Shown here: one piece after another, positions 1 through 64,000 of the stretch
How positions within the stretch are numbered: the stretch's first letter is position 1
Layout of the letters: every line of letters begins with the position of its first letter
Assembly: GCA_941918925.1 (NCBI GenBank)
Contig: OW799236.1
Span: forward strand, 73,250,465 to 73,314,464
Direction of reading: 5' to 3'
Length of the DNA stretch: 64,000 nucleotides
Source of the DNA: Phyto melanocephala
Taxonomy: Eukaryota; Arthropoda; Insecta; Diptera; Rhinophoridae
Notes under the pieces: generated by a model
The model's database searches: none
What the model was told of the DNA's origin: nothing
What the model saw: the letters and a program-made list of their open reading frames with translations, nothing else
Translations under genes and position numbers: made by a program

Positions 1-1586
1 TATGTATGTATGTATGTTGTTATGGTATTTCTAAAGTTCGCATAAAGCTTTACATAATTTTTTTATTTTTTTTTACCTGCCTTAAATCGTAAATAAAATC
101 AACATACCTATGTATGATAACCGTTTTTACGACTTATAGCTCATTTTTTTTCGTAATATTCCTGAATTTCTGAAAAAAGATAAGATGCAAAAAATGTTGC
201 CCTAATAATTTTTTATGACATTTTGTTTAAATGTAACGGTTCTGCCTTGTGTTTTGAGAAATATATGCCCAAAAATCTGATACCGATAGGAAAACTGAAA
301 GTAGATTTAAATTTAGCACGTTAAAATCTCTAATAGTTTACATATTTTTGTTTAAAGGCGAGAAAATTTTTTGTTTTTTGCAGACCAGTAACATTCTAAA
401 ACCTCATACGGCTAGGATCTCGAACCAAAGATAAAAATTTCAGCTGAATAGCTTTATCGGTTTATGAAATCATGTGTAACCAACAAATACACTAAAGGTT
501 TTTTTATAAGTAAGAATAGTTTTTAATGAATTTTTTTTTCTATGATATTGAAAAAATCCTACATGTAAAACTTATTTAAATTTTTTTATATAGGGAAATT
601 TTATAGACCTTTTTTAATTTTTTTTTTAACAATTTTAAAGAAAAAAAATTTTCATAAATTCTCTTTCGAAAATTTTCAAGCTTTTACCTTGTAAAACAAA
701 ATTTCTTATAAAATAGTACAAAACACTCTATCATACAATATGAATTTAGACTATACAAAATCAACAAACTAAAGGATATTATGAACAAGCATAAATCTAC
801 AACTTGTATAGTGTACATACATATGTACATAAGAATCGAATACAGTATGTATGGAAGTAAGAATATTTATAAAAATAACATCAGAAAATAAGAAGAATCG
901 AGCTGAAAAAAAATTTGTGCTAGAATGCAATGGAATTTTCATTGGAATGGAATGTAGTTTCATTCACCTTTTAATACATGCATACATATTTATGTTGCGC
1001 ACAAACACCAATAAATGTTATATATGTATATTATGTGCATACATATGTATGTATGTATGTAAATACTCGTGCATACACATAAATTGTTTATTATATGTCA
1101 GCTGCTTTATGTTGTTAAAAGCTGGTTGACTGGTTGTTTGGTGAATGAATGCGTGTGGTTGGATATGATGCTGACTGTTACAGCTAGTGTTTTCAACGCT
1201 GTTATTTTTAATGGGGATTGTGATGATAAAGCCGCCATAAAGGAATATGTATGATGATGTGTTGTACTCTCGTGCTACAAATATGTTGAGTTGGAATTTT
1301 TGTGTGTGGGCAACAATAAAGTTGAAAAAAATTCAGTTTCCTAAAAAATGTATGAAGGTACATATTTTAATTTATAAATACATACATACATGTGTATGTA
1401 CCTACTTAAAAAAAGCAAGTAAGAAGTACATAAAAAAACGTAGAAAAACCATCATGATTGCATATAAAACTTTTTAAGTGCAAATTTGTCACAAATGCAA
1501 GCGAATTCACATCAGGTGACAACATCCCTACAACAAGTACAAAAAGTACCGGAGAATTTCAAAAGACAAAACAACGATAAATAAGA
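1..1586. other. A/T-rich non-coding DNA, no gene seen
   Basis: No open frame here has recognisable protein content; the small frames are low complexity. Short TATG/GTAT microsatellites lie at the window start and near 1045-1065. Around 1495-1520 a short stretch (GCGAATTCACATCAGGTGA) resembles the terminal repeat of the hAT element at 26805, perhaps an eroded end. The stretch lies upstream of the bHLH exon and may be upstream crp intron, since that exon starts with a splice acceptor. Confidence 0.5.
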
Positions 1587-2069
1587 ACTTTTAGAAGCAA
1601 CTATATGTTCCTCAGATCTGTATATGGTATCAATCTCTTGGAAATATTCAGGAATAAATGGCTATTGATATACAGCACAATCGCCACATAACTTTCTGAG
1701 ATATGAGCAAAAAAAAAAACACGACCACCTCGTTTTTTTCACAATTACAACAACAACCTACATACATACTGGTTAAAGTAAACGTGGCATCGAATTCCAG
1801 CTGAGCCAAATTTTATATTATTTTTTAATATATTATTTATATTTTATTATTTTTTTTTATATATTTAAAAAAAAAAATTTTTTTTGTAATTTTTTTTTTA
1901 TTTTTAATATATTTTTTTTGTAATTTTTTTTTTTTTTTGGTATGTTTTTTACATGAATGTACGTATTTTATATGAGATCAATGGTGATACAAACAATTGT
2001 TATTGCATGACTACACGTTGTGAAGGGTATATAAGATTCGGCATGGCCGAATATAGCACTGTTACTTGT
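1587..2069 (+). mobile_element. Family A element, 5'-truncated copy
   Basis: It starts inside the family A body (AGAAGCAACTATATGTTCC), runs through the GTGGCATCGAATTCCAGCTGAG box and an A/T-rich core, and ends with the family's 3' module: TTGTGAAGGGTATATAAG, the hairpin ATTCGGC/GCCGAAT, then GTTACTTG. The 5' hairpin module is missing. No coding potential. Its body subtype matches the copy at 30420-31100. Confidence 0.75.
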
Positions 2070-2574
2070 TTTTTTCTTACTTATTCTTAAGTATTTCTAT
2101 ATTAGGAATAATACAATGTTGTATTTATACGGAAACTGAAGAGCAGAATTTAATAGCAGGAGTTCGTTAAAAAATAATATTAGCTTTGTGTGGGCATGGC
2201 ACCTTATTTAAAAACACTTATCCATATAGATATAATGTGAATTTAAGATAAGCATTCTTTGGGAGGTGGGTTTTTAAGTGTGTTTTTCGCTTTTATTTTC
2301 TGAAATGTAAAATCATCCAGAAAGTTTAATTAGCGAAATTTTATCGTCATATTTTATCGTCATAGCTTTTTGAGCGTTAAAGTAGTTGTAATTTTGGTAA
2401 TGAACTTAACTAAGATATTTTAATATAAAGTCCTTTATTCTTCCACAATCTTTGTTCATAGAGAAATTATATGATTTTAAGGCAAAACGTTATATGGGAG
2501 GTGGGCGTTAAAGTGTGCGTGCCACCGTAATTTTCTGGAATTATAACTATATTGACATACATGCATGCAAAATT
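2070..2574. other. Non-coding, degenerate repeat material
   Basis: No gene seen. Two similar stretches (around 2190-2290 and 2490-2530) share a GGGAGGTGGG motif followed by AAAGTGTG or AAGTGTG. A related phrase appears at about 7940-8010. They look like an old dispersed repeat that cannot be assigned to a class. Confidence 0.4.
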
Positions 2575-2965
2575 ACATTGGACCAATTCAAAGTAGACTC
2601 TCATATTTTACTATGTCATATAATTCATATTAATATGAATAGTGACTTTGAACACCTTTTGTTAACAAATTATGTATTTAATACAAGAAAGAAGACAAAG
2701 AGATGACGCTGTTAAAAATTGTATGTATACAGGAAAGAAGAAAATAGAAAATATTCTCTCTGAGAGGTGAGATGCGAAGAAATTCTCTCTGAGAGACAGT
2801 ATGGTTAAAAGTATAACATAAACAATTTCTTATACATAGGAAACAAATGTGTAAAGTCATATTATTTTTTTTGTATGGAAATTACTAACAAAAATTTTAT
2901 GCATGCATAAAATAATATGAAATAGCACAAATATGACTGATATGCAACCACTTTGAATTGGCCCA
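2575..2965. mobile_element. MITE with GGGCCAATTCAAAGT-type inverted ends
   Basis: About 391 bp bounded by CATTGGACCAATTCAAAG on the left and CTTTGAATTGGCCCAT on the right, an imperfect inverted repeat. A second copy in the opposite orientation lies at 63605-63996 with better preserved ends (CACTGGGCC / GGCCCACTG). The internal sequences agree closely along their length, including the TCTCTGAGAG repeats. No transposase is encoded. The superfamily is unclear because no clean target duplication is visible. Confidence 0.75.
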
Positions 2966-2999
2966 TTATCTATTAAAGCTTCTAATTAATTTTAGGACA

Positions 3000-3333
3000 T
3001 GTTTGAGACACCAAAATACAGCCACAAAAATCAATTTTTCGCTTGTTATCACAAAAAAGGGCTTGACAGACACCAGGACACCAAATGCAGTAAACTATGA
3101 AAAAGTTAATATCCAAGAGACGTTCTAAACAAAAGGCGTATAATTTTTTTCTCAACCCCATCAATATGGGGACCAAATGAAAGTGCTTCACTAGTAATTG
3201 CAATTAACTATATAAAAATTCATAATCAAAATTGTCATCGAAAATATTCAAGCAAAATTAAATCTAGGCTACGATGTTGTCATTATGCCTACGTACAAGA
3301 TGGTGAAGGGTGTTATCAAGCATTCTTACTTGT
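3000..3333 (+). mobile_element. Old family A fragment (3' part)
   Basis: It has the GGGCTTGACAG, ATATGGGGACCAAATGAAAG and GATGGTGAAGGGTGTTATCA landmarks of the subfamily also seen at 15508-16024 and 62785-63299, and ends CATTCTTACTTGTTTT. The 3' hairpin has decayed and the 5' part is missing. Non-coding. Confidence 0.6.
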
Positions 3334-4205
3334 TTTTTAATTTATCTGTAACAAAGGTTGTTGCCAGTAATTGGAAAATTATATGATCATCTCAACATCA
3401 CTGAAACCAATAAGGCAATATAGAAAGAAGTACATATGAATGTATGTATGCATGAATTTGTTTTTTTTGCGCTGCCAGTTGATCGAACAGTTAATATTTG
3501 TTAACTGGCTACGTTGTTTAGTAAAAAGGAATGCAGTTTTGCTACTTTTTCATGATGCAGACTCACAGCAAAAAATCACAATAATAAATTGTAAAAAATA
3601 GATTTTTGCTTAGTTCAAATGGAGTTTAAATCTTATATATATATATACATACATATGTGTATAGTTTTGGTTTATATTAATTTTTATTTTGTTATGAATT
3701 TTGGTTGAATTCTATTGCAAATGTTTTTATAAATATAGAAATTAAATAAATTTACCGTTAGAAAAATTTGCGAAATTTTACTAAATATAAATAAATAATC
3801 TATAAACTAAACTTTATACCTACCATAAATAGCTATCGCATTTCTAATAGAAAGAGTGAGATCGAAAAAATCGTAACACACATTTTGCCACTTAACTTCT
3901 TTTGGAAGAAATATATTTGTTTAAATCTAGTTACATATATTTGAAAAATGCCAGTTATTATTTTTAATGACAACCATGTTAATTTGTTGTAAGTTTAATC
4001 AAAATATTGTAAGTAACATAAAAGAAGCACATGCTTTTTTTGTCCCACAAAAAATAAACCAAAAAATTAAACAGTTTCCAATATTATTAAACAGCATTAG
4101 GAGAATTTGACCAGTGATAGGAAACCTGATTCGTAAAGGAAGAAAGGTCTACACGATATTGCGAAGGTTAAGAAAATTTAAAGCATTTTTAAAGCAGTCC
4201 GGTTA
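3334..4205. other. A/T-rich non-coding DNA
   Basis: No gene, RNA or transposon module is recognised. A TATA/CATA microsatellite lies near 3635-3660. Confidence 0.45.
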
Positions 4206-4317
4206 GCTCAATGCTCGACTATGTGGTGCGAACAATTAAAGCCAATGCAGGCTTGAAAATATACAAAGTCAAAAAAGTTCGAGAAAAAAATCTGCATAAA
4301 AAGAAGGCAGAAGTAGT
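4206..4317 (+). pseudogene. Tc1/mariner-type transposase fragment
   Basis: A frame translating as LDYVVRTIKANAGLKIYKVK followed by KVREKNLHKKKAE resembles the region between the helix-turn-helix and the first catalytic aspartate of the DD37E-type transposase at 9721-10729 (FVRKVRRYEGLKSYKVQKV). Only about 37 residues survive. It directly abuts the element at 4318, which may have inserted into an older transposon. The assignment rests on this internal similarity and on general family knowledge. Confidence 0.5.
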
Positions 4318-4775
4318 ATGGTTAAATTTTAAGGGCCGATGTTGATTTTAAATAAAACAAGTTATTTAGAAAATTTTTGTCACTTCTTTATATTATGGTA
4401 ATATTGGTATGGTTCAATTATGTATGCAACATAATATCCGCCAAATGACAGCCGCGACCTCGGCGGCACACCTCCATCCGATGGTCCAAATTTTCAATGA
4501 CAATGTTGATGTTAAATTGTTGGGCACGATGATGAATTGAAAGAAGAAAGAAGAATTTGAAAGATTATGTTCATCAAAAGAATCACAAAGTGCACAAAAT
4601 GCATTTTTATTTAAACGCCCATTTTTTCATAAAAAACCTAAATAACTTTAACGCGTTTCTCGATTACGTATCTTTCCACGGTTCAAATTGAGTTAGTCAA
4701 ATGAAATGCAGAAAAAAAACTTGACGTTTAGGTGTGGTTCACACCCAACATCGGCGCTTAAAATTTAACCACCCT
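4318..4775. mobile_element. Decayed DNA transposon with GGTTAAATTTTAAG ends
   Basis: Left end GGTTAAATTTTAAGGGCCGA and right end TCGGCGCTTAAAATTTAACC form an inverted repeat extended by GATGTTG. The inside (about 4430-4540) is close to 19320-19430 in the window, where the minus strand keeps a transposase C-terminal motif. This is a deleted derivative with no intact frame. Target duplication is not clear. Confidence 0.6.
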
Positions 4776-5137
4776 TTACATATAACATTTTTTTAAATAA
4801 ACCAATTTCTCCTAAACTTTTCTATAATTCATTAATATAAAAAGCGTTTATTTTTAATAATTAAAAAATTTATAAAAATCTTGGTATCTTTGTTATTATC
4901 TACAAGTATAAAACAGGCTCAATGGAAGATATGTTAATGTATGCATGTTCCGAATATATAAATATATTTTTTTAAGTTAAATAAGTGCTGTTGTTAAGAT
5001 TGTAACGAATATTTTGCTTTAAAATATTTTTTTTAAATATCTGAAAATTTTTAGTTTTTACGAAACGTCTATAAAAATTATTATTTATGTATGTTTTTAA
5101 TGGAAAATTTATTTTCATTCAAAATGTTTCTTTTAAG

Positions 5138-5456
5138 ATTACAATTAGATGACTCTGGAGGTGAATCGTATATAATACCAGGCGACAGTCAACCCTATGA
5201 AGAATCAGATCACCACGAATCTACAAAGTCTCGTCAACGTCTGAGCAGCACCAATTCAACACAAGGTGGTACAAAATTAGCATGTGGTACACTACCACCG
5301 CCACCGCCCATTAACAAGACCACTTTGGAAAATGAAAAACGTATAAGACGTGAAATCGCCAACAGTAATGAAAGAAGGCGAATGCAAAGTATTAATGCCG
5401 GTTTTCAAAATTTACGTTTACTGCTACCACGTCATGAAGGTGAAAAATTGAGTAAG
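5138..5456 (+). CDS. crp: Transcription factor AP-4 (cropped), bHLH exon
   Basis: This exon encodes the basic region and most of the helix-loop-helix of the AP-4 family. The translation contains RIRREIANSNERRRMQSIN followed by AGFQNLRLLLPRHEGEKLSK, nearly the same as vertebrate TFAP4. AP-4 proteins dimerise and bind E-box DNA (CAGCTG core) in the nucleus. The basic region, helix 1 and the loop are complete. The exon ends at LSK|GTAAGT in phase 0, inside the start of helix 2, and joins the exon at 38300 (AAILQQT). Upstream of the bHLH are an acidic, Ser/His-rich stretch and a run of prolines (TLPPPPPINK). The 5' boundary is inferred from a pyrimidine-rich tract and AAG at 5135-5137; the AG at 5147-5148 is an alternative. 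An earlier exon with the start codon probably lies outside the window, because the in-frame ATGs at 5091-5125 fall within the apparent acceptor tract. Confidence 0.93.
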
Positions 5457-5769
5457 GTAAGTGCTTTTAAATAGATAACATTTGCATGTGCAAATCGAAT
5501 GAATTCTTGACACCAGGGAGTTTACTCCTAAATTGGATATACAATTTTTGGAAAAAGTGAAATTTAAAGTTAACAAAGATTTAAAATAAAAAACCTAAAG
5601 TAAAGATTCCAGTTATATTGGATTAAAATTCAAAGGAATGGCCAATATTTTGGCTTTATTAGCTCACAAATATCAATGGTATTTAATATTAAAAACTATT
5701 TTTTGGCATATGGCATCCACGACTGCGCAACGACATGACCACTTTGACCGATCAACAGGTATTTCTTAA

Positions 5770-6470
5770 TAACATTCTGTTACCAAACGATTAGCTTACC
5801 AAGTGATCGTTTCGCGCGCATTAATGTATGAATCAGGATCTGATAAACATCTATGAATGGGGTCGTGCGAATAGAGTGGATTTTAATCCTCGAAAAACTC
5901 AGTGTTGTCTACTAACAAACGCACGGTGGATATTGCTGTCTCATCTGTACTATTAGGTGGTATAAGTATCAAGGGATCGGAAGCTTTTGATGTTCTGGGC
6001 ATAAAAATTCAGTGCGAAGTTCGCTGGACTGAGCATATTTTTCTCGTGTCGAAAGAAGCATTGAAGTGTCTCGGTTTTTTAAGACGGTGTAGAAAATACT
6101 TCACCCCATCCGATCTTCTTGTTATTTATACCACTTACATCCGACCGAAAGTGGAATATAACTCTCACATATGGGCCGGTGCTTCAAAGTCTATTTTGGA
6201 GTTACTAGACCGCGTACAGGAGAGGGCGAAGGTGCTTATTAGCGAAAGTCGGGTAACCAACTCTATTGACTCTCTTGAACACCGTCGCAATGTGGGTTGT
6301 GTTTCACAGTTCTATTGATATTACAATGGAATATGCTCCGATGAGATAAGGGATCTTGTTCCCGAAAACCGTAATTTTGAACGTAATACTCGTCTTTCCA
6401 GAAGAGCACATCCATATGTGGTCGATTGGCAAGTGAATCGAACTACACACTGCATTATTACTTGGTGTAA
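5770..6470 (+). pseudogene. Non-LTR retrotransposon RT C-terminal fragment
   Basis: The frame starting near 5838 reads NIYEWGRANRVDFNPRKTQ and continues through an open stretch with LGIKIQCEVRWTEHIF, LKCLGFLRRCRKYF, YIRPKVEYNSHIWAGAS and LLDRVQERAKVLI. This is the typical palm-end and thumb region of LINE reverse transcriptases: a 'K-T' strand, the LG motif and a region resembling 'YIRPxxEY-W'. After a stop at 6316 the next residues still match in another frame (VPENRNFERNTRLSRRAHPY). The N-terminal endonuclease and the catalytic YxDD part are missing, so this is a dead 5'-truncated copy in the crp intron. Confidence 0.8.
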
Positions 6471-6506
6471 TTTCAACTGTGCATTGAAAGTAATTTTTTT
6501 TTGAAA

Positions 6507-6818
6507 CTAATATTTAAATTTTTAATCAGGCTTGAGTTCATATTTTTAATATTCTTTATTTTAACAAAGAATTTTTTAATAGTGATAAATGAAAGAATAA
6601 ATCTTGAAAAATTATATTTTTACCGACACTAGCCGAGTGGAATGCATTTTCGAAACCAGCTACGATTTCATCATCAGCACTCTCTGATCGGTGGTTACAT
6701 GTTGGTTGTAAATATCATCTATTTAACTTACGGGACTTAAGTTAATTGAATTCGAAACGACAACGAAATGTTGGCTGACCAACAAATTAATGATATTTTT
6801 GCACCGTGCCCTGTGTTT
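6507..6818. mobile_element. Partial MITE of the AGGCTTGAGTTCATA family
   Basis: It begins ACTAATATTTAAATTTTTAA then TCAGGCTTGAGTTCATA and continues with GACACTAGCCGAGTGGAATG, matching 58328-58891 closely to about 6745. It then jumps to the distal part (ACAACGAAATGTTGGCTGACC) and lacks the terminal inverted end. It is an internally deleted, right-truncated copy. Confidence 0.65.
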
Positions 6819-7074
6819 ATGCAAATTGAATTTTTATTTTTTTTGAACTTTTTTTTTTGTTTTAAACTAGTAAAACTTTTAAAAATCCGTAGGTAGGTAG
6901 GTAGGAAAGGGGGATGCAGGAAGCAAGAGCCACCTCCAACACCCACACTCGGAGATCAATATGGTCCATTGTGTTTCCTTTTATACAAGAAATATAGAGG
7001 ATTGGTTAAAAAAAGAGAGAGAGGGGTCCAGAAGATTTAGTAAATAAAAACAAGAAATAGTAGAAAGAAATACA

Positions 7075-7600
7075 GATTCCCTAAGAGCCCTATTGTATGT
7101 TCACCAGCCACCCGACCCCTATGATGAATCCGATGATATTCCCCACTTTGCACTCCGAAACATCACCCAACTCATCGTCAACCAATCGTCTAACTAACCG
7201 CTTAAACCTGCGATTCTGTAATCTCGGAAAGTGACACAATGTGTTTCACAGTCTCTAGCTCCTCATCCTAACACATCCTACAATAATACGGAGTACCGCA
7301 ATCCACGCCCAAAATAGTAACTTATCGAAGGCCTCACCATGTCCTTATCGCACGTCGAAATCAGTGCCGATCAACAGAGCGCAAATTCGACAGAAATTTC
7401 ATTGCCGACAATTACATTGTGACCGGGTACCCAACACAATCTGACATTGAAGAGGCTCATGATCCTATCGAGTTCTCTCCTGCACTTCCTAACTAGCCTA
7501 GATTGGACATAATGTTCCTTCAAGGCCCTGAGGGTCGCCTGACTGTCCACGTATAGAGTAACCTCCCTACCCCTTGGATTGTGTTCCAACATGAGATCCT
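7075..7600 (-). pseudogene. Non-LTR retrotransposon RNase H fragment
   Basis: On the minus strand the open part (7592-7371) encodes an RNase H-like core: VTLYVDSQATLRALKE, a spacer, then VRLCWVPGHNVIVGNEISVE. The 'DSQA' aspartate and the 'WVPGHxxxxGNE' motif are typical of LINE-encoded RNase H; the last catalytic aspartate (normally NExAD) is changed. Downstream (7370-7075) frames are broken but still show a Cys/His-rich tail of LINE type. It is a dead fragment. Confidence 0.75.
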
Positions 7601-8840
7601 TTGCCTTTTCCTTGGAACATACTACAAAAATTCCGCAAATGTGAGAAATATCCCGATCTTAATATTATTTTAAGTTTTATAAGAAGTAACATGATTTTTG
7701 AGATTAGATGTTGCTATGCACGATCTTTTCGAATTTCATTAAACATATTTTTGTACTTAACTAAGCCTATTTGCAGTGAATTTTGTTGTAATTTTGTTTT
7801 ATCATATGATAATTAGATATCATCTAATCTGTAAAATTTAATTTTAATAAATAACTGCAAGGACAATTTAAAAAAAATATTTTATTTCACACGGAATACA
7901 GAACAGGCATGGATCATCTTAAGTATATTTGCGTTGTATGGGCTTGGCACTGTCCATTTTTTTATAATCATAAAATTGTATTGCCATTGGATCTTAAAGT
8001 GTGTGCAAAGTTTTGGAAGTATTAATATTGATGATTTTATGAAATTACAAGACTATAATCGTTATACATGCAGGTCATTCGGAGGCATATAAAAACTGCG
8101 CACAAGACTTCTATTAATAAATATTAAAAAAAATAAAAGTGCTTGTTTCTTATTTTTTACAGCATATTTTTCCATTTATGATAAATTTGCCAAATTTAAA
8201 CAAAAAATTTTGTTGCTTATATCCTTCAGTAAAAAACAAGTTTGAATATTTTTTCGCAAAAAAATTAGGTTACTACAAGTTATATGCTATTACTACAACT
8301 AACAAAATAAGGCCGTTTTTATATTTTTGTATGCGTATGTATTTTTTACATACAAACACTGACAAATACAAACGAAAAAAATTAATAAATAAATATTGAT
8401 GGTGTTCTTCTAAATTGTTAAGGATAATATTGCTACTACTTCCAGCATAACTACTCGTATTACTAATACAACTATTTATATCAACCCAACCCCAACAAAA
8501 CTGATTTTAAAAATGCAATGTTGCCGCACCCATATGATGACGGTGGTGCCATTGATGTATTGCAAGTGTAAAGTGCATTACGAACAGGATAGAATTGTGT
8601 CTATGTATTTGTTTACCATATATAAAAAGTTCTGACCCATACCACCTATTCGACCCAAATATATATTTTTTTTTGTAAATAATAGTCACCAACAGTTACA
8701 GCTGATAGATTGTATAAACATATACACATATGTATATACGAAAACGGCTTTTGTATATATATAAAGGGGTTAATGACCCCATTTTTCAATCATTAAAATA
8801 GTAGAAACTATTTTTGCTATACATACTAGAATAATATTTT
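7601..8840. other. A/T-rich non-coding intron DNA
   Basis: No gene or clear element. A short phrase at 7940-8010 resembles the degenerate repeat at 2190-2530. Small open frames here are low-complexity and A/T-driven. Confidence 0.45.
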
Positions 8841-9565
8841 TATACCCTTCACACAGTGAGAAAGGGTACATATAGGTTTGTCATTCCGTGTGAAATTTCT
8901 ACAATTTTCATTTCCGACCCCATAAAGTATATATTTTCTGAAAGCTTATGAATAGGGGAGTCAATTAAGCTCTGTCAGTCTGTCCGTGTGTATGTTGAAA
9001 TCAACTTTTTGAAGCCCCCCGACATCGCTTGGGCCCGGGTGAGGTATTAAAATATTAGAAATATTCGGGAGTAGATCGGTATTGAAAACCAGAAACATCG
9101 GTTCATAAACAACTGAAATATGAGCAAAAACCCACGACCACCTTAATTTTATTTTCACAAAAACAACATTACAACAACAACATACATACATACAAACGTG
9201 TATACTGGTTAGAGAAAATGTGGCATCGAATCCCACTAAGCCAAAAAAAATTTTTTTTTAATTTTTTTTTATTTTTGTTTAATATATTATTTATATTTTT
9301 ATTATTATTTTTTTTATTTTTTTTTTGTTTTATATATATTATACATATTTTAATTATTATTTTTTTAATTTTTTTTTTATTTTTTTTTTTATTTTTATTT
9401 TATTTTTATTTTTTTTTTAAATTTTTTTTTATATATTTTTTTGTTTGTTTTTTAACATACATACGTGAATTTATATGTATGTTTTTAAATGTATGTACGT
9501 ATTTCATATGGGATGAATGGTGATACAAACTATTGTTATTGCATGACTACACGTTGTGAAGGGTA

Positions 9566-10864
9566 AAGAATGAGATCAGTGAAACCTTAACACACATTTT
9601 TAATTCCACCTTTCTTCATGCACAAAAAATATAACTGTTTATGATCAAGTTTGCATTTAAAAACTTGTCAAATTATGTGTACAAAATAATAGCATAATCG
9701 GATTATTAGTTTGTTTGAAAATGGATTCCGAAGAAAAAGTGCGTGAAAAAATAATAACAATTTTTTTAAAAAAATCCCAGTCGTACTTACAAATCTATTG
9801 CAAATGAGATAAAGGTGTCACGACAAACAGTTTCGCGTGTGATAAAAGTGTATAACGAACGTCGTAGTATTAAAAGGAAAGCTGGAAGTGGAGCTAAAAA
9901 ATGTATAACTGACCCACAGTTAGCTTCAAAGATTGTTAGTCTTCTAAACCAAAATCCCAACCTCTCAAACCGTAAAGCCGCCTTAAAAGCAAACTGTTCC
10001 GATTTTTTTGTAAGGAAGGTTAGAAGATATGAAGGCCTTAAGTCCTACAAGGTTCAGAAAGTGCCAGACAGAAATTCGAAGAAAAACTTGGATGCAAAAA
10101 GTCGTGCCAAAGAACTGCTTAGAAATTTTATCAACAAATATGAGTGTTGTATTATGGATGATGAGACTTACGTTCTTGCCGACTTTCTCAGCTCCCAGGT
10201 CGAAGTTATTATGTGGCCGATGGAAGAGGTAATGTCGATGACCAATTTAAGTTCCAAAAAAACACAAAGTTTCCAAAGAAGTACTTAGTTTGGCAAGCTA
10301 TATGCACGTGCGGAGAAAGAAGCAGTAAATTTTATTACTACTGGGACTATCAACACTGATATTTACATCAAGGAGTGCTTGCAGAAGAGGTTGCTTCCAT
10401 TCATACGAAAACACAATAAGTCAACAAATTTTTGGCCCGACCTAGCGTCGTGTAATTATAGTAAATCTGCAGCAGAATGGTATGAAACAAATAATATAGT
10501 GGTAGTGCCAAAAGAAGCAAATCCACCTAATTGTCCAGAACTAAGGCCCATCGAACGTTACTGGGCTTTAGTCAAAAGAGTGCTGAAGGATACAAAACAA
10601 GTTGCTAATACTACTAAAATTTTTTCCCAGAAATGGTCTTATTCCAGCAATAAAGTTACTAAGGATACCATCAAAACCCTCATGGTCTCAATTCCGGAAA
10701 ATGTGAAACAGTTCATCAAAAAAAGCTGAATTTTTACAAAAAACATTAATATTTTAATTTACTGTTATTTTATTGTTAAACCACGCTATTTTCATTAAAA
10801 TGGATTAATTCGTTTCAAAGTTATTGCGTTTTATTCGTGTTAGGGTTTTATCGATCTCATTCTT
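9566..10864 (+). mobile_element. Tc1/mariner (DD37E-type) transposon with TA target duplication
   Basis: It has ends AAGAATGAGATC and GATCTCATTCTT, and the inverted repeat continues imperfectly for about 30 bp (AAACC-TTAACAC against AAACCCTAACAC). TA at 9564-9565 and 10865-10866 is the duplicated target. Length is 1299 bp, normal for the superfamily. It carries one transposase gene, now broken by frameshifts. It inserted into a family A copy, so it is younger than that copy. Confidence 0.92.
9721..10729 (+). pseudogene. Tc1/mariner DD37E-type transposase, frameshifted
   Basis: The gene starts ATG at 9721 (MDSEEKVREKI), shifts frame at the T/A run near 9762-9775, then reads through the helix-turn-helix (SIANEIKVSRQTVSRVIKVY) and YKVQKVPDRN to the first catalytic aspartate in MDDETYV. 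A second shift occurs near 10200 (the continuation YVADGRGNVDDQFKF is in another frame), and a third near 10320-10330. The C-terminal block has the second aspartate in FWPDLASC and the third acidic residue in CPELRPIERYW. I count 37 residues between them, which fits DD37E elements. The protein is inactive in this copy, but the order and spacing are intact. Confidence 0.87.
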
Positions 10865-10905
10865 TATATAAGATTCGGCACGGCCGAATATAGCGCTCTT
10901 ACTTG

Positions 10906-12289
10906 TTTGATCTATAGTTTATTTATAGTAATATTGTGTGAACACAATTTTTGATTATTACATTATTTTATTTTAATAAAAATATTGGTGTAGGTTTGCA
11001 GAAATTTAGGTAACTAACTGTATCATACAAAATATTAAGAAAAACCTCAAAACGTTTCGCCAATACTCGCTAGAACTTAGATGTGCATTTATCATTTTAC
11101 ATACATATGTATGTATGTATGTATATAAATAGTACTATACTATATCTTTTTACAAATTTTATTTATTTTAAAATCCTTTTTATACGGGCTTAATAAAAAC
11201 GGCGCCTGTTATTTGGATACTATTTGTAATTGTATCTTATGAAGGAAATGAAACAAAACGTAAAACTTTCTTAGTGGACTGGTGAGGTGGTTAAATCCAT
11301 TTTCTATTGCCGATTTTAATATCTATCCACTTTTTTCTTTCAGTTTTCTTATATATATATATTGAGGTTATAGAAAATCAAAAGCAAAAGGAATAACGAA
11401 AGTATTCAAAACTGCACTTACAGAAAGACGAATTTCTGTTTTTTTTTATTTTCAACATCACTAAACAAATTTAACTCCCAACCAAAAGTTCAACACCACC
11501 CACTTAAGTATTCAACTTAACAGTGAGTTTTATTTTGAAAATAGCGATTTCTTTTAATGGTTATAGACAGCGAAAAAATCTTTTATAATGGTAATAGAAG
11601 ACTAAATATAATTATGAAAACAGGAAATGGATCAAAGATCAAAAAGTACTGGTTGTTTTGAAAAGTTTTTCAAAAATCTTAATAAATTGTTATAAATTGT
11701 GTAAGCTTTTTTTATTTTGGCTTAAGCTAATTTTCTAAACAATTATTAATAACATTAAATTGCAGGTATGCATTATTACATACTAAGAAATTCATCTGAT
11801 AAATATTGTATCACTTCTTTGAGCATATCCGGTCTTATTTATTCAATAGAACGTCGTCGAATGTTGGCTTCAGAATGATCAATCGTTGTTTTAAGCCTGC
11901 ATAGTGAGTGATTTGCCAAAGTATACCAAAAAAGTAATGTTATAAAAGTATAAACTTATAGCTACGTATTCTTTTTCCGTTAAAGTTGTAAGTTAACATA
12001 CTGAAAAGAGTGCAAATTCAAACCGAAGTTGATTTTAAAAATACATACATTTTTGGCTTACATTTTTAAAATATTTTGATAAATATAATTTATTTGAAGA
12101 AATTTATCAAAAGTTTAATTTTTTCGAAAAAATTGATCAAATCTTGTAGTAATTTTAAAATATTTTTTAAATTAAAAATTCCTTTGTATAATTTGTTATT
12201 ATTGTATCTATGTACATATATATTTTTCTAATAAATTCCTTATCGGAAATGTTTGTTTTAATGTAAATATCCGACTAATCTTTTATATA
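10906..12289. other. A/T-rich non-coding intron DNA
   Basis: No gene or element is recognised. GTAT/CATA microsatellites lie near 11100-11125. Confidence 0.5.
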
Positions 12290-12672
12290 TATGTGACAGC
12301 GCATAGAGAAAGGGACCTAAGGGTAAAAAAACGCAATTTTCACTTTTTTTTTGATGTGGACAACATCTGAGCATCGAATGAGACCGACCCATGCCCCAGA
12401 AGTGTTCCCTCCCAGAGATATGCGCGTTTTATAAAAGTGAAGTCGACGATTCTAAGCGCAAATAGAAAGGGACCTAACGGTAAAATTTATTTATTATAAA
12501 TTTTTCCCCTACTAAATTAACAAAATAACTTGATTTTACGAAACTACAAAAAATTTATTTTTTCCTTATGAACAATTTAAAAAAATAGAAAAATCATTTA
12601 ATCTTTAAAATGGCTTTCCTCAACAAAACCTGTTTTTACCCTTAGGTCCCTTTCTCTATGCGCTGTCACATA
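12290..12672. mobile_element. MITE with 40-bp inverted ends
   Basis: The left end TATGTGACAGCGCATAGAG then AAAGGGACCTAAGGGTAAAAA is repeated inverted at 12633-12672 with almost no change. A third, internal direct copy of the core (AGAAAGGGACCTAACGG) lies at about 12463-12482. Flanks are TA-rich, so a TA target is likely but not provable. No coding capacity. Confidence 0.85.
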
Positions 12673-14429
12673 TAGAAAAACATTCGGTGTAAATAAACAT
12701 ATGTATATTTTTTTGTATATTTTCTTTAATTTTGCTCCACTGCCCATATTTTTAAACATATGATGCGCGAAAAAATCAAGCCGCTGCCTCATTCCAGTCA
12801 TGCACTGCAAAAAACACCGACATCATCCTTAACCCCATATAAATATTACATACATACTTCTATAATTTTCACGTTTCTTTAAGTTTAACGAATTGTTATA
12901 TTATTTACATACTCGTACTTTTATCTACTACAGCTATTTGTTGTTTACTCCTGATACTCTCAATTTCCCAACATTCGCAATCCTCCTTAGAATATTTTAC
13001 ATACTTTTTGTTTTGTTTCCCAGTTTTCTTCTCTTCTGATGTTCTCTTTTACTTCTATATTCATGTTTGAATGCATGTATTCTAAATAATATATTGCATA
13101 GAGCTTGTGTCCCGGTTTTAAAACTTTGCACAATAACCCCGAAAATATTGAGTGTGGATATGTGTACATATATTATACGCCCGTTTCTTATTTCGTTTCG
13201 CCCGTAATTTCGGTCATGCGCCCTAAATTCTAGTACAGCAGTCACATATGTAACAAAAGGTTTTTTATATACATACATGTTGGCTTATATTCATAAAAAT
13301 AAAATGTATTTAAAATCTACATTTTTAAGAAAATTTTTTATAAACAAATTTGAAATAATATAGATACATACATACATATGTACATATATTATAAAAACTA
13401 TTTTAAATTTTATGATAGTCTGTATAAAAAATTAAATAGTTTATAAAAATATTAAATTAATGTTTCTTTTAATTTTTTGTTTTTACATATCGAAACTAAT
13501 TAAAAACAATTATATGCCTAACCCACAACATTTGTTGTACTGTTGTAATTTACAAAAAATAATTTTTAATCATATATGAAAAAAAATGTACGTATTTTAC
13601 CTATACATACATTAATATAACGATACAATGCCGGTTGTTAATAAATAAAATTATTAACAACTTAAATAATGTGTTATTCAACCAACTTTGAATAAAAATA
13701 TTGTTTTATTTCTTTATTAATTAACTTTTGTCAAATTCTCGGCTTTTACCTATTAATTTACCTAATTATTAATTTTTATGCTTCTGCAATTATACGAATT
13801 AATCGATAATTACACTATTTATAAAAAACATATAATATTCAAAACATTTTTAAATTTCTTGAAACTTTTAAAAATTCTTTATATAAGAAATATTTGATAG
13901 ATTTTTTGAAACAATTAATAAAATTTCTCTATTTTATAAAAAGGAAGTTCTTAATACATAATTACTTACATATACCTACATAGGTATATTTTTAAGAAAT
14001 ATGCTTTTTAACTGAAGACTCTCTAATATTAAAAAATACTTATTCTTTGTTTATGATTATTATATTTTTTTACTTTTCACAAAAAAAAAGTTAAAAATTA
14101 AAACCTTAATTAAATTTAAAACTAACTAACAAATGAAGTATTGATCACCTGGTTACTGAAGCACACACAAAGAAACAGTAAGAGGAAAAAATATTAAAAA
14201 CATATGATGGAGTATGGGTGGCATCCAATTGCATTTAGCAATGTTTATATTTTGCAAAATGTAAACAAAATTTATACTTAATGCGTGGGTATGTGTGTTG
14301 TTTGTATTTTCTTTGCAAAAATACAGTGTTGCTTTTCATATGGCACACATAAAAATGTCAACCGCAAATAAATGCTTCGTCTAGATATTATAACTATGTG
14401 GTAATGCAGGTTTTAAAATGTATATAATA
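12673..14429. other. A/T-rich non-coding intron DNA
   Basis: No gene or element recognised. Microsatellites of TACA type lie near 13365-13385. Confidence 0.5.
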
Positions 14430-15030
14430 GGTTCGTTCGAGAACTTTTACTGCACTTTGTAGTAAATGAGTAATTATTTAGTAAATTGAAAATTTTACTC
14501 TCAAAAAGAGAATTTGTCCAAAAAAGTACTCGAACAGACATTTGTAAAAATCGTAAGATTGAAGCAACAGCTGATGGCAAATAAATAAAGTTTAATGGGA
14601 ACTATGTACATACATACATATGTGCAAATATGTATTTAAGTATGTATACCTGCGCCAGATTCAGGCAGTTCCATTCTTTCATCTGTAGACATTGTTAACT
14701 AACTTTATTTCACAAACAATTTAAATATAATAATATTTTGCACTTTTGTTTGGATTTTCCTTTTTTAATATTTTTTTCACAAATTGTATACTTTTTGTTT
14801 GCTTACTTTTGTTTGTTTACCTTTTGAATCATATGTTTTTTGGTTTTGCTAAATCTTACTGCAAGAAATTTCTGTTGTAAAAATTTGCAAATACTCAGTC
14901 AAGAACTGTCACTTTTCGCTCTCTATTTGTGCTCTCATTTACTACAAATTTGTGTAAACGAACGCAATTTCGTAAAATGCAGTAAGAATTTGTACAAATT
15001 CGTACAAATTTGTGAGTTCTCGAACGAACC
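14430..15030 (-). mobile_element. TA-flanked MITE with GGTTCGTTCGAGAAC ends
   Basis: 601 bp with ends GGTTCGTTCGAGAAC and GTTCTCGAACGAACC, flanked by TA at 14428-14429 and 15031-15032. Read on the minus strand from 15030, about 350 bp of A/T-rich sequence leads to an ATG followed by a 15-codon frame (MSTDERMELPESGAG) that ends at a GTATAC donor-like site (about 14650-14696). This looks like a first exon kept in a deleted transposon or taken from a host gene. No transposase is visible. Confidence 0.75.
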
Positions 15031-15507
15031 TAATGTAAAGCTAACTAAATTTCTACATATGTTTTTTCCATTATTAGGTTCGTTCGAGAACTCACAAATT
15101 TTTACGAATTTGTACAAATTTTTACTGCATTTTACGAAATTGCGTTCGTTTACACAAATTTGTAGTAAATGAGAGCACAAATAGAGAGCAAAAAGTGACA
15201 GTTCTTGACTGAGTATTTGCAAATTTTTACAACAGAAATTTCTTGCAGTAAGATTTAGCAAAACCAAAAAACATATGATTCAAAAGGTAAACAAACAAAA
15301 GTAAGCAAACAAAAAGTATACAATTTGTGAAAAAAATATTAAAAAAAAAGGAAAATCCAAACAAAAGTGCAAAATATTACTAAATTTAAATTGTTTGTGA
15401 AATAAAGTTAGTTAACAATGTCTACAGATGAAAGAATGGAACTGCCTGAATCTGGCGCAGGTATACATACTTAAATACATATTTGCACATGTGTATGTAT
15501 GTATGTA
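14606..15507. repeat. Large inverted repeat, arms about 430 bp
   Basis: The arms 14606-15030 and 15077-15507 are near-identical reverse complements, separated by a 46-bp spacer. As a result, one frame reads the same protein on both strands (14840-15172 plus and 14935-15267 minus), which is an artefact of the palindrome. A transcript of this intron would form a long hairpin here. Confidence 0.9.
15077..15507 (+). mobile_element. Second, inverted and truncated copy of the same MITE
   Basis: It begins TA then GGTTCGTTCGAGAAC at 15077 and repeats the half of the 14430-15030 element containing the ATG exon almost exactly, in the other orientation. It stops at about 15507, where a family A fragment begins. 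The two copies lie head to head with 46 bp between them. Confidence 0.75.
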
Positions 15508-16024
15508 CAGTCCGTGTGTTAGTTGAAATCAACTTTTAGAAGCAACAATATGTTCCTCAGATCTATGTATGGTATCAATCTTTTGGAAATATACAGGAAT
15601 GAATCGCTATTGAAATTCAGCATAATCGCCCAATAACTTTCTAAAAAAATTAAAATTCATGTTGCCCGCCACTACAAAATGGAGGACAATAAATTTATAT
15701 AGGGGTCAAATCTGGTATTTTAAAATGTAACTTCTTGAACCCCCCTCAAAATTGGTATCAAATGATAGGGCTTGACCAGTAGAATACAGCAAATTATTAA
15801 AAAATTTAAAATCCAATATGGCGTCTAAAGCAAAATGGCGGATCAAATTTTTTATCCCCATCAATATGGGTATCAAATGAAAGGGCTTGACTAGTAGAAT
15901 ACATTTAACTACGTAAAAATTCAAAATCAAGGATGACGTCGGAAATAATAAGGAAAAATAGCGTATAACATGATGGTGAAGGGTATTATCAGAATCGGTA
16001 CGGCGAATATAGCACTCTTCATTA
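15508..16024 (+). mobile_element. Family A fragment (long-body subfamily)
   Basis: It starts CAGTCCGTGTGTTAGTTG and lacks the 5' hairpin. It contains two related internal blocks with GGTATCAAATGA-AGGGCTTGAC (near 15750 and 15870). It ends with GATGGTGAAGGGTATTATCAG, a damaged hairpin (AATCGGTACGGCGAATAT) and AGCACTCTTCATT. Same subfamily as 62785-63299. Confidence 0.7.
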
Positions 16025-16036
16025 TTTATTTAATAA

Positions 16037-17031
16037 CTAGCTGATCCGGTCCGTGTTGCTGGCCCTAAGCAAGCATTAGTGTTGTATTACCACACGATTT
16101 AAATTGAGCTTAAACGAAATTTACGGCCTTCAAATAAAAATCCATGGAATCCTTTCATTAAATTTTTTTTTACAGAATAACTTTTATATGCTGTAGATAT
16201 GGGCTCAATCTAAAACGAAATGCATGTATTTAAGGCAAATTTGAAATTATATTTATTTATTACTTCATCGTAAGGCCAGCGGAGGCAACGTTTTTTGATT
16301 TGTTGTAAAAACGTATAAATTTTTTTTGGCGTGCCAACTCGGTTGGAAGCCACATACAACTGGCCGTGTGAAACACATGAATTGGCTTTTGATGGTAGTA
16401 GCAAAGGCAAGACGCAAAGGGAATTGGATCCGCTTGAATTGGAATGGTAAATCTTTGGAAATCATCGGAATTCGTGGGATAAGTACCTCTTCGCCTTTGA
16501 ATCTGCCACCGATGATTGTTGCCTCGATTAAATTTGATGAACAGTTTTTGATGGTCAATCAGTTGCGAATAAGAATTACCGGTGATCCAACCTTTAATGT
16601 TAGTACATGCGGTGGCATTCCGGGTGATTCCAATGAATTCAAAATTTAGTGGGATAATTGACGGATTGTTCTTCATCCATTACTGTTTTGAAAGTTTTAA
16701 GATTTTGATATTGGACCATTATTAACAGGTTTTTTGTAAATATCTTCGGAACTACATAACCGATTTAAGAGTTTGATATCTCGTTTTGAAAAACATCACA
16801 ACGACTTTAAAAAAATAAAAAAAAGCAAACAAAATAAATATATGTTTGTCATTGGTGGTGCAATATAAAAATTGGATTTTGCCACGCCCCTCTGCCCGCA
16901 GACCGAAAATCAAGAATCACAGTGTCACCCGCCTAAATAATCTGAAGAATCCCTGAAAATTTCATCAAAATCGGTCCGGCCGTTTTGGAGTCCATACGTT
17001 ACATACATACATCCTATTTTATATATATAGA
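16037..17031 (-). mobile_element. Deleted Helitron
   Basis: On the minus strand it starts TCTATATATATAAAATAGG (17031) and ends GGACCGGATCAGCTAG (16037) followed by T. A 5' TC and 3' CTAG are the ends expected of Helitrons, which copy by a rolling-circle mechanism and leave no target duplication. Inside, near the 3' end, is a remnant of the RepHel helicase, which is where its C-terminus should be. The element is thus a deletion derivative of an autonomous copy, keeping about 350 bp of 5' and about 640 bp of 3' sequence. Confidence 0.78.
16200..16680 (-). pseudogene. RepHel helicase C-terminal fragment
   Basis: Minus-strand frames show LIPRIPMISKDLPFQFKRIQ then FPLRLAFATTIKSQ, and in a neighbouring frame CVSHGQLYVASNRVGTPKKI. 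These match the last helicase motifs of Helitron RepHel (FPxRLAFAMTINKxQGQ and SHGQLYVALSRV). At least two frameshifts, and a changed GQ motif, mean no function. Upstream residues (NNPSIIPLNFEF, VASIKFD on the opposite strand being a shadow) are less certain. Confidence 0.85.
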
Positions 17032-17175
17032 AGAAGAAGATAGAAGATATCAGTTTCGAAAAAATGTGATTGAAAGTTTTTTATCTTTACGGAAATACTA
17101 GCATAGCAAATATATTTAAAAATTGTTTTCTTTTAATATAAAACATTTTTCTTTAGGATAATTTTTATATGTATA

Positions 17176-18160
17176 CTAGAAAAGCCCGGCGCGCGTTGCT
17201 ACGCCCCTTCATGAATTTTAATCGCATTCTAAATCTTAATTGAATATCAAGTGCAAGGCTAAAAACTATAACTTTTTCTTTATGAGCGTGGCAATGCCCA
17301 CTTTTCTAATGACGAAAGTGTAAAGTCATGACAGCTCAGTATGTTTGCAAAGTTTCAGAAAATTTGGTCCAGTGTAAGTAGCTAAAACTGATAACTAATT
17401 TTTTATGGGCGTGGCCCCGCCCACTTCTTTAATTACGAAACTGTATAGTCATGACAGCTCAATAAGTGTGCAAAGTTTCAGAAAAATCGGTTCAGTGCAA
17501 GTACCTCAAAATGATACCTTTTTTTAGTGGGCGTGGCACTGCCCACTTTTCTAATCACGAAATTACATAGTCATGACAGCTCAATATGTGTGCAAAGTTT
17601 CAGAAAAATCGGTCCAGTGCAAGTACCTCAAAATGATACCTTTTTTTAATGGGCGTGACACTGCCCACTTTTCTAATGACGAAAGTGTAAAGTCATGACA
17701 GCTCAGTATGTTTGCAAAGTTTCAGAAAATTTGGTTCAGTGTAAGTAGCTAAAACTGATAACTAGTTTTTTATGGGCCTGGCCCCGCCCACTTCTTTAAT
17801 CACGAAATTATAAAGCCATGACAGCTCAATATGTGGGCAAATTTTCAGAAAAATCGGTCCAGTGCAAGTTCCTCAAAATTAAAACTTTTTTAGGGGCGTA
17901 GCCCCGCCCACTTTTGTTATTACGAAATTATTTAGTCATGACAGCTCGATGTGTGCAAAGTTTCAGAAAAATCGGTCAAGTGCAAGTAGCTTAAACTGAT
18001 AACTAAGTTTTTATGGGCGTGGCCCCGCCCACTTTTTTCACCCATAAACACTCCCTGGCATGTGTACAACAACTTACCAAAGTTTGAGCCCGATCGGTTT
18101 TACAGTTTCGGAGTCTATAGCTAACACACACACACAGAGTTTCACTTTTATATATATAGA
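17176..18160 (-). mobile_element. Non-autonomous Helitron with internal minisatellite
   Basis: On the minus strand it starts TCTATATATATAAAAGTG (18160) after A and ends CGCCGGGCTTTTCTAG (17176) before T, giving the usual Helitron A^T target with no duplication. Most of the inside is a tandem array of about 121-bp units (separate entry). There is no coding capacity. A shorter relative in the other orientation lies at 60812-61338. Confidence 0.78.
17286..18030. repeat. Minisatellite, about 121-bp period
   Basis: Seven boxes of the type GGGCGTGGCCCCGCCCACTT, itself a short hairpin, occur at about 17286, 17407, 17529, 17652, 17774, 17894 and 18015. Between them are TAGTCATGACAGCTCAATA, CAAAGTTTCAGAAAAATCGG and AGTGCAAGTA blocks. 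The units are diverged from one another. The same unit and period occur about three times in 60965-61230. Confidence 0.9.
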
Positions 18161-18255
18161 TTGATAATCGTCAGAAAACTAAGATTTCTGGGAAAAATTT
18201 TGGGATTTTAGTTATATTGTATATTTTTTATGAAAAGTGCGACCCGACCTACTAT

Positions 18256-18465
18256 AAGGTTTTTTGTGTGCCCCAGTAGACTAGTCAGTTGTTTGGGGTT
18301 GCGGGTTCGATTCCCGCCAGAGACTCTGGACTGGTCTACTTCTCTTTCTCTTCTATTTTAACTATTTCTATTCTTCTCTTTATTCTATATTAAGGCGTCA
18401 CAATGGACCGTAATGGTCTCCGGGTGAGGGTAACTTTGCACCAGCCTTACCTACCTACCTACTAT
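18256..18465 (+). mobile_element. tRNA-related SINE
   Basis: The head has a good Pol III B box (GGTTCGATTCCCGCC) with a weak A-box-like region upstream (AGTAGACTAGTCAGTTG). The body is pyrimidine-rich. The tail GGCGTCACAATGGACCGTAA then TGGTCTCCGGGTGAGGG ends in TACC repeats. CCTACTAT occurs at both borders (18248-18255 and 18458-18465) and may be the target duplication. This is not a working tRNA gene: no cloverleaf 3' acceptor can be built. Confidence 0.72.
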
Positions 18466-18469
18466 CTAT

Positions 18470-19298
18470 CAGGTTTGGTTTGCAACATTAAAAACATGCT
18501 TTTTTACTATTGTTACACAATTTGAAAAAGACACGTGTATCAAATTAGCAACAATGTATTTTATTGTTCTCTGTAGATTTCATTCAATAAATATAAGAGA
18601 GAAACTTACATGCACATTAGAAAAACAATATCTTTATAATTTGTTTATAAACTGTAGATTTTTAAATTATTTTATGCAAATCCTTAATTTATTTATTTAT
18701 TTAAAGTAATATAAAGCCTCCTTAGACCAATTAAAATAAATTACATAGTAAAAACAATCCTGAACATTGATATTATAAAAAATATCTAAAATATAAAAAC
18801 CTAACATAAATAACCATTGGCTTCCAATCCCTTTAAAAGAAAACACATAATGTAATAGTAAATTTTAGGATCCCAATACATCGTAACAAAAAAAATTTAG
18901 AAAAAAATAAAATAAAAATACATATACATATATATATATATATACATACCATTTTTTACAATTTTTGAATATTTTTGCTTTGGTAGTAGGAAACTAAAGT
19001 GTGATTTATCGGTTCAATATTTTGGGAGTTATATATAAAAAGGAAAAACAATTAAACAATAAAAAAAAAATTCTTTTTTCTCATACGTATTTGTTGTGTC
19101 AAAAACTTGGCGTTACAACACACATTGTTGTCACGGTAAAATATGACTATCGCAAATTGTGATAAAAAATATAAAAAACAACAATCTGTTGTAAATAGGA
19201 AAAAATGTAAAGAAAAAAATAATATAAACGCTAAACGTAAACAATATTAAATGTTTTGATTTGTGATGCATCCAATACCAATATATCGGAGGCGATAA
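18470..19298. other. A/T-rich non-coding intron DNA
   Basis: No gene recognised. A TA/CATA microsatellite lies near 18920-18950. Confidence 0.45.
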
Positions 19299-19620
19299 TT
19301 TATGTATGGAACAAAATATCGGCCAAATGGCCGCCGCCACTTCGGCGGCACTCCTCAATCCGATGGTCTAAATTTTCAATGACGATGTTGATGTTCAATT
19401 GTTGTGCACGATGATGAGTCGAGGTTGACTGCTCTTTTGAAACACTATCGCGAAAACAGCAATGTTTTCCGTTCAACGAACTAAGAAGGCATTCACAGAT
19501 GTTTTTACATTTCATACAGACCTGTTTTGCTGAAATTTAAATATTTTTCACAATTCTCCCGATTGTGGACGTTAAGGTGTGGTTCACACTCAACATTGGC
19601 GCTTAAAATTTAACCACCCT
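19299..19620 (-). pseudogene. Tc1/mariner-like transposase C-terminus in decayed element
   Basis: The minus strand encodes HHRAQQLNINIVIENLDHRI then EECRRSGGGHLADILFHT and a stop. This resembles the C-terminal 'RxxxCRxxxGGHxxDIIF' tail of several Tc1/mariner-group transposases. Beyond it lie the sequence GTGTGGTTCACACTCAACAT and the terminal TTAAAATTTAACCACCCTTT shared with 4318-4775. The other end of the element is not visible. The superfamily call is from the motif and is not certain. Confidence 0.6.
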
Positions 19621-20844
19621 TTATAATATATGTATTTATTGTAATTGTTGATAAATGACTATATGTTTGATATCATACTAAAAAACTATTCAACTGGAAT
19701 ATATCAAGGTGATCTTCTTTTTTCTATTCGTTGTTGATTTATGTTCTTACTTTGAGGCTGCGACTGTTTTTGTTTTATGCTGATGCAGCTATCATTCATT
19801 ATATTTGCGACTTGCTGTTTGGGTGGCCACAGCATGTATTTGTACACTCCCGACATTACTAGGATCATTACGATTTTGCACTTGCTGCAAGTTTTGTTAA
19901 AGAAGATTAAGATTAATTTTTTGTTTTAAAAATGTTTTGGTTAAAACAATGCAAAAAACTTAGTAGATGAAACAATATAGTCTTCCATTTCAATTGAGAA
20001 AAAAAATTTCTACTTCTGTAAAAAAAAAGTTATTCACACTGATGATCGAATAAAAGAAAAGTATGTAGAAGGAATTGTATGTTCAGCTGTTTTTAATTAT
20101 TTTCATTCATATTTACACTATGTGATTTTATAAATATCATGCATATTAAAGAGAGAAAAAATATAATTTTCGCCTTGAATAGAATGAATAGCAAATAAGT
20201 ACTGAATTTTAACAAAATAAATATATATGTATGTAGGTATATGTACAACAAACTGAAATGAGAACGATTTATTAATAACCAAAAAGCAGCTGTTTATATT
20301 TTTTAATGTAGTATGTATGTACATATGTGTGTATGCCTGCAGATACTTATATCTACTAGATATACCTATGTTTAATTTTGTTTTTAAAAAATGTAAAGGC
20401 ACACTCAAACACTTGTATATTCTAAAAATAAACATGCAATGATAAAACACATGTTTTTTATTTATTTTTGCTATTGCCGTACTGTTTTAATATTGTATAA
20501 TAAAACTAGCGTATTTTTAAAATATAAATACTTTTGAATAATAACCAAGAGAATATTGATTAACAAAAGGATGCAATAAGGTAGAGATGCCAAAAGCACA
20601 AATAGCAATCTAATTGAATAAAAATATGGGTTAATTAAAATAAAATATATATATAATAGTTTTTTAAGCTTAAGGTCCTTTTAATAATAAAAAATCTTTT
20701 TGTTTTCTTTTATATTATTTGATAAATATTTCGCTACTTCTTTGTGTAGCATCATCAGGATACAAGTTTATTATTATATTGTAGTTTTTTGTTGGATTTG
20801 TGTCTTGAATTTTGTTATTTTTTATATAAATTTATAGTTTGATT
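19621..20844. other. A/T-rich non-coding intron DNA
   Basis: No gene or element recognised. TATG microsatellites lie near 20225-20235 and 20308-20330. Confidence 0.45.
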
Positions 20845-21135
20845 AATTAATTTTGAGAGAGAGAATTTGATAGGATTCGTAATGGGAATGACCTGGCTTC
20901 GTGACTTGAGACCGGGAATGGGTCGTTTGTAGGGTCTTGGCTCTTTTTTGGCTTTAGTTTGTTGTCCACTTCTCACCTTTTCTGTCTTCATTCTTTCTTC
21001 TTCCATTCTCTTATTTTCGTGTTCTGATTTCTATCCCTTTTACTTCTTTTAAGGCGTCACAATAGACCGTATTGGTCTCTGGGTGAGGGTGTGAAGGTTG
21101 CTTCACACCGGTCTTACTTACCTACCTACCTACCT
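20845..21135 (+). mobile_element. SINE-like element with the shared TACC-tail
   Basis: The 3' part (TTAAGGCGTCACAATAGACC, TATTGGTCTCTGGGTGAGGG, then CTTACTTACCTACCTACC) matches the tail of the SINE at 18256-18465. The head differs: GACCTGGCTTCGTGACTTGA, with no B box that I can see. It is either a second SINE type sharing the LINE-recognised tail or a LINE 3' end. Confidence 0.6.
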
Positions 21136-21445
21136 GTGCCGCAATTAATTTATTGAGCGAAACTTTTGATTCGCGCATAGTTTCACGTTTCGTACCGGTG
21201 AATTGACCTCCAAGATCTTGCAACGACACTAACCATTTTCTGTGGAGATATGTGAAGTCGCTTGTCGCCACAAGTGTTGAAAAAGGTGTTCGAAAATTTT
21301 ACCTACAGATTAGACAACAGACTATAACTGTCATATGCCAGAAGTTACATTAAAATTATAATGCCAGAAGATTATCTTTTGAATAAAGAAAATTTCATGA
21401 CAATCAAAAATATTTATCTATGTTTTATTTCCTTTATCCATGATA

Positions 21446-22060
21446 GCTCTGTTCCACATGCATAACGAAACAGTCCGAACTTGCCCAAAGTTACCCAAAA
21501 GCGTTCCACATAACAATTTTTGTTCAATTATGAGAGTAATTTTTTTCATTTCCTGTACAAATTTGCACGAACTTTTTCTTTGGGTAAGTTCGGACAAGAA
21601 TTTAACAATCAGCTGTTTTTTGTTTACATATGAAACTGAAAATTAATCAAAAAATTTGCAAGCAAAAGAAAAAGTTTAGTTTTTGTTAAAAAATATATTA
21701 AAAAGCAAAATGGAAGGTTTTAATGAAAAAGTTAAAGTGGTAAATACATTAGTGAATAGATATCTCCCTTGTTCTTTAAATTTACACTGGCTCAGCTTTT
21801 CTTTCAGTTCTTTTTAAATTATTTTTAACATCTGTTGGCAATGATGCAAATGTTTTGTTTTTATAATGTTATTGCTTTTAAGGGTCTAAAATCACTTAAA
21901 TAGATTTTAATTTAAAAAGTAAGCACCATTAGTATTACAAGAAGTGCAAAAATGGTTTTTTGCGTTCCAGCAATTTTGGGTAGTTTTGGCAAATTAAGAG
22001 AGTAATTTTTATTTTACTCTCATTAGTCCGAACTTGTCCGAGATCTTGTTGAACACACCT
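21446..22060. mobile_element. MITE-like element with CCGAACTTG-rich ends
   Basis: The left end AGCTCTGTTCCAC and right end GTTGAACACACCT are imperfect inverted repeats. GTCCGAACTTG(C/T)CC occurs just inside both, and an inverted GGTAAGTTCGGACAAG lies at 21583-21598. GAGAGTAATTTTT is also mirrored. A short ATG frame (MEGFNEKVKV) followed by GTAAAT lies at about 21711-21743. Target duplication is uncertain (GAT on both sides). Confidence 0.55.
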
Positions 22061-22403
22061 GATATATGATTGCACTAAAAGAGAATGGATTTTGTTAAGA
22101 GGCTTCGGTGACAGAATACGTCCTACACATTTATAGGAGTTTCAATAGGACGTTATACAAATCTTGTTAACGTTCTTAACAGACAAACCTAAACAAGAGC
22201 GAAAAAAGTAATATTTTTGTCGTTTTTTTTTAACATGTGTATTTAAAATTTCTTGCAACGTACAACTCCTACGATAGGTTGTGAATTGAGCAAATGTGTA
22301 TGTATTTACCTAATTACGTAATATATTCGAACAACATTGATTTTAATCCAGTCTGGCCACTCTATACATACAGATAAAAGTGATCTCATAAAACCGCTAT
22401 TTT

Positions 22404-23093
22404 TATACCCTTCACACAGTGAAAAAGGGTATATATAGGTTTGTCATTCCGTGTGAAATTTCTACAATTTTGATTTCCGACCCCATAAAGTATATATTTT
22501 CTGAAAGCTTATGAATAGGGGAGTCGATTAAGCGCTGTCAGTCTGTCCGTGTGTATGTTGAAATTAACTTTTTGAAGCCCCCCGACATCGCTTGGACTCG
22601 GGTAAGGTATTATAATATCAGAAATATTCGGGAGTAGATCGCTATTGGAAATCAGAAACATCGGTACATAAACAACTTAGATATGAGCAAAAACCCACGA
22701 CCACCTCGATTTTTTTTTCACAAAAACAACATTACAACAACAACATATATACATACAAACGTGTATACTGGTTAGAGAAAACGTGGCATCGAATCCCAGC
22801 TGAGCAAAAAAAAATTTTTTTTTTATTTATTTTTTATTTAATATATTATTTATATTTTTATTATTATTTTTTTTTTTAATTATTTTTTTTTAAATTTTTT
22901 TTATTTTTTTTTTAACATACATATGTACGTAAATTTATAATTTTACAATGGGATGTTTTTATATATGTATGTTTTTTTATATGTATGTACGTATATCATA
23001 TGGAATGGTGATACAAACTACTGTTATTGCATGACTACACGTTGTGAAGGGTATATAAGATTCGGCACGGCCGAATATAGCGCTCTTACTTGT
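22404..23093 (+). mobile_element. Family A element, full length
   Basis: A good reference copy of about 690 bp. 5' module: TATACCCTTCACACAGTG then AAAAAGGGTATATATAGG, which can fold. Body: CCGACCCCATAAAGTATA, GTCTGTCCGTGTGTATG, GCCCCCCGACATCGCTTGG, CGTGGCATCGAATCCCAGC. T/A-rich core 22805-22915. 3' module: TGCATGACTACACGTTGTG, AAGGGTATATAAG, hairpin ATTCGGC/GCCGAAT, GCTCTTACTTG. It encodes nothing. Confidence 0.88.
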
Positions 23094-25623
23094 TTACTAT
23101 TATTTTTCTCTGTAGTATTTGTTTGTACTTTTTATTTGTAGAGTGGCAGTACTATTTTAATGTATGTACCTATTAAATTAAAAAATAAAACTTGCAAACA
23201 CAAAATTTTAAAGCTTTTCACAAGGCCACAATTTACAATACAAATACATTTGCGGATAAAAAAATAATAATAAAAAAATAACAAATGATGTAAACAGCTG
23301 ACAGTTATATGACTAATGTCAATCAGCTGATTTTTTTTTTAATTTGGATCTTGAATTTAATGATGTTTTGTGCATTTACATATGTGTGTATAATTTAGAA
23401 CCAATGTAAATAAATACCACATCTGCAGTTTTATTATTTATTTTTATTGTATAAAGGTGATGTTTTTTTCATCAATATTATTATGTTAAATTATTTGAAT
23501 TATGTAGGTATGTAAGTATGTTTTAAATATTTCTTCATATGTCGCCTATTATATAGTGTTTGTTTAGCTACGTTTCATAGCAATAGACCTTATGACAGAA
23601 AAAACATTTCGTTTTTGTTTAACCTATAAAAATTCAGTTGAGTACCTATAAGCTTTTAAAATTTTTAAATTGTCTATTATCTCATAGGTGCCTACAAGTT
23701 CTTTGTTAATTCAACTTGCTTGTTTTTCATGTACACCAAAGTTTACAAAATAGTCGTAAAAGTAAAAATAAAAAACACATATTTTGTAATTATAATTTAC
23801 AATTTTTTTTACCACCTTTAACAATTTTACAAAACGAAAAAAATTTTTCAAAATTTTGATATAAGATACATAAGTATCTACAATTGTAAAAATTGCTACG
23901 TAACACAGTGGTTACACAATCAAGTTTCAATACACTCATACTTTTAGAACTTGATGCGAACTTGCTTTTGAAATTCCCTTTCCATCGAATGTTTCAATTA
24001 ACAGTTAAGAAAACAGCTGAGTACAATTGTTGTGACGAATTTTTGGTTTTTTGTTGTTGTTAGTTAAAATTTTAGCGATAAATCGCAAACTTTCCTCATA
24101 AATTTCAAATTTTGTTTAAAATTTTAGCGATAAACCGTAAAAGTGTAGTATAATCCGCTGTTACACTTGGGAAATTAAAAGACAAAATAATAAAAAAAAA
24201 ATAATGAGTCTAAACAAGTTCAAAACATTTATTTACCCTTTTTTTTTTTTTTGTTCTAATAATTAAATAAATGGCTAGTTTTCAAACTAATAATGCCAGG
24301 GTATCCCACGATGGTTCAGTATCCGCAAGTCGACCTATACCTTCATATAGGAAGTCGGAGCTGAACGCAAAAAAAAAATTATTTACCTTTTTACTTTATT
24401 TTTTTTATCAAGAAAAATACTTCTAAACATTTTTATTTTTCTTGTATCTTTTCTTTGACTACAACTTGAATCAATAAGTGATAAAGGTAAAGCATAACAG
24501 ACAAAATTTAATTTGTAAAAGTTAGGTTTTTTTTATAACTATAAACATTCATACCTTCATAATCGCCACCAAAACTGATTTGTTGACTGCAATCGAAATA
24601 GATTTTACCATTCCCTTATTATCGCTGTTCTATTAAAAATCAGCTGTCTACTTCTCATCTCATTTTCTCTTCCATTACTGTCTTTTAAGTTATTTGCGTG
24701 TGTGTGTGTTTGGTATATACTTATATATATAATTTAACAATTTAAAATAATAGAAAGAAAAAATAAAAATAAACTACAACACGTGTTTGAAATGAGCTCT
24801 TAATGCGATAAGGTCATTCACTTAAATTTTTTTTATCTAAAAATAGTTTACTTTGTAGTTAATGAATGAATTTCAGCTTTTAGCTTTGTACCCCCATTGT
24901 TTGTTTGGTGATTAATGCTTACTTTAGTTAAGTCTGGAAGAGTTCAGTTCTGCTTTTCTTAATTTGTTAAATTGTTTAAATAGAAAACTACTTTCAGTTT
25001 TAATAAGTGATACCTATGTATTTACACTAATTTAAGTTTAAATAATTAACCAAATGTAATATTTTAAACATAAATCGGCTGATACAAAGAAAACGATATA
25101 CCTACAAATTTATCGAACACGTAAATGACTTAAAAAAGTGAGGTTGAAAATTTTGCTGAAAAATGTGGTTCTGTAATTTAAAATTTCACAAAAAAAAAAA
25201 TACATATTAATTTCACTATAGCCACTGATTTCTATATTTATATATGTATGTACATAAGTATATACCTAATTACAGTTTTTATAGGTTATTGGTGTTAATT
25301 TCTTAAAGGCCACTTCACACTTTTCTACAAGTCTTTAGATTTTCATTGGTTTTTGTCAGACCAAAATAAAATGATTTTTGGTCTGATTGTCAAAAAATCA
25401 AATAGAAAATTTTCTATCTACAATTTGTGTCTACACTATCACACTTAAAATAAAATACAATCTGTGTAGTATATAAACAGCTGTTTTTGTTATTTCAATA
25501 TAATACAATCGTATTTTTTCATACTAATTTTTATGGCATTTCATTAATTACTTTCTTAAACACATTCATTTAGCCTACATTAACATATGAGAGTACTTTC
25601 TTGAAATTGCTGTATACGTATTA
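23094..25623. other. A/T-rich non-coding intron DNA
   Basis: No gene recognised. Several CAGCTG motifs occur (e.g. 23296, 24013, 24643 as TCAGCTGT), some within short local inverted repeats such as CAGCTGACA..ATCAGCTGA near 23294-23330. GATCTAGAATTT-type signals or promoters are not evident. Confidence 0.4.
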
Positions 25624-26200
25624 GGTCTGTCTGCGTACTTTTCCAGTAGCAAATACTCAGTAAATTTTTTTGGGAGAGTATGACCAATTTTAATCTGTCG
25701 GCTAAAAAAATATCAAAAAGTACGCAGACAGTATCCAGTAATATCTTACAAGAAAACAGCTGATCGGTGTGTAAACAACAAAGTTCTGCTGATTTTATCG
25801 GTTCTGCCATCTCCAATCCACTTACATCACGGTCGCACTGTATATTTGGACGTTTCTTGCATGAAGTAAAATGTTATGTTTATTATAGTTTTTTATAAAC
25901 GTTAAAAATCAACACAATTCTATCTACTTACCTCTGCCATTGTTAAATTTTAATTTTTATTTTCGTTTCACAAAAATTATTTTATAATTAGTAAATAAAA
26001 ACAGCTGTTCAAACTAGTTGCAAAATCTTGCAAGCAAAAATTTCTCCAACAACATTTTGCAAGTTCTCAACTTCCAACTGTCAAAAAATTTTCTTTTTTG
26101 CTCTCTCGCTGCAAGAGATTTTGAGTACGCAGACAACATTTTGCAAGATTTTGTAACATTTTGCATAAAATGATGCAAAATATGTGTACGCAGACAGACC
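25624..26200. mobile_element. MITE with GGTCTGTCTGCGTAC ends, TA target
   Basis: Ends GGTCTGTCTGCGTAC and GTACGCAGACAGACC are perfect inverted repeats flanked by TA (25622-25623, 26201-26202). Internal copies of the core occur at about 25721 (AGTACGCAGACAG) and 26125 (AGTACGCAGACAAC), as expected of subterminal binding sites. No transposase frame. 577 bp. Confidence 0.85.
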
Positions 26201-26259
26201 TATTATAAATAAAAATTTCAATGAAAAATACTAGTTTAAGAAGAATCTTAAAAATGTTA

Positions 26260-26746
26260 AGCACAGAGCAGACGACCCGAAATGCCCGTGTCGTCAGGAA
26301 TATCTGAAGATTCGTCAACGTACCACAGCCAGAAATAAAGTACCACATAGGACTAATAAGCTGAACTTCGACTCCGATGAAGTTAATTTTCCCCAATTGC
26401 CCGGCAAGGAACACCAAAATTATACACGTGACTCTGGTGCGTGCTAAACATAATGTATTATACTCTTAGGTAACAAGAAGTAAAACGCCTGTTAACGAAA
26501 ATGAAAATGATATTTCCAATGAGAAATTGATGCAAATATTTTCTTATGCTGTCGATGCACTTCAAAGGTGAAAAAAGTACGACAAGCTACGAGTGCTGGA
26601 AATGATGCTTCAAATGCCATATAAATCAACAGTTAGTCACAATGTTCATTTTATGCACTTAAATGCTCAAGCCATAACGACTGAGTCAGCAGCTTCACAT
26701 CTGGGAAAGTTTTTATATGACAATGAAGTTGATATTCTCCTTAATA
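26260..26746 (+). pseudogene. Non-LTR retrotransposon ORF1/ORF2 fragment
   Basis: Frames read HRADDPKCPCRQEYLKIRQ (a zinc-knuckle-like CxC/H region typical of LINE gag ends) and KLNFDSDEVNFPQLPGKEHQ, then after a break VHFMHLNAQAITTESAASHL and GKFLYDNEVDILL, which looks like the start of an apurinic-type endonuclease domain (LNxQSI..L..FL....DI..L). It is interrupted at 26746 by the TA-MITE and may resume after 29975. Several frameshifts; dead. Confidence 0.6.
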
Positions 26747-27057
26747 CAGTGCTGTCTGGGTAGAACAATACATAGACAATACATAAAATGCGTATTTGTG
26801 AGAGCAAGGCGAATTCATTATCAGGTGAAGTTATAAAAGCAGCTGTTTATCAGCTGAGCACTCTTTTTAATATTGAAATGTCAAATTTTGTTTGTGTTTT
26901 TATGTGTGTTTTTTATTGTTTACTTGTTTACACATGTGGGCGCCATTAGTTGAAAAATTTTTAAAATTGTGAAAAATTGTGCAAATTCTCTTAAAAATTG
27001 TCAAAAAGAGATAAAAAAAATTGTGAATTGTGAAAAATTTAATAAAACGTTGAAAAA

Positions 27058-27778
27058 ACAAGTAACAGTGCTATATTCGGCCGTGCCGAATCTTATATAC
27101 CCTTCACAACGTGTAGTCATGCAATAACAATTGTTTGTGTCACCATTCATCTCATATAAAATTCGTACATATGTACATATATACTGGTTAGAATAAATGT
27201 GGCATCAAATCCCATCTGAACCAAAAAAAATTTATTTTATTTTATTTAATATATTATTTATATTTTATTATTTTTTTTTTATAATATTTTTTTAAAAAAA
27301 TTTTTAAAATTTTTCTTCAATTTTTTTTCAATTTTTTTTTGTATTTTTTTTATTTTTAATATATTTTTTATTTTTAATATATTTTTTTTGTAATTTTTTT
27401 TTTGTATGTTTTTTACATGTATCTATGTATGTATGTTGTTGTAATTGTGAAAAAAAACTAGGTGGTCGTGGTTTTTTGCTCATATCTCAGAAAGTTATGG
27501 GGCGATTGTGCTGAATTTCAATAGCGATTCATTCCTGGATATTTCCAAGAGATTGATACCATATACAGATCTGAGGAACATATAGTTGCTTCTTTAAGTT
27601 GATTTCAACCAACACACGGGCAGACGGACAGACAGTCAGGGCTTAATCGACTCCTCTATTCATAAGCTACTTATATATATATATATATACTTTATGGGGT
27701 CGGAAATGAAAATTGTAGAAATTACAAACGGAATGACAAAGCTATATATACCCTTGTGCACCACAGGTGAAGGGTATA
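27058..27778 (-). mobile_element. Family A element, full length, reversed
   Basis: It begins ACAAGTAACAGTGC with the hairpin ATTCGGC/GCCGAAT and ends GCACCACAGGTGAAGGGTATA. The 5' module is the GTGGTGC subtype of 30420 and 62785, unlike the ACAGTGAAA subtype at 22404. It contains a tandem-duplicated ATTTTTAATATATTTTTT segment in the core. Confidence 0.83.
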
Positions 27779-27824
27779 TTAAAACAAGATTTTCATTAAA
27801 ATTTTTAATGTCATGTAATATTAA

Positions 27825-28179
27825 ACAAGTAAGAGCGCTATATTCGGCCGTGCCGAATCTTATATACCCTTCACAACGTGTAGTCATGCAATAACAGTAG
27901 TTTGTATCACCATTCATCCCATATAAAATACGTACATACATATATAAAATATCTCATTGTAAAATTATAAATTTACGTATGTATGTTTAAAGAAAATTAA
28001 AAAAAAATGTAAAAAAAAAAATAAAAAAAAATTTAAAAAAATAATTAAAATATATATAATAAATATAAAACAAAAAAAAAAATGAAAAAAAATTTAAAAA
28101 AAAAATAATAAAAATATAAATAATATATTAAATAAAAAATATAAAAACTAAAAAAAAAAAAAAAAAAAAAAAATTTAAA
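27825..28179 (-). mobile_element. Family A element, reversed, 3' half only
   Basis: It starts ACAAGTAAGAGCGC at 27825 with an intact 3' hairpin module and continues into the A-rich core, where the copy at 28180 begins. The remainder of this copy is not found beyond 28947, so it was probably truncated or fused with the next copy through the A-rich cores. Confidence 0.7.
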
Positions 28180-28947
28180 ACAAGTAAAAGCGCTATATTC
28201 GGCCGTGCCGAATCTTATATACCCTTCACAACGTGTAGTCATGCAATAACAGTAAATTCACGTATGTATGTTAAAAAAAACAAAAAAAAATAAAAAATAA
28301 AAAAAAAATTTAAAAAAAAAAATTTAAAAAAAAAATTTAAAAAAAAAAATTATTATATACATATATAATATATATAAAACAAAAAAAAAATAAAAAAAAA
28401 ATTAAAAAAAAAAAAATAAAAAAAAATAATAATAAAAATATATATAATATATTAAATAAAAAATAAAAAAAAAATAAAAAAAAAATTAAAAAAAAAATTT
28501 TAAAAAAAATTTAAAAAAAAATTTTTTTGCCTCAGCTGGGATTCGATGCCACGTTTTCTCTAACCAGTATACACGTTTGTATGTATGTATGTTGTTGTTG
28601 TAATGTTGTTTTTATGAAAAGAAAATCGAGGTGGTCGTGGGTTTTTGCTCATATCTCAGTTGTTTATGTACCGATGTTTCTGATTTTCAATACCGATCTA
28701 CTCCCGAATATTTCTGATATTTTAATACCTTACCCGGGTCCAACCTATGTCGGGGGGCTTCAAAAAGTTGATTTCAACATACACACGGACAGACGGTCAG
28801 ACGGACAGACTGACAGAGCTTAATCGACTCCCCTATTCATAAGCTTTCAGAAAATATATACTTTATGGGGTCGGAAATGAAAATTGTAGAAATTTCACAC
28901 GGAATGACAAACCTATATATACCCTTTTTCACTGTGTGAAGGGTATA
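28180..28947 (-). mobile_element. Family A element, full length, reversed
   Basis: From ACAAGTAAAAGCGC to TTTTTCACTGTGTGAAGGGTATA; 768 bp. All landmarks are present in reverse: CTGGGATTCGATGCCACG, ATGTCGGGGGGCTTC, CATACACACGGACAGACGG, CTTTATGGGGTCGG. It has the longest A-rich core of all copies. Confidence 0.85.
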
Positions 28948-29004
28948 ATTAAATAAAACAGTATTTTTATTTGTGAATAATGCGTGTGTGCTCTTTGTGC
29001 AAAA

Positions 29005-29540
29005 AGAAATATTTGAAGGGCAATGGAACTTTGTTCTATGTGCCCAGAGATCAAGGCTTGTATTAATTACCAATGTATTAATCCATGCATAGGTAAAGGC
29101 CATGACTGACTATCAGATTTAGTCGTTCGATATGTCAAAAAATGTATGTGTGTTCAGAAAGTGTGTTAGTGTGGACACAAAGTGCACATGTGTGACAGAT
29201 TTTTTGACAAGTGTGTCCGATTTGATAATCTTTTGGAAATTTTCGTAAAATAATAGTTTCTGTGCGATCAGAGTTGCTTTTTCTAAGCAAGTATGACAGT
29301 GTGGCATCCAATAACACATTTTGTTGCAATTTTTTCATGTAGGACAGAAAACTATCAGATTTTTATTTTACATAATCGCACGACTTTGTAGGATAGTCAG
29401 TCATGGCCTTAAATGTGGTTCCGGAGCCGAATGTGAGCTTAAAGCTCATTTGGCTGTCTGCAAGTGTCCTCACGGAACATCAGATGATGCTCTACTTTCT
29501 TGCCGTCAATCTCTTACTTATCCTGTTGCCAAGTATCATG
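29005..29540 (+). pseudogene. EGF-like domain fragment carried in the hAT element
   Basis: With the MITE at 29097-29409 and one TAA removed, the frame reads MCPEIKACINYQCINPCIGK then CGSGAECELKAHLAVCKCPH, followed by GTSDDALLSCRQSLTYPVAK. The pattern PCxxxCGxxAxCxxxxHxxxCxCPxGxxxxxxxxC is that of EGF-like repeats in large insect extracellular proteins such as Dumpy. The similarity is from the cysteine pattern; the exact source gene is not known. Six or more cysteines are kept in order. Sequence upstream of MCPEI has a stop. It is a host gene piece, not transposase. Confidence 0.65.
29097..29409. mobile_element. PIF/Harbinger-type MITE, TAA target
   Basis: Ends AGGCCATGACTGACTATC and GATAGTCAGTCATGGCCT are perfect inverted repeats, flanked by TAA (29094-29096 and 29410-29412). 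Three-base T-A targets are typical of PIF/Harbinger. Removing the element and one TAA restores the EGF-like reading frame exactly, confirming the boundaries. 313 bp, non-coding. Confidence 0.85.
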
Positions 29541-29973
29541 GTTCATCATCTGGTTCTTGTAATTTTTATTTAATTGCACCTTTTTAATATTTTATTTTAT
29601 ACAAATTATTATGTATATGTAAACAAACGTGTTTTTTATTATTGATTTCGTAAACAACTTTTTGACAGTTCAAGTTAGTTTACACTAACAAAATACACGT
29701 TGTATTTTTCACTTTGTAGTTGTTTTAGCGACGAGTTCACCTTATTGAATTCGCCTTGTGTGAGAGTAACCGTTATTTTATGTTCTCTTTAATTTTTATA
29801 CTCTTTTTCATTGTTTTTCTCCTTCGCCAAACCTTAAAACTCACTATAAAGTATGTTCACTCTAAAGAGGTTCATGAGTGTTCACTCTACAGAGTAGTCA
29901 ATGTAAACATTCTGGTGTTCACTCTAACGAGGTATTCATAGCATCAGGGGTTCACTCTACCCAGACAGCACTG

Positions 29974-30298
29974 TATAAAGAACAAGATATTCTACATAGA
30001 AACTTTAACTTCAAACTGACTTCGAACAGACGCTGTCATTTAATGAAAAATGCAGAAGGTCAAATTTTGAAATAATAAGAAATTTGGTGAACAACCACTG
30101 AGGGTCTTTTGTTTAAAAGACACATTTCAGTGATTGTTTTAAAATATCTTATAACTTCTAAGTTTATACCCTAAAACTGTGATAAAAGTAGTTTCTTTAT
30201 TTAATTAATCAGATGTTAATTGTTGTAATACTTTATGTAAATTCTTATAACTCTGTTAACTATATTGATAAAATGAATAAGTTTTTAAAAGTAAATAA
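29974..30298. other. Probable LINE remnant then unclassified DNA
   Basis: The first part directly follows the TA-MITE and should continue the LINE copy of 26260-26746, but I see no firm protein match. The rest is A/T-rich. Confidence 0.35.
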
Positions 30299-31119
30299 GA
30301 CAGAGCTTAATTGACTCCCCTATTCATAAGCTTTCAGAAAATATATACTTTATGGGGTCGGAAATGAAAATTGTAGAAATTTCACACGGAATGACAAACC
30401 TATATATGTATACCCTTTTTATACCCTTCACCTGTGGTGCACAAGGGTATATATAGTTTTGTCATTGCGTTTGTAATTTCTACAATTTTCATTTCCGACC
30501 CCATAAAGTATATATTTTCTGAAAGCTTATGAATAGAGAAGTCGATTAAGCCATGACCGTCTGTCCGTCTATCCGTGTGTTGGTTGAAATCAACTTTTAG
30601 AAGCAACTATATGTTCCTCAGATCTCTATATGGTATCAATCTCTTGGAAATATCCAGGAACGAATCGCTATTGAAGTTCAGCACAATCGCCCCATAACTT
30701 ACTGAGTTATGAGCAAAAAAAACACGACCACCTCGTTTTTTTTCACAATTACAACAACAACCTACATACATACATACTGGTTAAAGTAAACGTGGCATCG
30801 AATTCCAGCTGAGCCAAAAAAATTTTATTTTATTGAATATATTATTTATATTTTATTATTTTTTTTAATATTTTAAAAATAATTATTTAAAAATTTTTTT
30901 TTTATTTTTTTTGTAATTATTTTTATTATTTTTTTTAATTTTTAATATATTTTTTTTGTAATATTTTTTTTTTGTATGTTTTTTTACATGTACGTATTTT
31001 ATATGAGATGAATGGTGATACAAACAATTGTTTTTGCATGACTACACATTGTGAAGGGTATATAAGATTCGGCACGGCCGAATATAGCACTGTTACTTGT
31101 TCACTGTGTGAAGGGTATA
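30299..31119 (-). mobile_element. Family A element (outer, partial), reversed, split by another copy
   Basis: 30299-30419 holds the reversed 5' portion (CTTAATTGACTCCCC to ACCCTTTT) and 31101-31119 the last piece (TCACTGTGTGAAGGGTATA). Together they rebuild CCCTTTTTCACTGTGTG as in the copy at 28180. The rest of this outer copy (toward its 3' end) is missing on the left. Confidence 0.8.
30420..31100 (+). mobile_element. Family A element (inner), full length
   Basis: Starts TATACCCTTCACCTGTGG and ends GCACTGTTACTTGT. 681 bp, GTGGTGC subtype. It sits inside the 5' hairpin of the outer copy, exactly between two Ts, with no duplicated bases. It is the best evidence in the window for the true termini of the family. 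Confidence 0.88.
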
Positions 31120-31322
31120 AAAAACAATAATTACAAATCACCACGGTTTTCGTTGATTTAAATTGCGTCGCCAAAAAAAAGTTGTGACTTTGAATTATGT
31201 ATGTAGGTGGAGTTTCGATTAAAATCGTTTTTAATACACGCGTACAGAGAGAATTGCCATTTTATTTCTTGTATTTTACCTACATCACGTATTTAAAATT
31301 GGATTTACATGTAGGTACATAC

Positions 31323-32430
31323 CAGGGTGATCGATTATTCGACTTTTTTAAGAAACCGGTTTTCAAATAGTTTGAAATTTAGAATTTAAAAAAAAACCGG
31401 TTGCTATTTAAAAAAAAAAACGGTTAACCGGTTCGAATATATAAAATATAATAATTAAAGAAAAAATTAAAAAATATTGTTCAAAAAGATTATAATAACA
31501 ATTATATCTAAATATGAAATTTTTACAGTTTACATACATACATACGTTTGACTGCACAATAACGCAATAACTGACATGAATGAAGTTGAATAATTTGGTT
31601 TTAATGAGTTGAATTTAAGGACAAAAGATACTCTTTACTAGTTAAATAAATAAATAAATACAAAAAATTAATACATAAATAAATAAGACTTTTTATAAGG
31701 CTGTTATAAAATTTTGTATCTCCTGTAAATTTTTTAAATGTTAAATAGATCTTTTAAACTAATATGCACTAACGTATTTTGTTTGAAATGATTTCTGTAA
31801 TTTGAAAAACATTTTAAAGGCTAGGGAGAAAATCTTTAAAATTTAATTTTAAAAATTCTTTCTCATACCTCTGACAGACATACAAATATAGGCATAAACT
31901 AATTTGTCAATGGTTTAATTGAAATTTAAGTTGACAGACACTCAATGCCATTTATTAAAATTAGGATCTGGAAAAAGAGATTATTGGTTTTTCTTTATTG
32001 TAACTACATTTTTCACCTAAAAGTGATCGATCAGCTAAGTTTATGCTTTAACTTACCTTTAACTTACCTTTACCTTTAACTTTTAATGTTAGGTTTATAT
32101 CATATAAAAAATAATATTTAAGCTTAATTATTTTTCTTATTTTACATTTGTTTTTTAAACAACAAATAGATTTCTTACAATATTATAGAAGAACATTTAA
32201 TAGTTTTTATTTTCTGATTTTTGAAAACTTTTCGCGTACTCAATATACTATGGTACGATTGGTTACAAAGATATATGAAAATAAACTTAAAAATATAAAA
32301 AAACCGGCTTTTTCGGATAAAGAAACCGGTGTATTCGATATTCGAAAAATCAACATTTAGAAAAAACCGCCAGCAAAAAGAGGAAAAAACCGGGTTTTCC
32401 GCCGGTTGTAAAACCGAGTCGATCACCCTA
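31323..32430. mobile_element. Non-autonomous hAT element, copy 1
   Basis: Ends CAGGGTGATCGA and TCGATCACCCTA, with perfect 8-bp target duplication GTACATAC (31315-31322, 32431-32438). Both ends hold several AACCGG/CCGGTT boxes (e.g. AAACCGGTT near 31343, 31399, 31426 and GAAACCGGTG near 32321), likely transposase-binding sites. 1108 bp. No transposase. Confidence 0.9.
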
Positions 32431-32438
32431 GTACATAC

Positions 32439-34222
32439 CTATGTATTAAGTTTTTAGTTAACAGGAGTCACCTTACATTTGTGTGGTGAAGTGGAGATGT
32501 AAGTTTCTTCTTTATAAACCATACAAAAACGTTTTAAATTTGGAGAAAAACTTGCATGATATTGGGAGAATCCTGGATTTGGCTTCAACTACTGTAAAAC
32601 AATTTGTAATCGTGAAGTATACAAGATACAGGACTATGGTAAAGCTGCCACACCAAATAAAATAGAAGTTAATTAATTGTAAAAATGGAGTCCCTTCTAT
32701 CAATTTAAAACCTAAATTCAATATTTTCCTAACAATTACTTTTGGAAGGAAATTTAGTATGTAGAGAAATGTGATCTGATTTGCTTTGTTTCGATTAGCG
32801 TCGCATTTTGTCGGTCCAAATTAACGTCACAAATCAGGGTATTAGTGTACTTATTTTAATGTGGTAGTATAAAATCATAACAATATTTTAATATAAATAC
32901 CTTGATGTTCCCGCTTCTTTTTATATATTTTTTTTTGTTATTAAATTTAATTTTAATGCTTTCAGAATTTTGTTGATAAGACCATTATTTTTAGTAAAAT
33001 TTTGCTGAAACTTGTATGCATTTAAGTACAGTGCGTCATCATCAATCAGTCAATTTTCTTTTGTAACTTAGGGCTTTTTGAAAAACATATGACGATATAA
33101 GTATGTATGTATGTATAGGTATAACCACAAAAGTTATACCTACTAGGTACTAATAGACTGTTATAAAATTATATATTTTAGTGTCAAGATCTAAAAAAGG
33201 CTTTGGCGATTATTAACATTGAATTTGGCGAAAAAAAGTCAAAATAAAACTGACAACCCTGTTCATAAGGTGTGTTCAAAGAAAAAATGTGTTTATTTTT
33301 CTAATTTAATACACTCACACTTGTTACTTAATATTTCCGTTTTAAAACTACTCTCTTATTAGTACTCTCTCAAATTTATTCCAAAACATGTGTTTTTACA
33401 CCATATGTTTCAGTTTCTATTGTTTCGTTTCAACCATTTTCGTTCAGTCAGCCGGATCAGAGTAAAAAACAAAGCAAATACCTACTACGCTTTGTTATGA
33501 ATACGATTGAAAAAGAAACAGAAAAATTTTTGCTCAACATTTGCGGCGAATAAAATTAAATTTATATTGTTTTTATTTTAATACTCGTTTGTTTAATTTG
33601 GTGTTGTATTGTGTGTGCAAAATTCAAGTAAACAGCAACTACAATAACTGCTATTGTAATGTATTGTAGATGCCGCCGCGCTCCCTTCTTTTTTTTTTAT
33701 ATATACTCACATGCATACACTCACGTACAACAAAAAAAGTACAGTCACCACAAAAACGAAACGAATAATGTTGTTTATAAAACAGCGAGAAAAGAAACGT
33801 ACGATAAAAAAAAACATCAGCAACTGAAAAAAGCAACAAAAGCCGCTAAAAACATATGAGCGGTTTGTAGCTGTTTTTTTAATAGTATTTCTAGTAGGTA
33901 GGTTTTTGTTTACATTTTGGGTGGTTTGATAGCTTTTTATTTTTGTTTGCTTTTTCTGTCTATGCTTTTGTTTACAAATATGTATCTGCAAAAAACCCGC
34001 TTTCCTACCAGTAGTTTTGTGTCATACGTTTTTTCATAGATTGCATGCTCTTGTCTGTATGTGTTTGCGTTTACATATTTTGAAATCACCGGCCGTTCGT
34101 ATTTATTTTGTTTTTGTAAGTTTTCTTTTATTGCTATAACATGTTATGTGCACTTCTGATTGTATTTAGGTAGGTATCGTGTTCTTTATGTTGGCGGTAT
34201 TTTTTACTTTTGATTTTAATAG
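32439..34222. other. A/T-rich non-coding intron DNA
   Basis: No gene or element recognised. Small open frames on both strands near 33650-33990 are low complexity (Lys/His/Phe-rich) and do not look like protein. Confidence 0.45.
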
Positions 34223-34230
34223 GTAGGTAC

Positions 34231-35313
34231 TAGGGTGATCGATTATTCGACTTTTTTAAGAAACCGGTTTTCAAATAGTTTGAAATTTACAATTAAAAAA
34301 AAACCGGTTGCTATTTTGAAAATTGAGAAAGAACCGGTTAACCGGTTCGAATATATAAAATACAATATTTAAAGAAAAAATTAAAAATTATTTAAAAAAA
34401 AGATTATAGGTAATAAAAATTATATCTAAATATGAAATTTTTCAGTTTATAGGTATACGTTTGACTGCACAATTACGCAACAACTGACATGAATGCAGTT
34501 GACCCATTTGGTTTTAATTATTTGAATTTAAGGACAAAAGGTACTCTTTACAAGTAAAATAAAAAAATACAATAAATAATTACCTACATATGTAAATAAA
34601 TAAGACTTTATAAGGCTGTTATAAAATTTTGTGTCTCCTGTACATTTTTCAAAAGTTAAATAGATCTTTTATACTAATATGCACTAACGTATTTTATTTG
34701 AAATGATTTCTGTAATTTGAAATACTTTTTAAAGGCTAGGGAGAAAATCTTTAAAATTTCATTTTAAAAATTCTTTCTTATACCCCTGACAGACATACAA
34801 ATATAGGCATAAACTAGTTTGTTTGATGGTTTAATTGAAATTTAAGTTAAAAGACACACAATGCCATGAATTATTGAGAGATTATTGGTTTTTCTCTATT
34901 GTAACTACTCTTTTTACCTAAAAGTGATCGATCAGCTAAGTTTATGCTTCAATTACCTTTAACTCTAAACGTTAGGTTTATGTCCTTTAAAAAAATAGTA
35001 TTTAAGCTCAATTATTTTTCTTATTTTACATTTGTTTTTTAAACAACAAATAAATTGCTTACATTATTATGGAAGAATATTTAATAGTTTTTATTTTCTG
35101 ATTTTTGGAAACTTTTAGCGTACTAAATATACTATGGTACGATTGGTTACAAAGATATATGAAAATAAACTTGAAAAAATAAAAAACCAGCTTTTTCGGA
35201 TAAAAAAACCGGTGTATTCAATATTCGAAAAATCAACATTTAGAAAAAACCGCCAGCTGAAAGATAAAAAAACGGGGTTTTCCGCCGGTTGTAAAACCGA
35301 GTCGATCACCCTA
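34231..35313. mobile_element. Non-autonomous hAT element, copy 2
   Basis: Ends TAGGGTGATCGA and TCGATCACCCTA. The flanks GTAGGTAC and GTGTTTAC match at 5 of 8 positions and both fit the hAT target pattern nTnnnnAn. 1083 bp, in the same orientation as copy 1 and colinear with it throughout, including the AACCGGTT boxes. The two copies are diverged by scattered substitutions and small indels. Confidence 0.87.
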
Positions 35314-35521
35314 GTGTTTACTTATGTACGGACACTACACAACGATAGTATGGTAAATACCTACCTATAGTGTACTATAAAAAACTTGACGGGAAGTTAT
35401 TCCGTTTTAATAACACTTTATTTACATCAAACGTAGAAGCGAAAAATATCAGTTAATATTTTATTTTGTGAAAGAAAGTAGGTAGGTACATACCTAGGTT
35501 TTTTTTTTCAAAATACCTAAA

Positions 35522-35680
35522 ACCTTTTTGGTTTTCCCACTCTGGAGCATGTGACGTACAACTGGCCATGTGAAAAGCATGGATTTTTCAAATTCAATCC
35601 TGCGACACGCAGACATTGTCTTGTGCTTTGCTGATGGCAATAGCGAAGGCAAGACGAACTGGAACCTCCAGATTTCAGAG
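35522..35680 (-). pseudogene. Helitron RepHel helicase fragment
   Basis: On the minus strand, EVPVRLAFAIAISKAQDN then a broken stretch ending KIHAFHMASCTSH matches the same helicase motif region as 16200-16680 (FPLRLAFATTIK..; the HMASCTSH part corresponds to SHGQLYVA in a shifted frame). Only about 160 bp remains; ends of the Helitron are not visible. Confidence 0.65.
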
Positions 35681-35820
35681 TTGTTTACACAAAAACGTCT
35701 TAACTAACATTTACATTTTTATTACATTATTATTATTACATTATTTATACACTTATTTTGTAAATAAATTAAAACTATAATAAAAATGTAATAAAACTAA
35801 AAATTGAATGCTATTTTTTT

Positions 35821-36565
35821 TATACCCTTCATACAGTGAAAAAGGGTATATATAGGTTTGTCATACCGTGTGAAATTTCTACAATTTTCGTTTCCGACCC
35901 CATAAAGTATATATTTTCTGAGAGCTTATGTATAGGGGAGTCGATTAAGCTCTGTCAGTCTGTCCGTGTGTATGTTGAAATCAACTGTTTGAAGCCCCCC
36001 GACATCGCCTGGACCCGGGTGAGGTATTAAAATATTAGAAATATTGGGGAGTAGATCTGTATTGAAAATCAGAAACATCGGTACATAAACAACTGAGATA
36101 TGAGCAAAAACCCTCGGCCACCTAGTTTTTTTAAACACAAAAACAACATACAACAACAACATACGTACAAACGTGGTATACTGATTAGTGTAAACGTGGT
36201 ATCGAACTCCAGTTGACCCCAAAAAAAATTTCATTTTATTTTTTATTTTATATATTACATTTTTTTATATTTTTATTATTTTGTGTTAATTTTTTTTATT
36301 TTTTTTTTTTAATTTTTTTATTTTATATTGTGTTATTTATATTTTTATTTTTTTTTTATATTTTTTTTATATTTTTTTTACACACATACGTAAATTTATA
36401 GTTTTACAATGGGATGTTTTAATATATGTATGTATGTATGTTTTTTATATGTATGTACGTATATCATATGAGATGAATGGTGATACAAACTATTGTTATT
36501 GCGTGACTATACGTTCTGAAGGGTATTTAAGATTCGGCATGGCCGAATAAAGCACTCTTACTTGT
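35821..36565 (+). mobile_element. Family A element, full length
   Basis: Starts TATACCCTTCATACAGTG and ends GCACTCTTACTTGT. 745 bp, ACAGTGAAA subtype. The 3' hairpin is ATTCGGCATGGCCGAAT. Confidence 0.85.
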
Positions 36566-36688
36566 TAATTTTAATAAGGTCTAAAATTTTTACAACATGC
36601 TTGAATTAATGTACATTTGTGTTTATAACATATCGATGCCTTCCTCAACCTCGTATCTTAAAAAATAAAATTTTTCAGGAGAGAAAAA

Positions 36689-37342
36689 ACAAGTAAGAGC
36701 GCTATATTCGGCCGTGCCGAATCTTATATACCCTTCACAACGTGTAGTCATGCAATAAAAAAAAAAAATTTAAAAAAAAATTAAAAAAAAAATAATAATT
36801 AAAATATATATAATAAATATAAAACAAGCAAAAAATAAAAAAAAATAAAAAAATATGTATTAAAAAAAAATAATAATAAAAATATAAATAATATATTAAA
36901 TAAAAAATAAAAAAAAAATTAAAAAAAAAAAATATATAAAAAATTTTTTTTTTGGCTCAGCTGGGATTCGATGCCATGTTTACTCTAACCAGTATACACG
37001 TTTGTATGTATGTATGTTGTTGTTGTAATGTTGTTTTTGTTAAAAAAAAAATCGAGGTGATCGTGGGTTTTTGCTCATATCTCAGTTGTTTATGTACCGA
37101 TGTTTCTGATTTTCAATACCGATCTACTCCCGAATATTTCTGATATTTTAATACCCGGGTCCAAGCGATGTCGGGGGGCTTCAAAAAGTTGATTTCAACA
37201 TACACACGGACAGACTGACAAGGCTTAATCGACTCCCCTATTCATAAGCTTTCAGAAAATATATACTTTATGGGGTCGGAAATGAAAATTGTAGAAATTT
37301 CACACAGAATGACAAACCTATATATACCCTTTTTCACTGTGT
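36689..37342 (-). mobile_element. Family A element, reversed, nearly full length
   Basis: Starts ACAAGTAAGAGCGC and runs to ACCCTTTTTCACTGTGT, where it stops before the last GAAGGGTATA. It has a shortened body: the GTGATACAAAC part next to the 3' module has been lost into the A-rich core. Confidence 0.8.
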
Positions 37343-38299
37343 TTCATCTTTTTGTACTTCGGTGTTTGGTTAAAAGTTTAAATGCAATTATTAAGGAATT
37401 GATTGTATTTATGTTTATTAGAAGTAATAATGTACTAATCACCGATATGGAGGATAAATATAAAATAAAAATTTTAAAATGAAATAACCTACACCATTTA
37501 TAATAGTTTGTGAACATAGTGTCTAACAATGCCAAATGTCAGTGACCGTCATTGGAATGCAATTATGCAAAATAGCAACAATTCACAACTTTCTATGTGT
37601 ATGTACATATTTCCATATGTATGTAAACTATTCATAAATATACACCAGGGATGGCAAAATTGGTACAATTTTACTTTTTTTTTTTTGTACTATTTAAACT
37701 CGAAAAGTACAATGGTACAAAAATGGCTTATTTAATACAATCTAAACAAAGGCTTTAATGAATTCAAAAAATTGCAATAGTGGAAATAGTTTATACATGT
37801 TCAATATTGAGCAAGATAAAAGAGCAAGATTTTTGTCTTTCCAATCACAAAAAGTTTAACTTTAGAATTTTGGTAGTTTTTGCGACTATTTTTACGAAAA
37901 ACTTTATATTAGATCATGCTATATCAGCAGCGCGAACTAAAGTAAACCTGAGCAACCATTTACGGGGATACCCCTTTTTATAAAAACGATTTGGATAACC
38001 GTCAAATTTGTTCACGTTACCGCGAGTTTACTGTATATTCAGGAATTTGATGGAAATCATTTGTTTTTAATTCTTATTATTTTGCAACGGTGTATGAATT
38101 TTTACTAGTTATTTATCAAAAAAAAAAAAAAAAAAACATAAATAAACGAGTGTTTCTTTAACGAAATTCCTAGTTTGTTTACACTGAACCACTATTCCTA
38201 ATTTTTTAGTGATATAGTAAAATATGTACTGTATTTTAATTAGAGAATTATTGAAACTTTTTACTAATTTTTTACTCTCTGTTTTGGCTTGTCTTTTAG
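37343..38299. other. Intron DNA before the crp acceptor, with a possible hAT end
   Basis: At 37646-37666 CAGGGATGGCAAAATTGGTAC resembles a hAT-type terminus followed by internal repeats of GGTACAA and AAAGTAC, but the partner end is not found. Nothing else is recognised. A pyrimidine-rich run just before 38300 (GCTTGTCTTTTAG) is the crp splice acceptor. Confidence 0.4.
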
Positions 38300-39778
38300 G
38301 CTGCTATCTTACAACAGACATCGCAGTATATTTGCGAATTAGAAAATCAAAAAACTCAACTTTTGGCACAAAATAGCCAATTGAAGCGACAATTGGGACA
38401 ACATGAAGCAAGCAGCGGCGGCGGTGGTAGTGGCAATGCAGATGGTAGTAGCAATGGTGAAAATACAGGAGTAGCTATTAAGAAACGCAAATTAACTGAT
38501 AATGTGGCCAATGTTCAAACTATAAGCGATTCCTCAGATGAAGGTCTCGGATCAATGTCGCCCGAACCAATGACTTTATTAAATGCTGCCGGTGGTACGG
38601 TTGCCGTTAATACTAAGGCTCAAATACTATTGCAACAGACAACTAAAGAAATGGTGGAACTGAAGGAGCAGCTGTATAAGGAGAAACGTTTGCGTACGAT
38701 GTTGGAAGAGGAACTGCAGATGATTAAACGCCAATTGTATTCAGTTGCAACTGCACCCCAGCCATCCGCCGTTGAAGCCGACGACGAAACAGATGGCACC
38801 ACTACCACTTACATTCCTCGTGAAGTGATCGAACATACGGGCAATTTGCTGCGTGAAGAGTGTGAAGAGTTTTCCTATGTCGAAATTGATGAGCTGACGG
38901 GACAACAACAAGTGGTTGTGTGCTCAACCATTGAGGAATTGGATAGTGAAGCAGCGGCAGCTGCAGCCGAGATCATAACAGAGGACAATGTGCACGAAGA
39001 AGTCGTTTTGTCGTCATCCTCAACAGAGTCTGAACAGGAGGTAGCGGTGAATGCTATAGCAAAAGCCTATGCTGAGGGAAACTCTCCTACACCCGCCATG
39101 TTACAGCCCATCTTACAGGCAGCTATTAAGGCCACTCCCAAAGTCGAGGTGGAGCGTATAACAGATGCAACTTTAAAAAAAGTCAAAACTGAAAAAATTG
39201 AGCAAACCAGTGGTCTAACACGTTCCCGTCAAAATCTTGAAACGATAGTCGAGGCCATACGTCATCTTGAGGGCGATCATTTATTTACCGACAGCAACGG
39301 CGAACAGCACAAAGTGGTGGTACAGACGCAGGCCGTAAGAACAGTCGGTGGTCAGGATGCACCTCTGGCATTGACAACTAAACAGCATGTAGTAGCACAA
39401 CGTAAGACTTTGGCAGAATTAAGGCCTTTCTTACAGCTAAAGGGGGGCAGTAAACAAGTGACTATCGTAGGTGGTGGTGGAGCAGCCATGACTTTAACTA
39501 AATCTGGTACCGCAGTTATACAAAAAGATACTTCTAAAGGAACGGTAACAACAGGAGGTTCAAGTAGTGGAACAAATGTGACATCAGTTGTTTCTCCGCA
39601 AAATGTAACACCCACCGCTATTTTTAAAGTTCAGACAAATCCCACTGGTGGCAGTACAACAATAACTAAAGTTGGTGCCACGACATCAGGAGGACATGGT
39701 ACTGGTAGTTTAACCATAAGTACTACGGCAGTAAAACAATGCCGTCCCGGTGTTATTGTGGCCAAACAACTATCTTGA
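38300..39778 (+). CDS. crp: Transcription factor AP-4 (cropped), leucine-zipper and C-terminal exon
   Basis: It continues the AP-4 frame from 5456 in phase 0. The first residues AAILQQTSQYICELENQKTQ finish helix 2 and lead into the first zipper (LLAQNSQLKRQL), as in vertebrate AP-4. A poly-Gly/Ser linker follows, then DNVANVQTISDSSDEGLGS, which aligns with the AP-4 'DEGIGSPD' motif. A second coiled coil (TKEMVELKEQLYKEKRLRTM then LEEELQMIKRQLYS) matches the conserved second zipper. After that come an acidic, Ala/Glu-rich stretch and a Gly/Thr/Val-rich tail, probably activation or interaction regions. 492 codons to the TGA at 39776-39778. Codon use is far more G/C-rich than the surroundings. 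The exon start is set by the acceptor TTTTAG|GCTGCT. Confidence 0.93.
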   Translation, partial: AAILQQTSQYICELENQKTQLLAQNSQLKRQLGQHEASSGGGGSGNADGSSNGENTGVAIKKRKLTDNVANVQTISDSSDEGLGSMSPEPMTLLNAAGGTVAVNTKAQILLQQTTKEMVELKEQLYKEKRLRTMLEEELQMIKRQLYSVATAPQPSAVEADDETDGTTTTYIPREVIEHTGNLLREECEEFSYVEIDELTGQQQVVVCSTIEELDSEAAAAAAEIITEDNVHEEVVLSSSSTESEQEVAVNAIAKAYAEGNSPTPAMLQPILQAAIKATPKVEVERITDATLKKVKTEKIEQTSGLTRSRQNLETIVEAIRHLEGDHLFTDSNGEQHKVVVQTQAVRTVGGQDAPLALTTKQHVVAQRKTLAELRPFLQLKGGSKQVTIVGGGGAAMTLTKSGTAVIQKDTSKGTVTTGGSSSGTNVTSVVSPQNVTPTAIFKVQTNPTGGSTTITKVGATTSGGHGTGSLTISTTAVKQCRPGVIVAKQLS

Positions 39779-41110
39779 TTTCGCGGTCTTTCAGCAACAG
39801 CAGAACAACAAACAACAAAGCAGCAACAAACACAAAATCAACAATTGCAACACAATAAAGTTGTTTTGAAATTCAGAAACGCAGCCTTGAAACATCAAAA
39901 TTTTCATCAGCCATATAAGAACGATGTCGTCGTCAGAGATAACGGTGACAGCGATGATGACGATGATCAAGAAAATGTTAAAACATTTAAGGAGTTTGAA
40001 GACCATTTACAGAAATTAATAGAAAATAAAATAGAAGAAAATGGTATAGAAGTAAATCAAGAAGTTGAACAAGTTGTGGTAGATGAAGAGGATTATATAG
40101 TTGAAAATGAAATTTATGAAATAAATGAAATTTTTGAAGAAATTGTTAATAAAACTGAATTTAATAAAACCACCACCAAATCACCGCAATTTTCTTTGTC
40201 AACTTTGCCATTTTCTACTGAAAATTCGATGAAAACTATAATTAAATCAAATGTTCAAATTTATGAAACCAATAATAAACAAATTAAAACTAGTAATTCT
40301 AATTGTAAGAAAGAACAACAAATTGAAAATGTTACTACTATAAGTAATGCAAATCGTAATAATTTAAAACAAATTTTACCCAAAATAAATGATGATAAAA
40401 ATGAGCAAGAAGTTAAAGAAAAGAAACTATTTAAACAAAAACAACAGCAAAATAAAACATTTTTGAAAAATAATTTTAATTTGAATAAGAAACGTAATAA
40501 TATAATTGATAGTAATAAGAAGTTGTTTAGTTATAATTGTAATAATAATGATAATAAAAAAAATTATAATTATTTAAAAAATAGCTTTAAGTCTAGTATT
40601 AATAAAAATGTAAATTTTTTAAATAACACTACAATAGCAAATTGCAGTAAAGGCAACAAACATCCAACAATTTCTATTTCAAATAATAATTATATTTCTA
40701 ACATTACAACAACTACTACTAATACAGATAAAACAATTACAACAACTACTCCCTTAATTAATCGTAATTATAATTATAAACAAATTCAACATATTAAAAA
40801 TAATAATAATAAAAATCTTATAAAAAAAAATGTTAATAATAATACAAATACACTATCGAAAAAGTTAAATAATCTTGCTTCTCTTATTATTCCTAATAAT
40901 AAAAAAATGTTCACAACACAACCAAAAAAATATTCATGCCATTTAACTTTACCATCATCATCATCATCGTTGTCCTCTTCCTCCTCTACTAAAATTTTAA
41001 CGAAAAATCTTCATCGTTACAAACAAAATTCATCAATTAACAATAATGCATGTAAAAAGAAGAAAATACGTAAAAATCGATTCGTTCCCACTTTGGAAAA
41101 TAATAACTAA
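39779..41110 (+). CDS. crp: In-frame C-terminal extension after the crp TGA (candidate readthrough)
   Basis: Immediately after the TGA, the same frame is open for 443 codons to TAA at 41108-41110. It starts FRGLSATAEQQTTKQQQTQN, has an acidic block (NGDSDDDDDQENVKTF then EDYIVENEIYEINEIFEEIV), long Asn/Lys/Thr-rich stretches, a Ser run, and a basic end (KKKKIRKNRFVPTLENNN). At this A/T content a random frame should meet a stop about every dozen codons, so the frame is very probably translated in some form. Possible routes are stop-codon readthrough, A-to-I editing, an intron from 39705 (GTAGTT) to 39794 (TTTCAG) that would remove the TGA and keep frame, or a sequence error. An independent downstream start is less likely: there is no ATG near the beginning. 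Confidence 0.62.
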   Translation, partial: FRGLSATAEQQTTKQQQTQNQQLQHNKVVLKFRNAALKHQNFHQPYKNDVVVRDNGDSDDDDDQENVKTFKEFEDHLQKLIENKIEENGIEVNQEVEQVVVDEEDYIVENEIYEINEIFEEIVNKTEFNKTTTKSPQFSLSTLPFSTENSMKTIIKSNVQIYETNNKQIKTSNSNCKKEQQIENVTTISNANRNNLKQILPKINDDKNEQEVKEKKLFKQKQQQNKTFLKNNFNLNKKRNNIIDSNKKLFSYNCNNNDNKKNYNYLKNSFKSSINKNVNFLNNTTIANCSKGNKHPTISISNNNYISNITTTTTNTDKTITTTTPLINRNYNYKQIQHIKNNNNKNLIKKNVNNNTNTLSKKLNNLASLIIPNNKKMFTTQPKKYSCHLTLPSSSSSLSSSSSTKILTKNLHRYKQNSSINNNACKKKKIRKNRFVPTLENNN

Positions 41111-42882
41111 AACACTTTTATACATTTGGAAAATATTTAAAAGAAATTTCTTTGAAATTAAAACTTTAAACATTATCAAGAAAATAAAAATGTTCTGAAT
41201 GAAAATAATGCTTCAATTATATACATATGTATAGTAACTCATAAAACAATTTGAAATCGAAATCACAAGAAAAAATCAAGGCATATCGATATGCCTTGGA
41301 AAAAATGTTTTAAAATTTAAAATTTTATTCGGATTAATTTACTGTTTTTTTTTAATTTGAAATTAAAATAAATATTTTCAAATATTCGTGTATATATTTT
41401 GAGTAAATGTAAAAAATGCAATTTATTTAAAAGTCTAAAATTTCATTTACATTATAGCAGTAGTAATGCAAAACGCTTACATTATCTCACATGAAAACTC
41501 AAATGTACATATTCTTTGCTAAAGAAAATTGTTTTAACCTCTGTCGTTCTTTTAAATGTTTTGCTGTAATACGATGATAATAACTAAGGTGACGGAAAAT
41601 GGTGTAGAGACAAAAAACTGTAGAAGAGAAGTTGTAAGAAATAATGCTGAAACCATTATTATAGACTTCTGAAGATTTGTTTTTCAAAGAAGATAAAAAT
41701 CTGACGGAAATAAGATTGTAGTTGATAATTTTGCCATTAAACATACAGCTAACAAATTGTACATAAGTATCTAACACGCTGGGCATGAAATTTTTATTTA
41801 TGAACCCATCTTTCCTTTAGTTTCGATTGCAGCAGCAATGAAAGTTTTTTTTTTAAACAATTTAATATAACGAACAACATAAAAACAATTTTGTAGTACT
41901 TTATAAATATGAAAAAATGGTTTTAAATATGACCGTTCATTTAATAAATGTGAAAGCCGGTACTTCTAAAAGAAAATAATTATTTTTCCTTCAATAATGG
42001 CATTTTGCGTAATATTGGTGATTTTGATAATTAAATAGCGGTTGTATGTGATGGAAATCGTTTTAAAATAAAAAAAAAGATGTGATACAATTGAACTTTA
42101 TAGACTTTATTTCAGTTTTTATTTTATTATTTTTTTTTTATAAAAATCTGTTATTTAAAATCTAATCTAAATTTGTATCAAAATAAGTAGATATTAGGTA
42201 AATTATTAAATTGGAAATTTTTTGAAATTCATCGCGTTTAAGAACGATTTCATTTAAAATCGAACGGTTTTCCTCACATACCTCGATAGTTATAATTTTA
42301 AATCACAAGCATGTGCTGAGATTAGTTGGTGTATTTTACTATCTCAATAATGTCGTTTTTAATTCGACCTAGCTTGTTTTGTCACTTCGGCGAATACGAA
42401 CTACGTATAACATAAAGCAAAATCTGAAGACTGTCATCAAATATTTTAACAAAATCTGTATTGGGCTTTATTTAAAGCTTACTCAAAACTTACTATGCAA
42501 AAGTTTATTATTCGGACGGCCCGAGTTTGAAATTTAAGCTAATACAACATTTCATTTCGCATATGAATGACGATTGCAAATTTAAATCGCGAAGTTCACA
42601 GTTGCGATTTCAAATCCAAGAAGATTCTTTTAATTTTTTAATAAAAATAAAATAACGGTTTAAAATTTCAAAAAACAAAATTTTCGAAAATCAGCGTTTT
42701 AATTGATGTGGAGAATTTCCGTTACAAATAAGTTTGAAATTACAGACAGGCTCTCTTTAGTGTTCAAATAGATTCCAATCATGGACTATTAGCAAGATTT
42801 CATTTTAGGAAAAATTTTCCTGTTCGTGAATGCATCACTGCAAACGTAATGACATTTACAATTAAAATTCAATATCTATGTA
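41111..42882. other. Probable crp 3' UTR then intergenic DNA
   Basis: AATAAA signals occur at about 41183 and 41369, fitting a 3' end soon after the extension frame. After 41.4 kb there is no recognised gene. Small frames such as 41499-41786 (minus) have no recognisable content. Confidence 0.45.
41277..41298. repeat. Perfect 22-bp palindrome in the presumed crp 3' UTR
   Basis: CAAGGCATATC followed directly by GATATGCCTTG. In RNA it could form an 11-bp stem only with a strained loop; as DNA it could be a dimer-protein site. It lies about 170 bp after the final TAA. Confidence 0.8.
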
Positions 42883-43680
42883 GGTTAGGTTAGGTTGAAA
42901 AGGAGGGGTATAAAAGCCCAAACCCATGACAGGTATACACCTATGCCCAGTTGGCATGTTGTGCGCTCCATGTGGAAAACGGAATTCCCAAACAAAAAAC
43001 CATAAACATAATTTCCCATAAATAACGGACTAGTCCAAGAAACCAGTCCCCTCAATGTAACGCCTTATGGATCTCCAGTTCGAGTTCCCCAGGTATTCCA
43101 AGTTCGGCATATTATCTACTGTAAAATTTTCGCGCCTAATATGCCCAAACGCAGGACAATGACAGAGGTAGTGTACCAGGGTCTCATCCTCTTCCTCACA
43201 AGCTCTACATGTCGTCTCCTCAGATAATCTCATGCGAGCTAGATGAGTTCTCAACTCCGTATGACCTGTAATCACACTGGTTAGTTTCCTAAGTGTAGGT
43301 ATACTTAGTCTCAGAATCTCCTTTGATTTCCCAAGATTTGGGTCACCCCATAGTGTTCTTGTCACCTTACCGACATCAGTGCTTTGCCATTTTCTGACAT
43401 GTTCTTCCATTGCCCAACGTTTAAGTTCATCCTTAAATCGTTTAAGGGGTTTGGCGTTCTCCAAAGTTATAGTACTCAAAAGAGCTCCCATTTTGGATAA
43501 TTTGTCGGCTTTCTCGTTTCCGATCAGCCCGTGATGGCTTGGTATCCATATTATCTCCAGATGTTCACAATTTGCATATGAGTTTATCTCACTCTTGCAT
43601 TGCAAAACGTTCCGGGATTCAACTTTCTCCTTTCTCAATGTCCTAATCACTGATTGGCTATCCGTAAAGATACGAATCGG
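42883..43680 (-). mobile_element. 5'-truncated non-LTR retrotransposon with RNase H
   Basis: It is flanked by a perfect 11-bp duplication ATATCTATGTA (42872-42882, 43681-43691). On the minus strand the frame is open from the truncation point: IRIFTDSQSVIRTLRKEK, then CEHLEIIWIPSHHGLIGNEK and ADKLSKMG, the RNase H DSQ..WIPSHxGxxGNExAD core. It ends in a Cys/His region (CRACEEEDETLVHYLCHC) and EGTGFLD-stop at 43030. The 3' end finishes in AACCTAACCTAACC repeats. The frame is uninterrupted, so the insertion is young. Confidence 0.92.
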
Positions 43681-46600
43681 ATATCTATGTAAGTCTCAAT
43701 TCTCATTCTTTGAAATGACAATTTTTGAACAGTTAAAGGTCGGATTTCAAACTTTATATGAATAAATACGTATTCACTTATCAATATTTTTTTTATCGAG
43801 GCATATTTATTTATCAGATAGTCTTGATTCATTAGCTGATTCACTTATTTTAAACTTTGGATGTTAAAGTCCATAGATAAAAAATGCATTTCTTCCAACT
43901 GTGAAACTTCATGTACAGAAAATATAAACAACCCAATTTTCTCCGAACTTCGATTACCTGATGAATAAATATGCCTTGTTTTATATGAAGTACAACAAGT
44001 TCTGTGTACTAGGTTTAATTTAAAATTAAAAGGTCTTCGAAAGTTAAAATTATATTATTAAATGAAATATTTTGTTTTATGGAAAACTCGAAATTTTTAA
44101 ATATTCGCCCCTATTACGATTGTCATAGTCGTTAAACATATTCAGCCTTAAGTATATTAAATTTTGTATGTTTACCATCGAGCTGCTATTTTTCCAAAAG
44201 GTGAATTTACACAAACAAAAGTAAGTAGTTAATTAGTTAACACACAGTCTGCCTTATTGTCGTGTCTCTTCCCTGACGAAAACAACAGAAATACAACAAG
44301 ATTTTTATTATTCCTTTTACATAGTCGTAAATACAAAAAAATACTACAACGTCATTGACAACAAGGCTGAGTGTCTTATGTCTGCCTAACGCTGATTACT
44401 GGTACCCTATAAGCTGAATTATACCTTCGTCGTGTTTATTTGTAAAGCTTCGTTCAAATATTTGCTGAAATAAGGACCTCTATTTTTTGATAAATTATTA
44501 TTCAATGCTTATGTACTTGTTTCCACACCAAATATCGTCAAGACATAATTACTAATATTGCAATTTGACTAAATTAGGAAATTTTTAACTTAATAAGTGA
44601 GCAGTTATTTATAACATTTAAGTGGTTATGTCTGTTTCGTTAAATATTTTCAAAATGGTAACATACCTTTAGTCATTTTTTTTCGACTATCGTGTTACCA
44701 ATTTAAAAAAGAACAAATTTTAAGTGTTAAAAAAATTGACATAATTTAAACGTTTTTATTTTTAAAAAATGTTTTTTTTACAGTTTTATTTATCTATTTT
44801 CACAAACTAACAGTGTAATACAAAAAATATTCAAAATTAATCGGCTACCTATAATTTCTAACAACTTTTGCAAAATTTAACCAAGCAATATAAAAATAAA
44901 ATAAATAAAAATATACAAAAACAAATAAAATTCTTTTTTTATAAAGAAAACAAAAATCATCTTTTTTTTTTAGCAATATACCAACCAACAACAACAAAAA
45001 GTACAAACTCAGAGAAAATAGAAAAAAATTTAAACGAAAACTGAACTAAACAAAAATAAAATACATAAAAATAATTAAATTGTTTATTGAAAAAAAAACG
45101 TTTATAAAAATATAAATGTACACATATAACATAGTAATATACTAAATAAATATTATGACTTATTATTTGTAATATTTAAGTTTTTATAAATAAATTACTA
45201 TTGTTTAGTTATTAAGCACTCAAAACCATCGCATTTTATTGTGTTTTTTTTATTTTTTCTTTTCTGTAATTTTTTGGTTAAGAATTAATCAAAAAAACAC
45301 AAAATTTATAGACGCGTTGTTCAATAGGATACAGAAGAAAATATGTCTTAAACCTTTTCAAAAAAAAAAAATTTTACGTAAATTTGTATTTGAAAATCCA
45401 AATTTCTATTAAAAAAGATGTTCACTCATTGATGATGATTCGTTTTAAGATTCCTTCTTTTTTTCCATAAAAATTAAATACACATTACAAATTTTTAATT
45501 TTATTTCGAGTTTAAAAAGTTAGTTTTTTTTATTTATTTATTTTTAAGAATTTATCAAAAAGTTTCCGTATTTCATATATTATTGTTAAAAAAGTAAATA
45601 AAGTCTCGGATTTCCTCGTATCTACAGTTTATTCGTTAAAAATAATTTTTAAATTCTACATGGAGTTTGCAATAAACAAATAAACCTATTATTTAACAGT
45701 TAAACTGAGTAATAAATAAATCCCAACTTAACCGGGTTATAATTCTTATTTGTAACGATATTCTGTTTTTTTTTTTCTTTTTATTTAATGTGGAAGTAAA
45801 AGGTAAATGAACTTAAATATTTTATACAAAATTTGGCTTGTTGTAAAGTTTTGGAATCAAAAAAGCAACACAGAAAAAGTCCAATTATATATATATATAT
45901 ATTTAATGAAAATTTAGCTTAATTTTATAAATAAATTTCAAAATTATTGAAAATAAATTTGTGACATAATTGTAACTAATTAAACTTTGTTTATTTTTAA
46001 GTTAAATTAATCATATATTGGCTTTTAAAAAGCAACGAGAGAAAACTTTGTTTCATTTAAAAAATAAACAACTTTAAAAAATCTATGCTTTATTTAAAAA
46101 TAATTCTACTGATTATGTAAATATGTAAAAATTTTTCTATTTTCTTTATGCAAGTTATTTACAAAAACGATTTTTGAGATGAATTTTTTAAAATAAAGAT
46201 TAAACTGTGCTCCTTGTTAGTAAAGAATTGGAAATACACGTTTAATCAAATATATACATTTACATATTATAAAATATTGAAATAATAATAATGAAATTCC
46301 AAAAACCATAAGTTTATTGAACTTTTCTGATTTCTTTTTTAGATAATTTTTTTTAAGGTCTGTTTTATGTAACTGAAATATTAAAATTTATAATTTCTGT
46401 GAAATTATGTTATGTTAAATATTTAGTTATTAATTTCTCAAAAGCAAAAAATAAATAAAAGTATATATTTACATATAAATAAATAAATTACATGAAACCC
46501 CTTTAATACATCTTTAAAAAGATTAAACAAGTTTTACAATTTTTATTAAAAAAAACGAAAAAAAAATAAAAAATCGGATAACAATTATATAAAACATTAA

Positions 46601-47168
46601 AAGTAATAATCGCTAAAAGCTGCATTTTTTGCTAATAATTTTATATAAAATTTAAAATAAATTAAACATTTAATGTCTTATATACATACATACATACATT
46701 CACATAAAAAAAATATTGAAACAAAATAATAAAATTAATATACAATTAGCCTATTTATAATATAATTAGTATACCGTAACAGAATATGCATACATAAATA
46801 TATAAAAAACGTACATAAAAATAATTAAAATTAAATATTATTAATAAAAAAAACATAATTTTATGTTCTAAACCCTCTAAAGAATTTTGTTATTTTATTT
46901 TTAAATTTATTCAATTAGACATATCAATTATCGTAAAAATCGCCTTAAAGGTCTTCTAATTTGCTTACTCAATCAAAAATAGAATTTATTAGCATGCGCA
47001 ATTCTCCTTATCTCAAAAAATGTGTTTTGTAATTTTGAATTTATAGGCACCAAGATAAATGAACTCTCTTACTTAATCAACGTTATATAGATCATTCGAC
47101 AAACCATTTCCTTGTCGTAAACCTCGTTTGGTATTTAACTCGTGGAGGTCTTTTTCCAATTGTAACTG
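43681..47168. other. Very A/T-rich intergenic DNA
   Basis: No gene, RNA gene or clear transposon is recognised across about 3.5 kb. From about 44.7 to 47.0 kb the sequence is extremely A/T-rich with many AATAAA-like runs. Confidence 0.5.
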
Positions 47169-47345
47169 TTGATCCTATTATTTTATTTATTTGTTAATTT
47201 CAATACAGGGTGCACCGGTGGACTAGTCAGTAGTGTGCCGCAAGGGTCAACCTTGGGTCCTATTTTATTTATCATTGATATGAATGATTCCTTTTATGAA
47301 CAACAACATTTTTTGACATTGCAGGTAAAATTGCTATCGCCCTCA
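47169..47345 (+). pseudogene. LINE reverse transcriptase fragment
   Basis: The frame contains GLVSSVPQGSTLGPILFIID then MNDS, the conserved RT block normally written GVPQGSxLGPxLFxIYxND. The part before GCTGG is not RT. It is short and dead. It stops where an opposite-strand RT fragment starts. Confidence 0.7.
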
Positions 47346-47349
47346 AACT

Positions 47350-47800
47350 ATTAGTACTACCATTTTTTGAAATGGGTATAACTCTAGCCTGTTTCCAGGC
47401 AGTTGGAAATTTTGACGTCATAAATATGGAATTAACAAGATGAACGAGAAGTCTACTGATAAGTGGAAAAATTAATTTAATAATCCGATGTTAGATCAAA
47501 AGAAAATTAATTTATGCCATCAATAAAATCATCGAAATTCAATTCACCTTGAATAATAGGGTTAAGATTATTTAAAATGCTGGAAGCTATAGATTCAACA
47601 TAAGACGAATCAATTTTAGGTTCTTTGCGACCAATAAAACCACGTCGACGAATTTGTCGCACATTTGAGCATTACTAATATCAGAAAAAATACAACCCAT
47701 AGTTCCAACGAGCTTTTCTAATAATAGATTTAGCTTTATTCCTCAGTCTGCAGTAAACTCTCCAGTTATCGATTTCTAAGGTAAATCCCGTATGTTTAAT
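47350..47800 (-). pseudogene. LINE fragment, opposite strand, upstream RT region
   Basis: On the minus strand, DNWRVYCRLRNKAKSIIRKA (about 47780-47720) and FPTAWKQARVIPISKN (about 47410-47362) are the linker and first RT blocks of a LINE. Several frameshifts lie between. The fragment faces the RT block at 47169-47345, so they are either two insertions or a rearranged one. Confidence 0.65.
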
Positions 47801-48653
47801 CTCTTTAAGATCTAGCCTCAGCAATAGTTCTAGTATTCATCAAATTTAAATTATTAGACCTTAAATCTACCCTTGATGATCAATTGATTGATTAAATGTA
47901 GAAAGTTGTAAATTTTTCATTATTAGTAGAGAAAATAGAAATACCCTCCCAAAACAAAACGAAATAATCAACACAACAAAAACGACAATATTTAACAAAA
48001 CAAGAGAAAATGAAGATGGCATATGGCCTTAGCAAAGACAACTTTTATGGTGATGAATCTAACAGTGGAATATTCAAGAATTCGTTAATAACAAACACGT
48101 ATTGAAACTACTCGTCACTACACATAAACTGAATATAATAGCTTTACAGGAGATAATTGAATATAATAGCTTTACAGGGGATAATTGAAAAAACCAAACA
48201 CATTTTGCATTTACCTGATCACAAAATATTTCAACATAACAAGGACAGCCAATATACGAAATCTGGGATTGCTTTATTGGTTAAAAGCAACATAAACGTC
48301 ACCAATCATCCAATGATGATCTACTTTTTCAGACTATAATAATAAAACATAATATCGAAATCCATATAAATAATATTTATAAAGAATGCGCAAAGTACTT
48401 TAATTCGCAAAGTACTTTATGGGGATTTAACACCAACTCCACAAATAGAAAAATTGGGGATAACTTTGCTGATGATAGGGGCTCAGAAATCATGAACGAC
48501 GAATCACCAACTTTACTTAATACGAGAAATAAACTTACATTAGTTGATGTCACTATGGGCAGTGCGGACCTTGCGCCGACTCTTAAAGGGAGTTGCCTGT
48601 CGCTGCCAGAGGTAAGTGACCATTTTCCAATAACGATTTCAAACAACGTAGAC

Positions 48654-50396
48654 TTGGTTGGTTGGTTATCGTGGTAGTTCGCTGCACGCCAACAGTCAAG
48701 TAGAGTCTGTATGACTCCGTTTTGACAGGACCACATCACTCGTCAGCTTCTAGTGTATCTCAGAATAAAATCCAAGAGTAAGGGTACTAGATCCACCCCG
48801 TGGCCCTGAGATATCTCAGTAGATAATTCAGTCCAACTTCAGATATCGCAGAGAGGCCATCTAGAATATGTTCGCCCAGAAATCTGTGTCTCTTAGCCGC
48901 CAGTGCAGGACATTCGCAGAGAAAGTGGAAAACCGATTCCTCCTTCTCTCTATCCAGACAACTGCGACAATGGTCGTTCGATGGGAGTCCGAGCCGACTT
49001 GCATGTTCGCCTAACATCCAGTGACTCGTCAATACCGCCAGCAACCTCGATATGTCCCTCCGACTTCGACTGGTAAGTTGCAATGTACGTCGTGCATCAA
49101 AAGAGGGCCACGTAAGCCGTGCCACCTTACACGTGCTCAGCCCACGCCACCTGTTATCAGCCTTCCGGAGAAAGTGTCTGGAGATTCTGCTTTTAATAGT
49201 CCCCAACGGGATTGCAACTGCAATTGCATTAGAGATATCCAGAGCAGATCCTCCCCTGGCTAGCCCATCAGCACGCTCGTTACCATAGTGGCCCTTATGC
49301 GCAGGAATCCAAACTAGAGTAACGTCAGCCCGCTGACCAAGCCTTGACAGTTCCTTTCTACATTGGCCAACTAATTTAGACGTAATAATGTATGACCTGA
49401 GTGACAAGAGTGCCGCCTGACTGTCGACAAATATACCAATGCTCCCGTGGATATTCCCGTCATTCAGTATCCTACATGCTTCCCTGATAGCGAGTACTTC
49501 CGCCTGAAAAACGCTGCAATCATCCGGAAGACGGAAGGAGAGTTCAATCTCCGGTCCATCAGAGAAGACACCAGATCCAACACCACATTCCATCCTCGAA
49601 CCGTCAGTATAGATCCTGGTGTCAAAGCTCCCCAAAAGGCGACCCCCATTCCACTCTCTCCTGGAGGGAATAAGAACCCTGAACGCCCCATCAAAATCCA
49701 TGTAGGGCGTAATGTAGTCAGAGGGTTGATTCACGCTCGAAGGCAGCGTGGCCAATATACTCGCATGGCCATACGTCCTCGACCTCTAACATCCAGTCGC
49801 ATTAAGCCTCACCGCACTACTTGCGGATGTGGCCAATATATGAATATCTATGGGAACGAGATGCAACATAGTGTTCAGCACCTCCGAAGGACTAGTTCGC
49901 ATCGCTCCCGTTATCCCAATGCATGCCGATCTCTGTACTCTATACAACTGGTCCACAACATATTTACGCCCCGTTGCAGTCCACCATACCAGAGATCCAT
50001 AAGTGAGAATCGGACGTACTACGGCCGTATACATCCATTTAATCATGTTGGGGGTAAGTCCCCATTTCCTAACAAACATCCCACGACACGTGTAGTAGGC
50101 CACCGTAGCCTTCTTCACCCTGTGCTGGACGTTCAGCTTCCATGACAATTTAGAGTCCAGGATAATACCCAGATATTTCGCCCTATCCGATAGGGGAATT
50201 CCGCAGTTCCCCAACCTCGGTGGTCTGAAGGTCGGAATCTTGGTTTTTGTTGTGAACAGTACCAGTTCCGTTTTGCTTGGGTTTACTACTAGACCGCTGT
50301 CCGTGGCCCAGTTTCTTAATAATCTCAAGGCATCGGACATGATATCGCTAATCACGTCCGGAAACAGTCCCGATACTAGTATCACAACATCGTCCA
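48654..50396 (-). mobile_element. 5'-truncated non-LTR retrotransposon (RT and RNase H)
   Basis: It has a 13-bp target duplication AAACAACGTAGAC (48641-48653, 50397-50409). The minus frame begins at the truncation point in the RT catalytic motif (VLDDVVILVSGLFPD), then LVVNPSKTELVLF, AKYLGIILDSKLSWK, MYTAVVRPILTYGSLVWW. A single TAG at 49786-49788 interrupts, and the same frame continues to RNase H: TRIYTDGSRMECGVGSGVF, FQAEVLAIREAC, IGIFVDSQAALLSL, VTLVWIPAHKGHYGNERADG, then a zinc-knuckle-like CRSCLDREKEESVFHFLCEC and a stop at 48787. The 3' end is CCAACCAACCAA. All four RNase H acidic residues are present. Confidence 0.93.
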
Positions 50397-50446
50397 AAAC
50401 AACGTAGACACTATCAGGAAAAAATTTACTCCATGCTTTAACTATA

Positions 50447-50602
50447 AGAGAACAGACAAAACTCTATGAAAAAAGGCGTTGCAATTAAACGAACTATTTC
50501 CAGAATCACCAAATGTAAAGAGAGCAGACAGGACTGTTTATGAAAAAAGGTGTCGCAATTAAACGAAATATTTCCAGAATCACCAAATGTGAATAGAGAA
50601 GC
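50447..50602 (+). repeat. Tandem duplication (about 78 bp x 2) inside the LINE linker
   Basis: The unit containing TATGAAAAAAGGCGTTGC, AATTAAACGAACTATTTCC and AGAATCACCAAATGTAAA is repeated with few changes (second copy TATGAAAAAAGGTGTCGC). A similar but shorter local duplication (TATAATAGCTTTACAGG) lies at 48135-48180 in the same LINE. Confidence 0.8.
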
Positions 50603-50708
50603 TGCTCAAATTAAACGTCTCATAAAAAAGGCAGCAAACGAAAGTATCCCCATAAGCCGTGCACATGGCCTTAAAACAATCCAGTACTTATGGTTTAACT
50701 TCACTATC

Positions 50709-52433
50709 ACCCCAATTCTAAATATTCCCAGTGAAATGAATTCCCCGGGAATTCATTTTTCCCGCGAATAAGATTCCCCTATTCTAAACAGTCGGGGAAG
50801 GGAATAACAAGGGAGAGAGAATTTTACATTTTCGAAGTCAGCTGTTTGCTTTTGCTGTTTTGTTTTGACAAAATATTTCCTAATAATTTTTAGCGTAAAA
50901 AGTGAATATTCGTAAATAATAAAAAAAATTTTTAAAAGTGAACAAAAATGTTTAGTGTAGCGTTGATAATAATAATAGCTGAAGCAGAAAACTCTGAAGC
51001 ACAAGAATAAGCAAAGGGTAGAAAGGAAAATGCTAAGTGACGCCAGCAACCCACTTGAGCTGCCGCACACTTTGTAAATTTTACTTTTGGAAGGTTAGAA
51101 TCTGTTGGACGTGTTAAGGTATTCAGCCCAAACGTAAGTCCTTTGCAATTTCTACAATCGTGAAATAAAGTGTACCAAACGGGAATTGGTAAAGATTACG
51201 GTGTCTGTGGCTCAGAGTAGTGTTAGCAAAGTTCTGGCAGAAGTTTTTAATATATAAGGAACATTTACGCCCAATGAAGATAACTTTCTGCAAAACTGAA
51301 GTGCAAAAACGGAAAGTTGCGTTAGCTCTTTATGTGAAGTATGGCATTCCAAACGTTATTGGATGTGTTGACGGAACTCAAAAAATTAAAGGTCTGTGAT
51401 CATGAGCTGAGGATTCAGTACGTTGATGCCTCACATCCCGGAGCGTGTCACGATTCATTTATTTGGAATTCTGGCGAATTGCGTGCTCACCTGGAGCAAG
51501 AATACCTTAAAGGTGGCAGCAATTGTTGGCTTCTCGGTAAAGTTTTGAATGATAACAGACAATTCATAAATTAAACATGAATTTTTTCTAGGAGGCTTAT
51601 AGATGCCCACAGTATGAGTCTGTTGAAATAAAATTCACTCCGAGTATTGAAATGTGGCTGAATGCATTAATGGTGTTTTAAAAAATAGATGGAGGTGCAT
51701 TCTTGGTGCTAGACAGCTGCACTACGCTCCAAAAAAGGCTGCTAAAACAACAAAATTTTGCTGTGCGTTGCATAATATCTGCATTCATTTTAAATGCAAT
51801 ACTTAAGTAAACGATGTAGAAAATTTAGATTATTTGAGCGCTCAGGATAATGATGTGGTATCCTTAAACTCACCACAATATTTATCCATTGCCCAAAATA
51901 TTAGAAAATATAATAGAAAAATATTAGAAAAAATATCGCGAATAATCTCTAATAAATTTCTGTAATAAAGCCATTTCTTATATATGTATGTAGTATATAC
52001 ATTTTTTTAAATAAATATAACATTTTATTAAAAAAAATTAAAAACTTCAAAAATTAAAAAAAAAGATAAATAAAAATTAAAATTATTTTAAAACTTAAAA
52101 ACAATTCATTATTCTGCTTCCTGTTTGTTGTTTTTATCCTAAAAGTAAGAATAAATTACAATATTTATCACAATTTTTATAAAAAAATATTAAATACTTA
52201 CATTTTTGTCACAACTCCCTTTGAATTTTTTGGCGGATTTTTTCCCAAAAATTGTTATTACATTTTCCCTTTAATTACCTTTTGTAATACCTACTTTTTT
52301 CCCAGGGAACAATTTCCCAATTTCGAAGTTAATTTAGAAAAGGGAAAGGGAAAAAATTTCCCCGGGAGAAATTATTTAGAATAGGGGAACAGGGAAACAA
52401 TTCCCAGGGAATTGTTATTTAGAATTGGGGTGA
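50709..52433 (+). mobile_element. PIF/Harbinger transposon, decayed
   Basis: Ends ACCCCAATTCTAAATA and TATTTAGAATTGGGGT are inverted repeats. ATC lies on both sides (50706-50708, 52434-52436), and removing one with the element restores the LINE frame FTISKLISLRQLAWRR. Plus-strand transposase pieces: VIGCVDGTQKIK (first D) at about 51358, VCDHELRIQYVDASHPGACH, DSFIWNSGELRAHLEQEYLK, NCWLLG and then a GT...TCTAG intron (51537-51593). The exon carrying GDSGYP and the final E has decayed. There is no partner Myb/SANT gene that I can see. Confidence 0.78.
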
Positions 52434-55376
52434 ATCTCTAAACTTATAAGTCTAAGACAGCTAGCCTGGAGAAGACTTAAGAGAATTCGTAACCAGGTAA
52501 ATATTACAGAATATAGGAGAATGAGCGCCAAAGTTAAAAACGAATGTAAAATTGCGTACGTTTCTTGTACGTGGAATTTTTTTTTAAATTCTCTGAATCC
52601 AACAATGGATGGTAGACACCTATGGAACAAAGTAAACCGTCTTAGAACTGATAGAATTAATTACTTTTCAATAATTTGTGTAAACAACACCAACATTTCA
52701 CATTCTAAACAAATTGCTGACAAATTTGCTGAATTTTGGACATCGATAAGTTCTGACTACGCTCTATGCAGACATTGTATCCTCGAAGAGAAATCTGGAT
52801 ATAGAAAATTTACCACAATACGTACTTAAAACATCGTCTTTGTAAGCTTTATAACAATATACCAGCAAACAGAGTATTCCCTCATGATTGGAAAATTTCA
52901 ATTTTGGCGTCTATTTCTAAACTTAGTAAGGATCCTGCACTTTTGGAAAGATACCGTCCCATATCTTTACTACCAGTCCCCTCAAAATTTTTGGTAAAAA
53001 TTTTAGCCAGAAGGTTCTGGAAATCCAACACGCTTTTATACAAAAAAAAAAAAAATTCAAACGCTTTTATGCCAAGGTATGGCGTGCATAGCCTATGTCG
53101 TAAGTTGGAAGACACACTTATATTAAATCTCAGGAAACGTTTACATAGCTTGGTCATATCCGAGAACATTGAAAAGCCTTTGATAGATTCGTTTTTACAT
53201 TCGTAATTTTGGAGATGAATGACTGGTGAAATTATCAGGGTAATTTCTTGTGAACTGCAGCGTTGTCGTCAAAGTGGACGGTTACTACTCATCAAGTTTA
53301 CCTTTGGGTAATGGTGTCCTTCAAAGTTTAACGCTGTCTGTGGTACTGTATACAATTTATGCTGACTCTTTGGCCAAAGCCATCGAAAACTTACCTGGCA
53401 TGGATTACGTTGGCATTTATGCTGATATATTTGCAGTTGTTTAAGAACAAATTATTTATGATGTTTGTGATACTTTACATAACCTATATCAGGTTTTACA
53501 TAACTGGGCAACTTGTAGAAGCGCAGTTATACCAGCAAACAAAACTGAAAAACTTCACGTCTGCCGGAAGAAAAGATGTTGTGCAAGCGCCATAAACATT
53601 AGAAATATAAAAATTGTTCATCAAATGAGATTACTGGGGATCTTATTTACGGTAAATTTACTATGGAACATACAAGTTAAACATCTGTCCTCAAAGGTGC
53701 GAAAAATAAATAATTTTATAAAACTGATATGCTCTCGTTCCAAAGGCCCACATATTACTATTGCTCTAGATATTTGTAAATCGTTGGTAAGTGGTGTTCT
53801 GCTTCATGGCATTACAATATACGGTTGGGCAACAAAAAAGACTTTAAAGAAACTGGATACCTCAATTTACAACTACTATAGAACAATATCGGGCTTATTA
53901 AGAGCGACGCCATTAGAACGATTGAGATATGAAGCTCATTACCAAAACTTTAAAAATACTCTGGAAAAGAGTGCAGTTAGTTTGGCATAAAGATCACTTA
54001 CAATTTCAAAAGACTGTCTCTATGATTTATTTTTTAGGCACACAGAACATCAAGTCCGCTGCACAACATCTGCCATTGCACAAATTCTTAAATTATTAAA
54101 TAGACACAACATAATGTTGTCGGAGAAACCTCACGCCACATCAACCGGAAACAACTATGCTATTACTGACTCGAGTTTAAGTTCCCATAATAAAAATAAC
54201 AACCTCACAATTTTCAAGAAAAGTCTACAGAGTAAAAAAACGTACTTTGATCCGGAAATGATAATTTACACAGATGGTATAGCAACTTATGGTATTGTAG
54301 AACAAAAAAGTCCAACCCATTTTGAAATCATACTCGAAACACGCTTGCCAAATGATGTCGGTATTTTTTCGGCTGAACTAGCTGCCATTAAGGCTGCAAT
54401 TACTATGTAATCAGTAAAAACTCCAGAGCTCTAATATGCACGGATAGCCTAAGTGCAACAAATGCATTAGACAAAAACCACAACAGAATATATAACCATG
54501 TCATCATACTACCCAATCCCCATCAACGGGTGTTAAATCTTATGGGTGCCTTCTCATATTTTCATAAGAGGGAATGAATGTGCTGATGCAGCAGCCAAAC
54601 AAGCACAAAACCTTTTAAATGTTACTGAAGTCACTAATATTCCCAGCGCCATCTTCAACCAATACAGAGCATTACAAAGAGAAATTCATCCTTATCCTAA
54701 AAGACTAAAATACAATAACAATATGACAAGAAACGATTGCGTTATGCTAAGTCTCTGTGTGTAGGCAAAACTAAGTTCAATACCCAACACTTCTACAACG
54801 GCACAGAACAGACAAAATGCTCTTTCTGTAACGTTGTACTTTGAATTGAACATACATATATTAACAAAATGTTAAATTTCCAAAATAGACGAATCCTTGG
54901 ATAAAATTTGGACTGCACTACAAACATATATTTACCATCCATTAGAAGCAGCCTACGGAAGTATAGTATGTATGTATGATGTATAACTGAGTCCATTATC
55001 TGATGAATATTTGATTAACTAATTTAAATTTATTGTTTTTTTATTGTTGTATTGATCTTGATAATTTGCTCTAATAAAAAAACAGAAAAGTTCGACAAAA
55101 TAAAAAATTCAATTTATATTTCCTGGGGCCTAATTCTGTCATTCGTGATCGAAATAAAATTCGAAACGAAAATAATTTCGAAAGCGCCTTATTTTCTAAT
55201 GATGTTACTCGATACGAAACGAATAGAATTACAGCTTAAGTGTTGTAAAAGTTAAAAAAAATCGCTTTTCAACACTGGATAAAATATAAACAAAAGCCAT
55301 ATTTAAAAAATAATAATCTGTAAATTGTAACAATAAAAAAGTTATTTTTTAAAACATTGAATAAAAAAATATAATT

Positions 55377-56703
55377 ATGGATCCAAGTTTATTTTTTTAT
55401 CAATCTTCCGATTCTGATGAGAATGAAAACATCAATCTCATAAGAAAAAAAATAACAAATACCACAGATGTCTTAAGTTTGCCAAATAATGAGTAAGTAC
55501 AAATGCATTCATATAAATAAAATTTAATCTAAAATGTGTCTTGCTAGGTTCAAAAAACGGTTTAGGGTATCAAAAGAAGCGTTTAATTATATTTTTGGAG
55601 AATTAGAGTTTGATGGACAACTATCTACTGTTGTCCCACCTAAAACTCAATTGGCGGCAACTTTATCCCTTTTGTCTCCGGAGGTTTTCAACATACAGTT
55701 GGAAATGACTTTTTCATTGGGATAAGTCAAAGCTCTATAAGCAAAATTACAAAGCGAGTGGTGGATGAGATGGAGCGAAAGCTATGTTGCCAATTTATCA
55801 AATTTGAACCCAGGAATAGTGATGAATGTAAGGAATATTTTATGGAAAAATATAAAATTCCCGGAGGTAAATATTTTATTATTTTTTGTACATTTTGAAA
55901 TTATTTGTTATTTATCTATTCTTAATAGTTATTGGCTGTGTGGATGGGACACATTTTGGACTACAAAAGCCTTCCAACGAGCACATGTTCTTTAACAGAA
56001 AAGGCTTTCATAGTCTTAACTCCATGATTGTATGTTTATATTGTTTAATATTTTTGTTTGTTCATCTTTTTATATATTATGCATTTATTTATTTATCTAA
56101 AACTATATTAGATATGCGGCCATAAATACAAAATTTTGGCCATTAACTCTAAATATGGAGGAGCCGCCCATGACGCATTTGTTTGGAAGGAATCGAATGA
56201 AAGAATACTTCTTGAACAGGAATACAACAAGAACCTACGAAATTTTTGGCTCTTAGGTAATTCATTTTAAATATACACACATTTTTCAAGTTAATTCAAA
56301 TAATTTTTTTCTCATAGGAGATTCTGGGTATCCCTGTGAACCATGGCTCATGACACCCTACCGAAATCCCAAAGAAAATACAATGGAGTCCAGATTCAAC
56401 GAAATACATGCCAAGGGAAGGTGTATTGTTGAGAGGACGATTGGGATTTTAAAGGCTAGGTGGAAAATTTTGTGCCATGATAAGAGAAGCCGTTATAGCG
56501 CAGAAAAGGTTGCACAGTTCTCAAATGTATGTGCTGCACTGCACAATATTTGCATCCATCTTAAAGTGCCAAATTATGAGGATGTACGTCAACCAACAGT
56601 CGATGTATCGATGCCTGAAATTGATTATGAAACTGATACCCAAATATCCAAAGTAGGCAAACAAATTCGAGATAATATTAAAATAAGCTTATTTAATAAT
56701 TAA
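55377..56703 (+). pseudogene. PIF/Harbinger transposase (HARBI1-like), five exons, one frameshift
   Basis: Predicted exons: 55377-55492, 55548-55866, 55929-56029, 56112-56256 and 56318-56703; all four introns are 55-82 bp with GT-AG ends. Product: MDPSLFFYQSSDSDENENIN, FKKRFRVSKEAFNYIFGELE (DNA-binding part), then VIGCVDGTHFGLQKPSNEHM (catalytic D), GHKYKILAINSKYGGAAHDA, NFWLL+GDSGYPCEPWLM (catalytic D) and GRCIVERTIGILKARWK (catalytic E). The catalytic triad is complete. A one-base shift near 55678, between ATLSLLS and GGFQHTVGNDFF, is the only clear defect. The protein would cut and rejoin DNA at the element ends. It could be scored active or dead depending on that one base. Confidence 0.85.
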
Positions 56704-56784
56704 TTATATTTTTTATTCATACTGTTAAAAAAAAAACTTAAAAACTCCAAATAAATAAAAAAATAAAAAATGAGATCAAATAAT

Positions 56785-57720
56785 TCATTGCATTTGAAGG
56801 TTAATACTTTCTAACTCCTTTTGTCGTATCTGTAGTTCCATTTGCTTTATTTGAACGTTTAGTTGTTGTTCCTTTTCTTTAATTTCAAGGGTTTTCTTTT
56901 TTATTTCAATAAGTTGACTATTAAGTTCGGTATCCTTTTTTTTAAGTTCTAGATTTTTATTTTTTATTTCTATCAAAGTATCCAATCTTTTCAACATCTC
57001 CTTTTGGTAGAGTTCGGAAGTCGAAATATTTTTCTTAAGCAAACTATTTTTGGTTTCCTTTTCCTTACGGCATGTTTTTGGAAGATTCTTTCGCACAGGC
57101 ACAGCATTTTCCTTCCCACCATCATCTTCAATATCCAATAAGGAAGACATCTCATTTTCAATACCAATGTCTTCATCTTCAGAAAATAAACAAGGAGATT
57201 CTTGTGATGTTGTAGCATGGACATCATTTTCATTTGTAAAATTTGGTGGAGGTAGTTCTTCCACTGCGTTTGTTTGCAAAAGCAATCCATAACTTTTAAC
57301 AGTTTTCAGACCCTCGACAGCGATTTCTATACCTGCTGCAGCCATTATCTGCTCCTCCACTTGAGAAAGGACTTTCTCTTCATATGGGCCACCACCTGTT
57401 CTTCTTTTTGAAGACTTATTAAAAGAAAGCTTCTTCTTGACGTTTTGTTTTTGATCAGCGTATACCTACGTACAAATTTATCACATACTAAAGTAAGAAA
57501 ACTTATTTTTTATCTTTAACTTGCGCCACATCTTTGCATCTTTTGTTGGTGGGCCAGAGGCATTTAGCTTAAGGGTAAGTTGCTCCCAAAGTTGATTAGC
57601 TTTTGCTTTTCCTTGGGAACTATTAGGCAATAAACTTTTTGCTAAGTCCGAATGTTTTGTCATAAAATTAGTATTTCCTTCTGCGCATAATTTATGTTTT
57701 GCACTTTGGACCTAATATTA
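56785..57720 (-). CDS. Harbinger Myb/SANT-like (Naif1-type) partner protein
   Basis: Read from right to left. The first visible part (about 57715-57530) encodes KHKLCAEGNTNFMTKHSDLA then KSLLPNSSQGKAKANQLWEQ and LTLKLNASGPPTKDAKMWRK, the trihelix Myb/SANT-like domain of Naif1-type proteins (LW..L...LN..GP..D...W). After a short intron (about 57528-57470, donor not resolved) it continues VYADQKQNVKKKLSFNK, RRTGGGPYEEKVLSQVEEQI and a long tail ending at 56785. The tail is an acidic region then a Lys/Glu/Leu-rich coiled coil of about 80 residues. In known Harbingers this protein carries the transposase to the nucleus and to the DNA ends. The start exon is not certain. Confidence 0.75.
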
Positions 57721-57996
57721 CTAAATTTATTAAATTTTCTTTAATTTCCTTTTAATAATTTTCAACTTACATTTTTTCAATTTAATTTCTTGTACAAAAA
57801 CGTTAATTCGATTGCTTCTTTGCTTGCGAGTAAAAACTCGCAAGGTTGTATTCGAATTATTGTTCGTTATCGAATGCCAACATTAGAAATTTCGATTAAT
57901 TTTACTCGTTATCGAATAACAGAATACCAAATACTCAAAAACTCGTTCGTTCGAATAAGAATTCGTTCGTATACGAATGCGAGAATTAGCCCCCTG

Positions 57997-58327
57997 TTTA
58001 TATTATTTCTTTTTAACTATAATTTAGAATTTGTTATACTTTTATGTTACAACTTCTCTTTGTTATTTTCTGACTGAATCTCCAATGTTTCTTAACTGTA
58101 ATTTTTATCATTAAAAAAGGAGCACAAATGGTCTAGTTACCCGACCTTATTCTATATACATACATATATTTTATAAATTAATTTATAAAATATGTTGTTA
58201 ATAAATAAATGAATATTTAAATGTACATACATAAGTACATACATATATGGTGGTACAATTGTGTGGGTTTTTGTTATTAAAATATTTTTAGCAAATTTTT
58301 GTTTTTGTTGAACTTTTCTGTTTAAAA
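57997..58327. other. A/T-rich intergenic DNA
   Basis: Nothing recognised; short TACA microsatellites near 58220-58245. Confidence 0.4.
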
Positions 58328-58891
58328 TAATATTCTTAATAAGGCTTGAGTTCATATTTTAATATTCTTTATTTTTACAAAGAATTTTTTAATTGTGATA
58401 AATGAAAGAATAAATCTTGAAAAATTATATTTTTATCGACACTAGCCGAGTGGAATGCATTTTCGAAACCAGCTACGATTTCATCATCAGCACTCTCTGA
58501 TCGGTGGTTACATGTTGGTTGTAAATATCATCTATTTAACTCACGAGACTTATGTTAATTGAATTCGGTAACTAATTTTTAGTTTTTCCTATTTCATATA
58601 TTTTACCACAATGAGTTAGATTGAAATTTTTAACCAAACAGCAACCCTTTTACTTTTGTTTGTTATTATCTTTCATTTATATCACTATTTTTGTCCTGCT
58701 CTAGCCACCAGTTAGGTAGCGATAAGAACAGATAATTGTTTTTAACAATCAATGTTTATAATCATTTGTTTTATTTTCTGTGAGGTCAGTATACAACGAA
58801 ATGTTGACTGACCAACAGTGAATGAATGATTTTTTGAACCGTGCCCTGTGTTATTATTAAAATATGAACTCAAGCCTGATTAAGAATATTA
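58328..58891. mobile_element. MITE of the AGGCTTGAGTTCATA family, complete copy
   Basis: Ends TAATATTCTTAATAAGGC then TTGAGTTCATATTTTAATA, and their inverted partner TATTAAAATATGAACTCAAG then CCTGATTAAGAATATTA. 564 bp. Related partial copies lie at 6507-6818 and 60231-60350. Target duplication not clear. Non-coding. Confidence 0.8.
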
Positions 58892-59648
58892 GTTTAAAAT
58901 ATTTTTAGTTTTAGTATGAACTGCAGCTTAGTTGGGAATAGAAACTGAGATAGAAAGAAGAGAAACCATTATCTGGTTCGTTGCTCGTTAATTAATTATT
59001 TGTTCCACTGGTATTTTAAACAAAAACAGTTAAATTTAAATATTTTGTCATCTATTACCAGTATGGCATCATTGCTATATTTTTAAATGTCATATATAAA
59101 AGATATTAATTTACGGTGACTGTTTCATTTTGACAAGAAGCTGCAAATATTTACGTCTCGGAGAATTTTACAATTGCATTATTATTATTGCTGTTAGAAA
59201 ATAAGTTGTGTATAAAATTTTGCAAAACTCGTAACAATAAAACTATATCAATTAAACGTTAATGCCTTAATAATAAGCAAATAAATGTACATAATTATTA
59301 CAAAAAAAATAGAAGGAAATCTTCGATATAACAAATGTAGAAAATGTTGAAATATTTTAAAAGGCAAAAAAAATGTAAGAAAATGAGTTTCTTTTTTTTT
59401 TTAATTTACAATAACAATATGATCAAAAATAAACAGAGCAGCCACGACGCTGCTGACGTATTAAAAAATTTGTATGGTTAGCAATTAAAAAATACAAATA
59501 GGTCTCCATTTACCAAAAAATAAATTATTGTCATTTTACCATTGTTTTTTTTTTTTTTGTTATGCGAGACTTAATATCATATTTATGATACATATTATAT
59601 AGTGCCATTTTTGTGAATTTATTAATTTCTTATTTGAATTTTGTAAAG
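58892..59648. other. Non-coding DNA upstream of an exon
   Basis: No gene signal until the acceptor at 59647-59648 (TTTGAATTTTGTAAAG). Could be intron or the region upstream of an alternative exon. Confidence 0.4.
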
Positions 59649-60020
59649 GTCGTGCTGGTACTTCTACAAATATTGAAAATGTCCACTACTACGAGAATAA
59701 TGATTTAAACACAAATAATGATGAAATTGATAGCGGTACTATCGATGAACCTTTATCATCATCGTCAATTACTTCTGCGGCTGCTTTAAAACGACATTCA
59801 TTACGTTCGACTTCCAGCTTTTGTGATGAAATTTTTCTTGAAGAATTAGCTAATTTATGCTTGTCATCAGCAGCATCAACTGTGGGAGCGGTCCCGGAAG
59901 AAGATGCTGTCAGCTATGGTGCTTTAAGTTTAGGTGCACTTAGTAATTGTGGGAGTAATCATGTCGGTGCTGCTGCTGCATCTGCATTGGCTTTAAATTC
60001 AATTGTTGAAAATGATGAAG
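59649..60020 (+). CDS. Internal exon of an unidentified host gene
   Basis: 372 bp, open throughout, with an acceptor (TTTTGTAAAG|GT) and a donor (GATGAAG|GTAAAT). It starts two bases into a codon and ends one base into one, so its length is a multiple of three and it could be skipped without a frame change. Its base composition and codon use are much less A/T-rich than its surroundings. The product reads RAGTSTNIENVHYYENNDLN, then acidic and Ser-rich sequence, KRHSLRSTSSFCDEIFLEEL (a possible RxxS phosphorylation site and short helix), ANLCLSSAAS and an Ala/Gly-rich end. I do not recognise the family. It may belong to the next gene downstream of crp or, less likely, to a crp isoform. Confidence 0.68.
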
Positions 60021-60811
60021 GTAAATTAAATTATTTTCACGTATTTACTTAATATATATATTGTTCCACTTGTTAATTATGAATAATAGAACGTCATTGT
60101 TTAAAACAAATACCTATTTGTTTAATAATTTTATTAAGTGACATAACGATTTTTAGTGAGAATATACCTAGATAATATAATAATATAATTTTTTTATTGA
60201 ATTTTTATTTTTCTTTTAACTTTTCTGTTTAAACTAATATTTAAATTTTTAATCAGGCTTGAGTTCATATTATTATTTTTTATTTTTACAAAGAATTTTT
60301 TTTTAATTGTGATAAATGAAAGAATAAATATTGAAAAATTTTATTAATAATTTTTTTATTTTATATTGATAAGTAATCACTATTTGCATGTTGCCTAAAG
60401 TTCATTTTCAAGAAATAAAAAAAATTCATTTTATTTATAAGATTTACACCAATAGCGAATTTATATGTTTTATAAATTTTTAACTTAAAAACTTGTTACA
60501 AATTTTACGAAGGTATTTTATAATTTTATCAATTATTAGAGTAATCCAAAACAAAAGTGATTGAAACCAAAATTTTAAAAATTGATCAGATAAATTGATG
60601 AAATTGTAGAATTTAGTGCAAATATGTAGTAAGATGGAATTTTTTTTAATTATTAACGTTTTTTATTAAAAAAAATAGAAAGGAAAGGAAAATTTCGTGA
60701 AATTTAGTACTGCAATACCCGAGAAATATTAATGCCTACAAATTAGAAGAAATTTAAAGAATTTACTATAATGGTATTGTAAAGAAAATGCTTTTGAGAG
60801 GATTTAATAAA
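60021..60811. other. Non-coding DNA with a short MITE remnant
   Basis: 60231-60350 (ACTAATATTTAAATTTTTAA then TCAGGCTTGAGTTCATA) is the left end of the 58328 family, truncated. Nothing else recognised; probably intron after the 59649 exon. Confidence 0.5.
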
Positions 60812-61338
60812 TCTATATCTATGTACATACATATATAAAAATGAATCCCTTTTTCCTTTGGTCACGGCATCACGCGTGAATGTCTGGACCGATTTCACTA
60901 ATTCTTTTTTTGTTGTATTTTTTATTATTAGGAGAAGGTTCTTATGTCAGTTTCGAGATTATAAAAGTGGGCAATGCCACGCCCATAAAAAATGAGTTAT
61001 TATTTTTAGCTACTTGCACTAGATTATTTTTTCTGAAACTTTGCACACACATTGAGCTGTCATGACAACATGACTTCGTGGTTATAAAAGTGGGCAGTGC
61101 CACGCCCATAAGAAATAAGTTATCATTTTTAGCTACTTGCACTACATCCATTTTTCTGAAACTTTGCACACATATTGAGCTGTCATAACTACATAACTTC
61201 GTGATTAGAAAATTGGGCGGTTCCCTTCCCATTAAAACATGTTATAATTTTTAGCTTCTTGCACTTGATATTCAATTAAAATTCAGAATGCATTTTTATT
61301 CATTAAGAAGCCTAGCAACGCGCACCGGGCTTGGATAG
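60812..61338 (+). mobile_element. Non-autonomous Helitron with minisatellite, second copy
   Basis: Starts TCTATATCTATGTACATAC and ends ACCGGGCTTGGATAG before T, where the usual CTAG has become ATAG. Inside are three copies of the unit AAAGTGGGCAATGCCACGCC at about 60966, 61088 and 61210, the same unit and about 122-bp period as 17286-18030 in the opposite strand sense. 527 bp. Confidence 0.7.
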
Positions 61339-61696
61339 TAACTTATAAAAAAGGCATTTAAAAAAGATTTGCACTTTTTTAAGGAACTAGTAAAAAATAT
61401 AAATTATTGAAAAGTTTAATGATTTTTTTTAATACTACCTTCAAAAGCCAGCGAGCGCTTTCTCTATTTGAAACAGACATTCTAATGATTACATAAAATT
61501 GTTGTTATCACTTTTTTCTATAAGGGTATTTACAAAGCTGTGAAAATTATTGCAATTTGCTTCACTTTACTTCATTTGCACTAAAAAAAAGTGAATAACA
61601 ACTTGCTTTTAATCCTTTGATCGAGATATTTTTTTGCATTAGAAAACTTAAATTAATACAAAATTATTTTATAAACAATAAAAACAAATAAATACG
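61339..61696. other. A/T-rich non-coding DNA
   Basis: Nothing recognised between the two Helitrons. Confidence 0.4.
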
Positions 61697-62410
61697 TCTA
61701 TATATATAAAAATCAATGCTACTTTTCGTTGTAATTTTATGACTTAATAACGGGCTCACATATCCGAAACAAATGTTTATGCTTTGTTCGGACTATTTAG
61801 TAGATAAGTTATGTGAAGTTTGCACAAAATCCGTCTAGCGATTTACGGGTAAAAAAGGGTAAAATCAGTAACTTAGTATCTCCGGGCTTAATGAAGATAT
61901 CACAAAAATTCAGAAATGACCAAAGAGCATGTTAAAAATAATTGGATAGGTGTCTGATACTGATTGGAAATTTTGAGTTTTAAGCGATTTAAACGGATAA
62001 AAATTAAATTTTGGTACATTTTTGAACAGCATTTATCTTTAGAGGGATAGCAATAGGAAAAAAGTAAAAACGTATTTTTACTCTCCTTAAAACAATCTAT
62101 AATGAATTTTTGTACTCATTCGAAATTTTGGAATTTAAAGGGGAAACGGAATAAAAACGGGTATAATCGGTAGTATTGTATTTTCGGACCTAATGCATGT
62201 AGCAAACAAATTCAAAAAGATCCTAGAAGGCTTCCAGAGTCGGTATCCCCAGCCGTTTGTTTATTCATGCCCACGAATATTAAGATTAAGTTTGAAAATA
62301 GCTAGCAATTAATAAAATATTTTTTTTTCTTAATAAATTAATTTGATGTTCCAATTAAATTTTTTTATTATTTCACTTGATACGTAGCGAAGCACGTACC
62401 GGGCGGCTAG
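61697..62410 (+). mobile_element. Non-autonomous Helitron, no minisatellite
   Basis: Starts TCTATATATATAAAAATC and ends GAAGCACGTACCGGGCGGCTAG when read in pieces (…ACGTACC, GGGCGGCTAG) followed by T. The 5' end matches those of 16037-17031 and 17176-18160 on the minus strand. 714 bp with no coding capacity; the body is not shared with the other Helitrons here. Confidence 0.7.
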
Positions 62411-62784
62411 TATATTATATAAAAGATGGACATATTATTAAAGGACGCTCAGGATCTGACGTAATATATAATGCAATTTTCTACGCACAAATTATCAAAA
62501 GTTAAACCAAGTTATATACATGTTATGCGTATGTACCCCTATATTTTTTTGTTTTTAACTGAATATGTTAATTTTTATTTCATCTTATATAAATTTTGTA
62601 TTTAATAAAATGTAATACAAATAAATACAAAATGTAAGTTTTACATTTTTGTTTAAAGTCAATACATCCACATTAAAAATAATAAAATTAAAATTATGTT
62701 AAAATCATATTAGTTTTTTACAAATTAAACAATTTTATTTTATATACAATAACGTACTTATTTATATGTACATGCATTCATTTT
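62411..62784. other. A/T-rich non-coding DNA
   Basis: Nothing recognised. Confidence 0.4.
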
Positions 62785-63299
62785 TATACCCTTCACCTGT
62801 GGTGCACAAGGGTATATATAGATTTGTCATTCCGTTTGTAATTTCTACAATTTTGATTTCCGACCTCATAAAGGATATATTTTTTCTGAAAGCTTATGCA
62901 TAGAGGAGTCGATTAAGCCCTCACCGTCTGTCCGTCTGTTAATTGAAATCAACTTTTAGAAGCAACTACATACATATATGTTCCTCAGATCTGTGTATGG
63001 TATCAATCTTTTGGAAATATCTGGGAATGAAACGCTATTGAAATTTAGCACAATCGCCCTTTTTAAGATATGATCAAATAAACACGACTGCCTTTTTTTC
63101 TCATATATGAAAGGGCTTGACTAGTACAATAAAGATAACTACGTATAAATTCAAAATCGAGGACAACGTCGGAAATAATAAAGAAAAATGGCGTATAACA
63201 TGAAATATAGGTTATGCTACGATGCGGAATTATACCTACGTACATGATGGTTAAGGTTATTATCAGATTCGGCACGGCCGAATATACACTCTTACTTGT
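62785..63299 (+). mobile_element. Family A element, internally deleted copy
   Basis: Starts TATACCCTTCACCTGTGG, with the GTGGTGC 5' subtype, and keeps the body only to about 63100. It then joins the long-body segment (GAAAGGGCTTGACTAGTA) and ends ATTCGGCACGGCCGAAT then ACACTCTTACTTGT. It links the two subfamilies, having the 5' end of one and the 3' body of the other. Confidence 0.8.
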
Positions 63300-63604
63300 T
63301 TTTTTTTTTATTATAAAAAATTTAAATTTATTTCTACAAAACTAAAAAATTTATCCAAAGTTTATTTTCTTAATAAAATGTATTTTATGAAATATTTGTA
63401 TATGAAATTTTGAAATACATATCCAATTTAAAAAAAAACAAATAACAGCTACCAAATAAAAAACTCGACAAAAATTATTTTTTTTATCTGAATTATTTAA
63501 AAGAATAATTTTCGGTACATTTTTAAATTCTAAGTCAATTGTAATATTAATAACAAAGTTTTTATTATTTATTTAACAAAATTATATGTATGTATGTCTA
63601 TATA
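63300..63604. other. A/T-rich non-coding DNA
   Basis: Nothing recognised. Confidence 0.4.
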
Positions 63605-63996
63605 CACTGGGCCAATTCAAAGTGGTTGCATATCAGTCATATTTGTACTATTTCATATTATTTTATGCACGCATAAAATTTTTGTTAGTAATTTCCATAC
63701 AAAAAAATAATAAGACTTTACACATTTGTTTCCTATGTATAAGAAATTGTTTATGTTATACTTTTAACCATACTGTCTCTCAGAGAGAATTTCTTCGCTA
63801 CTCACCTCTCAGAGATAATATTTTCTATTTTCTTCTTTCCTGTATACATACAATTTCTAACAGCGTCATCTCTTTGTCTTCTTTCTTGTATTAAATACAT
63901 AATTTGTTAACAAAAGGTGTTCAAAGTCACTAGTCATATTAATATGAATTATATGACATAGTACAATATGAGAGTCTACTTTGAATTGGCCCACTG
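63605..63996. mobile_element. MITE, opposite-orientation copy of 2575-2965
   Basis: Ends CACTGGGCCAATTCAAAGT and ACTTTGAATTGGCCCACTG, a near-perfect inverted repeat. 392 bp. The open frame inside (with CFLCIRNCLCYTFNHTVSQR) is shared with the other copy but looks like a chance frame, since the copies differ without codon-level bias. Confidence 0.85.
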
Positions 63997-64000
63997 TTTT

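What the first reader, a model, noticed from the sequence alone, without database searches (positions are those of the whole stretch)
39776..41110. 443-codon in-frame extension after the crp stop codon
The AP-4/cropped frame stops at TGA (39776-39778) and then remains open for 443 codons to TAA. A random frame at this A/T content would be expected to stop roughly every dozen codons, so 443 open codons in exactly the same phase is very unlikely by chance. The extension has an acidic block, long Asn/Lys runs and a basic C-terminus. Efficient readthrough is known for many fly genes, mostly with shorter extensions; one of this length on a bHLH-zipper factor would give a long isoform with a quite different tail. 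The base after TGA is T, not the C that most favours readthrough.
Basis: partly seen in the sequence, partly recalled or inferred. Interest (0 to 1): 0.88.

Follow-up and report, generated by a model that had tools for sequence, protein, structure and literature searches.

The report
Hidden long tail on fly AP-4
In a blowfly-like genome, the gene for the transcription factor Cropped (AP-4) is followed, right after its stop codon, by a further 443-codon stretch that looks protein-coding, so the fly may make a second, much longer form of the protein; whether the stop is read through or spliced out is not settled, and both routes are known kinds.

Summary
It is not chance: 0 in-frame stops, while 6,000 dinucleotide-shuffled frames averaged 36.7 and never had fewer than 19. 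All 124 stop triplets in the stretch lie in the other two frames. Three-base periodicity (z=37) is as strong as in the crp exon and nearly gone after the TAA. It is already strong in codons 34-150, before the first in-frame ATG, so a separate ATG-started gene does not explain it. The stretch is very likely a coding tail of crp.

The route past the stop is open. Readthrough is my first choice (0.55): frequent in flies and known for other transcription factors. Splicing (0.33) is a serious rival: the only strong acceptor-like site in the 2.8-kb exon-plus-tail ends 16 bases after the TGA, in frame with one of the exon's two best donor-like sites, and the first 33 codons show no significant coding signal. 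A tsetse gene model also continues past this stop into an acidic, Asn-rich tail, but the two tails are not significantly alike. No other fly DNA was available for conservation tests. New member of a known kind.

The parts
5138..5456 (+). crp coding exon 2 with the first part of the bHLH domain; donor AAG|GTAAGT
   Evidence: tblastn of P0001; Pfam PF00010 HLH E=3.2e-9 on 5139-5456; sequence. Coding exon 1 lies outside the window at G000:C4:73225974-73226066
38300..39778 (+). crp last coding exon, canonical C-terminal part (492 codons plus TGA)
39776..39778 (+). canonical TGA stop; the next base is T
   Evidence: stop position shared by 116 of 120 listed homologues
39779..41110 (+). in-frame 443-codon extension ending in TAA 41108-41110: Q/T-rich start, acidic block, Asn/Lys-rich middle, basic end
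   Evidence: 0 in-frame stops against 27 and 97 in the other frames; period-3 z=37; one full copy in the genome, the other 42 matches weak and confined to about 40450-40873
39878..40228 (+). codons 34-150 of the extension: strong coding periodicity before any in-frame ATG
   Evidence: period-3 z=15.7, 0 of 300 shuffles reach it; first in-frame ATG is codon 151
39793..39794 (+). best acceptor-like AG (CTTGATTTCGCGGTCTTTCAG|CA), 16 bases after the TGA
   Evidence: only site scoring >=13 in 38300-41107; ranked list
39402..39403 (+). donor-like GT (AAC|GTAAGA, 7 of 9 consensus bases), one of the two best in the exon and in frame with 39794 (393-nt putative intron)
40229..40231 (+). first in-frame ATG of the extension (codon 151)
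41157..41188 (+). first two AATAAA/ATTAAA hexamers (41157, 41183) after the second stop; 15 others lie inside the extension

Best explanation
The stretch codes for an optional C-terminal extension of Cropped/AP-4. Most crp translation ends at the conserved TGA and gives the ordinary protein. A fraction of ribosomes decode the TGA with a near-cognate tRNA and continue for 443 codons to the TAA, giving a long form whose extra tail is low in complexity and probably disordered (Q/T-rich, acidic, then Asn/Lys-rich, basic end). By analogy with the readthrough tail of the fly factor Vvl/Drifter, the tail would change how strongly, or with which partners, the factor regulates its targets. Shown here: the open frame, the coding signature of codons 34-443, and the shared position of the first stop. 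Inferred: readthrough as the route, its level and tissue, disorder of the tail (from composition only), and the effect of the tail.
For: Zero stops and strong three-base periodicity in exactly the phase of crp; a tail reached by splicing could lie in any of three frames. The coding signal starts before the first in-frame ATG. The listed models of Lucilia (two species), Cochliomyia, Stomoxys (isoform X2), Haematobia (isoform X2) and Musca (two species) end at the canonical stop, as expected if the tail is reached in translation rather than by a common splice. No SECIS match at E<=1. Prior: 328 D. melanogaster genes annotated with readthrough, UGA commonest (PMC4528330 passages); 75 of 703 Drosophila transcription factors predicted to undergo it (PMC8417969 passages); long fly extensions tend to be disordered and low in complexity (PMC4999894 passages).
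Against: The base after the TGA is T, not the favoured C. No unusual RNA structure downstream (z=-0.49 and -0.62). No CAGCAGCA 8-mer, enriched in readthrough genes (PMC5100048 passages), in 39526-41107. The first 33 codons after the stop are not significantly periodic (z=1.5, 23 of 300 shuffles as high). The strongest acceptor-like site of the region lies 16 bases after the stop. No homologue of the tail was found within the length limits of the two searches. The passages seen on immunoblots of Drosophila Cropped name 85- and 78-kD forms plus a smaller variable band, no larger form (PMC4430030).
Confidence: 0.55

Rival explanations
1. The tail is coding but is reached by alternative splicing inside the last exon: an in-frame intron that contains the TGA is removed, with acceptor 39794 and donor 39402 (393 nt) or 39705 (90 nt), or another in-frame pair. 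Keeping that segment gives the ordinary protein.
For: Acceptor 39794 is the only site scoring >=13 in 38300-41107; window-wide 3.9% of positions have such a site within the next 20 bases (one search used a score window shifted by one base, in which no site reached 13). One of the exon's two best donor-like sites (AACGTAAGA) is in frame with it. TTGAT over the stop could serve as a branch point (consensus recalled). The first 33 codons after the stop show no significant coding periodicity. The Glossina brevipalpis model P0009 joins ...QCRPG directly to a 300-aa acidic and Asn-rich tail, that is, it passes over the stop by a splice.
Against: Donors are weak: of 95 GT sites in the exon two reach 7 of 9 consensus bases and none 8 or 9, against AAG|GTAAGT of crp exon 2. 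Either splice would remove the shared C-terminal motif QCRPGVIVAK. No listed model except P0009 is longer than 700 aa; but the list holds only 90%-identity representatives, other isoforms were not seen, and whether those species have the tail is unknown. Frame 0 is required for readthrough but only one of three outcomes here. The P0009 junction may be a device of the gene predictor.
Confidence: 0.33
2. The tail belongs to a separate product: a downstream cistron started at an internal ATG, or a terminal exon joined to some other upstream exon of crp or of an unseen transcript.
For: Acceptor-like sites exist at 39794, 39876 and 39910; in-frame ATGs at codons 151 and 377.
Against: Coding periodicity is strong in codons 34-150, before the first in-frame ATG (z=15.7). 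Exon 2 ends in phase 0 while acceptor 39794 leaves phase 1, so a direct join to it would shift the frame (coordinates). The frame equals that of crp.
Confidence: 0.08
3. The open frame is an accident of A-rich, AAT-repeat-rich 3'UTR sequence and is not translated.
For: Extreme composition (47% A), Asn runs made partly of AAT repeats, no detectable protein homologue, similarity to the tsetse tail not significant. The 1.3 kb after the TAA also shows slight periodicity (z=2.2, 10 of 300 shuffles as high).
Against: Zero stops where 6,000 shuffled frames have at least 19 and Markov models up to order 6 at least 11; 17 of 17 AATAAT in the Asn phase; strong codon-position bias also in codons 34-150, before the AAT runs listed.
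Confidence: 0.02
4. The TGA is turned into a sense codon by A-to-I editing of 39778 (UGA read as UGG), or read as selenocysteine.
Against: No SECIS match among 4,227 Rfam models at E<=1 in 38200-43500. None of the 25 longest of 65 inverted repeats in 37800-43000 covers 39778 (the other 40 were not shown).
Confidence: 0.02

Closest known systems
Stop-codon readthrough of Drosophila vvl/drifter (dfr), a POU transcription factor (PMC8417969; abstract and passages seen)
   Same: Fly transcription factor; C-terminal extension in frame after the stop that is rich in repeats and disordered; its sequence aligns poorly between mosquitoes and flies while its general make-up persists.
   Different: dfr uses UAG and is supported by mass spectrometry, antibody staining and a mutant; a stem-loop affects its efficiency (PMC13170385, passages). 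Here TGA-T, no notable structure, no experiment.
Headcase and Kelch readthrough in Drosophila (mentioned in passages and references seen; tail lengths not seen)
   Same: Fly readthrough proteins with experimental support.
   Different: Neither is a bHLH factor (recalled); a stem-loop is said to be necessary and sufficient for headcase (PMC8417969 passage).
Catalogued comparative-genomic readthrough genes of Drosophila and Anopheles (PMC4528330 passages; PMC5100048 passages)
   Same: Second ORF in frame 0, coding signature up to the second stop, TGA as first stop.
   Different: Those were called from multi-species alignments, which could not be made here. Whether crp is on their lists was not seen, because the lists are supplementary: the main texts of PMC3840789, PMC4528330, PMC5100048 and PMC13170385 hold neither 'crp' nor 'cropped'.
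Exitrons: introns inside protein-coding exons (PMC4484396 and PMC10985678, search listing only)
   Same: An in-frame segment of a coding exon that may be spliced out; splice-site-like ends are present here.
   Different: By the abstract of PMC10985678 an exitron holds no premature stop codon, whereas this segment would hold the normal stop; there is no junction evidence here.

Membership tests
Programmed stop-codon readthrough gene (fly type) | Second ORF in frame 0, open directly after the annotated stop | tested here: met
Programmed stop-codon readthrough gene (fly type) | Protein-coding signature in the second ORF that stops at the second stop | tested here: met
   Single-genome signature only: period-3 z=37 in the tail, 2.2 in the 1.3 kb after TAA, 0.2 in an intron stretch; 0 in-frame stops. 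No multi-species score.
Programmed stop-codon readthrough gene (fly type) | Coding signature in the segment directly after the first stop, so that a downstream splice acceptor is excluded | tested here: inconclusive
   First 33 codons z=1.5, 23 of 300 shuffles as high; strong acceptor-like site at 39794
Programmed stop-codon readthrough gene (fly type) | Not explained by initiation at a downstream ATG | tested here: met
   First in-frame ATG is codon 151; codons 34-150 already coding-like
Programmed stop-codon readthrough gene (fly type) | Not a selenoprotein | tested here: met
   No SECIS match in 38200-43500 at E<=1
Programmed stop-codon readthrough gene (fly type) | First stop conserved in place and codon identity across species | tested here: inconclusive
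   Place shared by 116 of 120 listed proteins; codon identity not visible without DNA
Programmed stop-codon readthrough gene (fly type) | C after the stop, downstream RNA structure or CAGCAGCA 8-mer; enriched among readthrough genes, not obligatory | tested here: not met
   Base is T; fold z=-0.49 and -0.62; no 8-mer in 39526-41107
Programmed stop-codon readthrough gene (fly type) | Codon-level conservation of the tail among related flies (PhyloCSF) | not testable with these tools
   No other fly DNA is held; the one listed protein with a long tail after this stop (P0009) is not significantly alike
Programmed stop-codon readthrough gene (fly type) | Ribosome footprints, peptides or tagged protein from the tail | not testable with these tools
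   No expression data here
Stop removed by alternative splicing in the last exon | In-frame donor and acceptor flanking the stop | tested here: inconclusive
   Acceptor 39794 strong, donors 39402 and 39705 weak, frame kept
Stop removed by alternative splicing in the last exon | Junction reads or a long annotated isoform | tested here: inconclusive
   Among the 120 listed homologues only P0009 is longer than 700 aa; no reads available
crp / transcription factor AP-4 orthologue | bHLH domain and crp-like C-terminal exon, at the best-matching locus of the genome | tested here: met
   PF00010; three coding exons in order on one contig; about 91% identity to Lucilia over the last exon

The most novel reading that the evidence does not exclude
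Cropped/AP-4 of higher flies has an unrecognised long isoform with a 300-440-residue acidic and Asn-rich tail, made by readthrough of an ancient stop and kept at least from tsetse to blowflies by composition rather than by sequence; its use would be regulated by tissue and would switch AP-4's activity in growth and tracheal branching.
Probability: 0.3. Interest if true: 0.55.

Novelty: new member of a known kind. Interest (0 to 1): 0.42.

Why it matters
AP-4/Cropped controls tracheal terminal branching and cell growth in Drosophila (PMC4430030, title and passages). A second form with a 443-residue tail would be a separate product that stop-to-stop annotation misses; all the models seen end at the canonical stop except the tsetse one. 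It would add a bHLH-zipper factor to the fly transcription factors predicted to be extended past the stop, and it offers a simple test between two ways of extending a protein, translational readthrough and splicing-out of the stop, at one site where both look possible.

Tried and rejected
Chance open frame: rejected on stop counts and periodicity. Mobile element or repeat: the tail has one full copy; the 42 other matches are weak (best 67% over 385 bases) and fall in the AAT-rich part; seven of those places were looked at as open-frame lists only. Recent nonsense mutation: rejected, because 116 of 120 listed homologues end at the same place. Downstream ATG cistron: disfavoured. Selenocysteine and editing: no support.

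Homology of the tail: searching residues 1-160 of the tail gave 237 candidates, none at E<=10; searching a two-row alignment of the tsetse and own tails scored 7,985 candidates, none at E<=0.01; both see only proteins of limited length. Own tail against the tsetse tail: 48 to 87 of 300 window shuffles reached the local score and 71 to 97 of 300 the global score; with a composition-adjusted matrix 144 to 175 of 500; a hand-picked sub-segment (SSINKNVNF against SSIINKKNVHF) was reached by 321 and 334 of 1,000. I had thought this segment convincing by eye; it is not. BLASTP found nothing useful. Pfam found no domain in the tail or in the last exon alone.

A first acceptor control used a score window shifted by one base and is not comparable; one search repeated it with the same window. 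Structure prediction was not run: a single low-complexity sequence would not be informative.

Full report
The window lies on a 133.6-Mb contig of a 740-Mb, nine-contig assembly. The gene is the orthologue of Drosophila cropped (transcription factor AP-4). Its coding exons are at C4:73225974-73226066 (upstream of the window), window 5138-5456 (bHLH start, PF00010) and window 38300-39778. Nearest listed proteins are blowfly ones: Lucilia sericata 91%, L. cuprina 89%, Cochliomyia 87% over the last exon; the species was not identified.

The finding is accurate to the base. After TGA 39776-39778 the frame stays open for 443 codons. In this stretch the other forward frames hold 27 and 97 stops, and all 124 stop triplets are out of phase. 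Dinucleotide shuffles give 36.7 stops per frame with a minimum of 19 in 6,000. Because the stretch has AAT repeats, I also simulated Markov models up to order 6; their minimum was 11 in 1,200 frames per order. All 17 AATAAT words lie in the Asn phase. Codon-position periodicity is z=37 in the tail, 26.5 in the crp exon, 2.2 in 1.3 kb after the TAA and 0.2 in an intron stretch; the slight residual after the TAA (10 of 300 shuffles as high, or 2 of 300 by the second statistic) is noted.

Where does the coding signal begin? Codons 34-150 are strongly periodic (z=15.7), and the first in-frame ATG is codon 151. A separate cistron starting at that ATG therefore does not account for the signal. Codons 1-33 are not significantly periodic (z=1.5, 23 of 300; second statistic z=1.0, 36 of 300), so the data do not show that the bases directly after the TGA are translated.

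This matters because of splicing. Scoring acceptors by pyrimidines in the 15 bases before AG plus a bonus for YAG, one site in 38300-41107 reaches 13: AG 39793-39794, 16 bases after the TGA. In the window as a whole there are 131 such sites among 2,787 AGs, and 3.9% of positions have one within the next 20 bases. Donor-like sites in frame with it are AAC|GTAAGA at 39402 (7 of 9) and CTG|GTAGTT at 39705 (6 of 9); none of the 95 GT sites in the exon reaches 8. These are plain consensus counts, with the consensus recalled, not a trained splice model.

Relatives. Of the 120 listed homologues, 116 end at the canonical motif. The one with a long tail is Glossina brevipalpis P0009, whose model leaves the exon at ...QCRPG and continues for 300 residues: an acidic block with DDDDD, then an Asn-rich stretch. 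The layout resembles the window's tail (DDDDD block, then Asn/Lys-rich), but no alignment score exceeded shuffles that keep local composition. It is a hint that long open coding sequence after this stop is older than blowflies, not a demonstration. No other relative of the tail was found. The list holds 90%-identity representatives, so further isoforms may be hidden, and no fly DNA other than the window's own assembly could be searched.

Signals for readthrough at the stop are mixed: TGA is the commonest stop in fly readthrough genes (PMC4528330; PMC5100048), but the next base is T, RNA folding is unremarkable and the CAGCAGCA 8-mer is absent from the tail and the 250 bases before the stop.

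Weighing. For readthrough: frame identity, weak donors, lack of long annotated isoforms among the models listed, and the frequency of readthrough in flies, including predicted readthrough of 75 of 703 transcription factors (PMC8417969). For splicing: the position of the single strong acceptor and the silent first 33 codons. I put readthrough at 0.55 and splicing at 0.33; a coding tail by one of these two routes at about 0.88.

Known or new. Hundreds of fly genes are annotated or predicted to have such extensions, 4 to more than 1000 aa long and mostly 8-300 (PMC4528330 passages). In the passages seen, the Drosophila study of Cropped reports a 631-aa product and 85- and 78-kD forms, with no larger form named (PMC4430030). 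The finding is a good candidate for a new member of a known kind.

Noticed in passing
window 39854-40903: Fifteen AATAAA/ATTAAA hexamers lie inside the extension, mostly an effect of Asn-Lys codons; premature polyadenylation could also decide whether an mRNA carries the tail.
   Followed up: no
window 5457-38299: The 32.8-kb crp intron holds many copies of an element whose chance frames read ...CYCMTTRCEGYIRFGTAEYS..., on both strands (for example 22941-23141 +, 27001-27204 -, 28045-28257 -, 30939-31130 +): an interspersed repeat, not classified.
   Followed up: no
window 48787-50463 (-) and 43030-43695 (-): Retrotransposon remnants downstream of crp: RNase H (PF00075) at 48790-49785 and 43033-43695, and a weak reverse transcriptase match (PF00078, below cut-off) at 49789-50463.
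   Followed up: partly
window 9770-10288 (+): Tc1/mariner-like or paired-type helix-turn-helix frame in the crp intron (PF00292 above cut-off, PF01498 below).
   Followed up: partly
window 56785-57465 (-): Open frame of 226 codons with a charged coiled-coil-like end and no Pfam match.
   Followed up: no
P0086 (573 aa, unnamed source): A crp homologue that continues ...RPGVIVVKQNSWVHKINGKAENYNSKFSIKKKFKNNYRNI, with W where others stop; possibly a TGA read as Trp by the gene caller, or a true sense codon.
   Followed up: no
L003 (G000:C2:103415399-103418777), locus position 499 onward: A 799-codon open frame whose start reads as Gly/Asn-rich, collagen-like sequence (by eye), found through similarity to the Asn-coding part of the tail.
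   Followed up: no
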